A stretch of 64,000 bases of DNA from Amphirosellinia nigrospora (taxonomy: Eukaryota; Ascomycota; Sordariomycetes; Xylariales; Xylariaceae). Numbering within the stretch: position 1 is the first letter of the stretch; the number at the start of each line of letters is the position of its first letter. The notes below the pieces were generated by a model. The model saw nothing but the letters and a program-made list of their open reading frames with translations, was not told where the DNA came from and searched no databases. The translations under genes were made by a program, and so were the position numbers. Shown piece by piece: positions 1-64,000 of this stretch. The stretch is taken from contig SCHM01000001.1 in the NCBI GenBank assembly GCA_004123355.1, positions 8,256,193-8,320,192 of the forward strand, given 5' to 3'.

Positions 1-3000
1 GTCAGCTAGTCTGGCGGACGAGCATAACGAATACGTAGTAACAGGTAGTTACGTGACGGTACAACCCAATATGGTACAAATTTACTCAATGATGAGGGGT
101 ATACTCATTCTTGGACGAGGAGGGGTTCAAGGCTGCTATCAGAGCTGCATCGGTCGATTTGCGATACCATGCATATCCGCCAGCCTGCATGAGCCATGAG
201 AGATGTGCCTCTTGCATCACTGTTGCATGTCTATTACTAAATAAAAGTGTATGTCTCAGCCTCGTGTCTAACCTGACATCAATAACAGAAGTAGATCGGC
301 CCGAGCCAACTGGAGGCTCTTGCGTAGTGTGATTGTGTGACTGATGGACGCGAGTTGAACCTAGTGCTGACTGACATGCGATAATGTCGTACTGGTAGTA
401 TCTAAATATGAGATATACACAGCCAAGGGCTTTTCCGGACTCCGAACAGCCAAGATAGCTTGCATATATATGCTCCAATGGGGCAATCGATAGACTATAA
501 CCACATAGATGTTTTGTCAGGTTCTATGTGTACCTATTGAACAGACGATGCAGTGATCAGTCAATATGTGACAATGTGACACAGTTACTGATGGGAAAAA
601 GCCCATCATCCTCTCCATATGGACTACCGGCGTTCCCTACCGTGGCAATGCTGGTGGCTGCTTTGATGAGGAGAGGAAACTATAGTAAAGTCTTGTCACA
701 AGCCGGACTGCTCGTAATCGCGTTCGTGATAACCCTTAACACGATAGATGCGGCTCAAATACGGGAAATAGGAAGATTAACACGGGCTGTCTGTCACGTG
801 TTGTTATTGAGACGTGTTACAACCAGTCCGCTTTGAAGAGGACGTTACACGGTTTCAGGAGGAATTATCAAACCACTTTAGTCCTCAACGTTACGTACCG
901 CCATTCTCCACGTACTGGGCTCTGGCGCGTCTGGAATGGCTTGGCGCAATCAAATGAAAGGAAGCCAAGACCTTGTAGAATTTTTCTAGAAGCTCTCGAA
1001 TTCGTGGGGCTCGAAGCGTCAAGCTGGCATCTTCAGGCCAATAAAACGAAGAGACCTCAACACTTCTGGGGTTAGACTCGTAAGGCGGCAAAAATTTTGG
1101 TTTGGAAGCTAATTTTCTACTTTAATTTTTTTTTTCTCGCGTTGGGAGATTGCTGTCAGATTTGAGGCAGGGAAATTAATGGGTATCCACTTAGTCTTAT
1201 TTGACTTTACCTCACCGTCGGGATTCAGGGTCCATGACTTCATCGACACATGCTCGATAAACCCAACTTAACTGGATTTATCTAGTCTATGATGTCCTGG
1301 GTGATATGAAAGAGTCACAGATGCGGTGTAGTAAAAAAAAATTTGTACCTCGCTAGCAATATCTTTTTGGCGTCTGGGGACGGCGTGATAGTGGGAAAAG
1401 TAGTGTGTATCTAGTAAAACATAGCCTAATTCTCCTATCTAGCGTTTGATAGCAATACGCTACGTCTCATTTGCTTTCTACACGTGTATGACTTTTTCTA
1501 CACCGAGTTTCTGTTGCCTAATTTAGAGGCCTCAGAAGAACGCTACAAACTTCTAGAAACATTAGGGGCTAGTGCACTGCAAAAATGCTCAGACCAAGAT
1601 CCCAAATTCGTGTCATGTAAGAAACGCCCATCGGCATGATATAGGCAGGTAATCGAACGAGGTGGTTGTGTCTACCTAACCCAGACCCAGCCCTAACAGC
1701 CCACATCTGCAGCCGAATTGGTACTTACCTATCATATCCTAACACTTGGTGGTGGTTCCTCTGCTACCATACATCCGAGCGTCCGGGTCTAATGTGTATA
1801 TTAGTCTCAACATGGGAGTTGTTGATGCCTAATACCTGTGATGAGAAACAATTGAAAAGGCCACCTCATTGTGAGTCACGGACATATGTCGGTCAATCTT
1901 CGCAAATACGGTTGAGTGACGCTCTTCCTACTATATATGCGACCTGCCTGCGACCGAAGGAGCCACAATGAGGGGCAAATACAGTTCAACAACAACAAAT
2001 ATATAACACGTGCTTATGTTCGTGGGTTTCGTTCTCCCACGAACCCCGCTATAGATAGTAAGGCCGATAGGTAAACATCAAGCCGTATCTGAGTAGTATT
2101 CTGTCTGAGACCAAATATGTTCTAGGCCGTACTGCTATGGGGGTCATACATTCTTCCATGAAACTACTACCAATTGAGTATTATTAGTCGTGAGTATGGT
2201 TGTCTTGTTGATCGGAGTCCCCAGTGGCTGAAGGACTAGTCCGTGTCTTGATAAGCCGCATGTTATGATGAGAGAAAGAGAAAGTCCGCCTTGTAGTTTT
2301 AAAGTTTCAGTCTAGGCCAGGAACGTTTCGGGACAATTTACCGAGGATAGCTGCCACTATTCAGGCCTTTCACGTAAACCTCTTACACTAGAGAAATGGC
2401 TGTAAATAGGTCAGCTTCCAGGAGATAATGTGCGTTCGAGACTTGCTATGAGGCATACGGCTAACTACACTAACAGAGAGGCTTGATTTGTGCGCTGAAT
2501 AACCCCTGTCTACCTATCAAGGTAAGTAAGTCAGGATGCATTGCCTCGACAAGATAGTGTAAGGCTGGACTAGGTACAAGGGATGCTCAGCCACCTGATT
2601 CTCATTGCATGGTCAAGGCCGACCAATAGGGGATTCATGGCAGAAGAGGCTTTCTCCTTCTGCGTGCGCACGACATTGATGTCTCAACCTTTTTCTCTCA
2701 ATTACAGCAAAAGAAATACACTGCCGAATGGCTAGAGGGAGATAAGATGTCTTAGGACTCCGCATACATGCACCACTCTGGGCAATAGCTGGCGGAGATC
2801 TGGTGATGATTTGGCGACTAATTAACCAGTGATACTGCTTTTACGCTGACGAAACATGGGCACTTTTTTTTTTCTTGCCTCGTGCTCTCACCAGAACGCA
2901 GCTCGTAATGAGGCTCCACTAACCTTATTCGACCCCCTGTCATCTTCGGTTGTTGCGAAGAGAAGCGTAATAACATTGAATCGCCGATTGATCTTTTGTT

Positions 3001-3250
3001 GTGTGGAATGAATGAATAAAATGTCGTTTGAAATAAAGTTTGTAATTTTATTTCCCTTAGGTACCTAGGTAATTATTTGTTGGTCTGTGCCTGCCTATGT
3101 TATGCTCAGATGCCACTCCACATACATGATATGAGGTATCAATAGTCCAACCCGAAGGTATGAGAATAATATCCATAATATCCTAGAGTTGCGCTGTTCA
3201 TACCTACTAATGCTGATTATGCATCAATTATCCCCCCTTCTCCACTGGTA
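1..3250. other. gene-poor stretch, nothing recognised
   Basis: Only short ORFs (130 residues or fewer) occur, on both strands, and none shows a recognisable domain, signal peptide or plausible exon chain. Base composition is moderate and unlike the RIP-mutated block near 40 kb. One copy of the palindrome TAGGTACCTA lies at 3058-3067. Confidence 0.5.
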
Positions 3251-4043
3251 GCGAATAGTATGTGCAGCGATAGTGTGAGAGACGCTGGACTATTTTGGGG
3301 TGGTCAGTCCTGTCTAATTTCAGATGCAATTTCGATTTTGTCCCTCTCTACTTTGGCGTTGTATAGTACATCTGAAGTTCCTGCGCCGTCAGGTCTAGTG
3401 GAACCCCCAAGCCGACAGGGGGGCGACGCACGCTATAGCAGTGCGGTTAGGTACCTAGTACAGTACATAGCACATGTGCTGAGCGACAGGGATGAAATGA
3501 CAGGGCGGTCAGCCACTTGGCCAAGGCCGCCAGGGGTATTGTGCTCGTTTCAATTTGTTCCATGGGTGGCAGGACGTGATAAAACAACACCCCAAAACAC
3601 CCCCCACCAGATTTACACCACAGCCCACAGCCCGTCTCAACACACGCCAGCTGCAGGGTCAAGCCATGATCTGCCTGGTCCTGCACGATACGTTCGTGAG
3701 TGAGAAGTAGATTTGTACCTTTGTACCTTCGTACTCGCGTGCCCACTCCACCCAAATACGTGCATGCATGTACCTACGCTAGTATACTTCCACACCTTGG
3801 CTTCGTCACTCTGACTCTACCCCTGGTCCGTCTATCACGACTTATTTTTGCACCTCGTGGTGAATCTGGCTGTAGGTACCTCCCTGCCCAGTCTCTGTAG
3901 CCCAATTTCGCGCGAGGTAGTACATTGCGCCATTGTATCCCGGCTTTGGCGGTGTACTTTCAACAAACACCATCTGGTGCAAATTAGTGACACCCACCAA
4001 GTATTCACCAGCCTGAAGCAGAGCAGACGATCATCATCCCCAG

Positions 4044-4329
4044 CTATACATAAAGCTGCCTCCTCCCCCTCTACCTACCGAGTTTCTGGCCTGTTCACCC
4101 AGACATCAGATCTAAGATAAAATCAAGCATCAAGCTTCAGTCTACAAACAAGACTCAACCAACAACTTCAACTCACTTCTACCAAACTCACAACTTCACA
4201 CACACGTACATCTGCACCACGCGTCTAACTCGTGGTACTCCATACACACCTTGGTTTACATCGTTGTTGAACACTCAACAGCAACAACTCTATCACTCGG
4301 CTTTCCGCCAGACCTCTAAAACACTACCA
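4044..4329 (+). promoter_or_regulatory. TATA-like element and CA/CT-rich leader
   Basis: A TATA-like sequence (TATACATAAA, about 4046-4055) is followed by about 200 bases rich in CAAC, CT and ACA runs with very little G. This is typical of 5' leaders of well-expressed filamentous fungal genes. The first ATG after the leader is at 4330. The function is inferred from composition and order only. Confidence 0.4.
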
Positions 4330-4440
4330 ATGGCTTCCACACGAGAACTCGAGATGTCCGCCCAGCGCCCGTCGCAGCTTCCGCCTTGCCCTGGCCCGCC
4401 GCCAAGCCGGCCTCTCCCACCCCTGCCCAAGAGCGGCTAA
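4330..4440 (+). CDS. small proline-rich ORF, 36 residues
   Basis: The ATG sits at the end of a long CA/CT-rich leader and opens 36 codons ending in TAA. The N-terminal third is charged (MASTRELEMS); the rest is strongly proline-rich, with short Pro runs and an SRPLPPLPKSG tail. There is no signal peptide, membrane segment or known domain. I do not recognise the product. The leader makes real transcription likely, but the peptide could be an upstream ORF of an mRNA whose main ORF I cannot identify downstream. Confidence 0.35.
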   Translation: MASTRELEMSAQRPSQLPPCPGPPPSRPLPPLPKSG

Positions 4441-7400
4441 GGAGTCGACCTCGGCAGTCTCAACATTTCAGCCACGATTCAACTTGATTAATGGTTTTTG
4501 CACCGACGAGGGACGACATGAGACGACCTATGCACTGCACAGAAGGGATCAATCGCAATTGATACTGAAGTATCAGGACCTCATTTACACAACGCTTCAC
4601 GCTCTCTTGAGCTTGCACCTGGCATGCGCATCAGAAACAACATTCTTGTCGATTACATGACTCTTGCTGCAACCCAGCCTCAAGTCTCCAACAGCAACGA
4701 GCACCAATAGAATCGACGGAAGTGCGCGAACCATGGTCACTCACAACTACTTGCATCATTCCCCACAAGCAGCCAGGTGATCTTTATCAGATCATCATGG
4801 CGCGACGTCATTGAACTACTTCTCGATGATATGACAAGCTCGTCTTCCTCGAGCTGGCTCACAGAGGAATCTTCATTATTTCTTCCTGGCGCACCTAGCG
4901 CAATTGTAATACACTACGCACGACTTATAATACCGGTCTTTTACACCACGTCGCATTGGGAGGATACACGTTTTTCTTTTTCACGGGATATATGACGGTC
5001 ACAGGAGCCATGAGAGGTTTTTTTTCCTACTTTGTACACCTAGAATAGCACGGTCAGGGCGTCATCTGCGAGGATAGGCCACGCGCGCGAGGATACCCAT
5101 CGGAGAGGATTGCCAGGAAGGCAGGAAGGCTACAGGCAGGATTGCCTTGGTGGGAGCAATGTTATGGATGAAGAATCACGAAATCAATACGACCACATGA
5201 ATTCGGTCATTTTCTACAAATATGTCTTGTGCCATTCTTGCTCTGCATAGTGAATTACAGTGGCTGATATGAATCCTACTATTTGACTAAGAATTTATGT
5301 TTTGCGCCAGCAATAGGTCAATGAAACAAATTGTCCTGCTCTGGCTGGCGGACTGTTGGCCCGCTGCCTTGAGTCAGTAGAGTGTGTTTCGGAACTAGCC
5401 TATGCCTAGCATAATGGCTCAGACAACATGCTCACTCATCTCAGGGTCTTATACACATTCATGCCTGGATACGGATAACTGCCCAGAGCTTACGCAATGC
5501 ACTTTCCAATTTCAAAATATTACACCCAAGTTCCGAACCAAGTCAGTTACCTCTCTTCGTCTTACGTGGCTTGATCAATTTCACTGAGAAGGCAACAGTA
5601 TGCTATGCAGGAGCAAGATTAGGCCAACCATGTTACCGACGAGAATGTTCTAGTTGCCGGTTGGGACCGACTTTTCCCCCTTTCTAACTTAGCCACGTAT
5701 TGTCATTTTATTTTGTATTTTCCTCCGGTTCTTTCCAAGGTCACGACGATGCGGTGAGTACAGGATTAGGGCGAGGAATTAGACTCTCCATAGCTCGATA
5801 CAAACGGCATTAGTGAAATTGGGACAGATGCCCACAAACATTCCTCAGATCTCACCGCACCATCTCGCTTGGCACTAGTCTCTGGTAATTAGCCTAGTCC
5901 GGCCTACCTGCCTGCTGTTAATCTCTCCCTCCCTGCCTGCTCGCCTCCCATCACGTGCGTGTGCGATCTGTGTCAGTGTCATCATCATCGTCATTTTGAT
6001 GGGCCATCCTGTTTCACACTTGTCGAGCAAATGTTGCGCTTGAATCAGAATCAGAAAAAAAGGGGAGCGAGGTATACGAACTACCTGAAGCATTTCCAAG
6101 GTTCTCGGCAATTACCGAAAACAGCGAAAGGGGAATCGAACCAAAAATGCACACACACACACACATTTTAATAATGGGCAAAATTGTGTGCGACGCTAAG
6201 CCAGACAGGACGGTACCTGTATTAACAATCACCCAAAGTGTGAGGCGCCTGATACTTGTGATCTTCCCATGTCGTGCGGTCGTGGCACGATAGGTCCTTC
6301 CTCCCTCACCTCATCATCTACGTAACTAAACCATTGACGTGACGGCTGATTCAGTGTCCGAGAGGAGGAGGGGTCTGGATGTGCTGCTGCTGCGCGGGGC
6401 GCTTTCGGGGCTTCTTTTCAGGTCACGAGAACCCGGGGTTCCGTCTTGTCCGGTACCGAGATCATAGCCCACGGTTTTATTTTATAGTAGGTACAATTAA
6501 TAACGGGCGTCTATGGCGGCAACTACTCCATTGAGTTTTCTTTCGGAAAATGTAGAAGCACAAAAAAAAGTTGGCACAATAGGAACACAAAGGAGGGAAT
6601 AAACCCTCCGCTTCATCGCTGCCAAGATTTACCTGGCATCTGGGGATCGGGAGGCGCTTGCTATTTCCTGATCGGGCGTTTCGGCAGTCAGTCAACTCAA
6701 AGATGTCGGTAGGTTCACGTCAGGGAACAGGTGTGGCATAGCAGACATTTACAAGGCACTACTCTACTCGATATTAGTTGTTGCTGCGCCAGGCGATGGA
6801 GGGTGACATTCGGATTGTCGATCAAAAGCGAGATTTGCCATGCACCGGCTTGTACGGATGTTTCAACTCTCGTCTAGTCGGGATAGATTGATAGGGCCTA
6901 GGAAACAAATTGAGGCGAGAGACAGAGACAGAGAGAGAGAGAGAGAACATGGCGCAGCGGCTTCGGGATTGACGGACGCGCGGGGTTGGAGCGTCATCTT
7001 CTCGATGATCGCCGACGTTAGACATTGTTCAAGACAGAGTGTAAGTACTTGCAGTAGTGAGAAGCAAGTATACTCCCTCCCTTGCTTGCACTCGCCTGTG
7101 AACTCTGCAGCTCTAGCAGGTACCCCAGTCACGAAGCTGAGGGCGATTGAATCGTGACAGCCTAGGGGCGTGGGTCTCGTGATGACAGCGACAGGCGATC
7201 CGATCCTTCGGGACCCGTGTGTATGGAACAGGGCTGGAAGGAATCGTGATGACTAGGCTAGCAATAAAACGGCGCGGTGATGATGTTTGCGGTGTGCAGC
7301 TTCTATTTTGACCTACCATGCTATATCATGCTTGTATAGTGAGCGCTAAAGCAAAAGAGTTGAAATAATTGCGGGGGCACGTTGTTGATAATCAAAAAAG

Positions 7401-8461
7401 TTCTTGACGGTTCCTTGTATTACTTGCAAGTTTCAATTCCCCTGTGCAGTAGTGTGTACAACCACCCGAGTGCCACCAGTAATTTATGGATTGGAAAAGA
7501 AACCCGGGTCTGCCAATTGACTTGGGATTACTCCGTAGAGAAGCAATACAACCATCATCAAATCATGCAAGCCTTGGAAGAATAGATGTCATTCGCTCCA
7601 GATCCGAGGAAAAGTCTTATTACACCACCATCACATCTAACGGGTTTCAATCCTCATTTCGGAATTTTTCTAGAACAATTGGTGGCAATCTCGAAGCGAG
7701 ATAGTTCAATCGCGCCTGTCAACCGGTCGGGCTGGAATTTGCCACCTCCTGGATCGTCAGGGGGAGGCGAATAGTTATTTTTTAACGCGCTTGGAATTAC
7801 CCGGAAATGAGTTGTCGTCAACTGTCAAACTCAATTTGGTAAAAAAAAAAAAAAGGCATGCGGTCGCGAGCACCTATCATAGTAGATGCAGAAACATTCG
7901 CTATGCATGGGACGTGGTATGTAGTTATCATTAAAATGGGCACTATTCACACTCCTCCTGCTGCTCACTCGTAAGTACATAGTAACGACCAGTGGGGTGC
8001 AGGGTATTGACGTCAACGATGAACTGCTTATCGCCACGTGGATGCGATGCTGAAACGACGCGATAACCGACTTGGGTGGGATTTGCGCCCTAAACGCGTA
8101 TGCATACGCACTATCGACGACAACTTAGAATAGTACTACGAACTACTGCTACGAACACTCACGAACCAAGGTAAGTATCCTTATCAAATCACTCTATACA
8201 CACGCATAGTCGTGTGCGCAGCCAGATGCGCCCCGGATTCTTCCCGGACTTCGGTTATCCCCGGCTACGCAAAAGTGATTTCTTGAAACGACCTACCACA
8301 GCAGACCACAGCTCTGTGATTGCCCTACCAGTAACCAGGATTCAGGCGGAATCAGCTTGTCATCCACAAGGGCTGAGGATTTCGGCCAACTTCTTCCGTC
8401 TCAAGATCCACAATACCGGACGGGCTTATACTCCAGTATTCATCACTGCTCCCCGGAACCG
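4441..8461. other. no recognised gene; simple repeats
   Basis: ORFs are short and unconvincing. The stretch holds a CA dinucleotide run near 6151-6166, a GA run near 6928-6947, an A14 run near 7842, and a small cluster of GGCAGGAA/GGATTGCC repeats near 5093-5150. Promoter elements for the gene starting at 8462 should lie at its right end, but none is clear. Confidence 0.5.
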
Positions 8462-9747
8462 ATGTCTTTTCAACTTCATGTTTGGGGACCGGCGTTCGGA
8501 CTGGAGTCCATCGACGCCGAATGTTTGGCTGCCATCGCAGCTTTCCGTCACATTTTCTCTAGTGACGATTGGTCGTTGATCGCAAGTAATGATACATCCC
8601 TCAGCCCAGATCGTAAGTACTGTAGATCGTTCATCCAGATTTTCGGCCTTCCTTCGGCTGATCGCCGCCACAGATACCTTACCCGCCTTGTTTCACGATG
8701 GCACTTGGATATCTGGGTACATGAACATAATATCTTACCTGATACACCACATCACGTCATGTGTAAATCAACTCGCAGACCATGATCTTACGCCGCAGCA
8801 GGAGGCGGATCTCTTAGCATATTCCTCATTCCTCACAACACGTGGATCCGGCTTAGTAGCGTTGTCGCTCTACGCGTCACCGACTGCTTGGGTGGAGCTC
8901 ACAAGGCCGGCGTATTCGAGCCTCTTACCGTTTCCGCTAACGTGGACTATCCCCACGGCCATACGCGCTGCCGCCATCGAGAAGGCTGAGAACCTCGGCA
9001 TGGGCTACTTAGCTACCGAGGCTGAAGTCGATGAAGCCGCTATTGGTGGCGGAGCTGAGACTAACTCGGCGGGTTTTATGCAATTGCGCCAACGACTTGG
9101 CCCCCGAAAATCTTTGCAGCCGGAGCAGACAGGCGCAATCCGCTTCAGGCAACTAGCGGATGATTTCTTCACGACGCTTGATGACCTGCAAAGCCGTAAG
9201 AAGTATCTTCTCGGGACTCCAAACCCCTCTTCGCTCGACTTCTTGGCCTATGGATACTTGACGTTGATGAGAGTACCAACGCCATATCCGATGCTAGCAA
9301 CCTGTCTCATGGCGAACAACCGTCCTTCTTTCGAGTTTCTGAAAATGATGGAAGCAAGTTTCCATGACTATGTATTACCTCAGCAAGAACCTGTGCCGAG
9401 GGGCTTACCTACAACAATGGGTATCTTCGTCGACGGCGCAATTGAAAATATTGCTGGCGCAGGAGAGAGTTGGAGGAGATGGCGACGTGGAGGTATCAAG
9501 TCCGACGAAGAAGTAGTTTCAAGTCCAATGGGAACCCTGCTCGTTGTCGGGGAGTCGTCGTGAGCCTAGCAGCGGCTGGGCTGCAGTATTATTCCGCGGG
9601 CTCCCATCATTCGGCGCAAGTACGCACCGCTTCGAGGCTCCGAGGGAAGAGAAAGGCTTGTATCGATTTGGTGAGATCGGTGCAATGCTCGATGATCTGC
9701 CAATGTTCGAGAAAACCCCGACTGCTTCATCACCGTTCGGAATATGA
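8462..9747 (+). CDS. sam37: SAM37/Tom37 (metaxin-like), mitochondrial outer-membrane sorting complex subunit
   Basis: A subunit of the SAM/TOB complex, which inserts beta-barrel proteins into the mitochondrial outer membrane. The start is fixed by the family's N-terminus: LHVWGPAFGLESID follows the ATG at 8462. One intron, 8613-8673 (GTAAGT...CAG), joins LSPD to the conserved LPALFHDGTWISGYMN. The GST-like metaxin region follows. A hydrophobic segment near the C-terminus (VVVSLAAAGLQYY) and the tail (LPSFGAS...) lie in two other frames. Adding one base in GGGG at 9549-9552 and one in GGG at 9598-9600 joins them, giving about 408 residues, normal for fungal Sam37. The breaks are probably sequencing deletions. 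As written, the frame stops at 9563. Confidence 0.88.
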
Positions 9748-11581
9748 TCCAACACAAACGCCGCGCTGACATAGTGGGTTCTATGCCTGCACCTATTTCG
9801 GGTATTATATCCACAGTTCCTGGAGAGATCGATGAGTTCGACTTGCATATGTGTTGGTCAGATTGATACGAAACTTTATGTACCACACAAAACCATATAA
9901 TGTGAAAAGTGACTCGCCATGCCAGTATAAGCATGGACATGATGATGAGATACCGCCAGCAACAAATTTGTACACACAACTCGTAATGGTCGGTCGTGAG
10001 TTGCCATGGTCCCGCCTGGCAACTTGGCCATATTTGTGTTGATTGTTCGGCTATCCCTAAGGAGCGCCGAGCTTAGTTCAAAGGCGGCCCGAGCCCGTCC
10101 GTCGGGCCGCATTACGCTAGGATCAGGAGTAGCACAGTTCTATCTCTACGTATGAGGCATGATCGCTGCCCTTGATGCTGGAGTATACTGTTTTGTGTTT
10201 CAAATTGTGTAACGAAAGCCGAGCGAAGCACGTCTATGAGAAGTGCTAAAATACAGAGATGACGGCAGAACATTGTTCAACTCTCGGAGATACAAGCGAA
10301 GCACATATCGCCATCCTTCTTGCTGCGGATAGTACACATTACAATTGCCTATACTACCACCATTCCTCGATTCTATCAGTAGTCATGTTCTCTTAAATTG
10401 AGCTCTGAATAGCCACTTCTCGTCCACTATATGGCCCATTGGCCTATGAAAGTGGCTTTAGAGGCCTTCGCGCAACAGCCCGTCATATCACCTACCTGAA
10501 GGACAGGGTTTATGACACTAGGCACTACTGAGTCTGTTGGGGGTTGGCCCTGAATGTGATTACGCCCTTGTTAGGATGAACTTCTGAGATGGACTGGAAG
10601 GATTTAGAATCTTGGCCTCTGGAGTTTAATGAGTTGGGTGAACCCGCTCTTACTTCTGGAACCTAAATTTGTTCGAGGCCTCCTATGCCATGACCTTGCT
10701 GGTCACCTTCGCATTATCCAATTATTTCATTGCTGGTTCGTGGAATCGAGGTCGCACGTAGGCCTCGTTAATGTGCTATCACAGGTGTATCCTCGGTGGT
10801 TAGAGTGGTGCAATCACACGACTTGAACGTGGTGCTAGCAACATGAGGGCGGATGAGAGGCGACACACACTCCATCCTTCACCACAACGGCCGGAGTATT
10901 AGGTCCCCCTACCAAGGGCTGAGTTCTGCGATGGCTTCGTGGCACGATCAAGGTTTACACCCAAACTGAGTGTCTGGAACATTGTGAATTCTGATCCTAA
11001 TTTTCTGCGTTTGATGATGGCTTAGTTACGGTTTGGCTCCTTAGTCTAATTCGCCAACTAACTCTTGGATCAACGTCCCCGCGTTAGTTCGTGCTCGCCC
11101 AATGTGGTCATAAGACGCATGGTGTTTCCTGTTTTTGTTACGGCTACACGAACGGCGTGTCACTCGAATATTGGCTTGGTTGGTCAATAGCAACTGTTCA
11201 ACTCCCTCCGGCAGCCAGCGTTTCTCGGTTGGCAACTAGGCGGCATCACACAATCTGTGTTATAGGGTGGTCGGCCTTTGTATGATTATGAATGGCTGGT
11301 GATAACAATGTTGGTGGCAAAACTCGTTGAGCAACCTACCACCACCCAGCGGGGAAAACTTACGCATGTTTCCGAGCCTACTAGGTGCTATTCTGCTGGC
11401 CAGTGGCATTACATGCCGCTGCTTATCATGATTTTGTGGTTTGAAGGTTAATAATAAGAGTAATCGAAATACGATTTTGGTTGTATGTATCGGCGTAGTC
11501 ACCGTCTACAGACTGGCTCACAGATAAAGATTGAATAAGGAGCAGCTATTAGCGAGGACTAGTAGTACTAAGCTCTGAAGG
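9748..11581. other. no recognised gene
   Basis: Several ORFs of 60-140 residues occur but none has a recognisable domain or plausible exon structure. Those overlapping 9566-9979 on the minus strand are antisense to the SAM37 3' end. Confidence 0.5.
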
Positions 11582-12348
11582 ATGCGTAGGTTTTCGTTTC
11601 AAGGAGTTAGTACTACAAGAGGTTGCAAACACACGCAACTCCTCGCCGAGAGGGGTACTTTTATTTTTGCCACAGGTTACGAAATAAAGAGGGTGCGCAA
11701 GGGAGCATTAGTTGACACTTCGCATCTTACTACAATTCCGCCGAACATTCCTTCTCGGTCAAATCTCCCTGAAACTGTCAGGAACGTCCCAAGAACGTCC
11801 CAAGACCATGGATTACTGCTACCGAGTGCGACCCACAGTGATGGACGTAGTCGAGACACCAAGTTTTGACGTGGTCAGAGACAGAATTGGTGTCCTCACA
11901 CTCGAGCCGGTCGGGCCCCTCATACGCCCGCTAGTTGGCGGAAGTTTTTCGTTCCTCTGCCGAGTTAAGGATGCAGTAAGCGGAAGAGTCTACGCTCCAC
12001 GATATGGCGCCCGGCTCAGGTAACTTACTCCTGAGTGTTCTCCTGAAAAGGGCTTTGGAGAAAACATCATTGACTTGCCGGCTGTACAGAGCTACGGCTT
12101 TTATCACCCCGACCGCCATACGAACGGGGGCGACGGCGACGAAAGGACATAACTACAGGCTTCCGCTGAAGGACGAGGAGAAGGCCCAAGCGACCGCGGC
12201 GCACTGCCGCATAGCGTATAAGCCGACCGACTCCGGGGGCCTCAAAGCCGGTATAGTAAGCTATTCCAGACTTTTATGGACGTAATTTCCCCTTTCATAT
12301 CTTCTGACGCGACATGTCGCAGTACGTGAGCCTCGACATCGACTTCGT

Positions 12349-12759
12349 GTGGGACGGCACAGTATTCATTTATATCGAACTCGACTGGATTGCGGGGACT
12401 TGGACGACCCAGATCGATGCTCAAGCAAACTATGGGACCCAGCCGATCAGGCCGGCGTGGGGGACCTTGCATCCCAGGTATTCAGGCACTTGGTTAGATA
12501 CTTCGGTGATTTTGCTCTGCTGATTATACTATATAATAGACCTGGTAACCCGCCAGGCGATCCTGAACGAGCTGGCCCCATATTGGTTGAAATTACGGTA
12601 GGACAGCCGGCATCTCGAGCTGCTGGCGGGGAATGGTTCCCTGAGTCCTACCCTAACTCCCGAATGAAAGGGGCGCCTATGATGTGTTCTAGCTATGATG
12701 TTGATCAATATCACGGTCGACTGAAAGCAGATATCGGCATAGCGAAAGTGGATGAGTAA
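12349..12759 (+). CDS. unrecognised ORF, possible 3' part of a damaged gene
   Basis: An open frame of up to 136 codons with balanced amino-acid use, including an acidic stretch (CGDLDDPDRCSSKLWDPAD) and an amphipathic segment (LASQVFRHLVRYFG). The composition looks coding, but I recognise no family. The sequence upstream (about 11,600-12,290) has ORFs in shifting frames and may be the 5' part of the same broken gene. There is no good start codon context. It could also be non-coding. Confidence 0.25.
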   Translation: MGRHSIHLYRTRLDCGDLDDPDRCSSKLWDPADQAGVGDLASQVFRHLVRYFGDFALLIILYNRPGNPPGDPERAGPILVEITVGQPASRAAGGEWFPESYPNSRMKGAPMMCSSYDVDQYHGRLKADIGIAKVDE

Positions 12760-13017
12760 TAAATATGGCATGAATGGCAGTAGTCATTTAAGTGGGCTAT
12801 ATGCGATCAAGTATGTATAGATTGATTGCTATAGTGAGGTGTAATCTAGGTATAGGCGGTCATGTAGACAATTCTTTCTCCTGGGAGTAAAGATTACCGG
12901 ATAGGTACATCTTGTCGTGTAGAGATTGCTCGAAGATATGCTTAGTGGTACGTTACGCATGGCATTGTTTGTGACGCTTCAACTAATTACTCGGGGGTTC
13001 TCGGATATGAATTGATA

Positions 13018-14391
13018 TCAAACTTTCATTCCCGGCTCCATCGCCCTCGCGCGCCTGCTAACCAATGGGCTATCGGGTCCTAGATTCATAATATCATGCG
13101 CATCCAGACAAGCCTGTCGACTTAGCAGGACAGCTTGATGAGCTCTCTCACGCATCTCTACCTCGAAGTCTTCTAAGGCCTGTTCTTTTGTTTTGAGGTC
13201 ATGATGATATAGCTTCAGCTGATCCTTAATTTTACTTGCGTCTAGAATTCCATGATTTGCGCCTTCACCGCGATCTATAGCAGTCATCTGTTAGCATACT
13301 ACGCTCGCTTGTTTTTGTACTCATGTTTGGATAATCAGACGTACACATAGTCATAGGATGCGCAGCATCACCAAGCAAAGTGACCAAGCCGTTTCCTTGC
13401 CACTTCATCGTGGGCCAGTCTGCCAACTTGATCTCGCGCACGGGGGCACCATCCGGCACACTATCAATGATGCGTCGCAAATCCTCATGAAACCCAGAAC
13501 CGCGCCGCGCTATCTCCCTCATCAGGGCTAACCTTTCAGAATCCGTAGGAGGCACTACATCTTCAGCTCCCCTGGCGAGCCAGCTGAGGTTGATCTGCGT
13601 CTCGTAGTACGGCCGCGCCGACCTGGTGCTACCATTCGCCTCGGGCGTCGAGAGCACGGAAAACCACATGAAGCACCCCGTCTCGGGGTGCGAGCCCAGA
13701 AACAAGAGCGGGTCGATGGATAAGAGGGGTTTCATCTCGTCTTCGGAAAATACAGGGGTGAGCCCCATAAAGCGCACCGGGAGCGGGTTCAGGGCCCCGG
13801 CTTCGCCCATGAGGAGGGACCGTGCCTTGCTGTTGCTCCCGTCGGCGGCGATGAGCACGGCGCCGTGCGCTTCGGTGCCGTCTGCGAATGTGGCGGTGAT
13901 CCCATCTCCGCCCTCGTCTGGCGCGAAAGAGGAGAGCGATTTCCCCCAGTTGATGTCGAGACCTTCCGTGAGCAGCCTGCGGAACTTCGAGCGGCTCACG
14001 CGCTTGCGCGGGCTAGGCGGGATGATATATCGAGGCTTTAACGTCTCGAGGTCCAGGAAGAGGAAACGGCCGGTATCTATTCACTACGTTCAGCTTATAT
14101 CAGACACCTCCTTTGTTGAGTAGGCTTTGGGTTAGGCCGACCTTGTTGTCCCTGCTCGGGGTCAACTTGTACGCTATCGATCTTAGCGAACAGTTCCTTT
14201 GGCAGACAATTTTTGAGAGCTTCTAGGGCCCAGTGAATCGTGATGCCCCATCCCGCTGATCTGTGATCAAGATTCTTGTCGCGTTCGTAGATTTGGAAAG
14301 GGATGCCTTCCTTTCTGAGGCCTTGAGCAAGTGTTAAACCGACTATGCCGGCCCCGATGATTATAATTCGTGAACTGTTATAATGCTCCAT
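13018..14391 (-). CDS. FAD-dependent monooxygenase (salicylate hydroxylase-like), 3 exons
   Basis: A class A flavin monooxygenase that would hydroxylate an aromatic or polyketide-like substrate using NAD(P)H and O2. Exons: 14391-14142, 14076-13345, 13274-13018. The introns (14141-14077, 65 bp; 13344-13275, 70 bp with GTACGT donor and GCTAAC branch) keep the frame and give 412 residues. Seen in the protein: the N-terminal dinucleotide fold IIIIGAGIVGL (residues 9-19), the internal ADGSNSKAR motif, the FAD-ribityl motif GDAAHPM (about 319-325) and RGEGANHGILDA across the last splice. The start ATG at 14391 places the GxGxxG fold at its usual distance; an upstream in-frame ATG at 14448 is less likely. 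It is transcribed divergently from the MFS gene at 14903, which suggests a shared promoter and perhaps a shared substrate. The substrate cannot be told from sequence. Confidence 0.88.
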
Positions 14392-14902
14392 AGAAAAAAG
14401 TGAGTTATTCCCGTTGCTTTGTGCTGTTACATAGATAATCTCGCACATATACCCTGGAAAGATTCATTGACTATCACTTGTAGCAGTATGAGACACGGTG
14501 ATATTTGATACACTAACGAGGGGTATTGTAAGAATCTCGACGAATACGTTGATATCGTAGAAATTAACCTCTAAATAATTTGTTATCATGTGGTTCGGTA
14601 TGCTGATGAGTGGAATGCGTTATGTTGCATCGTCAGCTTACACCGTTGTATTGGCATAAGCTAAACGGACCATATATACCACATGATGGCCCTATCCATA
14701 CTCCGTATAGGCTTGGTTCCATGCATCGTGAGGGGACGATCCAGTCTTACATGGCCTATTATTACGTCCCTTCCTAAAATCCCACCATGGGCTGCATGAC
14801 TCTTCAACATCGTTCGTTGATACTAACTATCAAAGGTCTATACGGCCATGATATAGTAGGGTAATTTATTCGAGCGAAGGAAGTCTGTTAGATTCTACCA
14901 CA
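14392..14902. promoter_or_regulatory. divergent intergenic region, shared promoter candidate
   Basis: 511 bases separate the start codons of the FAD monooxygenase (-) and the MFS transporter (+). No other gene fits here. Regulatory elements for both genes must lie in it, but I can name no specific binding site. Confidence 0.5.
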
Positions 14903-16392
14903 ATGGATAGCCCAGGTGAAAACATGTTATACGGCGGCACCAAACAGCTCTCCGGATCGCGCTCGCCCCAAATTGGGGTGCAGGGGATTGTAGACGACAG
15001 GGCACTCTATCGCAAGATTGACGTCCATATTGTTCCCCTCATGTTTGCAAGCTACTTTTTGCAATTCTTGGATAAAGTCCTCATAAACTACGCCAACATA
15101 ATGGGTTTGCAAGAGGATCTGGGCCTCCACGGGCAGCAGTTCAGCTGGCTAGCAACAGCCTTCTTCATCGCGTACAGCGTCGCCGAATTCCCACAGGGAT
15201 GGCTACTCCAAAAATTTCCGCCGGCGAGGGTGTTGGGGATCAACATCTTTCTATGGGGTATTCTAGTCAGCTCTACGGCCGCTTGTCAGAGCTTCGCGAG
15301 TCTGGTGGCCGTGCGGACTCTGTTGGGTGCTTTTGAGGCGGTCATCACACCTTCATTGATTTTGATCACTAGCCAGTGGTATACTCGACGTGAAAGCACA
15401 CCGCGGTACGGGGTCTGGTATTGCGGACTGGGCGCGGGTCAAATCATCGGCGGGATCGTCTCTTTCGCAGCACAGCATGGGTCCAGGACGGCGTCATTTT
15501 CTGGCTGGCGGATCATGTTCGTCGCCGTGGGACTCTTCAACCTCGTCATAGCTTCACTTATTATTCTCTTCCTCCCGAATACACCTGAAGCTGCTTTGTG
15601 GTTAAGCGAGGCAGATAAGATCCACATCCGCGAAAAGCTGACGCTTGACCAAGCCGGCACCGGGCCGAAAGTTTTCCGAAAAGCAGCATTATGGGAAGTA
15701 GTATTCGATATTCATGTATGGATTCTGTTCGTCCTGACGATTCTCATCGTCATCCCTTCGGGCGTTGTCACGACATTTAGCGCGGTATTGATTAGAGGCT
15801 TTGGATATGATTCCAAGAGCGCTGCCCTTCTCAATATTCCCTCCGGCGCCGTGTCAATCATTGCGACGTTAGGGTGTACGTATGCGATCCTGATTGATTT
15901 CCCTCGATGGCTTGGCATCGTGGTGCTGATGGTGCCAACACTCATTGGCGCGGGGTTGATGTCGTTCTATAAGGGTAGTCAAGGTGGCGTTCTTGCGGGA
16001 ATTTACCTCATCAATTTCGTCGTAGCGCCCCTGGCGCTTGTGTATGCTCTTGCAGGCGTCAATACTCAGGGGTACACAAAGAAGGTGACGGTGAATGCGG
16101 TTGTGGCAGTCGGTTTTGGGGTTGCAAACATCATCGGCCCCAGACATTCTTGAGCTGGGAGGCGCCTGGATACATCAGCGCCAAAATTACAATATTCGCG
16201 GTGAATGGAGCGGTTATTGTGGTGGCAACGTGTCTGCGGCTGCTGTATGGTTGGCGGAATCGGCAGAGGATTAAGAAGAGGCAGACCGAGTTGAATTCTC
16301 TGAGAAATGGGCTCATAGATATCCAGGCACTCGAGAAGCAAGAAGGACAAGAAACAGATATGGGCAATAAAGCTTTTGTGTATATTTATTAA
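14903..16392 (+). CDS. MFS transporter, Dal5/allantoate permease (anion:cation symporter) type
   Basis: A plasma-membrane permease of the ACS branch of the major facilitator superfamily, whose members carry organic anions such as allantoate, nicotinate or other carboxylates. The N-terminus has the family signature YRKIDVHIVPLMFASYFLQF followed by the DKV segment. About 12 hydrophobic segments follow, with the conserved RTLLGAFEA and SQWYTRRE motifs. The first frame ends at 16153, just after GFGVANIIGP. The family continues QTF...APGYI, and that is read in the next frame to 16392. One more C in CCCC at 16138-16141 rejoins them, giving about 496 residues. This is likely a sequencing deletion. 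It shares a divergent promoter region with the FAD monooxygenase, fitting uptake or export of that enzyme's substrate or product. Confidence 0.85.
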
Positions 16393-16576
16393 TACCTGAG
16401 TGTCGGTGACTATGTGGGACGGCGAGATAGTGACAGCTCAGAGATGTTGGCCTTGCGGTCAACTTCACATAATCAAATGGAACCTGTAGCTTGATATTAT
16501 CGTAGCTTTGTATTTTTGTTTAGGTAGCCGATGTATGCGACTGTGCTCGTTTATGAAACAGCTTAGTAGAAGTGTT

Positions 16577-17986
16577 CTATATTTGTCGAACATCCTTTCC
16601 AACCATTTCCGGCCGCTCGACTTCCCACTCATCCCTTAATATAGCAAATGTCAAGTCGCTAAGCAGCAAACTCTGACCTAGACTCCAAACTAATGTGATA
16701 GCATAAAAGAAATTGGCATTGCCGCTGCCTGCATAGATCCAGAGGTAATAGAAAGCAGGGCCTAGGAATGCGGAGTACATGATTGTGGATGCTGCAAAAA
16801 AGGTATAACGCATCAGGGGGAATACATGCCGGAATAGAGGCACCACGGCTAGCGATAAACTGATGTCGGCAATACTCGGGTAAGGTTTGAAGATGCTGAA
16901 GATGCCGAGTAAAATGGTGAGCACGGCGAGAGGTTGTGAACGAATGCGGATTGATAGCCCGCCAACATAGGAGGAAAGATGTAACCAAAACACGCCTACG
17001 AAGAAGGACCTGAAACTGTCGAACATCTCGATGAAAAAGTACCACCAGAGGCCTACATTTGGTGTTAGGTCTGTAATTGTGAGCTGGATGCCGTAGGTTG
17101 AAGGGATAAACTCCCACGATCCAGTAAGGAGGTACGATGCGGCAAAGAGCACCGAGAGAGATGAGGTGACTGTGAAACCTGCAGTTCCTGCGAACTGGAG
17201 AAGTGATGAAATCTTGTTTGCCGAATGCTGCCGATCATAGGCGAGCAGAATTAGGGGTGGAAGTAGAAGAATGGGATACATGGAGAGATATGAAGCGAAG
17301 GAGAGGGCCAGCATCGCCGTCAGGGGACTTCCGGCAACAGCTTGGGCGATGGCGTGAAGAATCGCACACGTCGTAAACACATTAGTCGGCCGACCCAGAC
17401 AGGTGGCGATGGTAAAGGGATTGAAGAGGAAGCTACAGCATGTCAGCAAGCGTATCCATAGCCTAAACAGAACGGCGCATGTGCATTTACATTGCAGCGA
17501 CCACATAACCGCTCCATTTCCTGTCCTTGCGCGCTGACGTGAACAGCCTCGATGCGGCGGCCTCGCCCGACTCGGCAATCCTATACAGCGCCTCGGCGCT
17601 TGCTATGTCGACGAGGACATACAGAAGGTACGTGAAGAAGGGGTATGTCGAGGGGTCGGGGAGGAGGGACAAGAGCGGTAGCAGTAGCGGTGCCTGGTGG
17701 TAGACACCGCCATCGTACGGCGAGACGTTGTGATTATATAGGAACAACCCCTCTTGCACTAGTTACGAGCCAAGTTAGCATTGATCTCCCACCCGCACGG
17801 CGCATAGTGTAGTGTCCAGAGGGTCGTCTTACGTCGCTTGAAGCTCGTGACGGGGGTAGACACCTCAACACGGCTGGTCAGGAGGTCTGGTAGGGCGGGA
17901 AAGAAGGTGAAGAGTGCGAGTCGGAGGACGGCAGCGGCACCGTAGAGGCCAGCTGTGTCCTGGAAACCCATTTTACCGTCGCTCAT
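16577..17986 (-). CDS. gab1: PIG-U / Gab1 (Cdc91), GPI transamidase subunit, 3 exons
   Basis: A multispanning ER membrane subunit of the GPI transamidase complex, which attaches GPI anchors to proteins. Exons: 17986-17833, 17758-17491, 17432-16577. The introns (74 and 58 bp) keep the frame and give 425 residues, the family's usual size. The family signature STPVTSFKR joins across intron 1 to LQEGLFLYNHNVSPYDGG and HQAPLLLPL. The rest is mostly hydrophobic, with many membrane segments and the conserved NPFTIATCLGRPTNVF start of the second half. The coding frame is intact. It is convergent with the MFS gene, whose stop is 184 bp away. The ATG at 17986 is chosen because LYGAAAVLRL follows at the expected distance; an internal ATG six codons on is also possible. 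Confidence 0.92.
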
Positions 17987-18518
17987 GTCGCGCGTCCATG
18001 GTAGGAGACGGAGGTCTTGTTCGTCAGACGAATGTGTGGCGTGTGAGGTGTGATGTATTTTGTGGGTGTCGTCGTATAGGTCGTCAAGGTATGTAATTAG
18101 GTAAGTATAGCTGCGTGTACAGCATATACCCTGGAGATGGATGCCTCCTACCGTACACTACCTAAAGTAGGGTACCTCCCGATTGCCGACTTTACCGTTC
18201 AACACCTGTCGTCGTGTTCATTCGACGGGGTTGATGCGATGGGTCCTACGCTAGAGTATATTATCGATAAAAGAACTACCCCGGAAAACCATATCCACTA
18301 AGCCCAATCAAGTTTGTCACGGGCGGTCAGAATTGGCAAATGCTTGCATCCCAGAGCTTGAGAAAAAAAAAGTTGACCGCCCCGCCAAAGTGTTCTGTTA
18401 TCGATTGATGCATTTACCTGGGTCGCCTAGGATTTCCCATCGCCATCGCCGTCTTCATCTTGCGCGACTGGGAATAGCAATCCACCACGACCCCAATTGA
18501 GCCCTTGTCACCGTCGTC
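17987..18518. promoter_or_regulatory. divergent intergenic region between PIG-U and pescadillo
   Basis: 532 bases between two start codons on opposite strands, so it must contain both promoters. It has A and T runs but I see no specific regulator site. Confidence 0.45.
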
Positions 18519-20527
18519 ATGGGTAGAATAAAGAAGAAGGGTGAGGCGGGTAACGCCAAAAACTACATTACCCGCACACAAGCTGTCAAGAAGCTGCAAA
18601 TCAGCCTCCCCGATTTCCGAAAGCTGTGCATCTGGAAGGGCATTTTCCCAAGAGAGCCGAGGAATAGGAAGAAGGCCTCCAAGAGCTCCACTGCCTCGAC
18701 CACCTTCTACTACGCCAAAGATATCCAATTCCTCCTACACGAGCCGTTACTGCATAAGTTCCGCGAACAGAAGGCCCTCGAGAAGAAGATCTCCAAGGCA
18801 CTTGGCCGTGGCGATGTCAGTGATGCGAGCCGACTGGAGCGCAATGCCGCCAGGCCGGAGAAGACGGGCAAGCCGCGCTACACCCTCGACCATGTCGTTC
18901 GAGACCGCTACCCGACTTTCGTCGATGCTCTGCGTGACCTTGACGACTGCCTCTCCATGCTCTTCCTATTTGCCAACCTCCCTTCCACTTCGACTGTTCC
19001 CGCCAAGATGATTGCCCGCTGTGAGCGCTTGTGCCTTGAGTTTCAACACTACCTCATTGTCTCCCAGAGCTTGCGCAAGTCCTTCTTATCCATCAGAGGC
19101 ATCTACTATCAAGCAAATATCCAAGGCGAGGAGGTATTATGGCTGGTTCCTTACAAGTTCAACCAGCGTGTTGTCGGGGATGTTGATTTCCGGATCATGG
19201 GCACATTCGTTGAGTTCTACATGACTCTGCTTGGCTTTGTTAACTTCAGACTGTACACATCAGTCGGTTTGAAGTATCCGCCAAAGTTCGACCAGAGTAA
19301 GGATAACGAAGCTGCCGAACTGGCGGCTTTTAAACTTGAGGGTCACCATGCCGCCACAGTTCCAACCGAGCCGGCTCAGTTGACGAGCAGCGATTCTGTT
19401 GCTCAACCTGATCCTAAAACCCAGGCTGAAGTCAATAAGCTTATTCGACAGATGAAGGATGCCGCAGTCGAGGTAGATCAGGCCGAGACGGCCCCGGAAA
19501 CAGACGAACCTACCGATACTATAGATAAATTCGAGCCAGCTGCACCAGGCGGCGATGTTCTACCTCAACCTTCCTACTCCGGTAATGAACCGGGGTCATT
19601 GTTCGCAAATTTCACTGTTTATCTATCTCGGGAAACCCCTAGACAACCCTTGGAATTCATTTTACGGGCGTTTGGATGCAAGCGCATTGGCTGGGACTCG
19701 GTCTTAGGCGAGGGCGCATACACGACTAACGAACTCGACCCATCGATTACTCACCAAATTGTCGACCGTCCGGTTATCCAGGCCGCCACAGAAGAAGATG
19801 AAGGCGGCGAAGACAACCAGACCTCCCAGAAACTTGGGCCTAATCAAAGGATACCGGGGCGTATCTATGTGCAGCCGCAGTGGGTATGGGACAGCATCAA
19901 TGACGAGGAATTAAAGCGACCAGATGAGTATGCGCCGGGCGCTCAGCTACCGCCCCATCTGAGTCCATTTGTGCAGAATACCCAGGGTGCATATGATCCA
20001 ACACTACCTCTCAAAGACCAGGAAACTGAAGGAGAAGCCCTAGAGGATAGCGATGAAGAGGAGGCAGAAGAAGATGGGGAAGAGGACAGCCTTGCTGTTA
20101 AGAAACCCAAGGCTGCTGCTGATGGCATGGATATTGACGCGTCAGATGATGAGGACGATGAAGCCGATGACGGTTCCTTTGGAGGCTTCTCCGGCGATGA
20201 GGAGCCTGCTGAAGATAACGAGGAGGATGAGTCTGAGTCTGAAGAGCGTCGGAACCAGCAAGAACTAGAAGCTGAACTTAGTGGCAAGCCTGTCAAGCAG
20301 ACAAGGTGGATGCTCGTTCCCAGAAATTAGAAGCGAAGAAGAAGCTAGCACAGAAAGCTAAGGAAGAGGCGGAAGATATTGAAAGAGCAAAGGGAATGCT
20401 GAGCAAGAAGAAACGGAAACTTTTCGAGCAGATGCAATACACCAATAACAAAAAGAGTGCCGAGGATCAGAAACTTCGTGCAAAGAGGAGAAAGCTGGAG
20501 AAGCAAAAGGCACGGGCTAAGGCGTAA
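18519..20527 (+). CDS. nop7: Pescadillo homologue (Nop7/Yph1), 60S ribosome biogenesis
   Basis: A nucleolar component of the PeBoW complex needed for 27S pre-rRNA processing and 60S assembly. The protein has a pescadillo N-terminal domain (about residues 1-290, starting [19 protein letters not shown]), a BRCT domain (about 365-470: [19 protein letters not shown] ... [11 protein letters not shown]), a long acidic region (about 500-590) and a lysine-rich coiled-coil tail. The open frame ends at 20330, right after GKPVKQT. The conserved tail ([19 protein letters not shown]) continues in another frame to 20527. One added base at AAGG (20303-20306) rejoins the parts and gives about 669 residues, typical of the family. 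Since the gene is essential in yeast, the break is most likely a sequence error. No intron is needed. Confidence 0.93.
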
Positions 20528-20797
20528 GGAAATGTTAGATAGGGTTGTTATTAATACCATGAAATGTTTTGCCTTGATGTTGCTTCTGATGTGATGTATC
20601 TGTGAGGTGAGACTCCCTTGCCGTGGAAATGCTGTTGACATAGCTGTCGCAGAAGCTCTACCTAGTAGGTAGTTCCTAAACAAACAACATCGAATCCACA
20701 ATCATGTGAAATTTTTAATTTTTTTCATTTGTCACTACGCCCTTGACTCACGATTCTTCCAACACAACTATGCCATTAATCGTACTACAACCGTATC

Positions 20798-22933
20798 ATG
20801 GCATATGCGGGGAATGAATCAGACGAGTATCTTCCCGACTCGGACGATTCGGATGCTGAAGATAGGCGTCCCAACCGCTGGACTGGGCCCCCGTCCACCT
20901 GGCAGCAGCTGAACAGCGCCGAACTAGACACGGTCACGGCGCTCAACGAGCTTCACAACCAAGACCTGTCTATTCATCTCTATAATGCATTCGCTCTCAA
21001 GCATCGGCATGGCAAACGCAAGACGCGAGGCGCGGCGAAGCCTTTGCCTAGCCAGGTAAATCCATTGTTCACCGCCATAGCTGAGTGGTGTGGTAGATGC
21101 TGACCTGGAACGACGAGCAGGACGCAGATATCGCGACCGGTCAACTGGTCCAAGAGAACAAATGGGTGCCTCCGAACTCGTGGACGGCCTGGCCTTTGCC
21201 AGCAAATATAGTGCCACGCCCAGAGTTCATGAAGCAGACTGATCCCCGCGATGACCCATTCACCTATAGAATGCAAACAGTCTATACACCCAAGACTGAG
21301 CTGGAGGAGACAGTCTCGGCCACCATGTTAAGGTTGGCCAAAGAGAAATTCCAAGCGAGGCAAGTGTCACGTCCAGACAAAAATGTAGTTGAGCTGGGCT
21401 CTGGAAATAGCGATGAAGAAGGTTCTACTGTCGAGACGAGCTCTGGACCCAGCCGTGTGAGATCAAAACCAGAGCTAAGTTGGGCTTGCGGTCTCGCATA
21501 ACAAAATATGAAAGCACGAGCGAGGGTGATGCAATGGAAGTTGATGGTGCGCCTCTCAGAAGACCGCCTACTTCCGCTCCGCCTGAGGGAATCCAATTGA
21601 AAACCGTCGTCGCAACGGATGATGAGTTATCATACACACTTCTGCGTCCCTCTGCACAGAGAATCCTAGGAAAGCTAAACACAGCACTTAACGTGCTCCA
21701 TAACGCCCAAGAGTCAAGAACACATTGCCTTCCGAAGTCAGAAGCATCCGAAGCGTCGTCCCGTTCTCTATCCCGTTCGCGATCGCGTAGCCGGGGACCT
21801 TCAAGGACTCACACCCAGTCACCAGATGCCAGGCGTAAACCGCCCCTCAACTCTCGCGTGTCTTCCCTAGCAAGAGAGTCGGTGGCTCCAGAACCACCTG
21901 GAGAGGCAAAGAAAAGAGGGCGGCCAAAAAAGAGTACACCCGGCTCGAGGGTGAGACAGATAGGGAGTACGTGGTCCGGATCGCACGACTGAGGAAGAAG
22001 CCCATTCCGTACCTCCAAGACGAAGGCCTTGAGCCGACCTCGGATTCTACGCCGGCACCGAACTCGGCTGCTGAATACTCAGATAGCAACGCCAGGGCCA
22101 AGCCTAGAGGACGAAGAGCTCGCACGCGATCAAGACCAGAACAGCGAGGTTCAAAAGCTTTGCCCGATATTACGCCGGCTGACGAAACGACCGAGAAGCC
22201 ACTTCGGCCACCGAGGATGTCACGGGTCCGCCTGCGGGACTGGAAAGACGTCCTCGGAGCAGCTGCTCTTGCTGGATTCCCAGCGTCGGCGCTTGATCGG
22301 GCTGCCCGGCGATGCGCCGACCTCTTTGGCCAGAATTTTGTCCTCCGTTCGCTACAAGAAGGACCGCTAGGTCAGACGAGACTGGACAAGCATGTGCACT
22401 ACAGGCCAGGAATGGTGATTCCTGGCATCCTGGAAGATTCGGAAGACAGCGAGGACGAAGCACCCTCGCGGCCCCCGCGCGCCAGCACGCATCGCGTAAC
22501 CTCCATGGCGCAGTCCGAAAGCGAGGGACCAGGCCGCAGTAACTCGAAAAAACCACAGTCCCAGTCACATCCGCAATTACAGCCGGGATCTGCTTCGGCC
22601 AGTAAAGGCAAATTCTTCTGTATCGTCAGCAATTGTCCACGGGCTTTGGATCCATTCACTCGCCGTCAGAACCTGCTCCGCCACTTGAAGCTCATACACA
22701 AGTATAGCGGTGAAGAGGTGCCGGCCGATGTAGATAGTGAGGATGAGATGCATGGAGCCGTCCATATCGACGGGTTCCTGAAGCCGATCAAGGTGCGTCC
22801 GGATTGGCTTGGGGAGGATGCCGTCAACGAGAAGAAAAAGCCCCGGTCGCGCGCGAAGAATAGGAAGGGCAAAATGGTGGACACGAGGATGCGAGATGCG
22901 GATTCTACGACTGGTCACGAAGTATCTGAGTGA
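20798..22933 (+). CDS. rrn9: Rrn9-domain protein, RNA polymerase I initiation factor-like
   Basis: Rrn9 is part of the upstream activating factor for rDNA transcription; fungal relatives share an N-terminal Rrn9 domain. Here the domain runs through TVTALNELHNQDLSIHLYNA and, after the intron, VPPNSWTAWPLP (together about residues 35-150). It is followed by long Ser/Arg-rich disordered sequence with an RGRPKK AT-hook-like motif. Near the C-terminus is a possible C2H2 zinc finger (FFCIVSNCPRALD...LLRHLKLIH). One intron follows the CAG codon at 21055. A 3' end at 21120 (65 bp, GCTGAC branch) is preferred over 21096 (41 bp); both keep the frame. Two frame breaks, near AA 21477-21478 and GGG 21949-21951, are each cured by adding one base, giving about 690 residues. 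It is convergent with the HAD gene, 106 bp away. Confidence 0.75.
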
Positions 22934-23039
22934 TCGACTTTGTTAACATGAATGTTAACTCTTTATGTTTTTTCGACCACTTCCCCGGAAGAGGAAGCTA
23001 ACTTAGCTATTCGAACTTATTTCCCGTCGAGAGCATATT

Positions 23040-23960
23040 CTACGATTTCTTAGCAGCAAACTGCCTCTCCACCTCATCCGCAAAGTCGCCAATGCTATTA
23101 AACCTCCACTCAAACGCCGTGACATCCTTATACTTCGCCCAGACACCATCAGCACCCTCCTTCTCCTCGCCACGGGAGATCCATACACTCCTGAGACCGA
23201 GTTCCTTCGCAGGGACGTGGTCGACCCTCAAACTATGCGCGACGTGCAGGAGGTCGCCCTTCTGCCAATCGATGCCGAACTCCTCCTTGGCGTGGCTAAA
23301 GAGGTACTGGAAGTTATTGTGCGACGGCTTGTAGCTCCCGATGTCCTGCGCCGTGTACAATGCGTCGAAGCGCGCGGGGCTGAGCTGCTTGCCCACTGTC
23401 GCGGCCATGTTGGCGTTGTCCACGTTAGACAGGATGATCAGCTTGTAGTGCTGTGCCAGCTTCTGCAGCCCAGCCACCGTGTCGCTGAAGGCTTCCCACG
23501 TCCCGACGGCGTTTCCGAAGGGCTCGGTTATGCTGTCGGATAAGGCGACCCCGGCCTCGCGCGCGAGCTCCGATAGAGACATGACGAGGAGCTCATTGTA
23601 GGGGAGCGCTGGGGTCCGCGACTCGTGTGATGCAGTGATTTCTCGGAGACGCGCTAGGGCTGCTGTATCTTTCTTTAAGGGATGCGATGATGGGAGCTCG
23701 GTGACGAGGGGTTGCAGCGAGTTTAGGACGCCCTTGTCAAATTCGATCAATGTGCCGTAGCAGTCGAAGCTGTAGTTATGAGATGCCTTGGTCAGCTGGA
23801 GAGCATCTTCTACTAGATTGCGTTTGCATTAGAGGTTGTCGGATGTGGGAAGCTTCATAAGAACATTTTGGTTGTGCCATGATTCATCTCGATTGGTGTA
23901 TGCAAAAAGAACGTACCTGAGAGCTTTGAAGCCCGTCAAGTCAGGATGCGAGGATGTCAT
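23040..23960 (-). CDS. HAD superfamily hydrolase, type II haloacid dehalogenase-like, 2 exons
   Basis: A soluble Rossmann-fold hydrolase of the L-2-haloacid dehalogenase group. Exon 1 (23960-23917) encodes MTSSHPDLTGFKAL and joins through a 147-bp intron (23916-23770) to exon 2 (23769-23040), giving 257 residues. The splice creates the nucleophile motif SFDCYGTLI (Asp17). Motif II (ILSNVDN) and the motif III lysine (SYKPS) follow, then HVAHSLRVDHVPAKELGLR with acidic residues nearby. The frame is intact. Fungal members often have no known substrate, so true dehalogenase activity should not be assumed. Confidence 0.88.
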
Positions 23961-25287
23961 GTTGAGCTTGTCGTTATTGTGTATTTCTGTTGATTTTTTG
24001 GTGATTATGGTATAATGTGGTAGAGCTGTGTAGTCTTGTAAACCTGTCGTTATATTGCTCTTGTCTTGAAGGCTTGTGTGTAATAGTCGCTGCCATGTCT
24101 CGCAAACCCCGCGATGGCGGGCGTTTTATACGTGACTGACATCATCGCATCGCAAACAAAGTTGCTTTGGGGAAACACAGGAGTAACTCGCCCCTTCTCC
24201 GCAATACAGCCTGCATGCGTACCCCAATCCGCCCTGTTCCCCGCGAAAGGCGCGGTTGACGGATTTGATAGTCCCACATCGCACCTAGTGTGGATATCAC
24301 TTACCTTGCACCATCGTGATGCCTCAGGTTCTTACCTACCCTTTACATCGTATATTCATATTTTCAATATTTCTAGCATCGTTCTGTCCTTGGTCGGGTT
24401 TGACGAGTAAACACACGCCCTTTTAATCCCAGTTTCAAACCCTACTTGGGTGCTGGTGCCGATGCCGGCGTTGGAAAATATAATTGTGTAGGTAGTTTGT
24501 GGAGTATTGATGATAACGCTAGGTTACCAACTCAATAAGATTTACACCGATTCTGTGATTTTTTTTTCCTGTGAAGGAAGTTAGGTATTTACCAATCATG
24601 ATTCCTCGCTATGATTAAGTCTATTCAGTCTATGAATTGGGACGGGGCTGTTTCGATTCATGTAACTCGTTTCTTAAGTTCTAATACCCCTGGGACTAAA
24701 CGTTGCTATAATTCACTTGCGAAATACACAACACATTCGTCGAGGCGATCTGATGACATAATACAACACCCAAGCTCCTATAATGGATTTTGGGGCCAAA
24801 ATTACTCGAGAGAATCAGAGAATTCGGGGAAGCCAACTAGATTAACATCTATTTCCATCTCCCCCGGTCCCTTATGCCATCGCTTGAATACGTTAGGTAA
24901 GGTATAGCGAAAGAATATGTCATCAGACTTCAAGCCAGAATATTATGGACTTCGTCAAGGTACCCCAAACCGGAAACTCTCATGGACAGAGAGTAGGGTA
25001 GTGGTGACAGGATTCGATCAATCTTTCTCCAAACTTGTTCAAGAGGAAATAAATCCCGGCAACCCGGATATGATACGGAAACAGGCCGAACCCGTGTGTT
25101 GACCCCATCACGGGTTATACGCAACCGAGATGTTACATCATCCCGGTCAACATGGCTATCTCCGCATGAGAGGAGCACCAAACGAGGGACATTTAATTAG
25201 GAAAATTATGAAGTAGGCAGTCTACCTTATTGAGACTTGCCAAGTCATCTTACCTGAGTGCTCAAGCTTCCTCGTCGTAAGTCTGTT
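23961..25287. other. intergenic region, nothing recognised
   Basis: Between the divergent HAD and MmgE/PrpD start codons. Small ORFs of 60-98 residues occur without recognisable domains. Confidence 0.45.
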
Positions 25288-26645
25288 ATGGCGACTCTGC
25301 AATTGGCCTCATGGGCCACTAATCTCACTTACACGGATCTGAGCTCACCAGTGATCGAAGCAGCGGTGAAAAGTGTGTACAATTGGGCTGGGTGCGCCAT
25401 CGGCGGCTATGCCCAAGACGCCCCGCGTATAGCGCAGGCTACGACGCAGGCATTTTTCGGCGGCCCGCCGACGTCGAGCATCCTCGGCTCCAATGCGTCG
25501 ATAAGCGACGTGTATGCAGATGCGCAGCTGGCGGCTCTTCTAAACGGGATTGCTTCACATATCGACGACTACGACGACACACATCTGGAAACCATCATCC
25601 ACCCCGCAGGTCCGGTAGCCAGCGCGTTACTAGCCGTGGCAGAGTGGCAGGGCCCTGTGACGGGAGAGGAGTTCCTGACGGCGTTCGTCGCGGGCGTGGA
25701 AGCGGAATGCAAGTTGGGCCTAAGCGTGACGCCCGAGCATTACGATGTCGGGTGGCACATCACTAGCACCACGGGCTCGATAGGGGCGGCGGTGGCTGTC
25801 GGCAGGTTGATTGGATTGGATACCACACAGATGCAGAACGCGATCGGAGTGGCGGCGACGCAGGTCGTAGGGATGCAAGAGTACTTCGGCTCCATGACCA
25901 AGTCCTTCCACGTCGGGCGTGCAGCCCAGGGGGGCATGCTTGGAGCGTTGCTGGCCAAGAACAACTACACGAGTTCGTTGCAGGGCCTGGAAGCTGAATA
26001 CGGCTGGCTCCATGTTGTCAGCACGCGAGAGAACGCCACCGCTTACTTCGACCAGCTGGGAAAGATATGGGAGATCGAGAAGAATACCTTCAAGCCCTAT
26101 CCCTGCGGTATAGTGCTCCACCCCACTATCGACGCAGCCATTCAACTGTATAACGAGACGACTCAGCAAGGGAAGGATATCTCCTCCGTGAAGAGCATCA
26201 ACCTCCAGGTGAACTCGGAAGTGCTTGTTCTCACTGGCAAGACAAACCCGACAACAGGACTCGAGGGAAAATTCAGCGTCTACCATGTGGCGGCCGTGGG
26301 ATTATTATACGGGGAGGCTACGCCTACCTATTTCACCGATGACGCAGTGAACAATGCAACTGTCGTCCAGTTTAGGAAGAAGGTCAACGTCACCACGGAC
26401 GACGAGCGGTTCAGCAAAGACCAGGCCACCGTAACGATCGAGTTTGACGACGGCAGCACTCTCGAGAAGCACATCGAACATGCAATTGGCAGCTTGGAGA
26501 ACCCCTAACGGACGCTGACTTGAAAAAGAAGTTTCTCGATCAAGTTTCGAAACAAATAGGCGATACAAGGGCAGAGAGGGCATATGTCGCTTTCAAAGGT
26601 ATTCAAAACATGACTGATGTCGGACAGTTAAGGACGCTGTATTAA
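25288..26645 (+). CDS. MmgE/PrpD family protein (2-methylcitrate dehydratase / cis-aconitate decarboxylase fold)
   Basis: The family comprises 2-methylcitrate dehydratases and cis-aconitate decarboxylases. Both contain an all-helical domain with the active site and a small alpha/beta lid. Recognisable here are LLNGIASHIDDYDDTHLE (about 85-105), HPAGPVASALLAV, the glycine-rich TSTTGSIGAAVAVGRLIGL, KSFHVGRAAQGGMLGALLA, and KPYPCGIVLHPTIDA. The ATG at 25288 opens the MATLQLASWATNLTY start typical of the family. The frame stops at 26508 after SLENP, but the next frame continues with a plausible family tail (TDADLKKKFLDQV) to 26645. One added C in CCCC at 26502-26505 joins them (about 452 residues). 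No transporter or aconitase neighbour is present, so itaconate production cannot be claimed. Confidence 0.85.
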
Positions 26646-26997
26646 GTGAGAGAATGCAAAATGCAGTTAGAATCGCTAGTTCTTGTGGATAAATTCCAAA
26701 CACATCATTATCATGATTCAAGGTTGAATGTATATGATTGCCTACGAAATCTCAGAGCCCGGAGCCATGTCAAACCATAAGCGCAGTGTTTCCAACCCAG
26801 CCACAAGACCTGATCCGTGCCATGAGCTTGCTCATACAGGCAAGTGTAATGGTTAGGCCAATTAGGCGAGGAGGTATTCTTATTATTTCCATATGTTCGT
26901 TGTTCATCACACTGGTGCCTCCCGAATAGTCGCAAATGAACGTCATCCACGATCAACCAAACTCCAGTTCTGTTTGTCGTCCTTCCTTCCAAGTCCC

Positions 26998-27365
26998 TTA
27001 AATGATACAGAAATCGCAGGGCAATGGGCACGGGATGCAGAAGCAGAATCGACCGGGGCAACAACCGCCCCTGTCACCGCCTCGCAGATTCGTTTGTGGC
27101 TCTTCGTGAGGGCGCTCAGGATCTTGAAAACTACATGTCAGCTCATATCCCATCCATCAAGGCGCGATCAATAAACCTTGGTTCTCGAAGCTAAGAGATA
27201 CAGACACAAAGATAGCATGCTAATAGAATGAATGTATGATTGCTTACCCATGGGTTGTGAGGTCATCGGCTGGAGTGCAATTTCTTGCATCTCCTCTCGT
27301 TGCGATTGGCGTTGTTCGTTGTTGGCTGGCACGGCCGGCGCATTATCGACTTGAGAGGGAGCCAT
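26998..27365 (-). CDS. small Cys-rich C-terminal protein, about 83 residues, 2 exons
   Basis: Exon 1 (27365-27248) encodes a polar Gln-rich N-terminus (MAPSQVDNAPAVPANNEQRQ...). A 117-bp intron (27247-27131; GTAAGC donor, GAGCTGAC branch, GTAG acceptor) is followed by exon 2 (27130-26998), ending FCII and TAA. The last 24 residues contain seven cysteines as CC, CxC and CxxxC pairs with prolines (core CCPGRFCFCIPCPLPC). The frame across the splice is off by one; adding one G to GGG at 27247-27249 fixes it. The arrangement of a polar head and Cys-rich tail resembles CYSTM-like or palmitoylated membrane-tethered small proteins, but I cannot name the family. Metal binding is a second possibility. 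Confidence 0.5.
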
Positions 27366-28365
27366 GATGAGGATGAGGCGATAGGAGTGCAGATGATTTA
27401 AGAATTATCTTTCTTGTTTACGAAAGCCGAGTAGGGAGAAGAAGAAGAAGATGAAGATGATGATGTATATTTGCAGGATATGTTGGCATGGAACATGAAA
27501 CGCGCCGTCAGCCCAAGATGAAGCTTGGATATCAAGAAGCTATGATCACAACAAAGCCACTGCGATGACGTACTGCTATACGGGCGCATGCTGTCATTGG
27601 CTGTGGAGCTATCCACTATTTATTGCGGACATCGCCGCAATACTCAGCCACTTTCTCCAGCCACTTTCAGGGTGACGAGGGTACAACAAGGGGCGATGTA
27701 GGTATACCTATACACATCTGGTGAGAGACCCTGTTGTCCAGAGAATATCATGATTTTAAAGGTATCGCGTGTTAGTTAAGATAACATTGTCAAACCTAAG
27801 TTTGTTGATAGTCGGGGCTATTGAGATTCCTACGTTAAGCCGCGATACGCCTCACAGTGGGCTTTGCCGAGCCTTCAGGAGAGCGAAATCATAAAAACGA
27901 CTTTCCTTATCCACTCCTTAACCGCTGGCTACACGCGTGATTTATACTCCGGTTCGCCGTGTAGTGTCTTGTAAATCCACCGCGCTTCCACTTAGGATTT
28001 CAAACTTCCAGCTGTCCGACGCATTAAGACAGCCCACTGTACACTGGGGCTGCCAGCTTTGGAAAGAAAAGGTGATTGCAACACCAAGAATGTCAACGAT
28101 CAGCGAGAGCTGAACTCGCGATTTGGAGAACATTCAGATTGTCTGGGAGCATCGGACGATGTAGAACTAGGATGACCCATCTTTGTCCAACGTCCCACGT
28201 AGTGGAAAGGGTGACGGGGCGCCGGCGTACAGATGTCAATCATCCTATAAAGCATAGCTCTAGACAGCAACATAATATTTGAGCTCGTAAGCTTTCGATA
28301 AACTGACGAACTCCGAGCTTAAAAGTTTTATCATCTACGACTGCTGAAGTTCTCATGGTGTCAAC
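27366..28365. other. intergenic region with trinucleotide repeat
   Basis: It contains a GAA/GAT run near 27440-27463 that encodes poly-Ser on the minus strand, but no convincing gene. The right half holds the promoter for the glucanase gene. Confidence 0.45.
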
Positions 28366-29924
28366 ATGTTGTATTCGTTGGCAGTTTCATGGCTCACGTC
28401 GGCCACCGCATTCACGGCTATAGCTACCTGTGAGGACTTTTCACTCTTAGCAATTCGAGGTTTGGACCCCAGCAGCTAACAAATCTGTAGTGGCGGTCAC
28501 TGTAGAGAAAGAGCCATATGTAAGCCGACGATGGCTACTCGGCGACGACAAGATTAGAGGGGTCAATCTCGGCTCCCTATTCATTGTCGAAGAATGGTTT
28601 GCCAAAGATGAATGGGCAAGCATGGGATGTAAAGGGCTTTATGACGAATGGTCCTGCGTGGAATCACTAGGTCAAGAAGTTGCAGATGCTGCCTTTGAAA
28701 AACACTGGAAGTCCTGGATCACCGAAAGCGACATAACTCAGATAGCCAGTTACGGGCTGAATACTATACGCATACCCGTCGGCTTCTGGATCAAGGAGGA
28801 CCTTGTCCAGAGTGGCGAGTACTACCCGAGGGGAGGCCTGAAATACCTCGATCGGGTAGTTGGCTGGGCTAGCGATGCCGGTTTATATATCATCATAGAC
28901 TTGCATGGGGACCCTGGCTCTCAATCGCCAAACGAAGAGTTCACGGGACATGTAAGTGCTGTTTAACCCCTGATGCAAGGCTTGTTGCCGCAGCACTGAC
29001 AGAAACTCATCTATAGAGCACCGCCAATCCTGGCTTCTTCACAGACGCTAACTATGAGCGTGCCAACAAATTCTTGGAGTGGATGACGGAACGCATCCAT
29101 ACAAACGCCGCGTACCGCACGGTTGGCATGATAGAGGTTATCAACGAGCCCATCAAGCGACGAGTCAACGCCACAGATGCCGACGATAGTAGGTGATTCT
29201 CAAGACTAGTTTATAATTCCCCTAGCCCTCCAAGATTACGAAGGCTCCTATGCGATACATACCATTTCTAAGCTATCCCATCATTAAGACGCCTACGTCT
29301 TATGATTAAGACGGCAATAACTAACTTCAAGTCATACAGTGCTTAAGAATTTCTACCCTGCCGCGTGGGACCGGATTCGCGACCGAGAAAGTAAATTAGG
29401 CATTGCGAAAGAAGATTTGCTGCATATCCAATACATGGTACAGTAAAAAGGCATTAACAGTTATGTAGACTTGCTCATTTATTGTGAAGGGAAGCAACTG
29501 GGGATCCGGCCACCCCGAGACGTACCTAAACGATACGACCTACTTGTACTTCGATGACCATGTGTACTGGAAATTTGACACCAGGTCCGGCAAGAACAAG
29601 ACAAGCTATATAAACGCCACCTGCAGTCTCTACCGTCCGGAAGTCAACGTGGTTGTCGGAGAGTTCTCTCTCTCAGTGGCCAGTGACCTGCAGAACACTG
29701 CCGAGTTCGGCATCCAGGGACGCCCGGAGAATGTCGCCTGGTATACTGACTACTTTGCTGCGCAGGTCTCAATCTACGAGAAGAGCGGTGGCTGGATCTT
29801 TTGGAATTGGAAGTGCAACTGGATCAATCAGTTCAACGACTGGCGGTGGTGCTACAAGACTGCTGTCGAAGCCGGGGCTATCCCCAAAGACGCATCGAAG
29901 GCCGCTTCGTTAAGCCCTTGTTAG
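28366..29924 (+). CDS. secreted GH5 exo-beta-1,3-glucanase (glucan 1,3-beta-glucosidase), 5 exons
   Basis: A cell-wall glucan-processing glycoside hydrolase (GH5, clan A). Exons: 28366-28429, 28491-28951, 29017-29188, 29340-29437, 29490-29924; all four introns have GT-AG ends and keep the frame, giving 409 residues. The N-terminus is a short hydrophobic signal peptide (MLYSLAVSWLTSATAFTAIAT). Then come RGVNLGSLFIVEEWF (the family's entry strand), NTIRIPVGFW, the acid/base glutamate in MIEVINEP, HIQYM joined to GSNWGSGHP, and the nucleophile glutamate in VVVGEFSLS, then GGWIFWNWK. No frame errors are needed. No C-terminal membrane segment or GPI signal is seen, so the enzyme is probably fully secreted. 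Confidence 0.9.
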
Positions 29925-30777
29925 CCACCTCGTAATTGATGTATTTGGATATCTACATGTCGAACCAAGGCGCTACAAAAGAAAAGGGGCTAGCAGCTTC
30001 TGATTCATTGTCTCGCAATAGAACATGGTGGCCCGAGATGTCTTCAACTCGGATAGTCATTCCTTCAGACATCATTATTAGCTTTCTCTTTAGCCTTGTT
30101 TCACTGTAGTGTAATAAATATTCGTTTACGTGCTAGCACATGTGATTCGCAACAGCAGTTCATGTGCATTAGTCAACAATAGAACTCATCTGCTCCTCTA
30201 CTTCATGTAGAGACCAACATGAGCCAGGGCGCCAAGTAAAGGGGCATTGTAGTTTTACACAACATAGGTAAAGTTATGAGTAAAGAAAAGAAGAGAAACT
30301 AAACTTGAGACAATATTTAAGCCCTGGTGTGATTGATGATAAGTTTTCTGCAGAAGAAGCATTACGTGGAACACATAATAAATCGTGATAATTGTTGCTC
30401 ATCTTGAGATTTGTGCACAAAGATAATAAATAGGCTAATTGCACACTCGTCCTTTTCATGCCGGATATAGGAGTAGATAGAATACGAAAGCGATATAGTT
30501 GATATAACTACCCGCACATGTTCAAAGAAGTCTTTGTAGGCCCGACACTGTCTGGTCTCACTTGGTGGTCTTACTCCGTACTCAATTCTTTGTTGAATTC
30601 GACTCTTCGGATACCTTTGTAAAGTTACTTTTTATTCCTCATGTGAAGTTTAGTTAATGGAAATATACCGATCTGCCTTCCTAGTCCTCTATTGCTCCGT
30701 GATACCTAGGTTGTATGATTCTATATGTTGAATCTTGTCATTAAACCTACCCCTTGGCTATAGAATCGTATTCCACC
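29925..30777. other. intergenic region, nothing recognised
   Basis: AT-leaning sequence between the glucanase stop and the kinase start; no coding or RNA feature recognised. Confidence 0.45.
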
Positions 30778-32847
30778 ATGAACATTAACAAGCCAACGAC
30801 GATAGATCGTCGGAAGGAGCGTTTCCGAAACCCACAGAAAGCATGGAAGAAGCTTCGTGCCATGCTGGAGGCATACGAGGACCAAGGGTACATGAAATAC
30901 CACAGGGTATTGGGCTTCGGTGGTTTCGGTATCGTGCAGGATTGGGAAATACTCAAGCCGGATGGGACGCGTGATCACAATATCGCGATCAAAGCTCTCC
31001 TCGACAGGCCTAACAGGCCTAGCGTCGATCTCCTGAAGCGTGAGATTTGGTGGCACAAGGTAAATCATGCTGTTTACAGTAACTAGTTTTATTTGAGTAA
31101 GCCAACATTGACGATGGTAAACTATCAAAGAGGTTCACAGGCTGCGAGCATATGGTCCAACTTGCCGACTTGAGACCGGACATAATGCACAAATTTGACA
31201 TAAACAACGAAAATGCAATCGGGGTGCCGATTATGGCGATGGAGAAAATGGGCCGGGGAAGTCTACACCTTCTGTACAAACTGCTCAAGTATGGGGAACT
31301 CTGGAATGAACGAATCCCAGATGGCCCCAGGATGATGGAATACATACCTAATAGATGTCTCTGGCATATATTTTTGTGCTGTATGGTTCTCACCCCCTTT
31401 CCCGCTAATGACTGGCTAACAGAATGTAATTACCTAGTAACTCGGGCTTGTATCTCCATGGCCCACCCACAGCCTGATGCTTTGGATAGAAAGGGTAAGA
31501 GAGTCCGGGAGTACTTGACGAACTTTGCGGGCATCGAGGGCGAAGAATCTCTCATAGTTCATAATGATATCGATCTTCAAATAGTAAGTCCCTCTCGCTA
31601 CGCTGCCTAGACTTACATACCGAAAAGACCAGTTAGTTGAACGATTGTCCAGTTTTATTGCGGATCCGGAAGATTACCGAGCAGACAGTGAACACCCTTG
31701 GATGCCGATAGTTAAGGTAAGAAGTTTCTCACTAGACTTAATTAACTAGCGATCGAGGCTTCAAGGAGGTACTCATGTTTCGATAGATTGGCGACTACGG
31801 CTGCATGGTTGAATGGAACCCTTTCTGGGACGAGAGACAGTACGATTCCATACCTCCGCACCGATGATGACGGCGACTCATATGGTTATAGAAAAAGGGC
31901 TTCCCTGTGGGGTAAACCTGCATATAAAGCCCCGGTAAGCATCTCCCCTTCACCAGACCATCCAATGTAACCGCTCACAGTTCATATAGGAGCAATTCAT
32001 GCCCAAGGCCATTGGTACCCTTTGGGCTCTTGGACCAACATTTACCAGATCGGTCAAGTAAGTATAGATTTGTACTGCGATCTCCGCGGCCTCTGCCGAA
32101 TATGAGCAAATCGGGTGTTTATTGGCAGGTGATAGCTGCTGAACAATTGTCTTAGGCAATGCAAGACCTTGTTACTTTAAATATCGTCAAGGCGAGTGAT
32201 CGCAGTGCTGTAAGTATTCTCGAGTTCCTAGTTTTGTTCATACGGAAGAGTTGTCGGCCTTCCTACGTTGTACTTTCCGACTGGTCCCTAAACTAGGAGA
32301 TTCTCCCAATGGAGTGGATTTATTCCTTTCCATCAGTCCTCATGTCCAGCCCCTGATCATTTTATAGGAGTTTCGAACAATGGGAGGTAGTAGGTTTAGT
32401 ACATTCGGCTGGCGTGTGTTAGAACAGGATCAGTATACTATCACCGATGATTGGAAGAACGTCGATATTGAACTCCGATATCTTATCGCCGGCTGTATGG
32501 CGGAAGATGTTGACATGCGACCGAACCTATCCGATCTTGAAGAACTCATAGTACGGCGCATTGGGAAACTTATTAGACAATCCGATGAGGCGCAGGAGGC
32601 GAAGGATTTAGACCCAGCGTCAAAGTCATTTGTTCCGGCCAGGCACCACCACTGACTCCGGACCAACAATATTACCAGAAGCGTGTTCCAATGGAGAGCC
32701 CGAGCCCGACGAGTCCTCCAAAAGTTCTTCCACGATTTCTTCTTGGAGGAATGGGATAACCCTGATAAGTATGATAAGTTCTGGGCCGATAAAACGCTCT
32801 CACCTTACGTGAGCCCGAAAAAACCGGACGATCCAGATCAACAGTGA
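30778..32847 (+). CDS. atypical fungal protein kinase-like gene, multiple introns and frame breaks
   Basis: A protein-kinase fold is visible. The Gly loop is GFGGFGIV and the ATP-binding Lys is in IAIKALL. The catalytic loop is HNDIDLQ (near 31560; canonical HRDLKPEN, so Asp kept and Lys replaced by Asp). The Mg-binding motif is IGDYGCMVEW (DFG changed to DYG), followed by KAPEQF and a helix F region NIYQIGQ/AMQDLV. Exon 1 is 30778-31059. Clear introns are 31060-31130, 31381-31437, 31721-31786 or nearby, and others to about 32370. Single-base breaks remain near 31570, 31850, 32000, 32635 and 32730. Most are cured by adding bases in short homopolymers, and the tail (FHDFFLEEWDNPDKYDKFW) is still recognisable. 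Either the gene is intact under sequencing errors or it is decaying. Exact exon ends after 31700 are uncertain. Confidence 0.6.
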
Positions 32848-34311
32848 GATCATGGGTTTTAGACCTTTATAAAATTTCTCTTTCTATAAATTGTCACGAG
32901 CCTATATAATTAGGGTTGGTTGGTCTCCGGGTGATGTACCAGTTGCTATCTTGTACCTATGCCTCTCCTTAGAACCGCAATCCGTATTTATATTTATATA
33001 ATAGTTAGAACGGCTCAGCTTGGAATATCTCGTACTATACCAAGATTTGTATCATCTGGATATGCTGTTTCTGATTTGCTTTAGAATCTTGCACACACCG
33101 ACTTTGCGCTCATTCTACGTAGCTAAAGTTCTGCAGGATTAGAAGGACGTTGATCCAACTTGCCGAGAGGATAATCCGCACAGTAAAAACACTCTCTCTG
33201 GAAATGCATATATTCATGTAGATGCTTGCTTCTACTGTATACGCACAACTAAGTAATAACAAAGCACACACGGTGGCTGTTGATGCAAGAGCTTTAAACT
33301 TCCTGCATATCGGCATACCGATACGAGGCGCTTAGCGACAAATTACGTATAAATGCCTGTTACCAATCCGGCTTCGCATTTGCCAATGATACCACGTAAT
33401 CATCAAGAGAAATAGACGAGACCAAGTCATGTGGCCGAAACAGGCGCCCTCGCAGAATGGAAAGATGGAACAGATATCAAACATACTTAGACGGCCCTAT
33501 TAGCCGCAAGTGGGCTCTGTACGGTCCCATTTAGGCTAAATAGACGTCTGCCACGGAGCGCTCCAATGAGCTACGCCTGAGGAGGCTCGGGGGTCGGCGA
33601 AAGCATTCTCCAAGCCAATGACGTCGCGTATGTACGAGATAGCGCTTTTCTGCTTACCCCTCAAGCCCCTCGAAGCCTCCCCGTTCTTAGTCTTGGAGAA
33701 GGAGTTTAAACGCGCCAATGAGACGTGGTGTATGGACCGAGATAGGAAGTCTTTCGAGGCGCCCCCAATTCTGGAATGGCTCGATACGGTCACTCCCCTC
33801 ACCGTGGTATACTATGGGGCCCGACCCGGCGCATGCTGGCAGAATAGCCATACCAATCAGACGGCAGGTGAGATCGCGTGTTCGTGTCCGCGGTCGAGAT
33901 TAAAGCCACTGGATTCTTTGTGGAGTATAATACATAGCTGGTAGATAGTGTGAAAGAGGCTGCACAGGTACAGATCTAGCACCCTGTGACATCTTTTGAA
34001 ACCACCGGATAAGCGCGATATGAAGAGGCGCACCCCACTAACTAGCTCACTCATCGAGCGACGAGGTGATAATAAATAAGACGGGGAGCACTTCTTTCTA
34101 ATGCCCGTCTCTTCTTGGAATCTCCTATCCTCTTACCCCCCTCGGCTGCTTCACTTTACCGTGTATGTTTCGATTTTGCCTTACTCGACCCCTGTGGACC
34201 TATCGAGCCTCAATCTCTATTCGATTTCCGAATCCAGCAGCCACCCCGTATAGATATACCATAAAACCGCATCTTAGACCTTTTAGCAACATCGGCGGCA
34301 AGATAATAACC
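32848..34311. other. intergenic region; one unrecognised ORF
   Basis: A 108-codon ORF at 33618-33944 (+) starts MTSRMYEIALFCLPLKPLE and has no recognised domain. A 5' leader for the aldo-keto reductase probably lies at about 34,080-34,311, where pyrimidine-rich sequence precedes its ATG. Confidence 0.35.
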
Positions 34312-35679
34312 ATGGGTCCTACTATCAAGTTGAGTAGTGGCCATGAGATGCCTCTGGGGGTTTTGGCCTGTGGAAGGTAGACAATGCTGCGGCCGCCGAC
34401 ACCGTTTACAATGCCATCAAGGTTGGCTACAGACTATTTGATGGTGCATGTGGTAAGTGAGAGAGACCTTTTTTCCGTAACCAATACCAAATTTTGAAGA
34501 GCTGAAGTTGCCCCTCATCTTCCTTCTGCAATAGTTACCCGCCAAGTGGACAATGCGCAAGATCCCTGCTCGCTGTTCGGAGGAATGGGGCCCGTGGCAG
34601 AGCAAGCTACCCTGAACAAGCCCTGAGAGTCGATATTCGAAATTTTAGGATACGCAAAGCATAGGAAAACTAGCTGACCAACTTTCAACGCGGTAGACTA
34701 CGGTAACGAGAAGGAATGCGGCGAGGGCGTCGCCCGAGCCATTAAGGAGGGTCTCGTGACGCGCGAGGAGCTCTTCATCACATCAAAGCTATGGCCCGTC
34801 TTCGAAGATGGCGATAAGGTAGAGCCCGCCATCAAGCGGTCCCTGGCCGACTGGGTCTCGATTACTTCGATCTGTACCTCATTCACTTTCCAGGCGCCTT
34901 GAAGTATGTCGACCCCTCAGTTCGGTATCCTCCGGCTGGCACTACGATGGCAAGTCCGAGACCGTCCGCAGCAAGACCCCCATGCATGTGACATGGGCGG
35001 CGATGGAGTCGGTCGTCGACAAGGGGCTCGCACGGTCCATAGGCATCTCCAACTTCCAAGCCCAGCTCATCTACGACATGCTACGATACGCTCGCATCCC
35101 GCCTGCCGCCCTCCAGATCGAACACCACCCTTACCTCGTGCAGCAGGAGCTACTAAACCTTTGCAAGGCCGAGAATATTGCCGTCACCGCCTACTCATCC
35201 TTTGGGCCAGCCAGCTTTCTAACATTCGGGTTTCAGCACGCCAAGGCCCTCGTTCCTCTAATGGAGGATGAGCTTATTGTCGAAATCGCCAAGAAGCACG
35301 GCAAGGAACCCTCTCAGATTCTTCTGCGCTGGGCCACACAGCGCGGGCTGGCTGTCATCCCCAAGACATCGCGGATAGCCGTCATGGCTCAGAACCTCGA
35401 TTGCACAGATTTCGACCTCGAGCAGGGTGAAATTGACAGGATAACTGCCAAGGATGCTGGCATTCGATTCAACCAGCCATCGAACGTGAGTTCACCCTTT
35501 TTGTTTTGCCCAGTTTCAGTGTGCTACTTCGTCCATGTCTCGAATCTATAGTGATTTTCGTGTGGCACCGCTTACAAGATAAAATCCGCTGGCCGAGACA
35601 GACGAGACAGAAATGTATGCTAACGATGAGTTTACATGGATAGTATTTCGAGACCGACAAGTTCTGGATTTTCGGTTAA
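34312..35679 (+). CDS. xyl1: aldo-keto reductase, NAD(P)H-dependent D-xylose reductase type (AKR2), 3 exons
   Basis: A cytosolic (alpha/beta)8 reductase converting D-xylose and other aldoses to polyols. Exons: 34312-34452, 34697-35485, 35644-35679. The introns are 244 bp and 158 bp (the second with a GCTAAC branch). Landmarks: [35 protein letters not shown] across intron 1 (catalytic Tyr in DYGNE), the catalytic-Lys segment FITSKLWP, the active-site His in [38 protein letters not shown], and the cofactor motif VIPKTSR. The short last exon gives a [11 protein letters not shown]-type end. Three frame breaks (GGGGG 34356-34360, GGG 34853-34855, GG 34934-34935) are each cured by one added G. The result is 322 residues, exactly the family's length, which argues strongly for sequence errors. 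Confidence 0.85.
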
Positions 35680-36111
35680 TATAGAACAACGACTTCCTTG
35701 CCGAGCTAGTTTTGGCACTTCGATAAACCGAATCGCCCGAAGCCATCTGCCTTAATTGATGATTCACGTGTGAGATGTCTAAATTCGCCAAGCGCTTCGG
35801 CTTGGGACCAGCCGCGAACTCATTGCGATACAGGAATGTAGAAAGAAGCAGCATAGACGGTGAATACCCTTCCATATCCTTATTTTAGTATCAACACAAG
35901 TTTAAAGAGTCTTGGACATGATGTGATGATTGAAAATATTGAAGTCCAGAGTTGTATTTATTCTAGAAACGTCCTGTGTTTCGAGCCTTGTATGACACGT
36001 TACCATGGGGAATAAATCGAGATATAACATCTCAAAACAAACATTGGCGCCGAACTCCATCGCTATGCAGTAGAACGTTGAAGTCTCCGACCCATGAGTG
36101 ATCGGACAGCC

Positions 36112-37338
36112 TTACGCGACTTTGACGTATTCTAGTTAGTAAGTGTTAGCTTTTTCTTGGAACAGTTAGTATGAAAGTAAGGAGGAGTAGGCTTGCCAGC
36201 ATCGATTTTCTTTAACCGAGGCAGAGCCAGCCGGACCTTGTTTCGATATAGGGCTGGTTGCCGTAGCTGAAGGGGATTCGCTTCAAAATAGACTGTCGAG
36301 AGATGTTCCTTATCGGCCAATTCTCTCTCGATATCCGCGAAGTCTGACAGTTGATTGGAGCTAGCCATACTTCCTCAAGCTTCTTCAAGCCACCAAGGCC
36401 CTTGAGGCTCTTAATCATGTTGTTCGAAATGTCGATTATAGTCAAGTTGGGGTTGCCTTCCAGCCCCTCGAGTGTTTCGATTGCATTGTGCGAAATGTAA
36501 AGCTCTTGCAACTGTGGTACTTCCCGTAGTGGTGAAAGGTCGGTTATCCGGTTCGACTGGATGCTCAGAAGTCAAGATTCGATAATCCTTTGAGGCCAGT
36601 AAGCTCGGTAATCTTGTTCTTACCCAACCAAAGCTCTTCCAAGTTCCTCAAGGAGTCGAGGTTCTGGATCTCTCTATATTTGACCCAAGTTCGATCTGAG
36701 TCAAGTTCACCAGCGTGTCAAGTCCCTCAATTCGACTGATTTTATTGGAGACGAAATACAAGCTAGTTAGCTTGGTGAGTTGGCTGAGGTGTTTGATGTG
36801 CTTGATTTTGTTGAAGCTAAGATCTAACATGGTAAGATGGGTAAGTTCGTCCAGCCACGAATGTGAGAGAGGTTATCGTAAAGATCTAACTCCTCCAGTG
36901 TGGACGCTAAAGAGGATAGGCCCTCGATATTATGTATTAAGTTCTGGCGTAGGCATAGCTGCTTGACCTTGCTAAACCGTTCCAGGCGGAGCTGGGGGAT
37001 AGACGCAATACGTGATTGTATTAGGCTGATATCCACGCTGTCAGTGGGTTCGTCGTCGAGTAGATCTGAGCGGAACGCCGTAGTCAGCGAGACTGCATAT
37101 TATGGGCTGGGTAAACAAACATGTCGAACAAGACGAGGAGAGATACCTTCATCGGGGCCGATTTCCTCGCCAGGCAACACATTCTCGTCGTCGGAATAGT
37201 CTGGATCCGAGAGCGCCTCAGGATTGTGGATCAAGGCACTGCGGTCGATGCGCAGCTTGCCGTCCCAGCCTTTGCTGTCGGTTGGCTGATGATGGCTGGA
37301 GTGGTCGTCTGCAGGTGGCGCGCCATCTTCACCTCCAT
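36112..37338 (-). CDS. sds22: SDS22, leucine-rich repeat regulator of protein phosphatase 1, 3 exons
   Basis: SDS22 binds PP1 (Glc7) and guides its nuclear and mitotic role. Exons: about 37338-37147, 37065-36197, 36131-36112. Eleven or so SDS22-type 22-residue LRRs are visible (for example MLDLSFNKIKHIKHLSQLTK, LQELYISHNAIETLEGLEG). They are followed by the LRR cap DIERELADKEHLSTVYFEAN and PALYRNKVRLALP. The last intron (36196-36132) has a GCAAGC donor, a GC-AG intron, and joins KKIDA to EYVKVA, matching the family's end. Five frame breaks (about 37332, 36851-36856, 36679-36681, 36569-36570, 36365-36366) are each cured by one added base, giving about 361 residues. The exact start is uncertain because a break lies close to the ATG. 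Confidence 0.85.
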
Positions 37339-38417
37339 CCCATCCGGAGCAACCGTGACATGAGGTTCGACGCGGCCTCGACTCGGGTCGGCAACTCGTC
37401 GCTGGTATCTACCTTGACTGTGCCAGGCATGACGTACCAGGTAGGGGATATGTGTGTATAAGGTGAACCGATTTGCCACGCGGCATGGAAAAGCGCAACG
37501 CGAGGTTACGTGGCGTGAGCCCTAAGGAATTGGACAGCAATGGATGCAAAGTAAGGAGGGCCTGGTCTTTTCAGGGAAATCACACGAGGCTTCTGGTGCT
37601 ACCCGTCGATAGGATTCATCACAGTGAGTGACAAAGCACGAAATCACGGATAATGGGAGGGTTCTATTGTTGATTGTTTAGGCCGCAGGGTAGGTGCGGG
37701 GGCAGGTTTAGGGGCGCGGGCAGTAGTATTACCTACCTAATGCTGTATTTGCCTGGCAGCTAAACCATTTAGGGAGTTATGACACTCTCTTCGGTTTAGC
37801 GCAGCGTAGCACCTCTCTCTCTAGGTACCTACTCAGGGAAGTCCCTGGCCGATTCTGGACTATTTTCGATGCTCTCGTACCAGGTAGGTACTTAAGGTAG
37901 CTTCAAACTGGCTAACTTTTACATTAGAGTTTGATCCACGCAGATTGACCCATCGGTCCGTCACAACGCTGCACAACGCTGCACTTCCGGGGCAGGAATG
38001 AAATCTGTTTCCTCCAGGGAAGATACCTAGGCTGCCACCGAATGGTAGGTACTGCTCAGTGTTACTTGGGTTTAGACGTGCGTCCCAACTCGGGCTACAT
38101 CTGCACAGGACGAGAGATGGGCAGGAGGAATGCACACATTGACATGGTCAGGGCATGCAAAAAGCTTGGTTAACATGTGAAATTCAAGCGACATAGCAAC
38201 AACCCTAACCCAACTTAACCCACGGATGTTGACGAAGTAGCACATCTTCCCCAACCTCCTTTTTATCTATCTCGCCGAGCTTGTCGGCACGGATCTCGTC
38301 TCGCCGGATCTCTATGGTTTTCACAACACACACCGATTCGGGCAAATTTGATGGGTCTGGGTCGATGATCGTCGAGGTGCACTGTGTGGTAGCCGTGTTA
38401 ACAGGAGGCTATTTCCG
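37339..38417. other. intergenic region upstream of SDS22
   Basis: No gene recognised. It contains a TAGGTACCTA palindrome at 37822-37831 and related AGGTAGGTAC copies near 37,884 and 38,044. Confidence 0.45.
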
Positions 38418-39591
38418 TCAAGTTTCGGTATCTTTTGCTTGGCCCGGTCCTTGACTCTCGCCATGGTTGATATCGCTCGTGTCGGAGCCGCTTCTCGTCG
38501 GGGATCCATGCGTCCATTGAGTATAATATCGGCAAAACCTAGTAGTAGCACCAAAAAATGCTGCAGGTACGGCGGGGAGTCCGTAGACAGCGAAAACGCT
38601 GGTCAGTTCGCCGAGAGCCCAGAAGTAGACAGGGCTAACAGAATAAGTCGAATCTTTCGACCTTGAGGACGTCTGGGTGGCAACTAGTCGGAATATGCTT
38701 GATATAACACCGCTGTATCATCTCGTATTAGTATGCATCCGGACCAGCAAACATCTGATGTTGGAGTTCAAACCACCGGCCACTTACAATAAACCGACCG
38801 CGAATATCAAGGTTATTCCAACCCTTTTCCCTGTCGATGATTTCATGCGCCAGATGACGAGTTGTGGTGATAAGTAGAACGATGTCGGAAGCCACATCAA
38901 TCGATGAGATTGCCTCGGCTGCCTTTGCGTCAAGACATCTACCCTCGACCGTCGGGTCCCATAAAATTGGCATGGCAAGCATTGCATACTTTCTACAATG
39001 ATGCTTGCGATGTAAAACAGTACATTAAGCCACAAGACAACATGGCAGATCCAGAAGAAGGCGTGCGAGATTGGTGAGAATATGCGCATCCATTCCAGCA
39101 AAATAGCCACCTTGACGGGGGCTATTGCCGAGTTGTAAAGCAGTCCTGCAATATGCCCACTGCGGTTGGCTGTTAACCTTGAATAGCCAGACGAGAGGAG
39201 TACATACGTATGAAAATCCAACTTTGTCTCCTACAGTCACATCCCATTGATGCACCCACCACCCTATCTCGATCTGCGCTATACGAGCAAGCAGTACACA
39301 AAACCGATGTACGACGCCTATCACGCTGTCAATTACAGACACTGCAGTAGTCGTCTACTAGGCGAACACACAAAGCCACTGATTATGAGGACTTTTTTGC
39401 GGTTGGTTAGCATCCGTAAATGAAGGAGAGGGCTCTCGCACCCGCTTCAAGCCTGCCCCTGAGCTGCTTCTGTTCGAATACCCATAGTAAATCCTGACTA
39501 GAACGGTGACAAATGTGATAGTGAGAGCGGCGATAAGGATACCATTGGCAAGCGCATTCATATTTGGAGGGTTCGCAAAGTTCGGCTCAAC
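38418..39591 (-). pseudogene. rhodopsin-like fungal integral membrane protein, 3' part, split by retrotransposon
   Basis: This is the main body of a seven-membrane-segment protein of the fungal rhodopsin-like (PTH11-related) group. Read from 39591 leftward: VEPNFANPPNMNALANGILI, the first membrane helix, GWWVHQWDVTVGDKVGFSYV, LLYNSAIAPVKVAILLEWMR, CHVVLWLNVLFYIASIIVE, the Cys-loop WDPTVEGRCLD, SPQLVIWRMKSSTGKRVGI, and the last helix SPVYFWALGELTSVF. The stop is TGA at 38420-38418. Introns with GTATGT and GTAAGT donors lie near 39,205-39,150 and 38,820-38,690. One or two homopolymer-type frame breaks occur, and a TAG-TAG pair lies near 39,355-39,360 unless a weak GTCCTC intron removes it. The first 20 codons lie 6.7 kb away beyond the inserted element, so the gene cannot make its normal protein. 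Confidence 0.8.
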
Positions 39592-39596
39592 GCCGT
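39592..39596. repeat. target-site duplication, left copy (GCCGT)
   Basis: GCCGT directly precedes the left LTR and is repeated directly after the right LTR at 46341-46345. If the following T belongs to the LTR, the duplication is 4 bp (GCCG). Confidence 0.85.
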
Positions 39597-39885
39597 AGTT
39601 ACGGATCTGCAGGCTCTGTGGCTGTGCCCACCACTAGCCACAGCACCCGTAATCTCCACTTGCAGTAACTGCCACTTGCAGTGAATGCGTGACTGCTATT
39701 CGTAGTGAATGTAGTTGCAGTGAATGAAGGCAGGCATTGGCAGTGAATGTAGCTGTCCTACGCGAGTATTTAAGCAGCTGCCTATATTGTAGACTTAGAC
39801 CTTTTTTTTCTTACTTTATCTGTAGATTTTATATACAATATACTATTTGCTAGAGCTTTATTTTTCGAGTATATAAAGCGTAATA
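39597..39885 (+). repeat. 5' LTR of Gypsy element, about 289 bp
   Basis: It starts AGTTACGGATCTGCAGGCTC and ends CGTAATA. It matches the copy at 46045-46340 along its length. The left two thirds keep normal composition; the last 90 bases or so are AT-shifted by C-to-T and G-to-A changes compared with the right copy. Confidence 0.88.
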
Positions 39886-42800
39886 ATTTATAGATTATTT
39901 AAAATATTATAAAGTATTAGGACTGCTTTTATAATATCTTTTAATTAAATTAAACGATTAATTTAACTTAAAAATATTAAAATGTTTTTTAAAAAAGAAC
40001 TAAAATAATAGGCGCGTATGGCCGTACGTGCTAAAGCTTTTGTTAATATTTTAGATTTGTTTGTTTCGAATATTCGAAACGATAAGCTTTTTATAACGAA
40101 ACTCTAGTAAATAATAGAAAAATATATTTATTTTAGCTTTTTTAACTATATAAAAATTATAATAATAGGCCGTAAAAGCTAATTGTTTTTAATTAATTTA
40201 GTATAATAGTTTATAGTACTATTAATAATTATATATTTAAAAAATAAAAATTTAATATAAATATTGCTAGTTTTAATCGGACGGTTTAATATTTAGCTAG
40301 TAATTATATAAAACTATAAATAAAAATATTAAGCTTAGCTTTTATTTTAAACTAATATATTATAGTAAAATAATTTAGCTTAGCTTTAATAGGAATATAA
40401 ACTAAACTAATATAAATATATATATAAAGACTTTATTGCTGTTTTTTAAAAAAAAAAATGCGCTTTTTTAATAATAGTTTATTGCTATTTTATTATTAAT
40501 TTATATATTTTGCTAAAAAGTTAAATAAATAAAAAAAGTTCTGTTTAATTAAATAAAAATAAAATAAAATTATTATTTTTATAATAAAGCATATATTATA
40601 TTAGTATATATATTATTAATATCTTTTAATTTATAATTAAAAATAATTTTAGCTAATAATAAATTAATTAATAAACTATTAATTAATTATTAAATAAACT
40701 ATAAAAAATAACTAAATAATATAATTATACTTAAAATAACTTAAATATTTCGAACTAATAAATAATTAATTTGCTAAGTTATTATAAAATAACTTTTATT
40801 TTATTAAATAATAAAAAAATAGCTAATATATAACTAAAATATTAATATTTATTTTTTATAATAATATAATTAAAAATAAATTTAAGTTTAAAATATAAAT
40901 TTAAACTATATAAAATTGCTTTAAATTTAACGTTAATTAGTTTTATAACAATATAATTAAAATAGCTAATATTAAAACTTATATCGGAAACTATATAGCT
41001 AATAACTTTTTTTTTTATTTTTTATTTAATTATTTTAATATATTTATTAATTTAAAAGCTATTTTAAAATATTTTAAAAAATTTATATTAACGTTAATTA
41101 TAATAAAAAGCTAAAGCTAACTTTTAATTTTTAGTTTTAATTAATATTATTAGCTAAATTTTTAGAATTTTAAACTATTTTTGTTTATTTAACTAGTAAA
41201 ATTAAACTTAATAAAGCTAAATAAAAAAAAAATTTAAAAATAAATTATTTTTTCGATTAATAACCGAAGCTATATTAAAATATTTAAAAAAAAGCATTAA
41301 TTTTAACGTTTATACAAAATATTATTTTTAAATAATTTATTATTTAATAATAACTAATTATAAGCAAAATAAAACTTATAAAAAAAAAACATAAAAGTTT
41401 ACTATAATTTTTATTTTTTTTTTTTCTGTTTTTATTTAAATAACTTTTTGCTTTATTTTAAAACTAAATAATAATAATAATAATAACTCTGCTTAATTAT
41501 TTAAGCTTAACGCTAATAAATATAATAATTAATTTTTAATAATAAATATTTTAACTATTATTAATAAAATATATTTCGAAAAAATACTTTTTAAAAATTA
41601 AACTTTAATAAATAAAAAAGCTTAAATTATTATTATTTTAGCTATATAATATATATTAGATATTAAGCTAGCTAATATATAAAAAAATAACCTATAATAA
41701 GTATAGAAAAAAAAAATAACTTTAAGAAAAATAGCTTTTTTTAAAAGAAATATTTTTAAAAAATATTATTAGTTATAAAATAAATCTAATAAAAAAATAT
41801 TTAAGCAAAAATTTTTATTATATTATATTTTATATAATAATAGATTTTTTTAATTATAGATAATTTTTTCGGAAATATAAAAATAAATATATATAAAATA
41901 TAAACTAATAATTTATAAAAAAATTATTAAACTATTTAATTTTATTATTATTATAACTTTTTTAAAAAAATTATAAAATATAATAATAAAATAAAAAAAA
42001 TATTAATTAGGCTTTTTTATTATTATTAAAATATAAAAAAACTTTTAAAAATAAATTTATAATTATTATCGATTTAATTTATAATATTATTTTAAATAAG
42101 CTATAGTTTAAATATTATAATATCCTGCTAGATTATTAGTAGAATTATTTAATATTTTTACCTTAGCTATTTTTTAATTATAATATAAAGTATTATTTAA
42201 TAATAAATAAAATAAGTATATAGCTATAATATTTAACTTATTAATTTAATATTAATTAATAAAACTATAACTTTAAAATTAAAAAACGCAGCATTAATAA
42301 TAATAAAAAAGCGAAATAATATTTAAAAACAAAAAACTAAAAGTGTTTATTTTAAAGCGTAGCAATCCGGTATAAAAAATCGATAAAATAAAATAAATAA
42401 TATTTAATTAGCTTTTATTAAATTTATTTTTAAAAAATATAAGCTACGCTTTTTTATAAAAATATAATTTCGATTTTTATTTAAAAGTTTAATAAAAAAA
42501 GTTTTTACTATATAAAATAAAATAGTATTAGTTAATATAAAAAAAACTAACGATTAAAATATTTAGTTTAAATATAATTATTTTTAGTATAATAATAAAA
42601 AAAACCGAATAAAAAACGTTTATATTATTAGTATTAATAAAATTAATAAATAATCGGAAAATTAAAAAAAATAAAAATAATTTCTTAAAAAGAAAAAATA
42701 AAAGTTAAAATAAAAGCGCAAAAAATAATATTTAAAAATATTAAAACTTAATATATATTTTAGCTAAGTTAACTTTAATATGTTTTTATTTATTATTTAT

Positions 42801-42949
42801 AAATAGACTATAAATAAAGTTTTTTAAAGGTAAATTTAAAGCTAATTTAAGCTATAGTTTTTATATAAAATATTATTTAATAAGTTAAAAGCTATATAAA
42901 AATTCTTAATTAAAAACTTATATAAAAGTTTTATTAAATTTAATATATT

Positions 42950-44130
42950 TTATAATATATTTATTTTATTTATAAAAAAATAAATAGTAAGCTTTATTTT
43001 TGCGTAAATTATTATAAGCTAAATAAAATTATAAAAAAGGACCGATATTTATTTTTTTTTATTAAAAAAACTTTAGTTTATATTAATAAAGCGAAAATTT
43101 TTACCCGATTTAATATATAATAAATATTTAATTATATTTATATATTATTTAAAAATAAAAATTATATAATATTTTATATAAATATAATATATACTAATTG
43201 CTAATATTATTATTTAGTTTTACTAACGAACTTTTAATATTTTAGTAATATATTAATAATATATTATTTAATTTTTTAGATAATTTTTATAGTGTTTATG
43301 CTAATAATATTATTATTTATTCGGAAATAATAAAAAAATATATTATTTATGTATATTATATACTAAAGCGACTAATTTAGGCCGGATTATAAATTAACTT
43401 AAAAAAGTCCGAATTTTATATTATAAAAACTAAATTTTTAAATTATATTATTAGTATTAAAAAAATCTAAATAAACTTTGCTAAAATTAACGCTATATTA
43501 AAATAAAAAACCTTTATATTAGTTAAAAGTATATAATTTTTTTTAAGATTTTATAACTTTTATTAAAACTTTATTAATGTTTAAAGTTATATTATTATGT
43601 TTTTAAACCGATTAATATAAAAAAGCGTACTTTTTATAAAATTAAAAAATATAAAAAATTATTCTATTAATTTAAAAAAGCTTTAGTATATTTTTTTTTT
43701 ATTAAAATATTTTAACTATAACTTATTAACGAAAGTTAAAACCGATTTTTTTAATAGCGTTAGTTCTAGCGTATTATTATAACTGTATAATAAAACCTAA
43801 TATTTTATAGTATATTTTCGAAAATATTTTATAATATTAAATTAAACTATAATATTTATAATAAAAAATTGCTAGCAGTTATACTATGCTTTAAAAAATA
43901 AAAACTTAAATTAATTAGCGGCTATAATAAGCTTTTTTTAATACTTATTAATAATTAAGCTTTAGAATTTTTTAGCGAAAAATAATATTTTAACTTAAAA
44001 TAAGCTAAATAAATTAATTTTTTTTTAAAATACGATTTTTTAATATTATATCGCTTTAATAAAAATAATATATTAGCTAACGCTTTATTATAAAAATAAA
44101 AAAACTTAACGATATAAAAAGCTAAAAAAA
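42950..44130 (+). pseudogene. remnant of Gypsy pol: reverse transcriptase and RNase H
   Basis: Read as one frame with RIP-made stops. Around 43,235-43,430 the translation is FLDNFYSVYANNIIIYSE then ILKRLI*AGL*INLKKSEFY, the RT catalytic block with YxDD changed to YxNN (GA to AA, as RIP produces). Around 43,680-44,130 an RNase H block follows, with KVKTDFFNSVSSSVL, IVYFRK, FFSEK and FLILYR...ILANALL in place of the usual DHxxL..F...YRPGxxNxxADALSR pattern. Stops are at codons expected to be Gln or Trp. Sequence beyond about 44.2 kb should be integrase, but I cannot assign its motifs with confidence. Confidence 0.8.
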
Positions 44131-46033
44131 AAATAACGCTATTTTATAATATTTTAGCTAGTAAATAGTATAATATAATTAATTTTTATATAAATAAAGT
44201 TATATTAAATAAGTTTTATTAAAATATATAACAAACTAGGCGTTTTTATAAAACTATAATTAATTAAACGAATTTTTAAAAAAAACCGTAAAAATATAAA
44301 TATAAAAATTTACTATTAATAAATAAAAATAATAAGCCGGAAAACTTATAAAAATTAGAAAATAAATTAATTATTTTTTATATTTAATTATTTTTAACTT
44401 TTTATATTTAAAAATATACTTTATTAAAAAATATACTGCGGAATATTTATTATATATTTTAGTAAAAATAAGATATATAAATTTATTACCAAATATTATT
44501 ATAGTTTAAACTAAATAAAAATTATAATTGTTATATAGTAAACTATATAAAATATAGATTTATTAAAATATTTAAAAATAAAACTTTTAGTAAATTTATA
44601 TTTTTTTAATATTTAAGCGTATATAGCGCTACTTTATTATTAATTTTAAATAAATATTTAAAGATAAATATAAATATAATAATGTACTAATTATAGTAAA
44701 CTGTTTAAGTAAACAAGTATAAACTATATTTTATATTATAGAAATAACCGTAAAAAACGCTGCTAAAAATATTATAAAAAACCTTTCCGAGTTTTCGGAG
44801 TGCTTATAACTATAACTTTAAACCGCGGACTTTAGTTTATTTCCGCTTTTACAAATAAGCTATATAAGCTAATAAGTATAAAATATATATTAGTTATTAT
44901 AGAATACTATAAACTATAGGATAAGCAGAGATTATAAATAAATATTAATTAAAAATTAAAATTATATATAAGCTATTACTAAAATAATTAGTTTAAACGT
45001 ATATTTGCTATAAATTACGTATAAGTTTTAATTTTTTACGCTTTAATAAAACTATTGCTTTATAAAGTAAAAATAAGCTTTTTAATACTATTTAATTTCG
45101 ACTAAGAAAACCGGACTATAAAAAAAAGCTATAAAAGCTATTTGTTAAAAAAGAACAATTTAAACAAATATATAAAAAAAAGTAAAAAATAATATAATTC
45201 GTTAAATCGGCTAAAAAAACTTATATTATATTTAAAAATGTATAACTAATTAAGCTAATAAAAGTTAATACGAACTTAATTTTAACGTAAAAACTATATA
45301 TTAATTTTAAAAAAAAAACAATTTTAAAAACAAACCGCTTGTTAAACAAACTAAATTTCTTTATAATATAATAAAAATTTAAAATACGCGAAAAAGATAA
45401 AAATATATTTATATTAAATATTTTTATAATTTAGAAAATATTTAATCGGTATTATATAAATTAACTATAAAAATACTTAAATAACCTATTATTAGGTTAA
45501 AAAGCGGAAAACCTAAAAAAAAAATAATAAAACCTAAAAATAAAAAAAAATTTACTATAGAAAAAGTATAAACGTTTTAATTTTATTATTAAAAGCTATA
45601 ATACTAAATAAACTAAAAAAATAAAACCCCGATAATATATAATACTTTATAAAAAATTTTAAGAACAGTATAAAAGCACTAAAAAAATTTTTAACATAAA
45701 CTTTAATTTAGCCGGACCCCCGGTACAATTACAAATATAGCTAAATGCAGCGCAAAATAACGCCTTTAATAAGCTATATTTAGATAATAATAAAGCTATA
45801 GCGCAAAAAAAAAAATAACGCAAAAAAAGAACGTATAAAAAAAAAAATACGTTTAAATATATTTAAATATTATATTAAGCAAAAAAAAACCTTAAATAAT
45901 ATATAAAAAAACTAGTATAATAATTTAACGGTATAAAGGCCTTACGAAAATTTATATTAATAAAAACCCAAAGCGATCCTTTTTTTGCTAAAAGCAGTTA
46001 TAACTTCGACCCCAGTTAAATTACTTTTTTTTC

Positions 46034-46043
46034 GAAAGGGAAA
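46034..46043 (+). other. polypurine tract of the Gypsy element
   Basis: GAAAGGGAAA lies one base before the right LTR, in an otherwise T/A-dominated region. It is where plus-strand DNA synthesis would be primed and fixes the element's orientation as +. Confidence 0.7.
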
Positions 46044-46044
46044 T

Positions 46045-46340
46045 AGTTACGGATCTGCAGGCTCTAATGGCTATGCCCTACCACTAGCTATAGCACCTGT
46101 AATCTCTACTTATAATAACTGCTACTTATAATAAATGTATAACTGCCATTCGTAGTAAATATAGTTGCAGTGAATAAAGGCAGGCATTGGCAGTAAATGC
46201 AGCTGTTCCACGCAAATATTTAAGCAGCTGCCTATATTATAGACTTAGACCTTCTTTCCTTCCTACTTTATCTGTAGATTTTATATGCAATATACCATAT
46301 CTGCTGGAGCCTTGTCTCTTCGAGTGTGTGAAGCGTAACA
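46045..46340 (+). repeat. 3' LTR of Gypsy element, about 296 bp
   Basis: Starts AGTTACGGATCTGCAGGCTC and ends CGTAACA. Its left half shows C-to-T and G-to-A changes relative to the left LTR (for example CTTGCAGTAACTG against CTTATAATAACTG), and its right third is unmutated. Confidence 0.88.
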
Positions 46341-46400
46341 GCCGTCTGGCGACTCGAGTGCCGGCTGGGCGAGCATGGCCCGGCGCCGGGCCTCGTCCAT
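46341..46400 (-). pseudogene. rhodopsin-like gene, first 20 codons, cut off by the retrotransposon
   Basis: From the ATG at 46400 the minus strand reads MDEARRRAMLAQPALESPDG and then meets the right LTR. After removing the element and one duplication copy, the frame continues directly into VEPNFANPPNMNALA at 39591. A short head ending in PxGVxPNFxNPPNxNxLA is the usual start of this protein group. An upstream promoter should lie beyond 46,400. Confidence 0.8.
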
Positions 46401-47351
46401 CGCTATGATCTGCGTATCGAAGGTTCCGATAGAATGCGCCGATGCAGAAAACGGAAGGTAATCAAGTCATCTCATCGCAGCTAGATTAAAACGACCATGG
46501 CACCTTGAGATGGGTGGCTCGTGCCGCTGAATGAACCAACCTTAGTTTTTCAGACACCAGGCTCGTTTTCCGAGAGTCGAAGCCCGCCTTTTTAGCGATG
46601 CACAACGGTTAACCTCCTACAGGATTCTGAGCTGAGGATTCGATCGAAACCTTGGCATCCTTTTTGTCAGGGGGCTTTTCAGCACTAAGTTGGAGGCCGT
46701 TGCCCGGTACGGGAGGTGTTGCTTATATGGTGTAGGGGAAATACTACTCCAACACGCGAAGGCGAGCTAGACACGGTAACATCGATGCAACGTACTGTAT
46801 GCAACCAACGACCTGCGCAGCGAATGGGCCGTTAACGCAACCCAAGCCAACAGTCAGCCCCTCGGCATTATCCAATCAGAATCCTTACCTAATGCAAGCG
46901 AGAGGAGGGGCTATACGGCGCAGTCTCACCGGCCTAACATCAAACCGGCCACAGACAGAATCCGGCCAACGAAAGTAACAACCAAAGTTAATGAGACTTG
47001 CAATTATTCATTTGCGAGGGCGTTGGCTTTTACACTTTTGTTTATACCCTAGTGGTCGGCCTTCGGAAGCCTTCCCGCTCTTACATCACTCAGCATTTAT
47101 TGTTGCAACATCCAAACATAGAACATGAATCAGGGACTCTACGTAGAGCCGGCAACGAGTCCTAATATCGTCTTATTTCCACTACATCTTCGCAACAGCG
47201 GGGGCTATGAAATCAATGTGATTGGTCCGAGCTGAAGCTGGGAGATCGGCATTCATCGTAGCTATCGACATCACTATTCTGCTTTTCTTGATCAATATGC
47301 TTGAATAAGATTCGACGTAGCGTAGCTATGTCAGCAACGATCGATGCACAT
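46401..47351. other. intergenic, nothing recognised
   Basis: Presumed former upstream region of the rhodopsin-like gene; no ORF of interest. Confidence 0.4.
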
Positions 47352-48550
47352 TCAGTTCTCAAACTGTTCTTTGAAGCACAAGATTGGTCCCTCACCTCAC
47401 GCTACGATGTGCTCCGTGAGGACGTATTCAGGCAATCTCACACCATCGCCTTCTTCGTCATTTTTAACCCCCGAAGAAACACGGCTAACATCTGCCCTTC
47501 TAAAATCAAACTCCCAGAATAAGCGGGCAAATATCAGCATGATCTGAGATGTGCAAGAGGCTTCCCAACACAGCTCCGGCTAACGATACTAAATGTGAAA
47601 TACAGGAGCCTCGAGTTGGTTTGCTCTTTCATCTTGTTCCTGCTGCTGAGCCACCGTTCAGGCTTATAGGCGAGCGGATCATCCCAGTAGGCAGGGTGGC
47701 GATGCATTATATACACCGCTACGCCTACTTCGCAGCCCTTGGATATGAAATCGCCCCCAAAGGAACCACCTCCGGCTTCTACCTCGCGCCGGAAAGTGGC
47801 ACCGCCGGGCGAGGAGATGCGCAGAGTTTCGTCGACACAGGCACGTATGTAGACGCAGGAGTTCAACACAGGCCGAGACGTGTTTCATCTCTGAGGACTT
47901 GAACGTTTCCCCAACCTCTTTGGCTACTCTATGATAACACCGGGAAGGGACCGATAATAGTATGAAAGGGCCGACATAGTGGTCAATGTAGTGTCCAATC
48001 CTATACATATATGCCCGGTTTCAATGTCAGCGATGCATGTGACACCTTAGCACCACCATTCAATAAATTTACATAATCATAGCAATCGGTGAGGACAAAA
48101 GTTCCGTTGGCATAAACTGACCTGCTACAAGGAATGTCTCTGTCTCGGTGCTTAATTCCATGGTATTCAGTCCCTCGCCTGTTTCCGGATCTTTATATTG
48201 TTGCAAGAATGAAAAATATCTCGAGGGGAGGCCTCGTTCTCAAGCCTACTGGTGAGCAGCGAGCGGAGGAAGCTTAAATTTCGACGCTTGCATAATAATA
48301 CTTCATCGGACATTCGTTTCAGAGATTGCCTTCAAAATATACCTGAATTTCGGATCCTCAACCGTGTTATAATCGCGCCAAATGCCACGGCAGTAAGAGA
48401 GTCAAACGCCAGGTAATCGACTACTTTGGTTAATAACGTTTCTACCTTGTCTCTATGATATATATGAAGAACGCTATGATGAAACGAGGCTTACACTGAT
48501 GTGCCATGTCGAGAGGACTGGTCCATTTCAATTTTCGACGGCGACATAAC
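47352..48550 (-). pseudogene. cytochrome P450, C-terminal two thirds, damaged
   Basis: A haem-thiolate monooxygenase of the fungal microsomal type. Read leftward: SPLDMAHQ, a short intron (about 48,535-48,423, GTAAGC donor), CDYLAFDSLTAVAFG, EDPKFRYILKAISETNV, KDPETGEGLNTMELSTETETF (start of helix I), the K-helix ExxR in ACVDETLRISSPGG, HRHPAYWDDPLAYKPERWL, and the haem-binding loop FSIVSRSCVGKPLA (canonical FxxGxRxCxG; the middle Gly is Val here). The tail TEHIVA is followed by an in-frame TGA where Arg is expected, then GPILCFKEQFEN. Several single-base breaks are present. The N-terminal membrane anchor is not recognisable upstream. The Gly-to-Val change and the nonsense codon suggest real decay in addition to sequence errors. 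Confidence 0.7.
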
Positions 48551-49375
48551 ACGGAATGTGATAGAGAATATATGAAATGTTGATATGATGGGATTTAAAC
48601 ATGCTATTGTGCCCCTATCATTCAGGTGTGAAGTCATCTACGTCCCACTCATCCTGGTCCTAACATTCGGCTTGATTTGACGTATGCGCTCATAGGGAGG
48701 GAGCCTTAGTAGTGAATTTGACAGTACTGCGCGCTTGGTAGTTTGTGATCTTATCACCTATACTACACTCCTATTTATCTTCACGTACTGGATGTTGCTA
48801 GCACTTGAGTAGGCAGTTGCCTTGAATATGATGCAGTGCGTATTAGATAGCTACCTCTCTTTAATTCATAGTTGTAATTTAAATAGACCCTCTCGTCTTT
48901 AAAAGCATTCGCACTAGTTTCCTCCTTCCCGATTGATTCTGTGATACATGCAGCATATGTGAATGAAAAAGACCGATGATAAGCAGTAAGGAAATTCTTG
49001 GGGTTTGGTTTGCTTCGCAGAAAACAACGCATGTAACTTCATGAGCGCCGAAAAGCATATCCATCCGCGGTTGCTTTGTCGCCCATCATGTTGGGATATC
49101 GGGGGTAAGTCTAACAAGAGTAGCCACTGCTATGGTTGAGTAGCTAGATTGGAACCGTTGGGTTGGCCGCGACGCTGGCCCTCAAGAGACTCGTCTTGAG
49201 ATATTATATCACCTTAGTGATAGCAGAGCTCAAGGCTGCTACCATCGCGTGGCCTATTGACGTGATCTTGCACCCTCTCTCTGGACCCCGGTAGATGTGC
49301 GCCGAGCGACATCTCAGAGTGTAGTTATAAAAGCCAAATGCGCATCATTCATCGTCGTAGAGCAGTATCTTGTAA
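48551..49375. other. no recognised gene
   Basis: Short minus-strand ORFs near 48,780-49,120 do not match a P450 N-terminus or any other domain I know. Confidence 0.4.
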
Positions 49376-50168
49376 TTAAGCGCAGGCGGTATATTCGGTC
49401 GCAATTACGTGCTCTTCATCAATTGGCCTCTTCCTTGCCGATGGGTACTTCTTTTTTCTTGGGTTAGGATTGGGAGATACGTAGGGCCCCTCCCAGATAA
49501 TGCTCTCAGGGGGAATCTCGCCCTCGATTAGGTACTCGTTGGCCATGCATTCCACGTATTTCGGTGACTTACCGCCCAGCTCTTTGAGCAGGGTGTAGAC
49601 ATGATACAATTTCTGCTCTGCGTGATCCCAGCCCGGTCCATAGGTTCGAAATTTGATCAGTCTGATATTCAAAGCCGCGTGCTATGTAGAGGTCGTACAT
49701 ATGGTTGATCTTTCGCATGTCATCTGTGGCAGAGAGGAAGGGGCTTAGATTCCGGCATCGCCAATCAAGTTGTTTGAGGAAGAAACGGTGCCATAAGATC
49801 CATGCGCAGCGACGACACCGTAGCCTCGTGGCTTCTTACCGCCGTACGGATGTCCATCGTGTACTAAGCGATAAAGTTCTCTTGGCCTGTTTGCACCACC
49901 ACATGTATAGATAGACTTTGCGAGGTCGTGGAGAGGATAGCCCAGATGAAAGGTTTATATCTCTCCTCAAAATTGACATGCGGGTATACCAGGAGGACTT
50001 CGTCACATGCCTTGGGTAGAAATTGGCATCTAAATGGCTTGATATGATTGCTCGGTTCATCAACAATCCATCTACCGCCTCGCGTTCGTCTTCGTATTTG
50101 GTCTTTAGGCCAAATTCAGCAACCACGACCGGCTCTGCTGGTACGGGCCAATCCTGTTCGCCTGACAT
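49376..50168 (-). CDS. unrecognised protein, broken frame
   Basis: From the ATG at 50168: MSGEQDWPVPAEPVVVAEFG and about 85 more residues. A frame change follows, with RELYRLVHDGHPYGGKKPRG, which looks like genuine coding sequence. A second part (49672-49376) reads KLYHVYTLLKELGGKSPKY, EYLIEGEIPPESIIWEGPY and a basic tail. The pattern of a 'xLYRxVxDGxPxGG' strand and an 'EYLxxGxIPPExI' segment recalls fungal orphan proteins found near incompatibility-type genes, but I cannot name a family. An intron or a frame break near 49,670-49,830 is required to join the two parts. Confidence 0.4.
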
Positions 50169-51508
50169 CTTGTTGAAGGGGAAGTATGATGTGAATACTG
50201 TTTGGGAATCGTGAAATATGATAGTCGATTTTCTTGAGTCGATCCAATTTACGAAAATAAAGTCGCCTCATTCATGCCCGAAGTTTGAGTAAGAGATTGA
50301 AGTGGTAGCTGAAGAACTATTGGTCATCAGTGTTGGTAATGACGAGGTTTAATATAAACGAAAGAGAGGATGATTCAGGACGCTGATAATTTATGAATGC
50401 TTAGAATGACCACCATGTAGGTATGAGCTCTCACTCTGTAGGATAACACTCAGATAGAAAAGACGAGCGAAATACCACGGCTTGTTTGTACGTACCTTGA
50501 AGAATAATCCCAGATAATGATGCAGTTAGAGAGCGGCAATGAAGAGAAGATGACAGAGAGTGATGTCTCGTTCACAGTATATGGCGTAGAGACAGATACG
50601 GAGCCGAGTTTTTAGCCTGGGCCAAAACGTGCTTACCTTAAGATGCTTTACTTATGCGTGAGTAATCGGGTAAGATGTGTCAGGATTAGATGAAGTTGTG
50701 TACATAGGATAGGTTTTTCCGACCTAAAGGAAGGAGCTTAAGCGTGTAATCTAAGCTCCGCTTTAACTTGTTCGCCTCATCCGGGGTTGCGTAAAAAATA
50801 GAGATGATGAGAAAATGTTAGGCAAGGAAGGGATGAAAGTTGATAGATATTAGGTATGCGAGGGCAAATCTGCAAATAGAAATAAATATGCCGGAATATA
50901 TTCTAGGTGTGGGCAGCAGATAGTGTGTCATCACCTTCCTTTTGGCCTTCAAGAGAAAGATAGTGCTCGCAGCGTACGTAGATAGGTTAGGTAGGAACGA
51001 ATAAACCTGTATCATTCCTTGGAAGGATGCTGAAATGGAGGAAACGACGAAAGTGGTAACAAATAAGAATCTCGAATCTGAGAACGGCATCAAGGTAGAA
51101 GTGCAAGAGCGCAGTTCTGAGGTAGATTCCCTGGCCGTAATAATACGAGGGAAAGAAGAGCTAGCAGCTTAGAATTAACAAAGATAATCTGAAAAGAAAA
51201 CGACTACTGCAATACGTATAGCAGGAGTGCGTCGAGGTTGAAGTGCGTAGGGATCTAGGCAGGAACTAGATGCGCATCTAATGCAACTTTTGCTGTGGTG
51301 TGAGAGACGGTAAGATGGAAAAAAGAATTAAGAGCTAAGCTTGTCACGTAGTGGTGCTTATTACGGAAGAGAGAGGTTGACTGTTAAGCTCTTGCCGTCA
51401 ATAGGAAGGGACTGAATCGCAGACGCAGAACTCCTTAATAATGAAAGAGCTATTGTGAGGAGCTTTGCACATAGATTCTATTTATGATGAGAAATCAAGC
51501 CAGAATAG
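50169..51508. other. no recognised gene
   Basis: Purine-rich on the + strand over long stretches (about 50,300-51,480); no supported ORF. Confidence 0.4.
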
Positions 51509-52574
51509 TTAACAAGCACAACAAGAGTAATATATATACAGATGACTGCGCATTCGTTGGCGCCGCATTGGGCAGATCAGACGGGCATGCATCAGCATCA
51601 CTGCCGGGATGTAAGTTACTACTTCATCGTAATAATATTGCTTTACAGGCACCGTCGTTGGCTCGATCTCTTGTATTTCTGTGACCGAGACGACCCGAGT
51701 GACAGACCATACAGGCGAAGGTACCGACTCTAGCGCCGTCGTGGCAAAAACGGTTACGATATCTTCCTCCGGTGTGCGATAGGCACAGAGTTCAGTCTGA
51801 CCAAGAACTGTCTCTAAATTCCACGATGTTTTGGATGATATTGTCGAATAACACCCACCATTTATATCGCCGGTAAATTGGCTATTAGAGTAAGAGAAAT
51901 TAATCAGCAAATAATCGCCAGTGTTGAAGAAGAGCAAGATTGGTAATGCTGGGGTGGAAGTCATGAGTGAAACTCACTTGGGACAGCACATTCTAAGCGT
52001 ATTGGAAGGCATAAGTAAACTCAGCCAGTCGGTATTCTCATAAAGAGGGCCCCATTCTACCGCATGTTCCGTGGTGTGGTTCTTCGATATCGGTGCTATG
52101 ATGCTTCCAGCCTCGGTCCAAGACTCGGGGCAATATATACCAGGTGAGTAGTAGTGTGCCACTGGAGTTGTCGTCTTATAGAGGTCCTTGTTGTCGGAGT
52201 ACCATTGGGCGGCAGAGGGATAGCATGAGTCGTCGTAGGATTGAATAGAACATGTCGGATATGCATCCAAGCTGAAGGAGGAACCACGTGAAGACTTATA
52301 CAGATCTTCCACGTTCAAGTTAGATACTGCTTTCCTAAAGGCTAGTCTTAGGGTTTGCAAGTAGGGTTCGGCCAGTCGGATAGGCCATGGGTTCTAGCAA
52401 CGAAGCAGGGATAGGAAGCCTTCTGAAGTTCACTTACGGCCTACTACTATCGCGTTTGTTGCCGTTGCGCAAGAGGGGCGGGCGTGAAAGTCGTGGTCAA
52501 GGGTCCGTAGTTCGAGAAAGTGCGTGTAGGGTACACTGTGGTAGTTCTGCGAAATTGGTATGTGTGATTGTCAT
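51509..52574 (-). CDS. fungal Cys-rich glycoprotein-like protein, 3 or more exons
   Basis: Belongs to a widespread fungal group with the pattern 'YGxLTTTFTPP..C', 'CYPS...W', 'YYSPGICP' and 'CCP'. Exon 1 starts at the ATG at 52574 (MTITHTNF...NYGPLTTTFTPAP, one base missing in the CCCC run). An intron ends at 52390 (TTGCTAG). Exon 2 (about 52389-51978) carries NPWPIRLAEPYLQTLRLAF, TCSIQSYDDSCYPS, YYSPGIYCPESW and MCCP. A 96-bp intron (51977-51882) joins CCP to NQFTGDINGGCYST. The C-terminus with SVTRVVSVTEIQEIEPTT is Ser/Thr/Val-rich. No clear N-terminal signal peptide or C-terminal membrane helix is visible. Its role is unknown, possibly at the cell surface. The 3' exon end is uncertain. Confidence 0.5.
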
Positions 52575-53369
52575 GTTGCTGATAGCGAGCGTTCGATTCG
52601 TAATAAGTTGGTAGTTACTTCTTGGTACGGCAAGCTTTAATTGTTTTCAAAGAGGCCAGAGAATAAAGACAGCGAGAGCAACTGTGTGTCAAGCTCTATT
52701 AGTCGACATCAGGTCTTCTTATAGATTGTATGAGTGTGCGGCACAGCACTCGAAGCCTCAGCGACGTAAGCCTCATCCATGCCAATCCTCGCGATAACTT
52801 TTCATTTTGTATAGCAATTGGTATCTTGGCGCTTATTATTTATTCCGATAGGCCCTTGATTTTCTATACTCGCCATATGATCCGCCGTATAATCCATCGT
52901 ATATTCCATCGTATAATCCGTTGTTTTACTTTCGTCTCATTTTATTGAAAATACCAAGCAATGAATAACAGCAAATTGCTAAAGCTGGCTCCTTTTATTT
53001 AATGTGCCACCGAAGTACATCAGAATCATGCCAAGCAGGCGAGAGTTAACTCGTGATTTCCACACACAAGAATCAAAACAGGACATAAGGTCAGTAAGGT
53101 CAACACATTGCATCAATACTGGGTGCAATATGATCGTCACACGCCGTGCGGAGATGTTTTTTCCGGCCTCTCGATCCCCGCACTGACCCGCGAGGATGGA
53201 CGAACCCGCATGGCAGTGTCGCTTGAGGCCCGCGACGAAAGGCAATGAAGTTCGCGGTTCCCTCTTCCTTCCCTTCAATACTCATATTCAATGTCAATTC
53301 TTTTCTAGATGCACATTTAACCACACATAGGGACATGTGCGAACCTGCAGCTGCGACAGATAAGCCACC
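52575..53369. other. no recognised gene; short tandem repeat
   Basis: A 12-base unit (TCCATCGTATAA and variants) is repeated about four times at about 52,880-52,923. Nothing else is recognised. Confidence 0.4.
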
Positions 53370-54526
53370 ATGTCGTCTACTCCAATGGGCTTTGCTTCGC
53401 CAACCGGGGCTCGGAAACGCCCTGTCGGCATCGCCGTTATAGGCTTCGGGCCAAATCAGACGTCGGTACACTGCCCACATGCTTTCGAACTCCTCTGCGG
53501 CTCTCGCAGCTGTTGTTGATGGTGCTCCAGCCGCGTCCGAACTGGCTGCTCAGCTGGCGCCTAGTGCACCTCGCTACCAGAGCGTAACCTAAATGCTATC
53601 AGCCTGCACCGCGAACAATTCAACTCCAGAAGCCGTAATTATGTATACTCCAAACGCCCCCCACGTGTTCGTGACGTTGGGGCTGACTAAGGTTGGCGTA
53701 CACCTACTCGTTGAGAAGCCACTTGCCGACACTGAGGCAGGTCGCCCGTTCCCGTGAGTTAGGCATTAAGTTGCTCGTGGGCCGCCATCGGCGATTCCAC
53801 CCATATGTGGCAGCTGCGCAGCAGGTAGTCGAGGAATCAAAAGCAAAGCCGGGCGCTCAAGGTATTAGAACAGTGACGGCATATAAACGGGACGACCACT
53901 TCGCCGCAGCGGCTTGGCGGCGAAGTAGGAAACAAGACGACAGGCCCGTCGTGAATGATTTCGTGCATGAAATTGATGTTCTGCAGTATCTACTGGGGCC
54001 AATTGTGCGAGTGGGCGCATATTTCTTCGAGGCTGACACGGGTGAGAACCCCATGATACCTCAAGCAAGACGACTCAACATCTCGACAAGACGGAAAAAC
54101 ATGCGTCGAGAGACAGACTATAGAGAGAGAATCGGTCGACGTCAATCGTATCTTTGGCACATATGGCACACTTAGCATCCCTAACATGACTCTCTAGACA
54201 TGCGACGATAGGCCTACCAATGAATTGACTGTTCGACATATTGAATAGGCGGCGACCCTCGAGTTACCATTGGTCCCCAACTCGACCACTTTATTTTATT
54301 AAAGGGGGATTCAAGTTGAGTGGGGTCGGGGTGCACCGGTGAAAAAGGACTCAAGAGTTATCGCGCTATGTGAGGCCACCATAGAGGCCTTGGATGATGC
54401 ACCAGGCGCAGAGTCAGCGCCAACACCGTTTGATAGTCATTCAGAAGCACGGTTATTCGCCTCTCGGCTTATGTTATGGCCTAGATTATATACACTTGCA
54501 GCTTCCCTTCCCGTCTTGCCAAGTTA
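53370..54526 (+). pseudogene. Gfo/Idh/MocA family oxidoreductase, damaged
   Basis: An NAD(P)-dependent sugar or inositol dehydrogenase-type protein. From the ATG at 53370 a Rossmann start is seen (RPVGIAVIGFG). Then follow, in other frames, RRYTAHMLSNSSAALAAVVD, IMYTPNAPHVFVTLGL, the cofactor motif LLVEKPLADTEAG, ELGIKLLVGRHRRFHPYVAAA (normally GHHRRF or similar), and DFVHEIDVLQYLLGPIVRV. A weak C-terminal match (RVIALCEATIEALDD) extends to about 54,526. Frame breaks lie near 53,450, 53,750 and 54,100, and an in-frame TAA follows YQSVT near 53,590. The number and kind of defects, including the stop, point to a decaying gene rather than sequence error alone. Confidence 0.65.
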
Positions 54527-55109
54527 ACAAATTTCAAAGGTATTCGACCTCTGACAGCGAGTGATAACCTGAATTGGACATGGCGAACTGAGTAAGTCTA
54601 CCACCATTGAAACACCTACGTTCTTCTTCTATTAAATACTGGTCACCGTTGCTTGCGACTTCTAGCCCTCGCGTAAAGCAACTCATGTTCAGAAACCACC
54701 TCTAAGGTCCCAATGAAACCTGCATATAAGAATGAGTGGCGTTATCAGCCTCCAAAACTGCAGGCTGCCTTCTGGCCCGCGCCCAAACGATTATGCCCGT
54801 GACGTAATCCTTCATCTACGAACGCAAGGCAGAATCGTACGAGGTCACAGTCGCGACACTCACCTCCGGACAACATATCTGTTGATTTAAGGCTACCCAT
54901 ACATCCAATTTATCGCTGCTGTCCCAGTAACTAACAGATGCTTTGAGGTAATTCTGGACTAGCTTAACGAATTCTGCTGTTTGCTTTTACATTCTTGCCA
55001 GTCAGGACTGAAGTACCGGCATGACCGGCATGCGATGTCGATCTGAGTGAGCTGCAGAGGTCGTATGTAGAATATTCGACCGTTTGATGTTGAGACGGCA
55101 TGGCTGAGC

Positions 55110-55939
55110 ATGCAGAGCTATCCGGCCAACCATGCACCACCACGTACTATGGTTGCTGCAGCCATTAGACCCCTCAACCCTGAATTGAAGGTCGGCGGCA
55201 AGCCTTACTTTGAGAGAATTGATCACCCAACCCTGAAGACGTTCGCATTGCCCTTTCATCAGTTTCAACAACTCCTGCAACAACAAACTGCATGAACTCT
55301 TCGCAAAAATGCCTTGTACGTGTGGGTTTCCAGACGTTCCTCACATCAGGTTGCGACCAAGCCCGCAACAACACCCACGTACTAGGAATCCCTTCTTCCC
55401 TAGCCCAGTACCTCACTATGAACCAACATTCGCCCCTACGGAATCCGTTTCGTATGCAAGGTCCACCACAGACAGCGTTCGGCGCACCACCTCGACAGCC
55501 TCTAGGTTTCCACCGCATTTGCCCCGGGTGGTGCATGCCCCCCTTAATGCCCAATTTCCGCCTTTCGATGTGCCTCCGGTCTATCCTCATGATCCCCGAC
55601 ATTACAGGTACCCTAACATTAGCCTTGCTAGAGATTTGGGGTGGTGGATTATCCTTCTGATGAGCATTTGCCGAATTTCAAGCCAAACCCGGCCTTCGAT
55701 CAAGACTATGTGAGAGCTTATCCAGAACGAAATCGTCGTCCATATGGGGGTTATTACGATGACGTTTCAGACGTCCCGTGGCGCCCAAATATCATAAACG
55801 CGGCCGACGTGAGAGGAAAACCCCTGGCGCATCCAAATCACAGTCGTCCCCAACTCGCGACCAGAGTCCTGGCTCATCTGAAATATCCTTCGAGATAAAA
55901 GAAGGCAGGACTCGCATTACCCTCAAGAATCACAACTAG
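55110..55939 (+). CDS. proline-rich, mostly disordered protein, unrecognised
   Basis: The coding path runs MVAAAIRPLNPELKVGGKPY, FHQFQQLLQQQT, GPPQTAFGAPPRQP, NAQFPPFDVPPVYPHDPRHY, DYPSDEHLPNFKPNPAFDQD, PYGGYYDDVSDVPWRP and a Ser-rich end closing with EGRTRITLKNHN and TAG at 55937-55939. The path uses frames 0-2-1-0-2, every step being one missing base, for example in CCCC near 55,818. This is the same pattern as in the conserved genes. No domain is recognised. The start could be at 55110 or at the internal Met codon at 55149. Confidence 0.4.
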
Positions 55940-55964
55940 TTCCACCTTTGCCTCTACGGGGCAT

Positions 55965-56408
55965 ATGTTCTTCAACCAAGACCCTATTCGGACAACTGAA
56001 TATCAATATGAACTCGCTGAAGATACGAGGAATCGCCGTGAGGATATCCTGCACTGTGGATGGTTATCCAAGTGCTTCACGCAATTGCAGGCTCAGCCTT
56101 TCGCCTGGCTGATGATTAATGAAGTAGGTCCGAAATACGGAATAGAAGCACAAGGCTTTCTATCAAACACTCTCCCTCGAAAGAATCTCGGACACACGAG
56201 AAGTGGGAATATGCATGGAGATGGTGACTACGTGTTCGTGCCTCTCCTTAACGAGCAGTCATCGTCTATAAGCGTTCACGGTCACTCGAAAGCATCCACG
56301 AATGAGATCGAAGGAATTCCACTCAGGGACAGACGGAACATCTGCAGGATAACTGCACTTCGAAGATGCAAGGTTGCTGCTACTTCATTGCAGAATATAA
56401 GCTCATAG
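55965..56408 (+). CDS. unrecognised ORF, 147 codons
   Basis: Starts MFFNQDPIRTTEYQYELAED. There is a mixed composition with no recognisable domain, signal peptide or membrane helix. It lies just downstream of the disordered protein and might be a damaged continuation or an independent gene. Coding potential is uncertain. Confidence 0.25.
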   Translation: MFFNQDPIRTTEYQYELAEDTRNRREDILHCGWLSKCFTQLQAQPFAWLMINEVGPKYGIEAQGFLSNTLPRKNLGHTRSGNMHGDGDYVFVPLLNEQSSSISVHGHSKASTNEIEGIPLRDRRNICRITALRRCKVAATSLQNISS

Positions 56409-57202
56409 ATATATGATGAAGCTTGATGAGAGACGACGACATGATTTACATGCATTTGGGCTGCATGACAGCAATGTTTTTCACGAAAAGCTGGAGACAA
56501 GGATTACTTCCCGGTAGATGATGCGTACCTAGATGGCCTCAAGAATGTAAATGCCTCCAGGGAATGAGAAGAGGTAACATGATACTTGGAAACCATACCC
56601 TGCACTGAAAAGCATCAAATATGCGATTGTATACTGCGCTTGGTGGTTTAGAGAGCAAGCCATGACTCCAGATACACCTACAGCTCGCCGCTACTCCATG
56701 TTCACTAGCTAGATTTAATATCAAGACTTCTTAAAAGGCGCCATGCTACGGGCGACAGGCAACGAAGCGCGTGTCTTATTCAATTATATTTCCGTATTGA
56801 GCTTTAGCTATCACGCTTGATTCCATTCGCAATTTCGCTGCGTAGTCGGCAAGCTATAGAGGGATTTGAACTTAAGAGGGCAAACAATCCGACACGATTA
56901 TACGCCTACACAACGAGTCGCAAAAGCTTATGTTTGGGGCTTGTAGCTGACACCCGTTGGAACCATTGTTAGGCAGATTTCCAAGAATCTGCCTGTTTTC
57001 CCCGCTGCCCAAACAGCCTCACGAGGCTTTTTTCAGCTTCTTACCCCACACTATCATTTAGCTAATATAGCCTGCGCTGCCAGCTATTCACTCAATCATC
57101 TGCTTCATGTTCTAACTACTAAACTATCGTTATTAATTGAAATCGGTCTATTTCGGACGCAGTAATGAAGTATTACGGACGTAACGGAGGAAGCTTTTCA
57201 AG

Positions 57203-57537
57203 ATGGTTTTTATGGGGCGCCCTTCAGGTCGCCGAGGCGAGGCCAATCCCAATAAGACGAAGCCTAAACCAAAGCTATCTAGAGAACAGGTAGAGGAGCT
57301 AGAGAGATTGTTTCGGGAAAGTCCCAGGCCTTCCGGCGATGCTAAAGCTCAACTGGCCAGCCAGTTTGGAGTACCACTACCAAGAATACATGTAGGAATG
57401 ACAAGACCTCTTAGTCGTATCCTCATTAATTTACCTTTCAGAATTGGTTCCGAAATAGGCGAGCGAAGGCGAAACAGGAGAGGCAAGAAGAGTATATGGC
57501 TCAGAGAGAATACTCTGAGAAACAGGAACACTTCTAA
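57203..57537 (+). CDS. minimal homeodomain protein, 94 residues, 2 exons
   Basis: A sequence-specific DNA-binding fold. Exon 1 (57203-57391) encodes a basic arm and helices 1-2 (KLSREQVEELERLFRESPRP, DAKAQLASQFGVPLPRI). A 50-bp intron (57392-57441, GTAGGA...CAG) joins it to the recognition helix HNWFRNRRAKAKQ in exon 2 (57442-57537), followed by a Glu/Gln-rich tail and TAA. The intron falls just before WFxNRR, a common position. Fungal homeodomain proteins are usually several hundred residues, so this one is unusually short. It may be truncated by a missed downstream exon or frame break, or be a real small regulator. The canonical Gln before NWF is His. Confidence 0.7.
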
Positions 57538-57631
57538 CTAGCCCTTTAATTAACGAACACACACGTCGTCCGTAGAACATAGAGAAAGGGAGGGCTCTTT
57601 GGTGTCAATCCAGTTGGCTCGAGAGCATAGT

Positions 57632-58740
57632 ATGGAGATTCCATCACCTACGAAACAAGCTATCCGACTACATGCAGCCGAGGGTTGCTCCTGGATACGT
57701 TCGCATATCTTGGACATGCGTAAGTACAAATGACTGCATGATACTCCCACTGTCTCACAGTAACTGACGCATGACAGAGATGTGGGAAGCGACTACATAT
57801 CGAGGTAGCTGGCCACCGCCAAGCGGCCGCTACAGCGTTCGCTCAACAGGCAAGCGGCCATCTAACATTGATAGTATCTCTTGCAGCACACCGACGTCAA
57901 TGACTCCTCTTCGACTTCGTCTAGCACCCAAAGTTCGGCGGGAGGAGGTTCATCTCAAAACGGTGACCCCTCACTAGGTTCCCTTCAACAGCACATCCAT
58001 CGATAATGATGTTGCACCTGATCCCTTCATACCGGCAGCACAAGGAAGTATATGATACTCTGTGTGAATACTGGGACACGCCGGATCAGCTTAGCAAACG
58101 TCGATGTGACCGACGTCGTCGATGACGAGGAATCTTTAAAAGTTGTACTCGGAGTACCGTAGCCTCCGTAGCCGAAGAGGACGCATTCCATTTATTAAAC
58201 CGAAGACGATGCATTACGTCAAGGTAATTAAACCCGCCAGGTCTCATCCAACTTTGCTAAAGATGTTCTAGTTCCAATTACTCTATCTTCGGAAATCCGG
58301 GAGTGCGTCGGGAACTACGAGCTCAACTCCATCCCACCCAGGACCGAGATCCTCCGCCAGGAGTACGCATTCAGCCCCTGCCCGCCTGCGCTCGGATACC
58401 TTCAATCCCACCCGCTCTCTTTATGCATGCATTCTAGACCCCGGAGATCACATGGGCTCGATGGCTGTGGAGATGCTTCCAAAAAAAAGCTCCACGAAAA
58501 GCTAAGTTGGACGATTCCATGAACAATTCTTCAAACGTCCCAGTTGGGTGGGGGTTCTATATCGTCGAAGGGCTTGACTGGCTTGAGGTCGCCGAGAGCG
58601 TCGCGGTGATCGTGCTGGCGGTCACTATACTCACCATTTCCTGGTCTGTCTCATGCAAGACGTCCAGGGCGGGACGGGGATTGGACAATACTGTATCGCC
58701 GTGTTGGCGTGATGCTTTCCGTTGTCTTGCTTGCGAATGA
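57632..58740 (+). CDS. fungal conserved membrane protein of an unnamed family, frame-broken
   Basis: The order of motifs follows a common ascomycete family. An N-terminal PSPTKQAIR segment leads to the Cys-rich strand GYVRISWTC, an intron (about 57,721-57,778; GTAAGT...CAG), then RCGKRLHIEVAGHRQAAATA and a Ser/Gly-rich linker (SSSTSSSTQSSAGGGSSQN). Then come ILCVNTGTRRISLANVDVTD, a V-F-E-type strand FQLLYLRKSG, VGNYELNSIPPRTE, KKKLHEKL and GFYIVEGLDWLEVAESVAVI leading into a membrane helix. The last motif is DVQGGTGIGQYCIAVLA. The frame changes at least five times. Some shifts fit single missing bases; others need introns (for example one near 58,225-58,272). The function is unknown in this family. 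Start and exon ends are approximate. Confidence 0.5.
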
Positions 58741-58799
58741 GGCTTTTCATCTCGCCTAAAGTAGATCCACGTACAAGATTGTGCCCTAATAAAGGACTG

Positions 58800-59196
58800 A
58801 GGGACATGCGGCGAGACGAAAAGTATTGCAGGCAAACTGATGACCTTGTGCAGTATGCCAGGTACTTCAATAGCTTGTCCATCCTACTGACAGCGACGAC
58901 CTTTGCGCCTGAGGACAATGGCTCTGGGCCCTGGTCCCCTACTCATCCCCCGACGCTGCGGATCTCGTGTACATCAAGTATGCCAGCGCGGAAATAGGCG
59001 TAGTTGAAGTGCATGTTGCGTCCAAGGCATCGAGCTATCAGGCTAGGATCTTAGAGGCCGGAAGTGCGTTCGCGAAACAGGCGGACGGGTATGGAGTTTG
59101 GTCGACTATGACCAGAACAGCGTGCTGGACTTGGCATATATCGAGTATCAAAATATAGGCACCGGGACCGCAGAGGCTCATGTTGCTGCTGTTTAA
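58800..59196 (+). pseudogene. remnant of VCBS/FG-GAP-like repeat protein
   Basis: Two to three copies of an approximately 50-residue extracellular-type repeat are visible: TATTFAPEDNGS, then DLVYIKYASAEIGVVEVHVA with SSYQARILEAGSAF, then VDYDQNSVLDLAYIEYQNIG with TGTAEAHVAAV and TAA at 59194-59196. Copies of the form D-G-x-LDL-x-YIK...VEVHVAS-x-YQ-x-R-x-LE are found at the C-termini of secreted fungal proteins. The N-terminal catalytic part is absent, and three frame breaks occur. This looks like a 3' fragment. Confidence 0.5.
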
Positions 59197-59955
59197 GATT
59201 CCCATGAGAGAGGTAGGATACAAAAACTCACTATATCAGGGCAGTAAGTATACTCAGGGGTTGGGGACACCCATTTTCACAAGTCGACAAGTATAGAAAT
59301 AGGGGCATTGGTAGTCATTGGGTATAGAGGTTAGGATTGTCGGCAACGGACAAACAGACATAGATGTGTCGGCTCTATACACACTTTATATATTCGAACA
59401 CTGAATCTCACGAGACATTGACATAAGACATTAGGCCGGCATGTTAAACACCGATTCGATATTATTGGATTGATTATTAGTTAATAGGTTTGATTCATCG
59501 CTGAATTAATATCTGTGAGCCAGCCCTCCCTGGGCCGCTAAGATCTCTTTCTCCCCAGGAAGCGCAACGCAAAGCCCGAGACACTAGCGCCAAGCAATCC
59601 GCCGCCTTTCCCCAGATCTCATACCGAGACTGATCGGGTCTTTAATTAATCCAAAAGCAGAAAACAGGTCAAAGGGATAGAAAAACAACGCCGCGATCAT
59701 GAGTGCCCAGTTACCGATACGCCATTATGGGGGTACTAATAATGATGATGATGATGAAAGGATAGATCAGCGCTTTTGACTAATTAGGAAATTGATGATT
59801 ATATAGTATTAGACCTAGTTTGCCAGGTAAAAGTAGAAGCTTCAGCGTTTGTGATCTGAAACTTCGGTAATGGGTGGCGTTCAAATCCCAAAAAGGGGGG
59901 ATGACGTCTTGAACACGGTATTCGTACATGTTTCGCGCTGTCTTGGACGGTTGAA
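59197..59955. other. intergenic; short repeat
   Basis: Contains a GAT trinucleotide run near 59,736-59,757. No gene is recognised. The left half lies between a remnant and the 3' end of the TEA factor. Confidence 0.45.
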
Positions 59956-62900
59956 TCACAAGTAGCCTCCCGACGCCTCATCCATGATGGCGGTAGGCGC
60001 TACGCCGCCACTGGCTTCACTCTCGCCATGGGGCGCGTAAATGGAAGCCGGGTGATGCGCGAGCTTGCGGATCGAGTGAACGGGATACCGCTCACACTCA
60101 TCGTCACCGTCGAGCCCTATGCTCTCGGTACGCGACCTCTTGCGGCTCACCAGCGCCGGCCGCGTCTCGTTTAAGTCGTTTAAAGCAAACGGAGCGGTGT
60201 CGTTTTCGATCATGTCACCCAGCCCTTCTTCGAATAAACTGTCGGATGTTCGGCGACTATAGTTGGGTGAGACGCCGTTGAACTCAGCCGCCGGCCACGC
60301 GGTCCATGCGTCTTGGTGTTGGGAGCCGAGATCGATGTGTGTCTCACTACCGTTGTGGTCACCATGGGGATGTATATGATTTGTGGCGGCGGCAGCAATA
60401 GCGGCCCATTGTGGCTCCATGGCGCTTGTTGCTGCTAAGGCACCTGTGTCGGCCCAACTCACGCCGCCACCATCTGTTGTCGCATGACTATTGTCCATAT
60501 AAGGGGCTGCTAAATCGCCAAGTGCATGTGTTGAAGTAGCGAAGTTTGGCATATAGTCCGGAACGTCAAGGCCCGAGAAAAATGATTCGGTTGGACTTAG
60601 ATCGTGAGGAGCGAGCAGGCCAACATTGCTGTGGTCAGAGGTACCGGTGCCGCTTGTCCCATCTGACATGAAACTCAGGTGATGATGTAATGTGTGCCCT
60701 GAGTCAATATTGGTGCCGTTTCCCTCGAAGTTGTGGGGGAAATTGCTCTGTAGAGTGGCTGAAGGAGGTGGAGTTGCAAGGCCGTTCGAAAATTCGTCTA
60801 TCATATCGCCTAACCCTGTGAGCTGGGTTTGTGTGTTGATATGGTGTAAGTGCGGATGGTTGTGCATGTGGGTATGACTTGGCAAAGTAAACGTAGTTGT
60901 AGGCCCGGCATCGTATGCGGCGCTGAAGTTCTCGTGCATTACTGCGTTGATATGCTGTGCATACCCAGGATTTGGGCTCATGATATTGTCCCGGGGCAAA
61001 ACTGTAGGAGATCCAGAGATGTACGCCTGTTGTTGGTGGTAGGATGAAGTTGGGTCGATCTTGGTAAGGAAGCGCCAGTTAGTACCAGGAGGTACAACAG
61101 TCGTCTTACCCTTCTCGTCGGTGTCTTCATGAACGGGCACAAATGTCCACAGAATCACAGCTCGGCGAGTCCATTTGCCGCGGGTCCGCTTGGAAGATGA
61201 GTCGTCGGCGCTACTCCTGGCAACCACTTCGCTCTGAGGCGCTGACCATACCTCTTGGTACATGGCAACTTGAGCGAGGAGGTCTTTGGGGCTGGGGCCT
61301 CTCGCTTTGGAGTGCGATGACGTCTCCTCATTTTCCTTCTTCATACGGGCTGCTTCGCGCTCGGCTCGGCCACTCAGAGACGCCGCCGCTCTTGCTGCTC
61401 GCTCACGATCCTTCCTCTCTCTCTCAGCCGTCACAAATGGTGCAAGCTTGATAAAAGTGTTGGCCCAACTGTTGGCTGGGAATGGAATGGAGATAGTATC
61501 GCGGCTACCACGGGCGGTGCAGTCACATCGGCCGACTCCAGTGCAACCGACGCGATGAGAAGGGATTACTTCCATCGCGCTGCTCTCCTCCCAATGTTCG
61601 TTTTCTATATCAGACATGTACAGATCGTCGGGTTTGATGACGCATGTCCTTGATCGCCAACTGTGATTGTGAAGATCAGGCCTGCTGATCGTGAACTCGA
61701 CAAGCCCGTTTAAGTCAGACCCCGGAGGGAATTTAGAGGTTGAATGAAGATCCAATACCGTTTCGAAATGGAAAGTGTCACAAGGACCAACAACACAGCG
61801 CGAAGTTCGCTCATCAGACGGCTGTACATCGTCAAGAGCGGCAGTAAGCTTCTCGCGGAGCTCGGGGAATCTTACATCCCACCTGCTAGCAATCTCCTTC
61901 ACCGAAGATGATTCCTTCTGTGCCAGGCTCCTTGTGTACTCGTGCAGTAATACGGTCGGGCGGTTCCCCTGGCGTGGTAGATCTTTGTAGTCTTTGCTCT
62001 CATTGAACTTGAGGTGGGGGTAATCCGCCTCTGTCAAGCATAAACCATCCGGGTTGTTTGCGATCACCTGCTTCTTCGTTGTGCCATCTTCTGATGTAAC
62101 GTGCTTCTCCTTCAGGTTCAATTTTGACGACGACACGAAGACCCAACACTGCTTCGGTCGTATGAATACATCGTTTTCGGCATTTAGTAACCGAGAGAAG
62201 TACTCGTAGTTTGGTCGCTCATCCGGTAATCGCCCATCCGCTATAGAGATAAGCACCCGGTTGTTCTTGAAAGATTCGGTGTCTTCTTCGTCCTTCAAGA
62301 GTTTCTTATCGTCGTCTATTCCATCCTTCTGTCTCGGGAAGATGAAATGGACTATTATTGGCCCAGGTTAGCTCATGGTGGTAAACCGAACAGGTAAGCA
62401 CGCTTACATGTAGATAGTGTTGGAAAAAATCCTTTCAACACTTGTATGTGACTTGACACCTGTTTTCGCGACCGGAACATAGGATGCCCAGGATTTTGTT
62501 TGGTCTTCTCACGCTGCTTGCCGCATGGAATCCGCTCGCCCTTCTTAGGCGGGTGAAGTGTCCAGTGATAGATCCAAAGGTATTCTGTGATTAGCATATT
62601 TCGGCCATACAGAATCGTTTTTGAACTGAATTTCTTGCGACCCAACTGAGGGATCAGGAGAAGAGCTACAATTGTATGTTAACATGTAGCCCTCGCCACG
62701 AATCGGGGTAGCAAGGAGTATACACACCATCGAGGAAAGCATCTTCCAGCCAATCTGGCCATACAGGTTGCTCCTTGTCAAGCTCCTTTTGCATAACCTT
62801 ATTACGGTAATCCGCAAAGTTCTTATGGTGATATATGGGGTTTTTCCTACCCCGTGTGTTACCCATTGGTAAATCGTGAAGTGATACATTTCGATGTATT

Positions 62901-63091
62901 GATCGTTCACCACGGAGACTAGTGCCATAGCTCGAAGCCAATGCTTGAGTCGGCAGTATAGGGGGTGTCGGGATCGAGTGGATGGGCGGAGATAACGAGA
63001 GTTGGTTATAACACAAGCTATTGGAGGTAGCGAAGTTATGGGTTTGGACGTTTCCGGTCGACTCGCTTAATGGCTGCCGTGTCGCAGTCAC
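59956..63091 (-). CDS. TEA/ATTS-domain transcription factor, AbaA/TEC1 type, 3 exons
   Basis: A sequence-specific regulator; in ascomycetes this family controls conidiophore or filament development. Exons: 63091-62728, 62665-62408, 62351-59956. Introns are 62 and 56 bp, in frame, giving 1005 residues with no frame breaks. The TEA domain (about residues 112-200) reads PVWPDWLEDAFLDALLLIPQ, GRKKFSSKTILYGRN, and the recognition-helix motif SRKQVSSHIQVLK. A loop of about 30 residues rich in Lys/Pro between helices 2 and 3 is longer than in animal TEADs. The rest is low-complexity with His-rich (about residues 680-700), Ala-rich and Gln/Asn-rich stretches and a basic KRSR motif near the C-terminus. 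It is probably the single TEA factor of the genome (abaA homologue), but orthology is not proven here. The ATG at 63091 is the first in frame. Confidence 0.85.
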
Positions 63092-64000
63092 TCCCCATGC
63101 TGGGCCTCGTAGGCGAAATCAGATGTTTGGGAATATCTCTGAGATGGCAGGACTGGCCGTGGAAGCTGCATCGTAAAAAGAGTAACGAATGGAACGATGA
63201 TAAGAATGCTTCATGTAAAGAGCGAGAATTCTGGCGAATGCCTGGAGCGAAGTCAAGAACGCTGGGAAACAGATTTAGATATGTGGAAAGGAATGGCAGT
63301 GGCAAGAAATGTCCAACGAGAGGATATGGCCAGAGATGGTCGATTGTGTAGAGTTTCTGGTATGGAGGCAGATAACCTCATCTCTTATATGAACCTCGTC
63401 GGGGACTCAATAAGAGGTACAATTAAAAAGGGCGGCCGTGCCCTGAACAGACACGCCCTGGAAAGTACCCCGCAAGGTGGGTGTCAAGGGCGTCGTCAAG
63501 AACGTCTTGAATAGTACGATCACTACAGTCAAGACAAGACGTAATTCTATCAGATAAGAAGCGTTACTGGCACGGAAGGAGACTAGGGTTAAGATGATAA
63601 CGAGACAACGAGACATTCCGGGGAATGCCTAATTTGCGATCTCTGCTAACGATGTTCCCAGTATATCGGCCCGGCGACTACTATGTGACTGTGGGTAAGG
63701 GAATGTGACTTTGGCTAACGTGCTAATACAACGATCGTCGAGTTCCGAGGGTATACATAGCAGCATGTATTACAATTGCCAAGAGGCTTGTTCTGTGTCA
63801 GCCGCCCCTTTCGGTAACCTAGCCTACCTGCATGCGAACCGTTCGCCTGGGTTCGACCTAGTGGGGCTGCGATACTGCCGGCGAAGGGAAGCTCCGCAAC
63901 CAATGAATCAGATCTACTCCCCGAAGGTGGTAATACTCACTCCTTTAGTGGCATGATTATAAGCACAGGGAAGAACAGACACAATATTTGTCGCCTTTTA
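63092..64000. promoter_or_regulatory. upstream region of the TEA factor
   Basis: About 900 bases before the abaA-like start codon, with only short shadow ORFs. It must hold that gene's promoter unless an upstream leader exon lies beyond the window. No specific element recognised. Confidence 0.4.

Follow-up and report, generated by a model that had tools for sequence, protein, structure and literature searches.

The question raised by this locus was how the first exon of a rhodopsin-like membrane protein gene came to lie in two pieces on either side of an LTR element, and whether the state of the gene says when this happened. The window, the whole stretch of 64,000 nucleotides that was analysed, covers C1:8256193-8320192 of the 48.1-Mb Amphirosellinia nigrospora assembly (11 contigs); Pescadillo and PIG-U were among the eukaryotic genes recognised. 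The best explanation, given a probability of about 0.93 and drawn from this one assembly, was that a Gypsy/chromovirus-type LTR retrotransposon would have entered exon 1 of a gene of the PF20684 family after codon 20, in antisense orientation and with duplication of 5 bp of the target (GCCGT), and that RIP (repeat-induced point mutation), most likely as the repeat defence of the fungus itself, would later have altered most of the C and G positions of its interior, fading out inside the LTRs. The element was presumably integrated by its own integrase.

The element body is a 6,744-bp LTR element at 39597-46340, and GCCGT brackets it flush on both sides (Table 1), exactly as the initial annotation had reported. 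The length of the duplication fits the element family: an exact flush 5-bp flank match was found in 17 of 42 family LTR copies, compared with 4 of 210 shifted control comparisons. These 42 copies were the two LTRs of the window, the two of a full-length comparison copy, L073, and others from the best 40 of 216 first-look candidates for the left LTR; a flush 5-bp match at both sides of a single LTR is the pattern expected of a solo LTR. The full-length copy has ATTTA at each outer side.

On the host side, the placement of the insertion in exon 1 of a rhodopsin-like gene was supported by a match to the Fung_rhodopsin profile (49.4 bits, E 5.6e-13, curated cut-off 27; 58.7 bits in a second search) together with a head piece lying in phase with it. 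The last recognised coding part covers PF20684 positions 185-231 with an E value of 0.0094, which alone is below the curated cut-off. The claim of an uninterrupted frame across the junction held in part: the two pieces are in phase, with codon borders at 46341 and 39591, but the frame past the junction continues for only about 35 codons. Instead of one intact PF20684 reading frame, the assembly holds a frame that the element and about four frame breaks interrupt, and a full host product would presumably not be made now. PF20684 has at least 120 matches in the genome (counted as exon pieces rather than genes, with 150 candidates scored out of 161), and a DNA-level search of the genome for a second copy of the host gene returned the window alone.

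Table 1. Host gene pieces, target-site duplication and element parts, by position in the window.
Feature	Position	Strand	Remarks
Last recognised host coding part	38418..38717	-	58% identical to L029 over 50 aa
Putative intron 4, GTAAGT...TACTAATAC...CAG, 75 nt	38713..38787	-	Inferred from splice signals
Open frame with Fung_rhodopsin (PF20684) match	38784..39230	-	Frame breaks near 39280, 38968 and 38867 in and beside it
Putative intron 3, GTATGT...CAG, 48 nt	39160..39207	-	Inferred from splice signals
Putative intron 2, GTAGAC...TAG, 41 nt	39318..39358	-	Inferred from splice signals
Putative intron 1, GTGCGA...CAG, 63 nt	39379..39441	-	Inferred from splice signals
Rest of exon 1, resuming at 39591 as VEPNFANPPNMNALA	39442..39591	-	Frame break near 39486; exon end inferred, putative donor at 39441
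Left target-site duplication copy, GCCGT	39592..39596	.	
5' LTR (AGTTAC...GTAATA)	39597..39885	+	No RIP-type change in the outer 100 nt; RIP-mutated at the inner end
Gypsy/chromovirus-type interior	39886..46044	+	Heavily RIP-mutated, antisense to host gene; 9-18% GC in six 1-kb bins, 40001-46000
3' LTR (AGTTAC...GTAACA)	46045..46340	+	Inner part RIP-mutated, outer end almost clean
Right target-site duplication copy, GCCGT	46341..46345	.	Doubles as host coding sequence
Host gene first 20 codons, MDEARRRAMLAQPALESPDG	46341..46400	-	Start Met aligned with that of L029/L041

Whether the two host pieces belong together was judged against relatives in the same genome. The nearest, L029/L041/L047 at C5:7.867 Mb, had 58% identity over 36 aa and 63% over 46 aa. 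The head piece of the window matched its start, MDRDAILAQPAL, at 60% in 20 columns that include a gap, and the frame from 39591 matched the part after that start, GVTPNFEHPPNMN, at 61% over 36 aa. The expectation that homologues hold both parts contiguously was borne out by L042 and L043, in which head and following part share one frame; it failed for the nearest relative, in which a small frame break separates the two. In a chance test that took one in four of the 20-residue stretches of the window in six frames and left out the surroundings of the piece itself, none of about 31,936 stretches reached the score that the true piece has with the L041 or L042 heads. Against the L043 head 922 stretches reached the score of the true piece, so that this head was non-discriminating. 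The 20-codon piece is short and the third head uninformative, which would suit two separate genes matched at the junction by chance; since one gene accounts equally for the position, the strand, the phase and the head sequence, this is very improbable. The head-to-body frame break of the nearest relative and the non-discriminating head were counted against the insertion reading.

The family of the element was established through L073, a copy in the same genome (C4:4.987-4.996 Mb) without RIP, with 49-56% GC in 500-nt bins and LTRs identical over 295 aligned sites. One of its open frames contains RVT_1, and the next contains RT_RNaseH, Integrase_H2C2, rve and Chromo, giving the order reverse transcriptase, RNase H, integrase, with the reverse transcriptase frame separate from the frame that runs from RNase H to Chromo. 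The Chromo match (PF00385, E 4.8e-7) lies at residues 716-764, after rve at 403-497, and the first long frame had a sub-threshold match only (HeLo, 22.6 bits against 23.2). In these domains, including the C-terminal Chromo, L073 is like the fungal chromodomain Ty3/Gypsy elements (chromoviruses). The window copy was collinear with L073 from end to end, with 4,146 identical sites, 1,270 C>T and 1,210 G>A changes (2,480 in all), 40 reverse transitions and 67 transversions, the last being a lower bound because the alignment scoring favours purine/pyrimidine agreement; the L073 sequence in this alignment was 2 nt short at the right end. Through this collinearity, and on the domains read in L073, the window element is a predicted Gypsy element with a chromodomain, and with the LTR pair this upheld the earlier identification of a Gypsy-type element with a target-site duplication. 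Furthermore, the 10 nt that directly follow the LTR in L073 could pair with a 10-mer within that LTR; when the LTR was shuffled by mononucleotides 2,000 times, a complement of at least 10 nt arose in 3 cases. This complementarity suggests that the element may prime itself in the style of Tf1 and Tj1, for which an excerpt of PMC4600332 describes self-priming of such a kind.

The LTRs have unusual ends. Unlike the TG...CA ends that are common for LTR elements according to the excerpt of PMC5659011, those of this family end in AG...CT (AG...CA in the window copy), borders that were set by the flush 5-bp duplications; the LTR of the family runs AGTTAC...GTAACT and is 296 bp long. Both LTRs of the window have A as their final base, and T stands there in 38 of the 39 other listed copies, the 39th (L093) being without this end; the two LTRs were thus likely derived from one parent. 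Over 290 aligned sites the left and right LTRs differed by 40 transitions and 7 gap columns, with no transversions, and the left LTR has five small deletions, 7 nt in total. The right LTR aligned without an indel to L061, L062, L063 and others, eight such copies among those compared. In addition, both 400-nt flanks were below 25% GC for 27 of the 42 family LTRs (for an LTR of a full-length copy, one of these flanks lies within the element), which makes a copy inside a GC-balanced gene the minority case for the family.

The initial annotation was silent on the heavy mutation of the element by RIP. Relative to L073, RIP-type change had affected 77% of the interior C/G sites, with equal changed fractions on the two strands (0.773 and 0.770), and among interior cytosines it had reached 94% in CpA, 77% in CpT, 76% in CpG and 63% in CpC. 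RIP prefers CpA, as the excerpt of PMC12543289 states. The excess of C>T and G>A on both strands, with CpA most affected, is as in RIP-mutated ascomycete LTR retrotransposons, so far as the pattern of base changes can tell probably RIP in the strict sense; the window copy differs from those elements in that the other contexts are nearly as hard hit and in that change weakens inside the LTRs. The five 100-nt bins nearest the left outer edge had changed fractions of 0, 14, 42, 73 and 44%, going inward; toward the right outer edge the fractions were 70, 60, 32, 35, 21 and 5%. Spread of RIP from the element into the host gene is unlikely, because there is almost no change in the LTR sequence at the outer edges.

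A similar gradient was seen elsewhere in the family. Eleven LTRs classed as 5' from the bases after them (L073 excluded) had mean changed fractions, in 50-nt bins counted inward from the outer edge, of 7, 13, 19, 19, 66 and 62%. Fewer than 10% of C/G sites were changed in 14 of 17 solo-like LTRs, 10 of which had both flanks below 25% GC; in the remaining three (L086 and both of L081) the fraction was 20-34%, and one further LTR copy, in L064, had RIP-type change throughout. A tentative and, on balance, doubtful reading is that in this genome LTRs as short as these (296 bp) are not hit by RIP on their own: most solo-like LTRs in strongly AT-rich sequence carry next to no change, and in RIP-mutated elements the change would enter the LTRs from the inside alone and die out before the outer edge, leaving the LTRs as a buffer that would shield the gene that was hit. 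This reading was weighed lower because the LTR copies had been chosen by similarity to the left LTR, a choice in which heavily mutated copies are under-represented.

The state of the host gene itself is less simple. Read by eye against L029 in collinear aligned segments, its coding sequence has frame breaks near 39486, 39280, 38968 and 38867, about four in roughly 0.75 kb, and L029 shows three of its own. These host breaks, with the possibility that the gene was not working, were also counted against the insertion reading. Several other Fung_rhodopsin matches abut in different frames (seen by eye and uncounted), and a neighbouring P450 fragment also looks frameshifted by eye. The CCT chaperonin and HSP70 genes are expected to be essential. 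Their matches in the same assembly, 25.9 kb in all, contained 18 frame breaks without an intron-sized gap on a loose count and 8, at six loci, on a strict one; the other 10 were doubtful, the match holding stops (possible intron read-through), exceeding the profile span or abutting uncleanly. Breaks in genes of this kind imply that the assembly probably holds indel errors.

It is about an even chance that the breaks in the host gene are mostly such errors and that the insertion is its sole real lesion. The broken control genes speak for this, as does the gap count of the element alignment, with 80 in the window copy and 7 in L073, although real slippage in RIP-made runs may account for some of the 80. 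All four putative introns retain GT...AG borders, and over four collinear segments (113 codons) the host gene and L029 differ at 33 first, 23 second and 63 third codon positions; this third-position excess points to constraint for most of the time since the two diverged. The eight LTR copies without an indel relative to the right LTR argue on the other side that errors are not dense everywhere, and the density of breaks is higher here than in the controls. At the control rate, four or more breaks would have a probability of about 0.002 on the loose count or 0.0001 on the strict one, values that are rough because they assume an even rate and because host and control breaks were counted by unlike methods.

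With a break density above background, true decay becomes a serious rival: the element may have landed in an already dead gene, the small breaks being older than the insertion. The lower background of the strict count raises the odds of true decay and lowers those of pure error, the seemingly frameshifted P450 fragment nearby points the same way, and the LTRs, free of transversions, look young while the gene carries several indels. Against this, breaks also occur in genes of the same assembly that are expected to be essential, and errors may cluster; no nonsense change was recognised by eye beyond those that follow frame breaks; the putative introns keep their splice borders and the codon-position pattern speaks for constraint; and the left LTR itself carries five small deletions. 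An already dead gene is accordingly a real but lesser possibility, somewhat improbable, and the gene was presumably working when it was hit.

The initial annotation had further held that the host gene sequence dates the event as recent relative to gene decay. This was left without support by the breaks in the gene and in the control genes, from which neither decay nor its absence can safely be read in the host gene. Two clocks within the element and one sign in the gene were considered and set aside. The 40 transitions and absence of transversions between the LTRs would favour a young insertion; as a date LTR divergence was rejected, since all 40 transitions could be made by RIP and the lack of transversions in 290 sites says "young" at most. 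An indel clock was rejected because three of the five deletions in the left LTR lie, as judged by eye, in RIP-derived T runs or TA repeat sequence; other RIP-mutated LTR copies share deletion places with the left LTR. Frame breaks as proof of decay were unsafe after the chaperonin and HSP70 control.

The Gypsy/chromovirus-type insertion thus described is an ordinary but clean and well-dissected transposon hit in a gene; like other transposon insertions in fungal genes it has a target-site duplication in a coding exon, and in this respect nothing about it is notably different. Frame breaks in the GCA_004123355.1 assembly are unsafe evidence for pseudogenes, and the state of the host gene gives no date for the insertion. 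How RIP-type change falls off within the LTRs is measurable here with L073, a RIP-free copy from the same genome, as the reference. If the buffer reading is true, the LTRs would keep the RIP of the element from reaching the gene that it hit, in a family with unusual AG...CT ends.

Chaperonin and HSP70 genes of the whole assembly, GCA_004123355.1, appear to contain frame breaks without introns, with 8 breaks counted strictly and 18 loosely over 25.9 kb of matches, and this pattern points to the presence of indel errors in the assembly.

In the full-length comparison copy of the element without RIP (L073) and in the family LTRs, the LTR ends were AG...CT rather than TG...CA, and a site just past the LTR was complementary over 10 nt to a stretch inside the LTR. 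Solo-like LTRs at loci L061-L063, L067, L071, L072, L074, L076, and L077 had exact 5-bp flush matches and AT-rich surroundings, with RIP-type changes at <10% of C/G sites in a sample biased toward unmutated copies.

A cytochrome P450 fragment adjoining the insertion showed, as read by eye, apparently two small frame breaks. The host gene's closest relative likewise showed three frame breaks, on our reading of the alignment.

Coordinates of the P450 fragment and of the host gene's relative
Feature	Position	Strand	E value
P450 fragment	window 47534-48020	minus	1.4e-21
Apparent P450 frame breaks	window ~47550, ~47870		
Nearest relative (L029/L041)	C5:7.867 Mb
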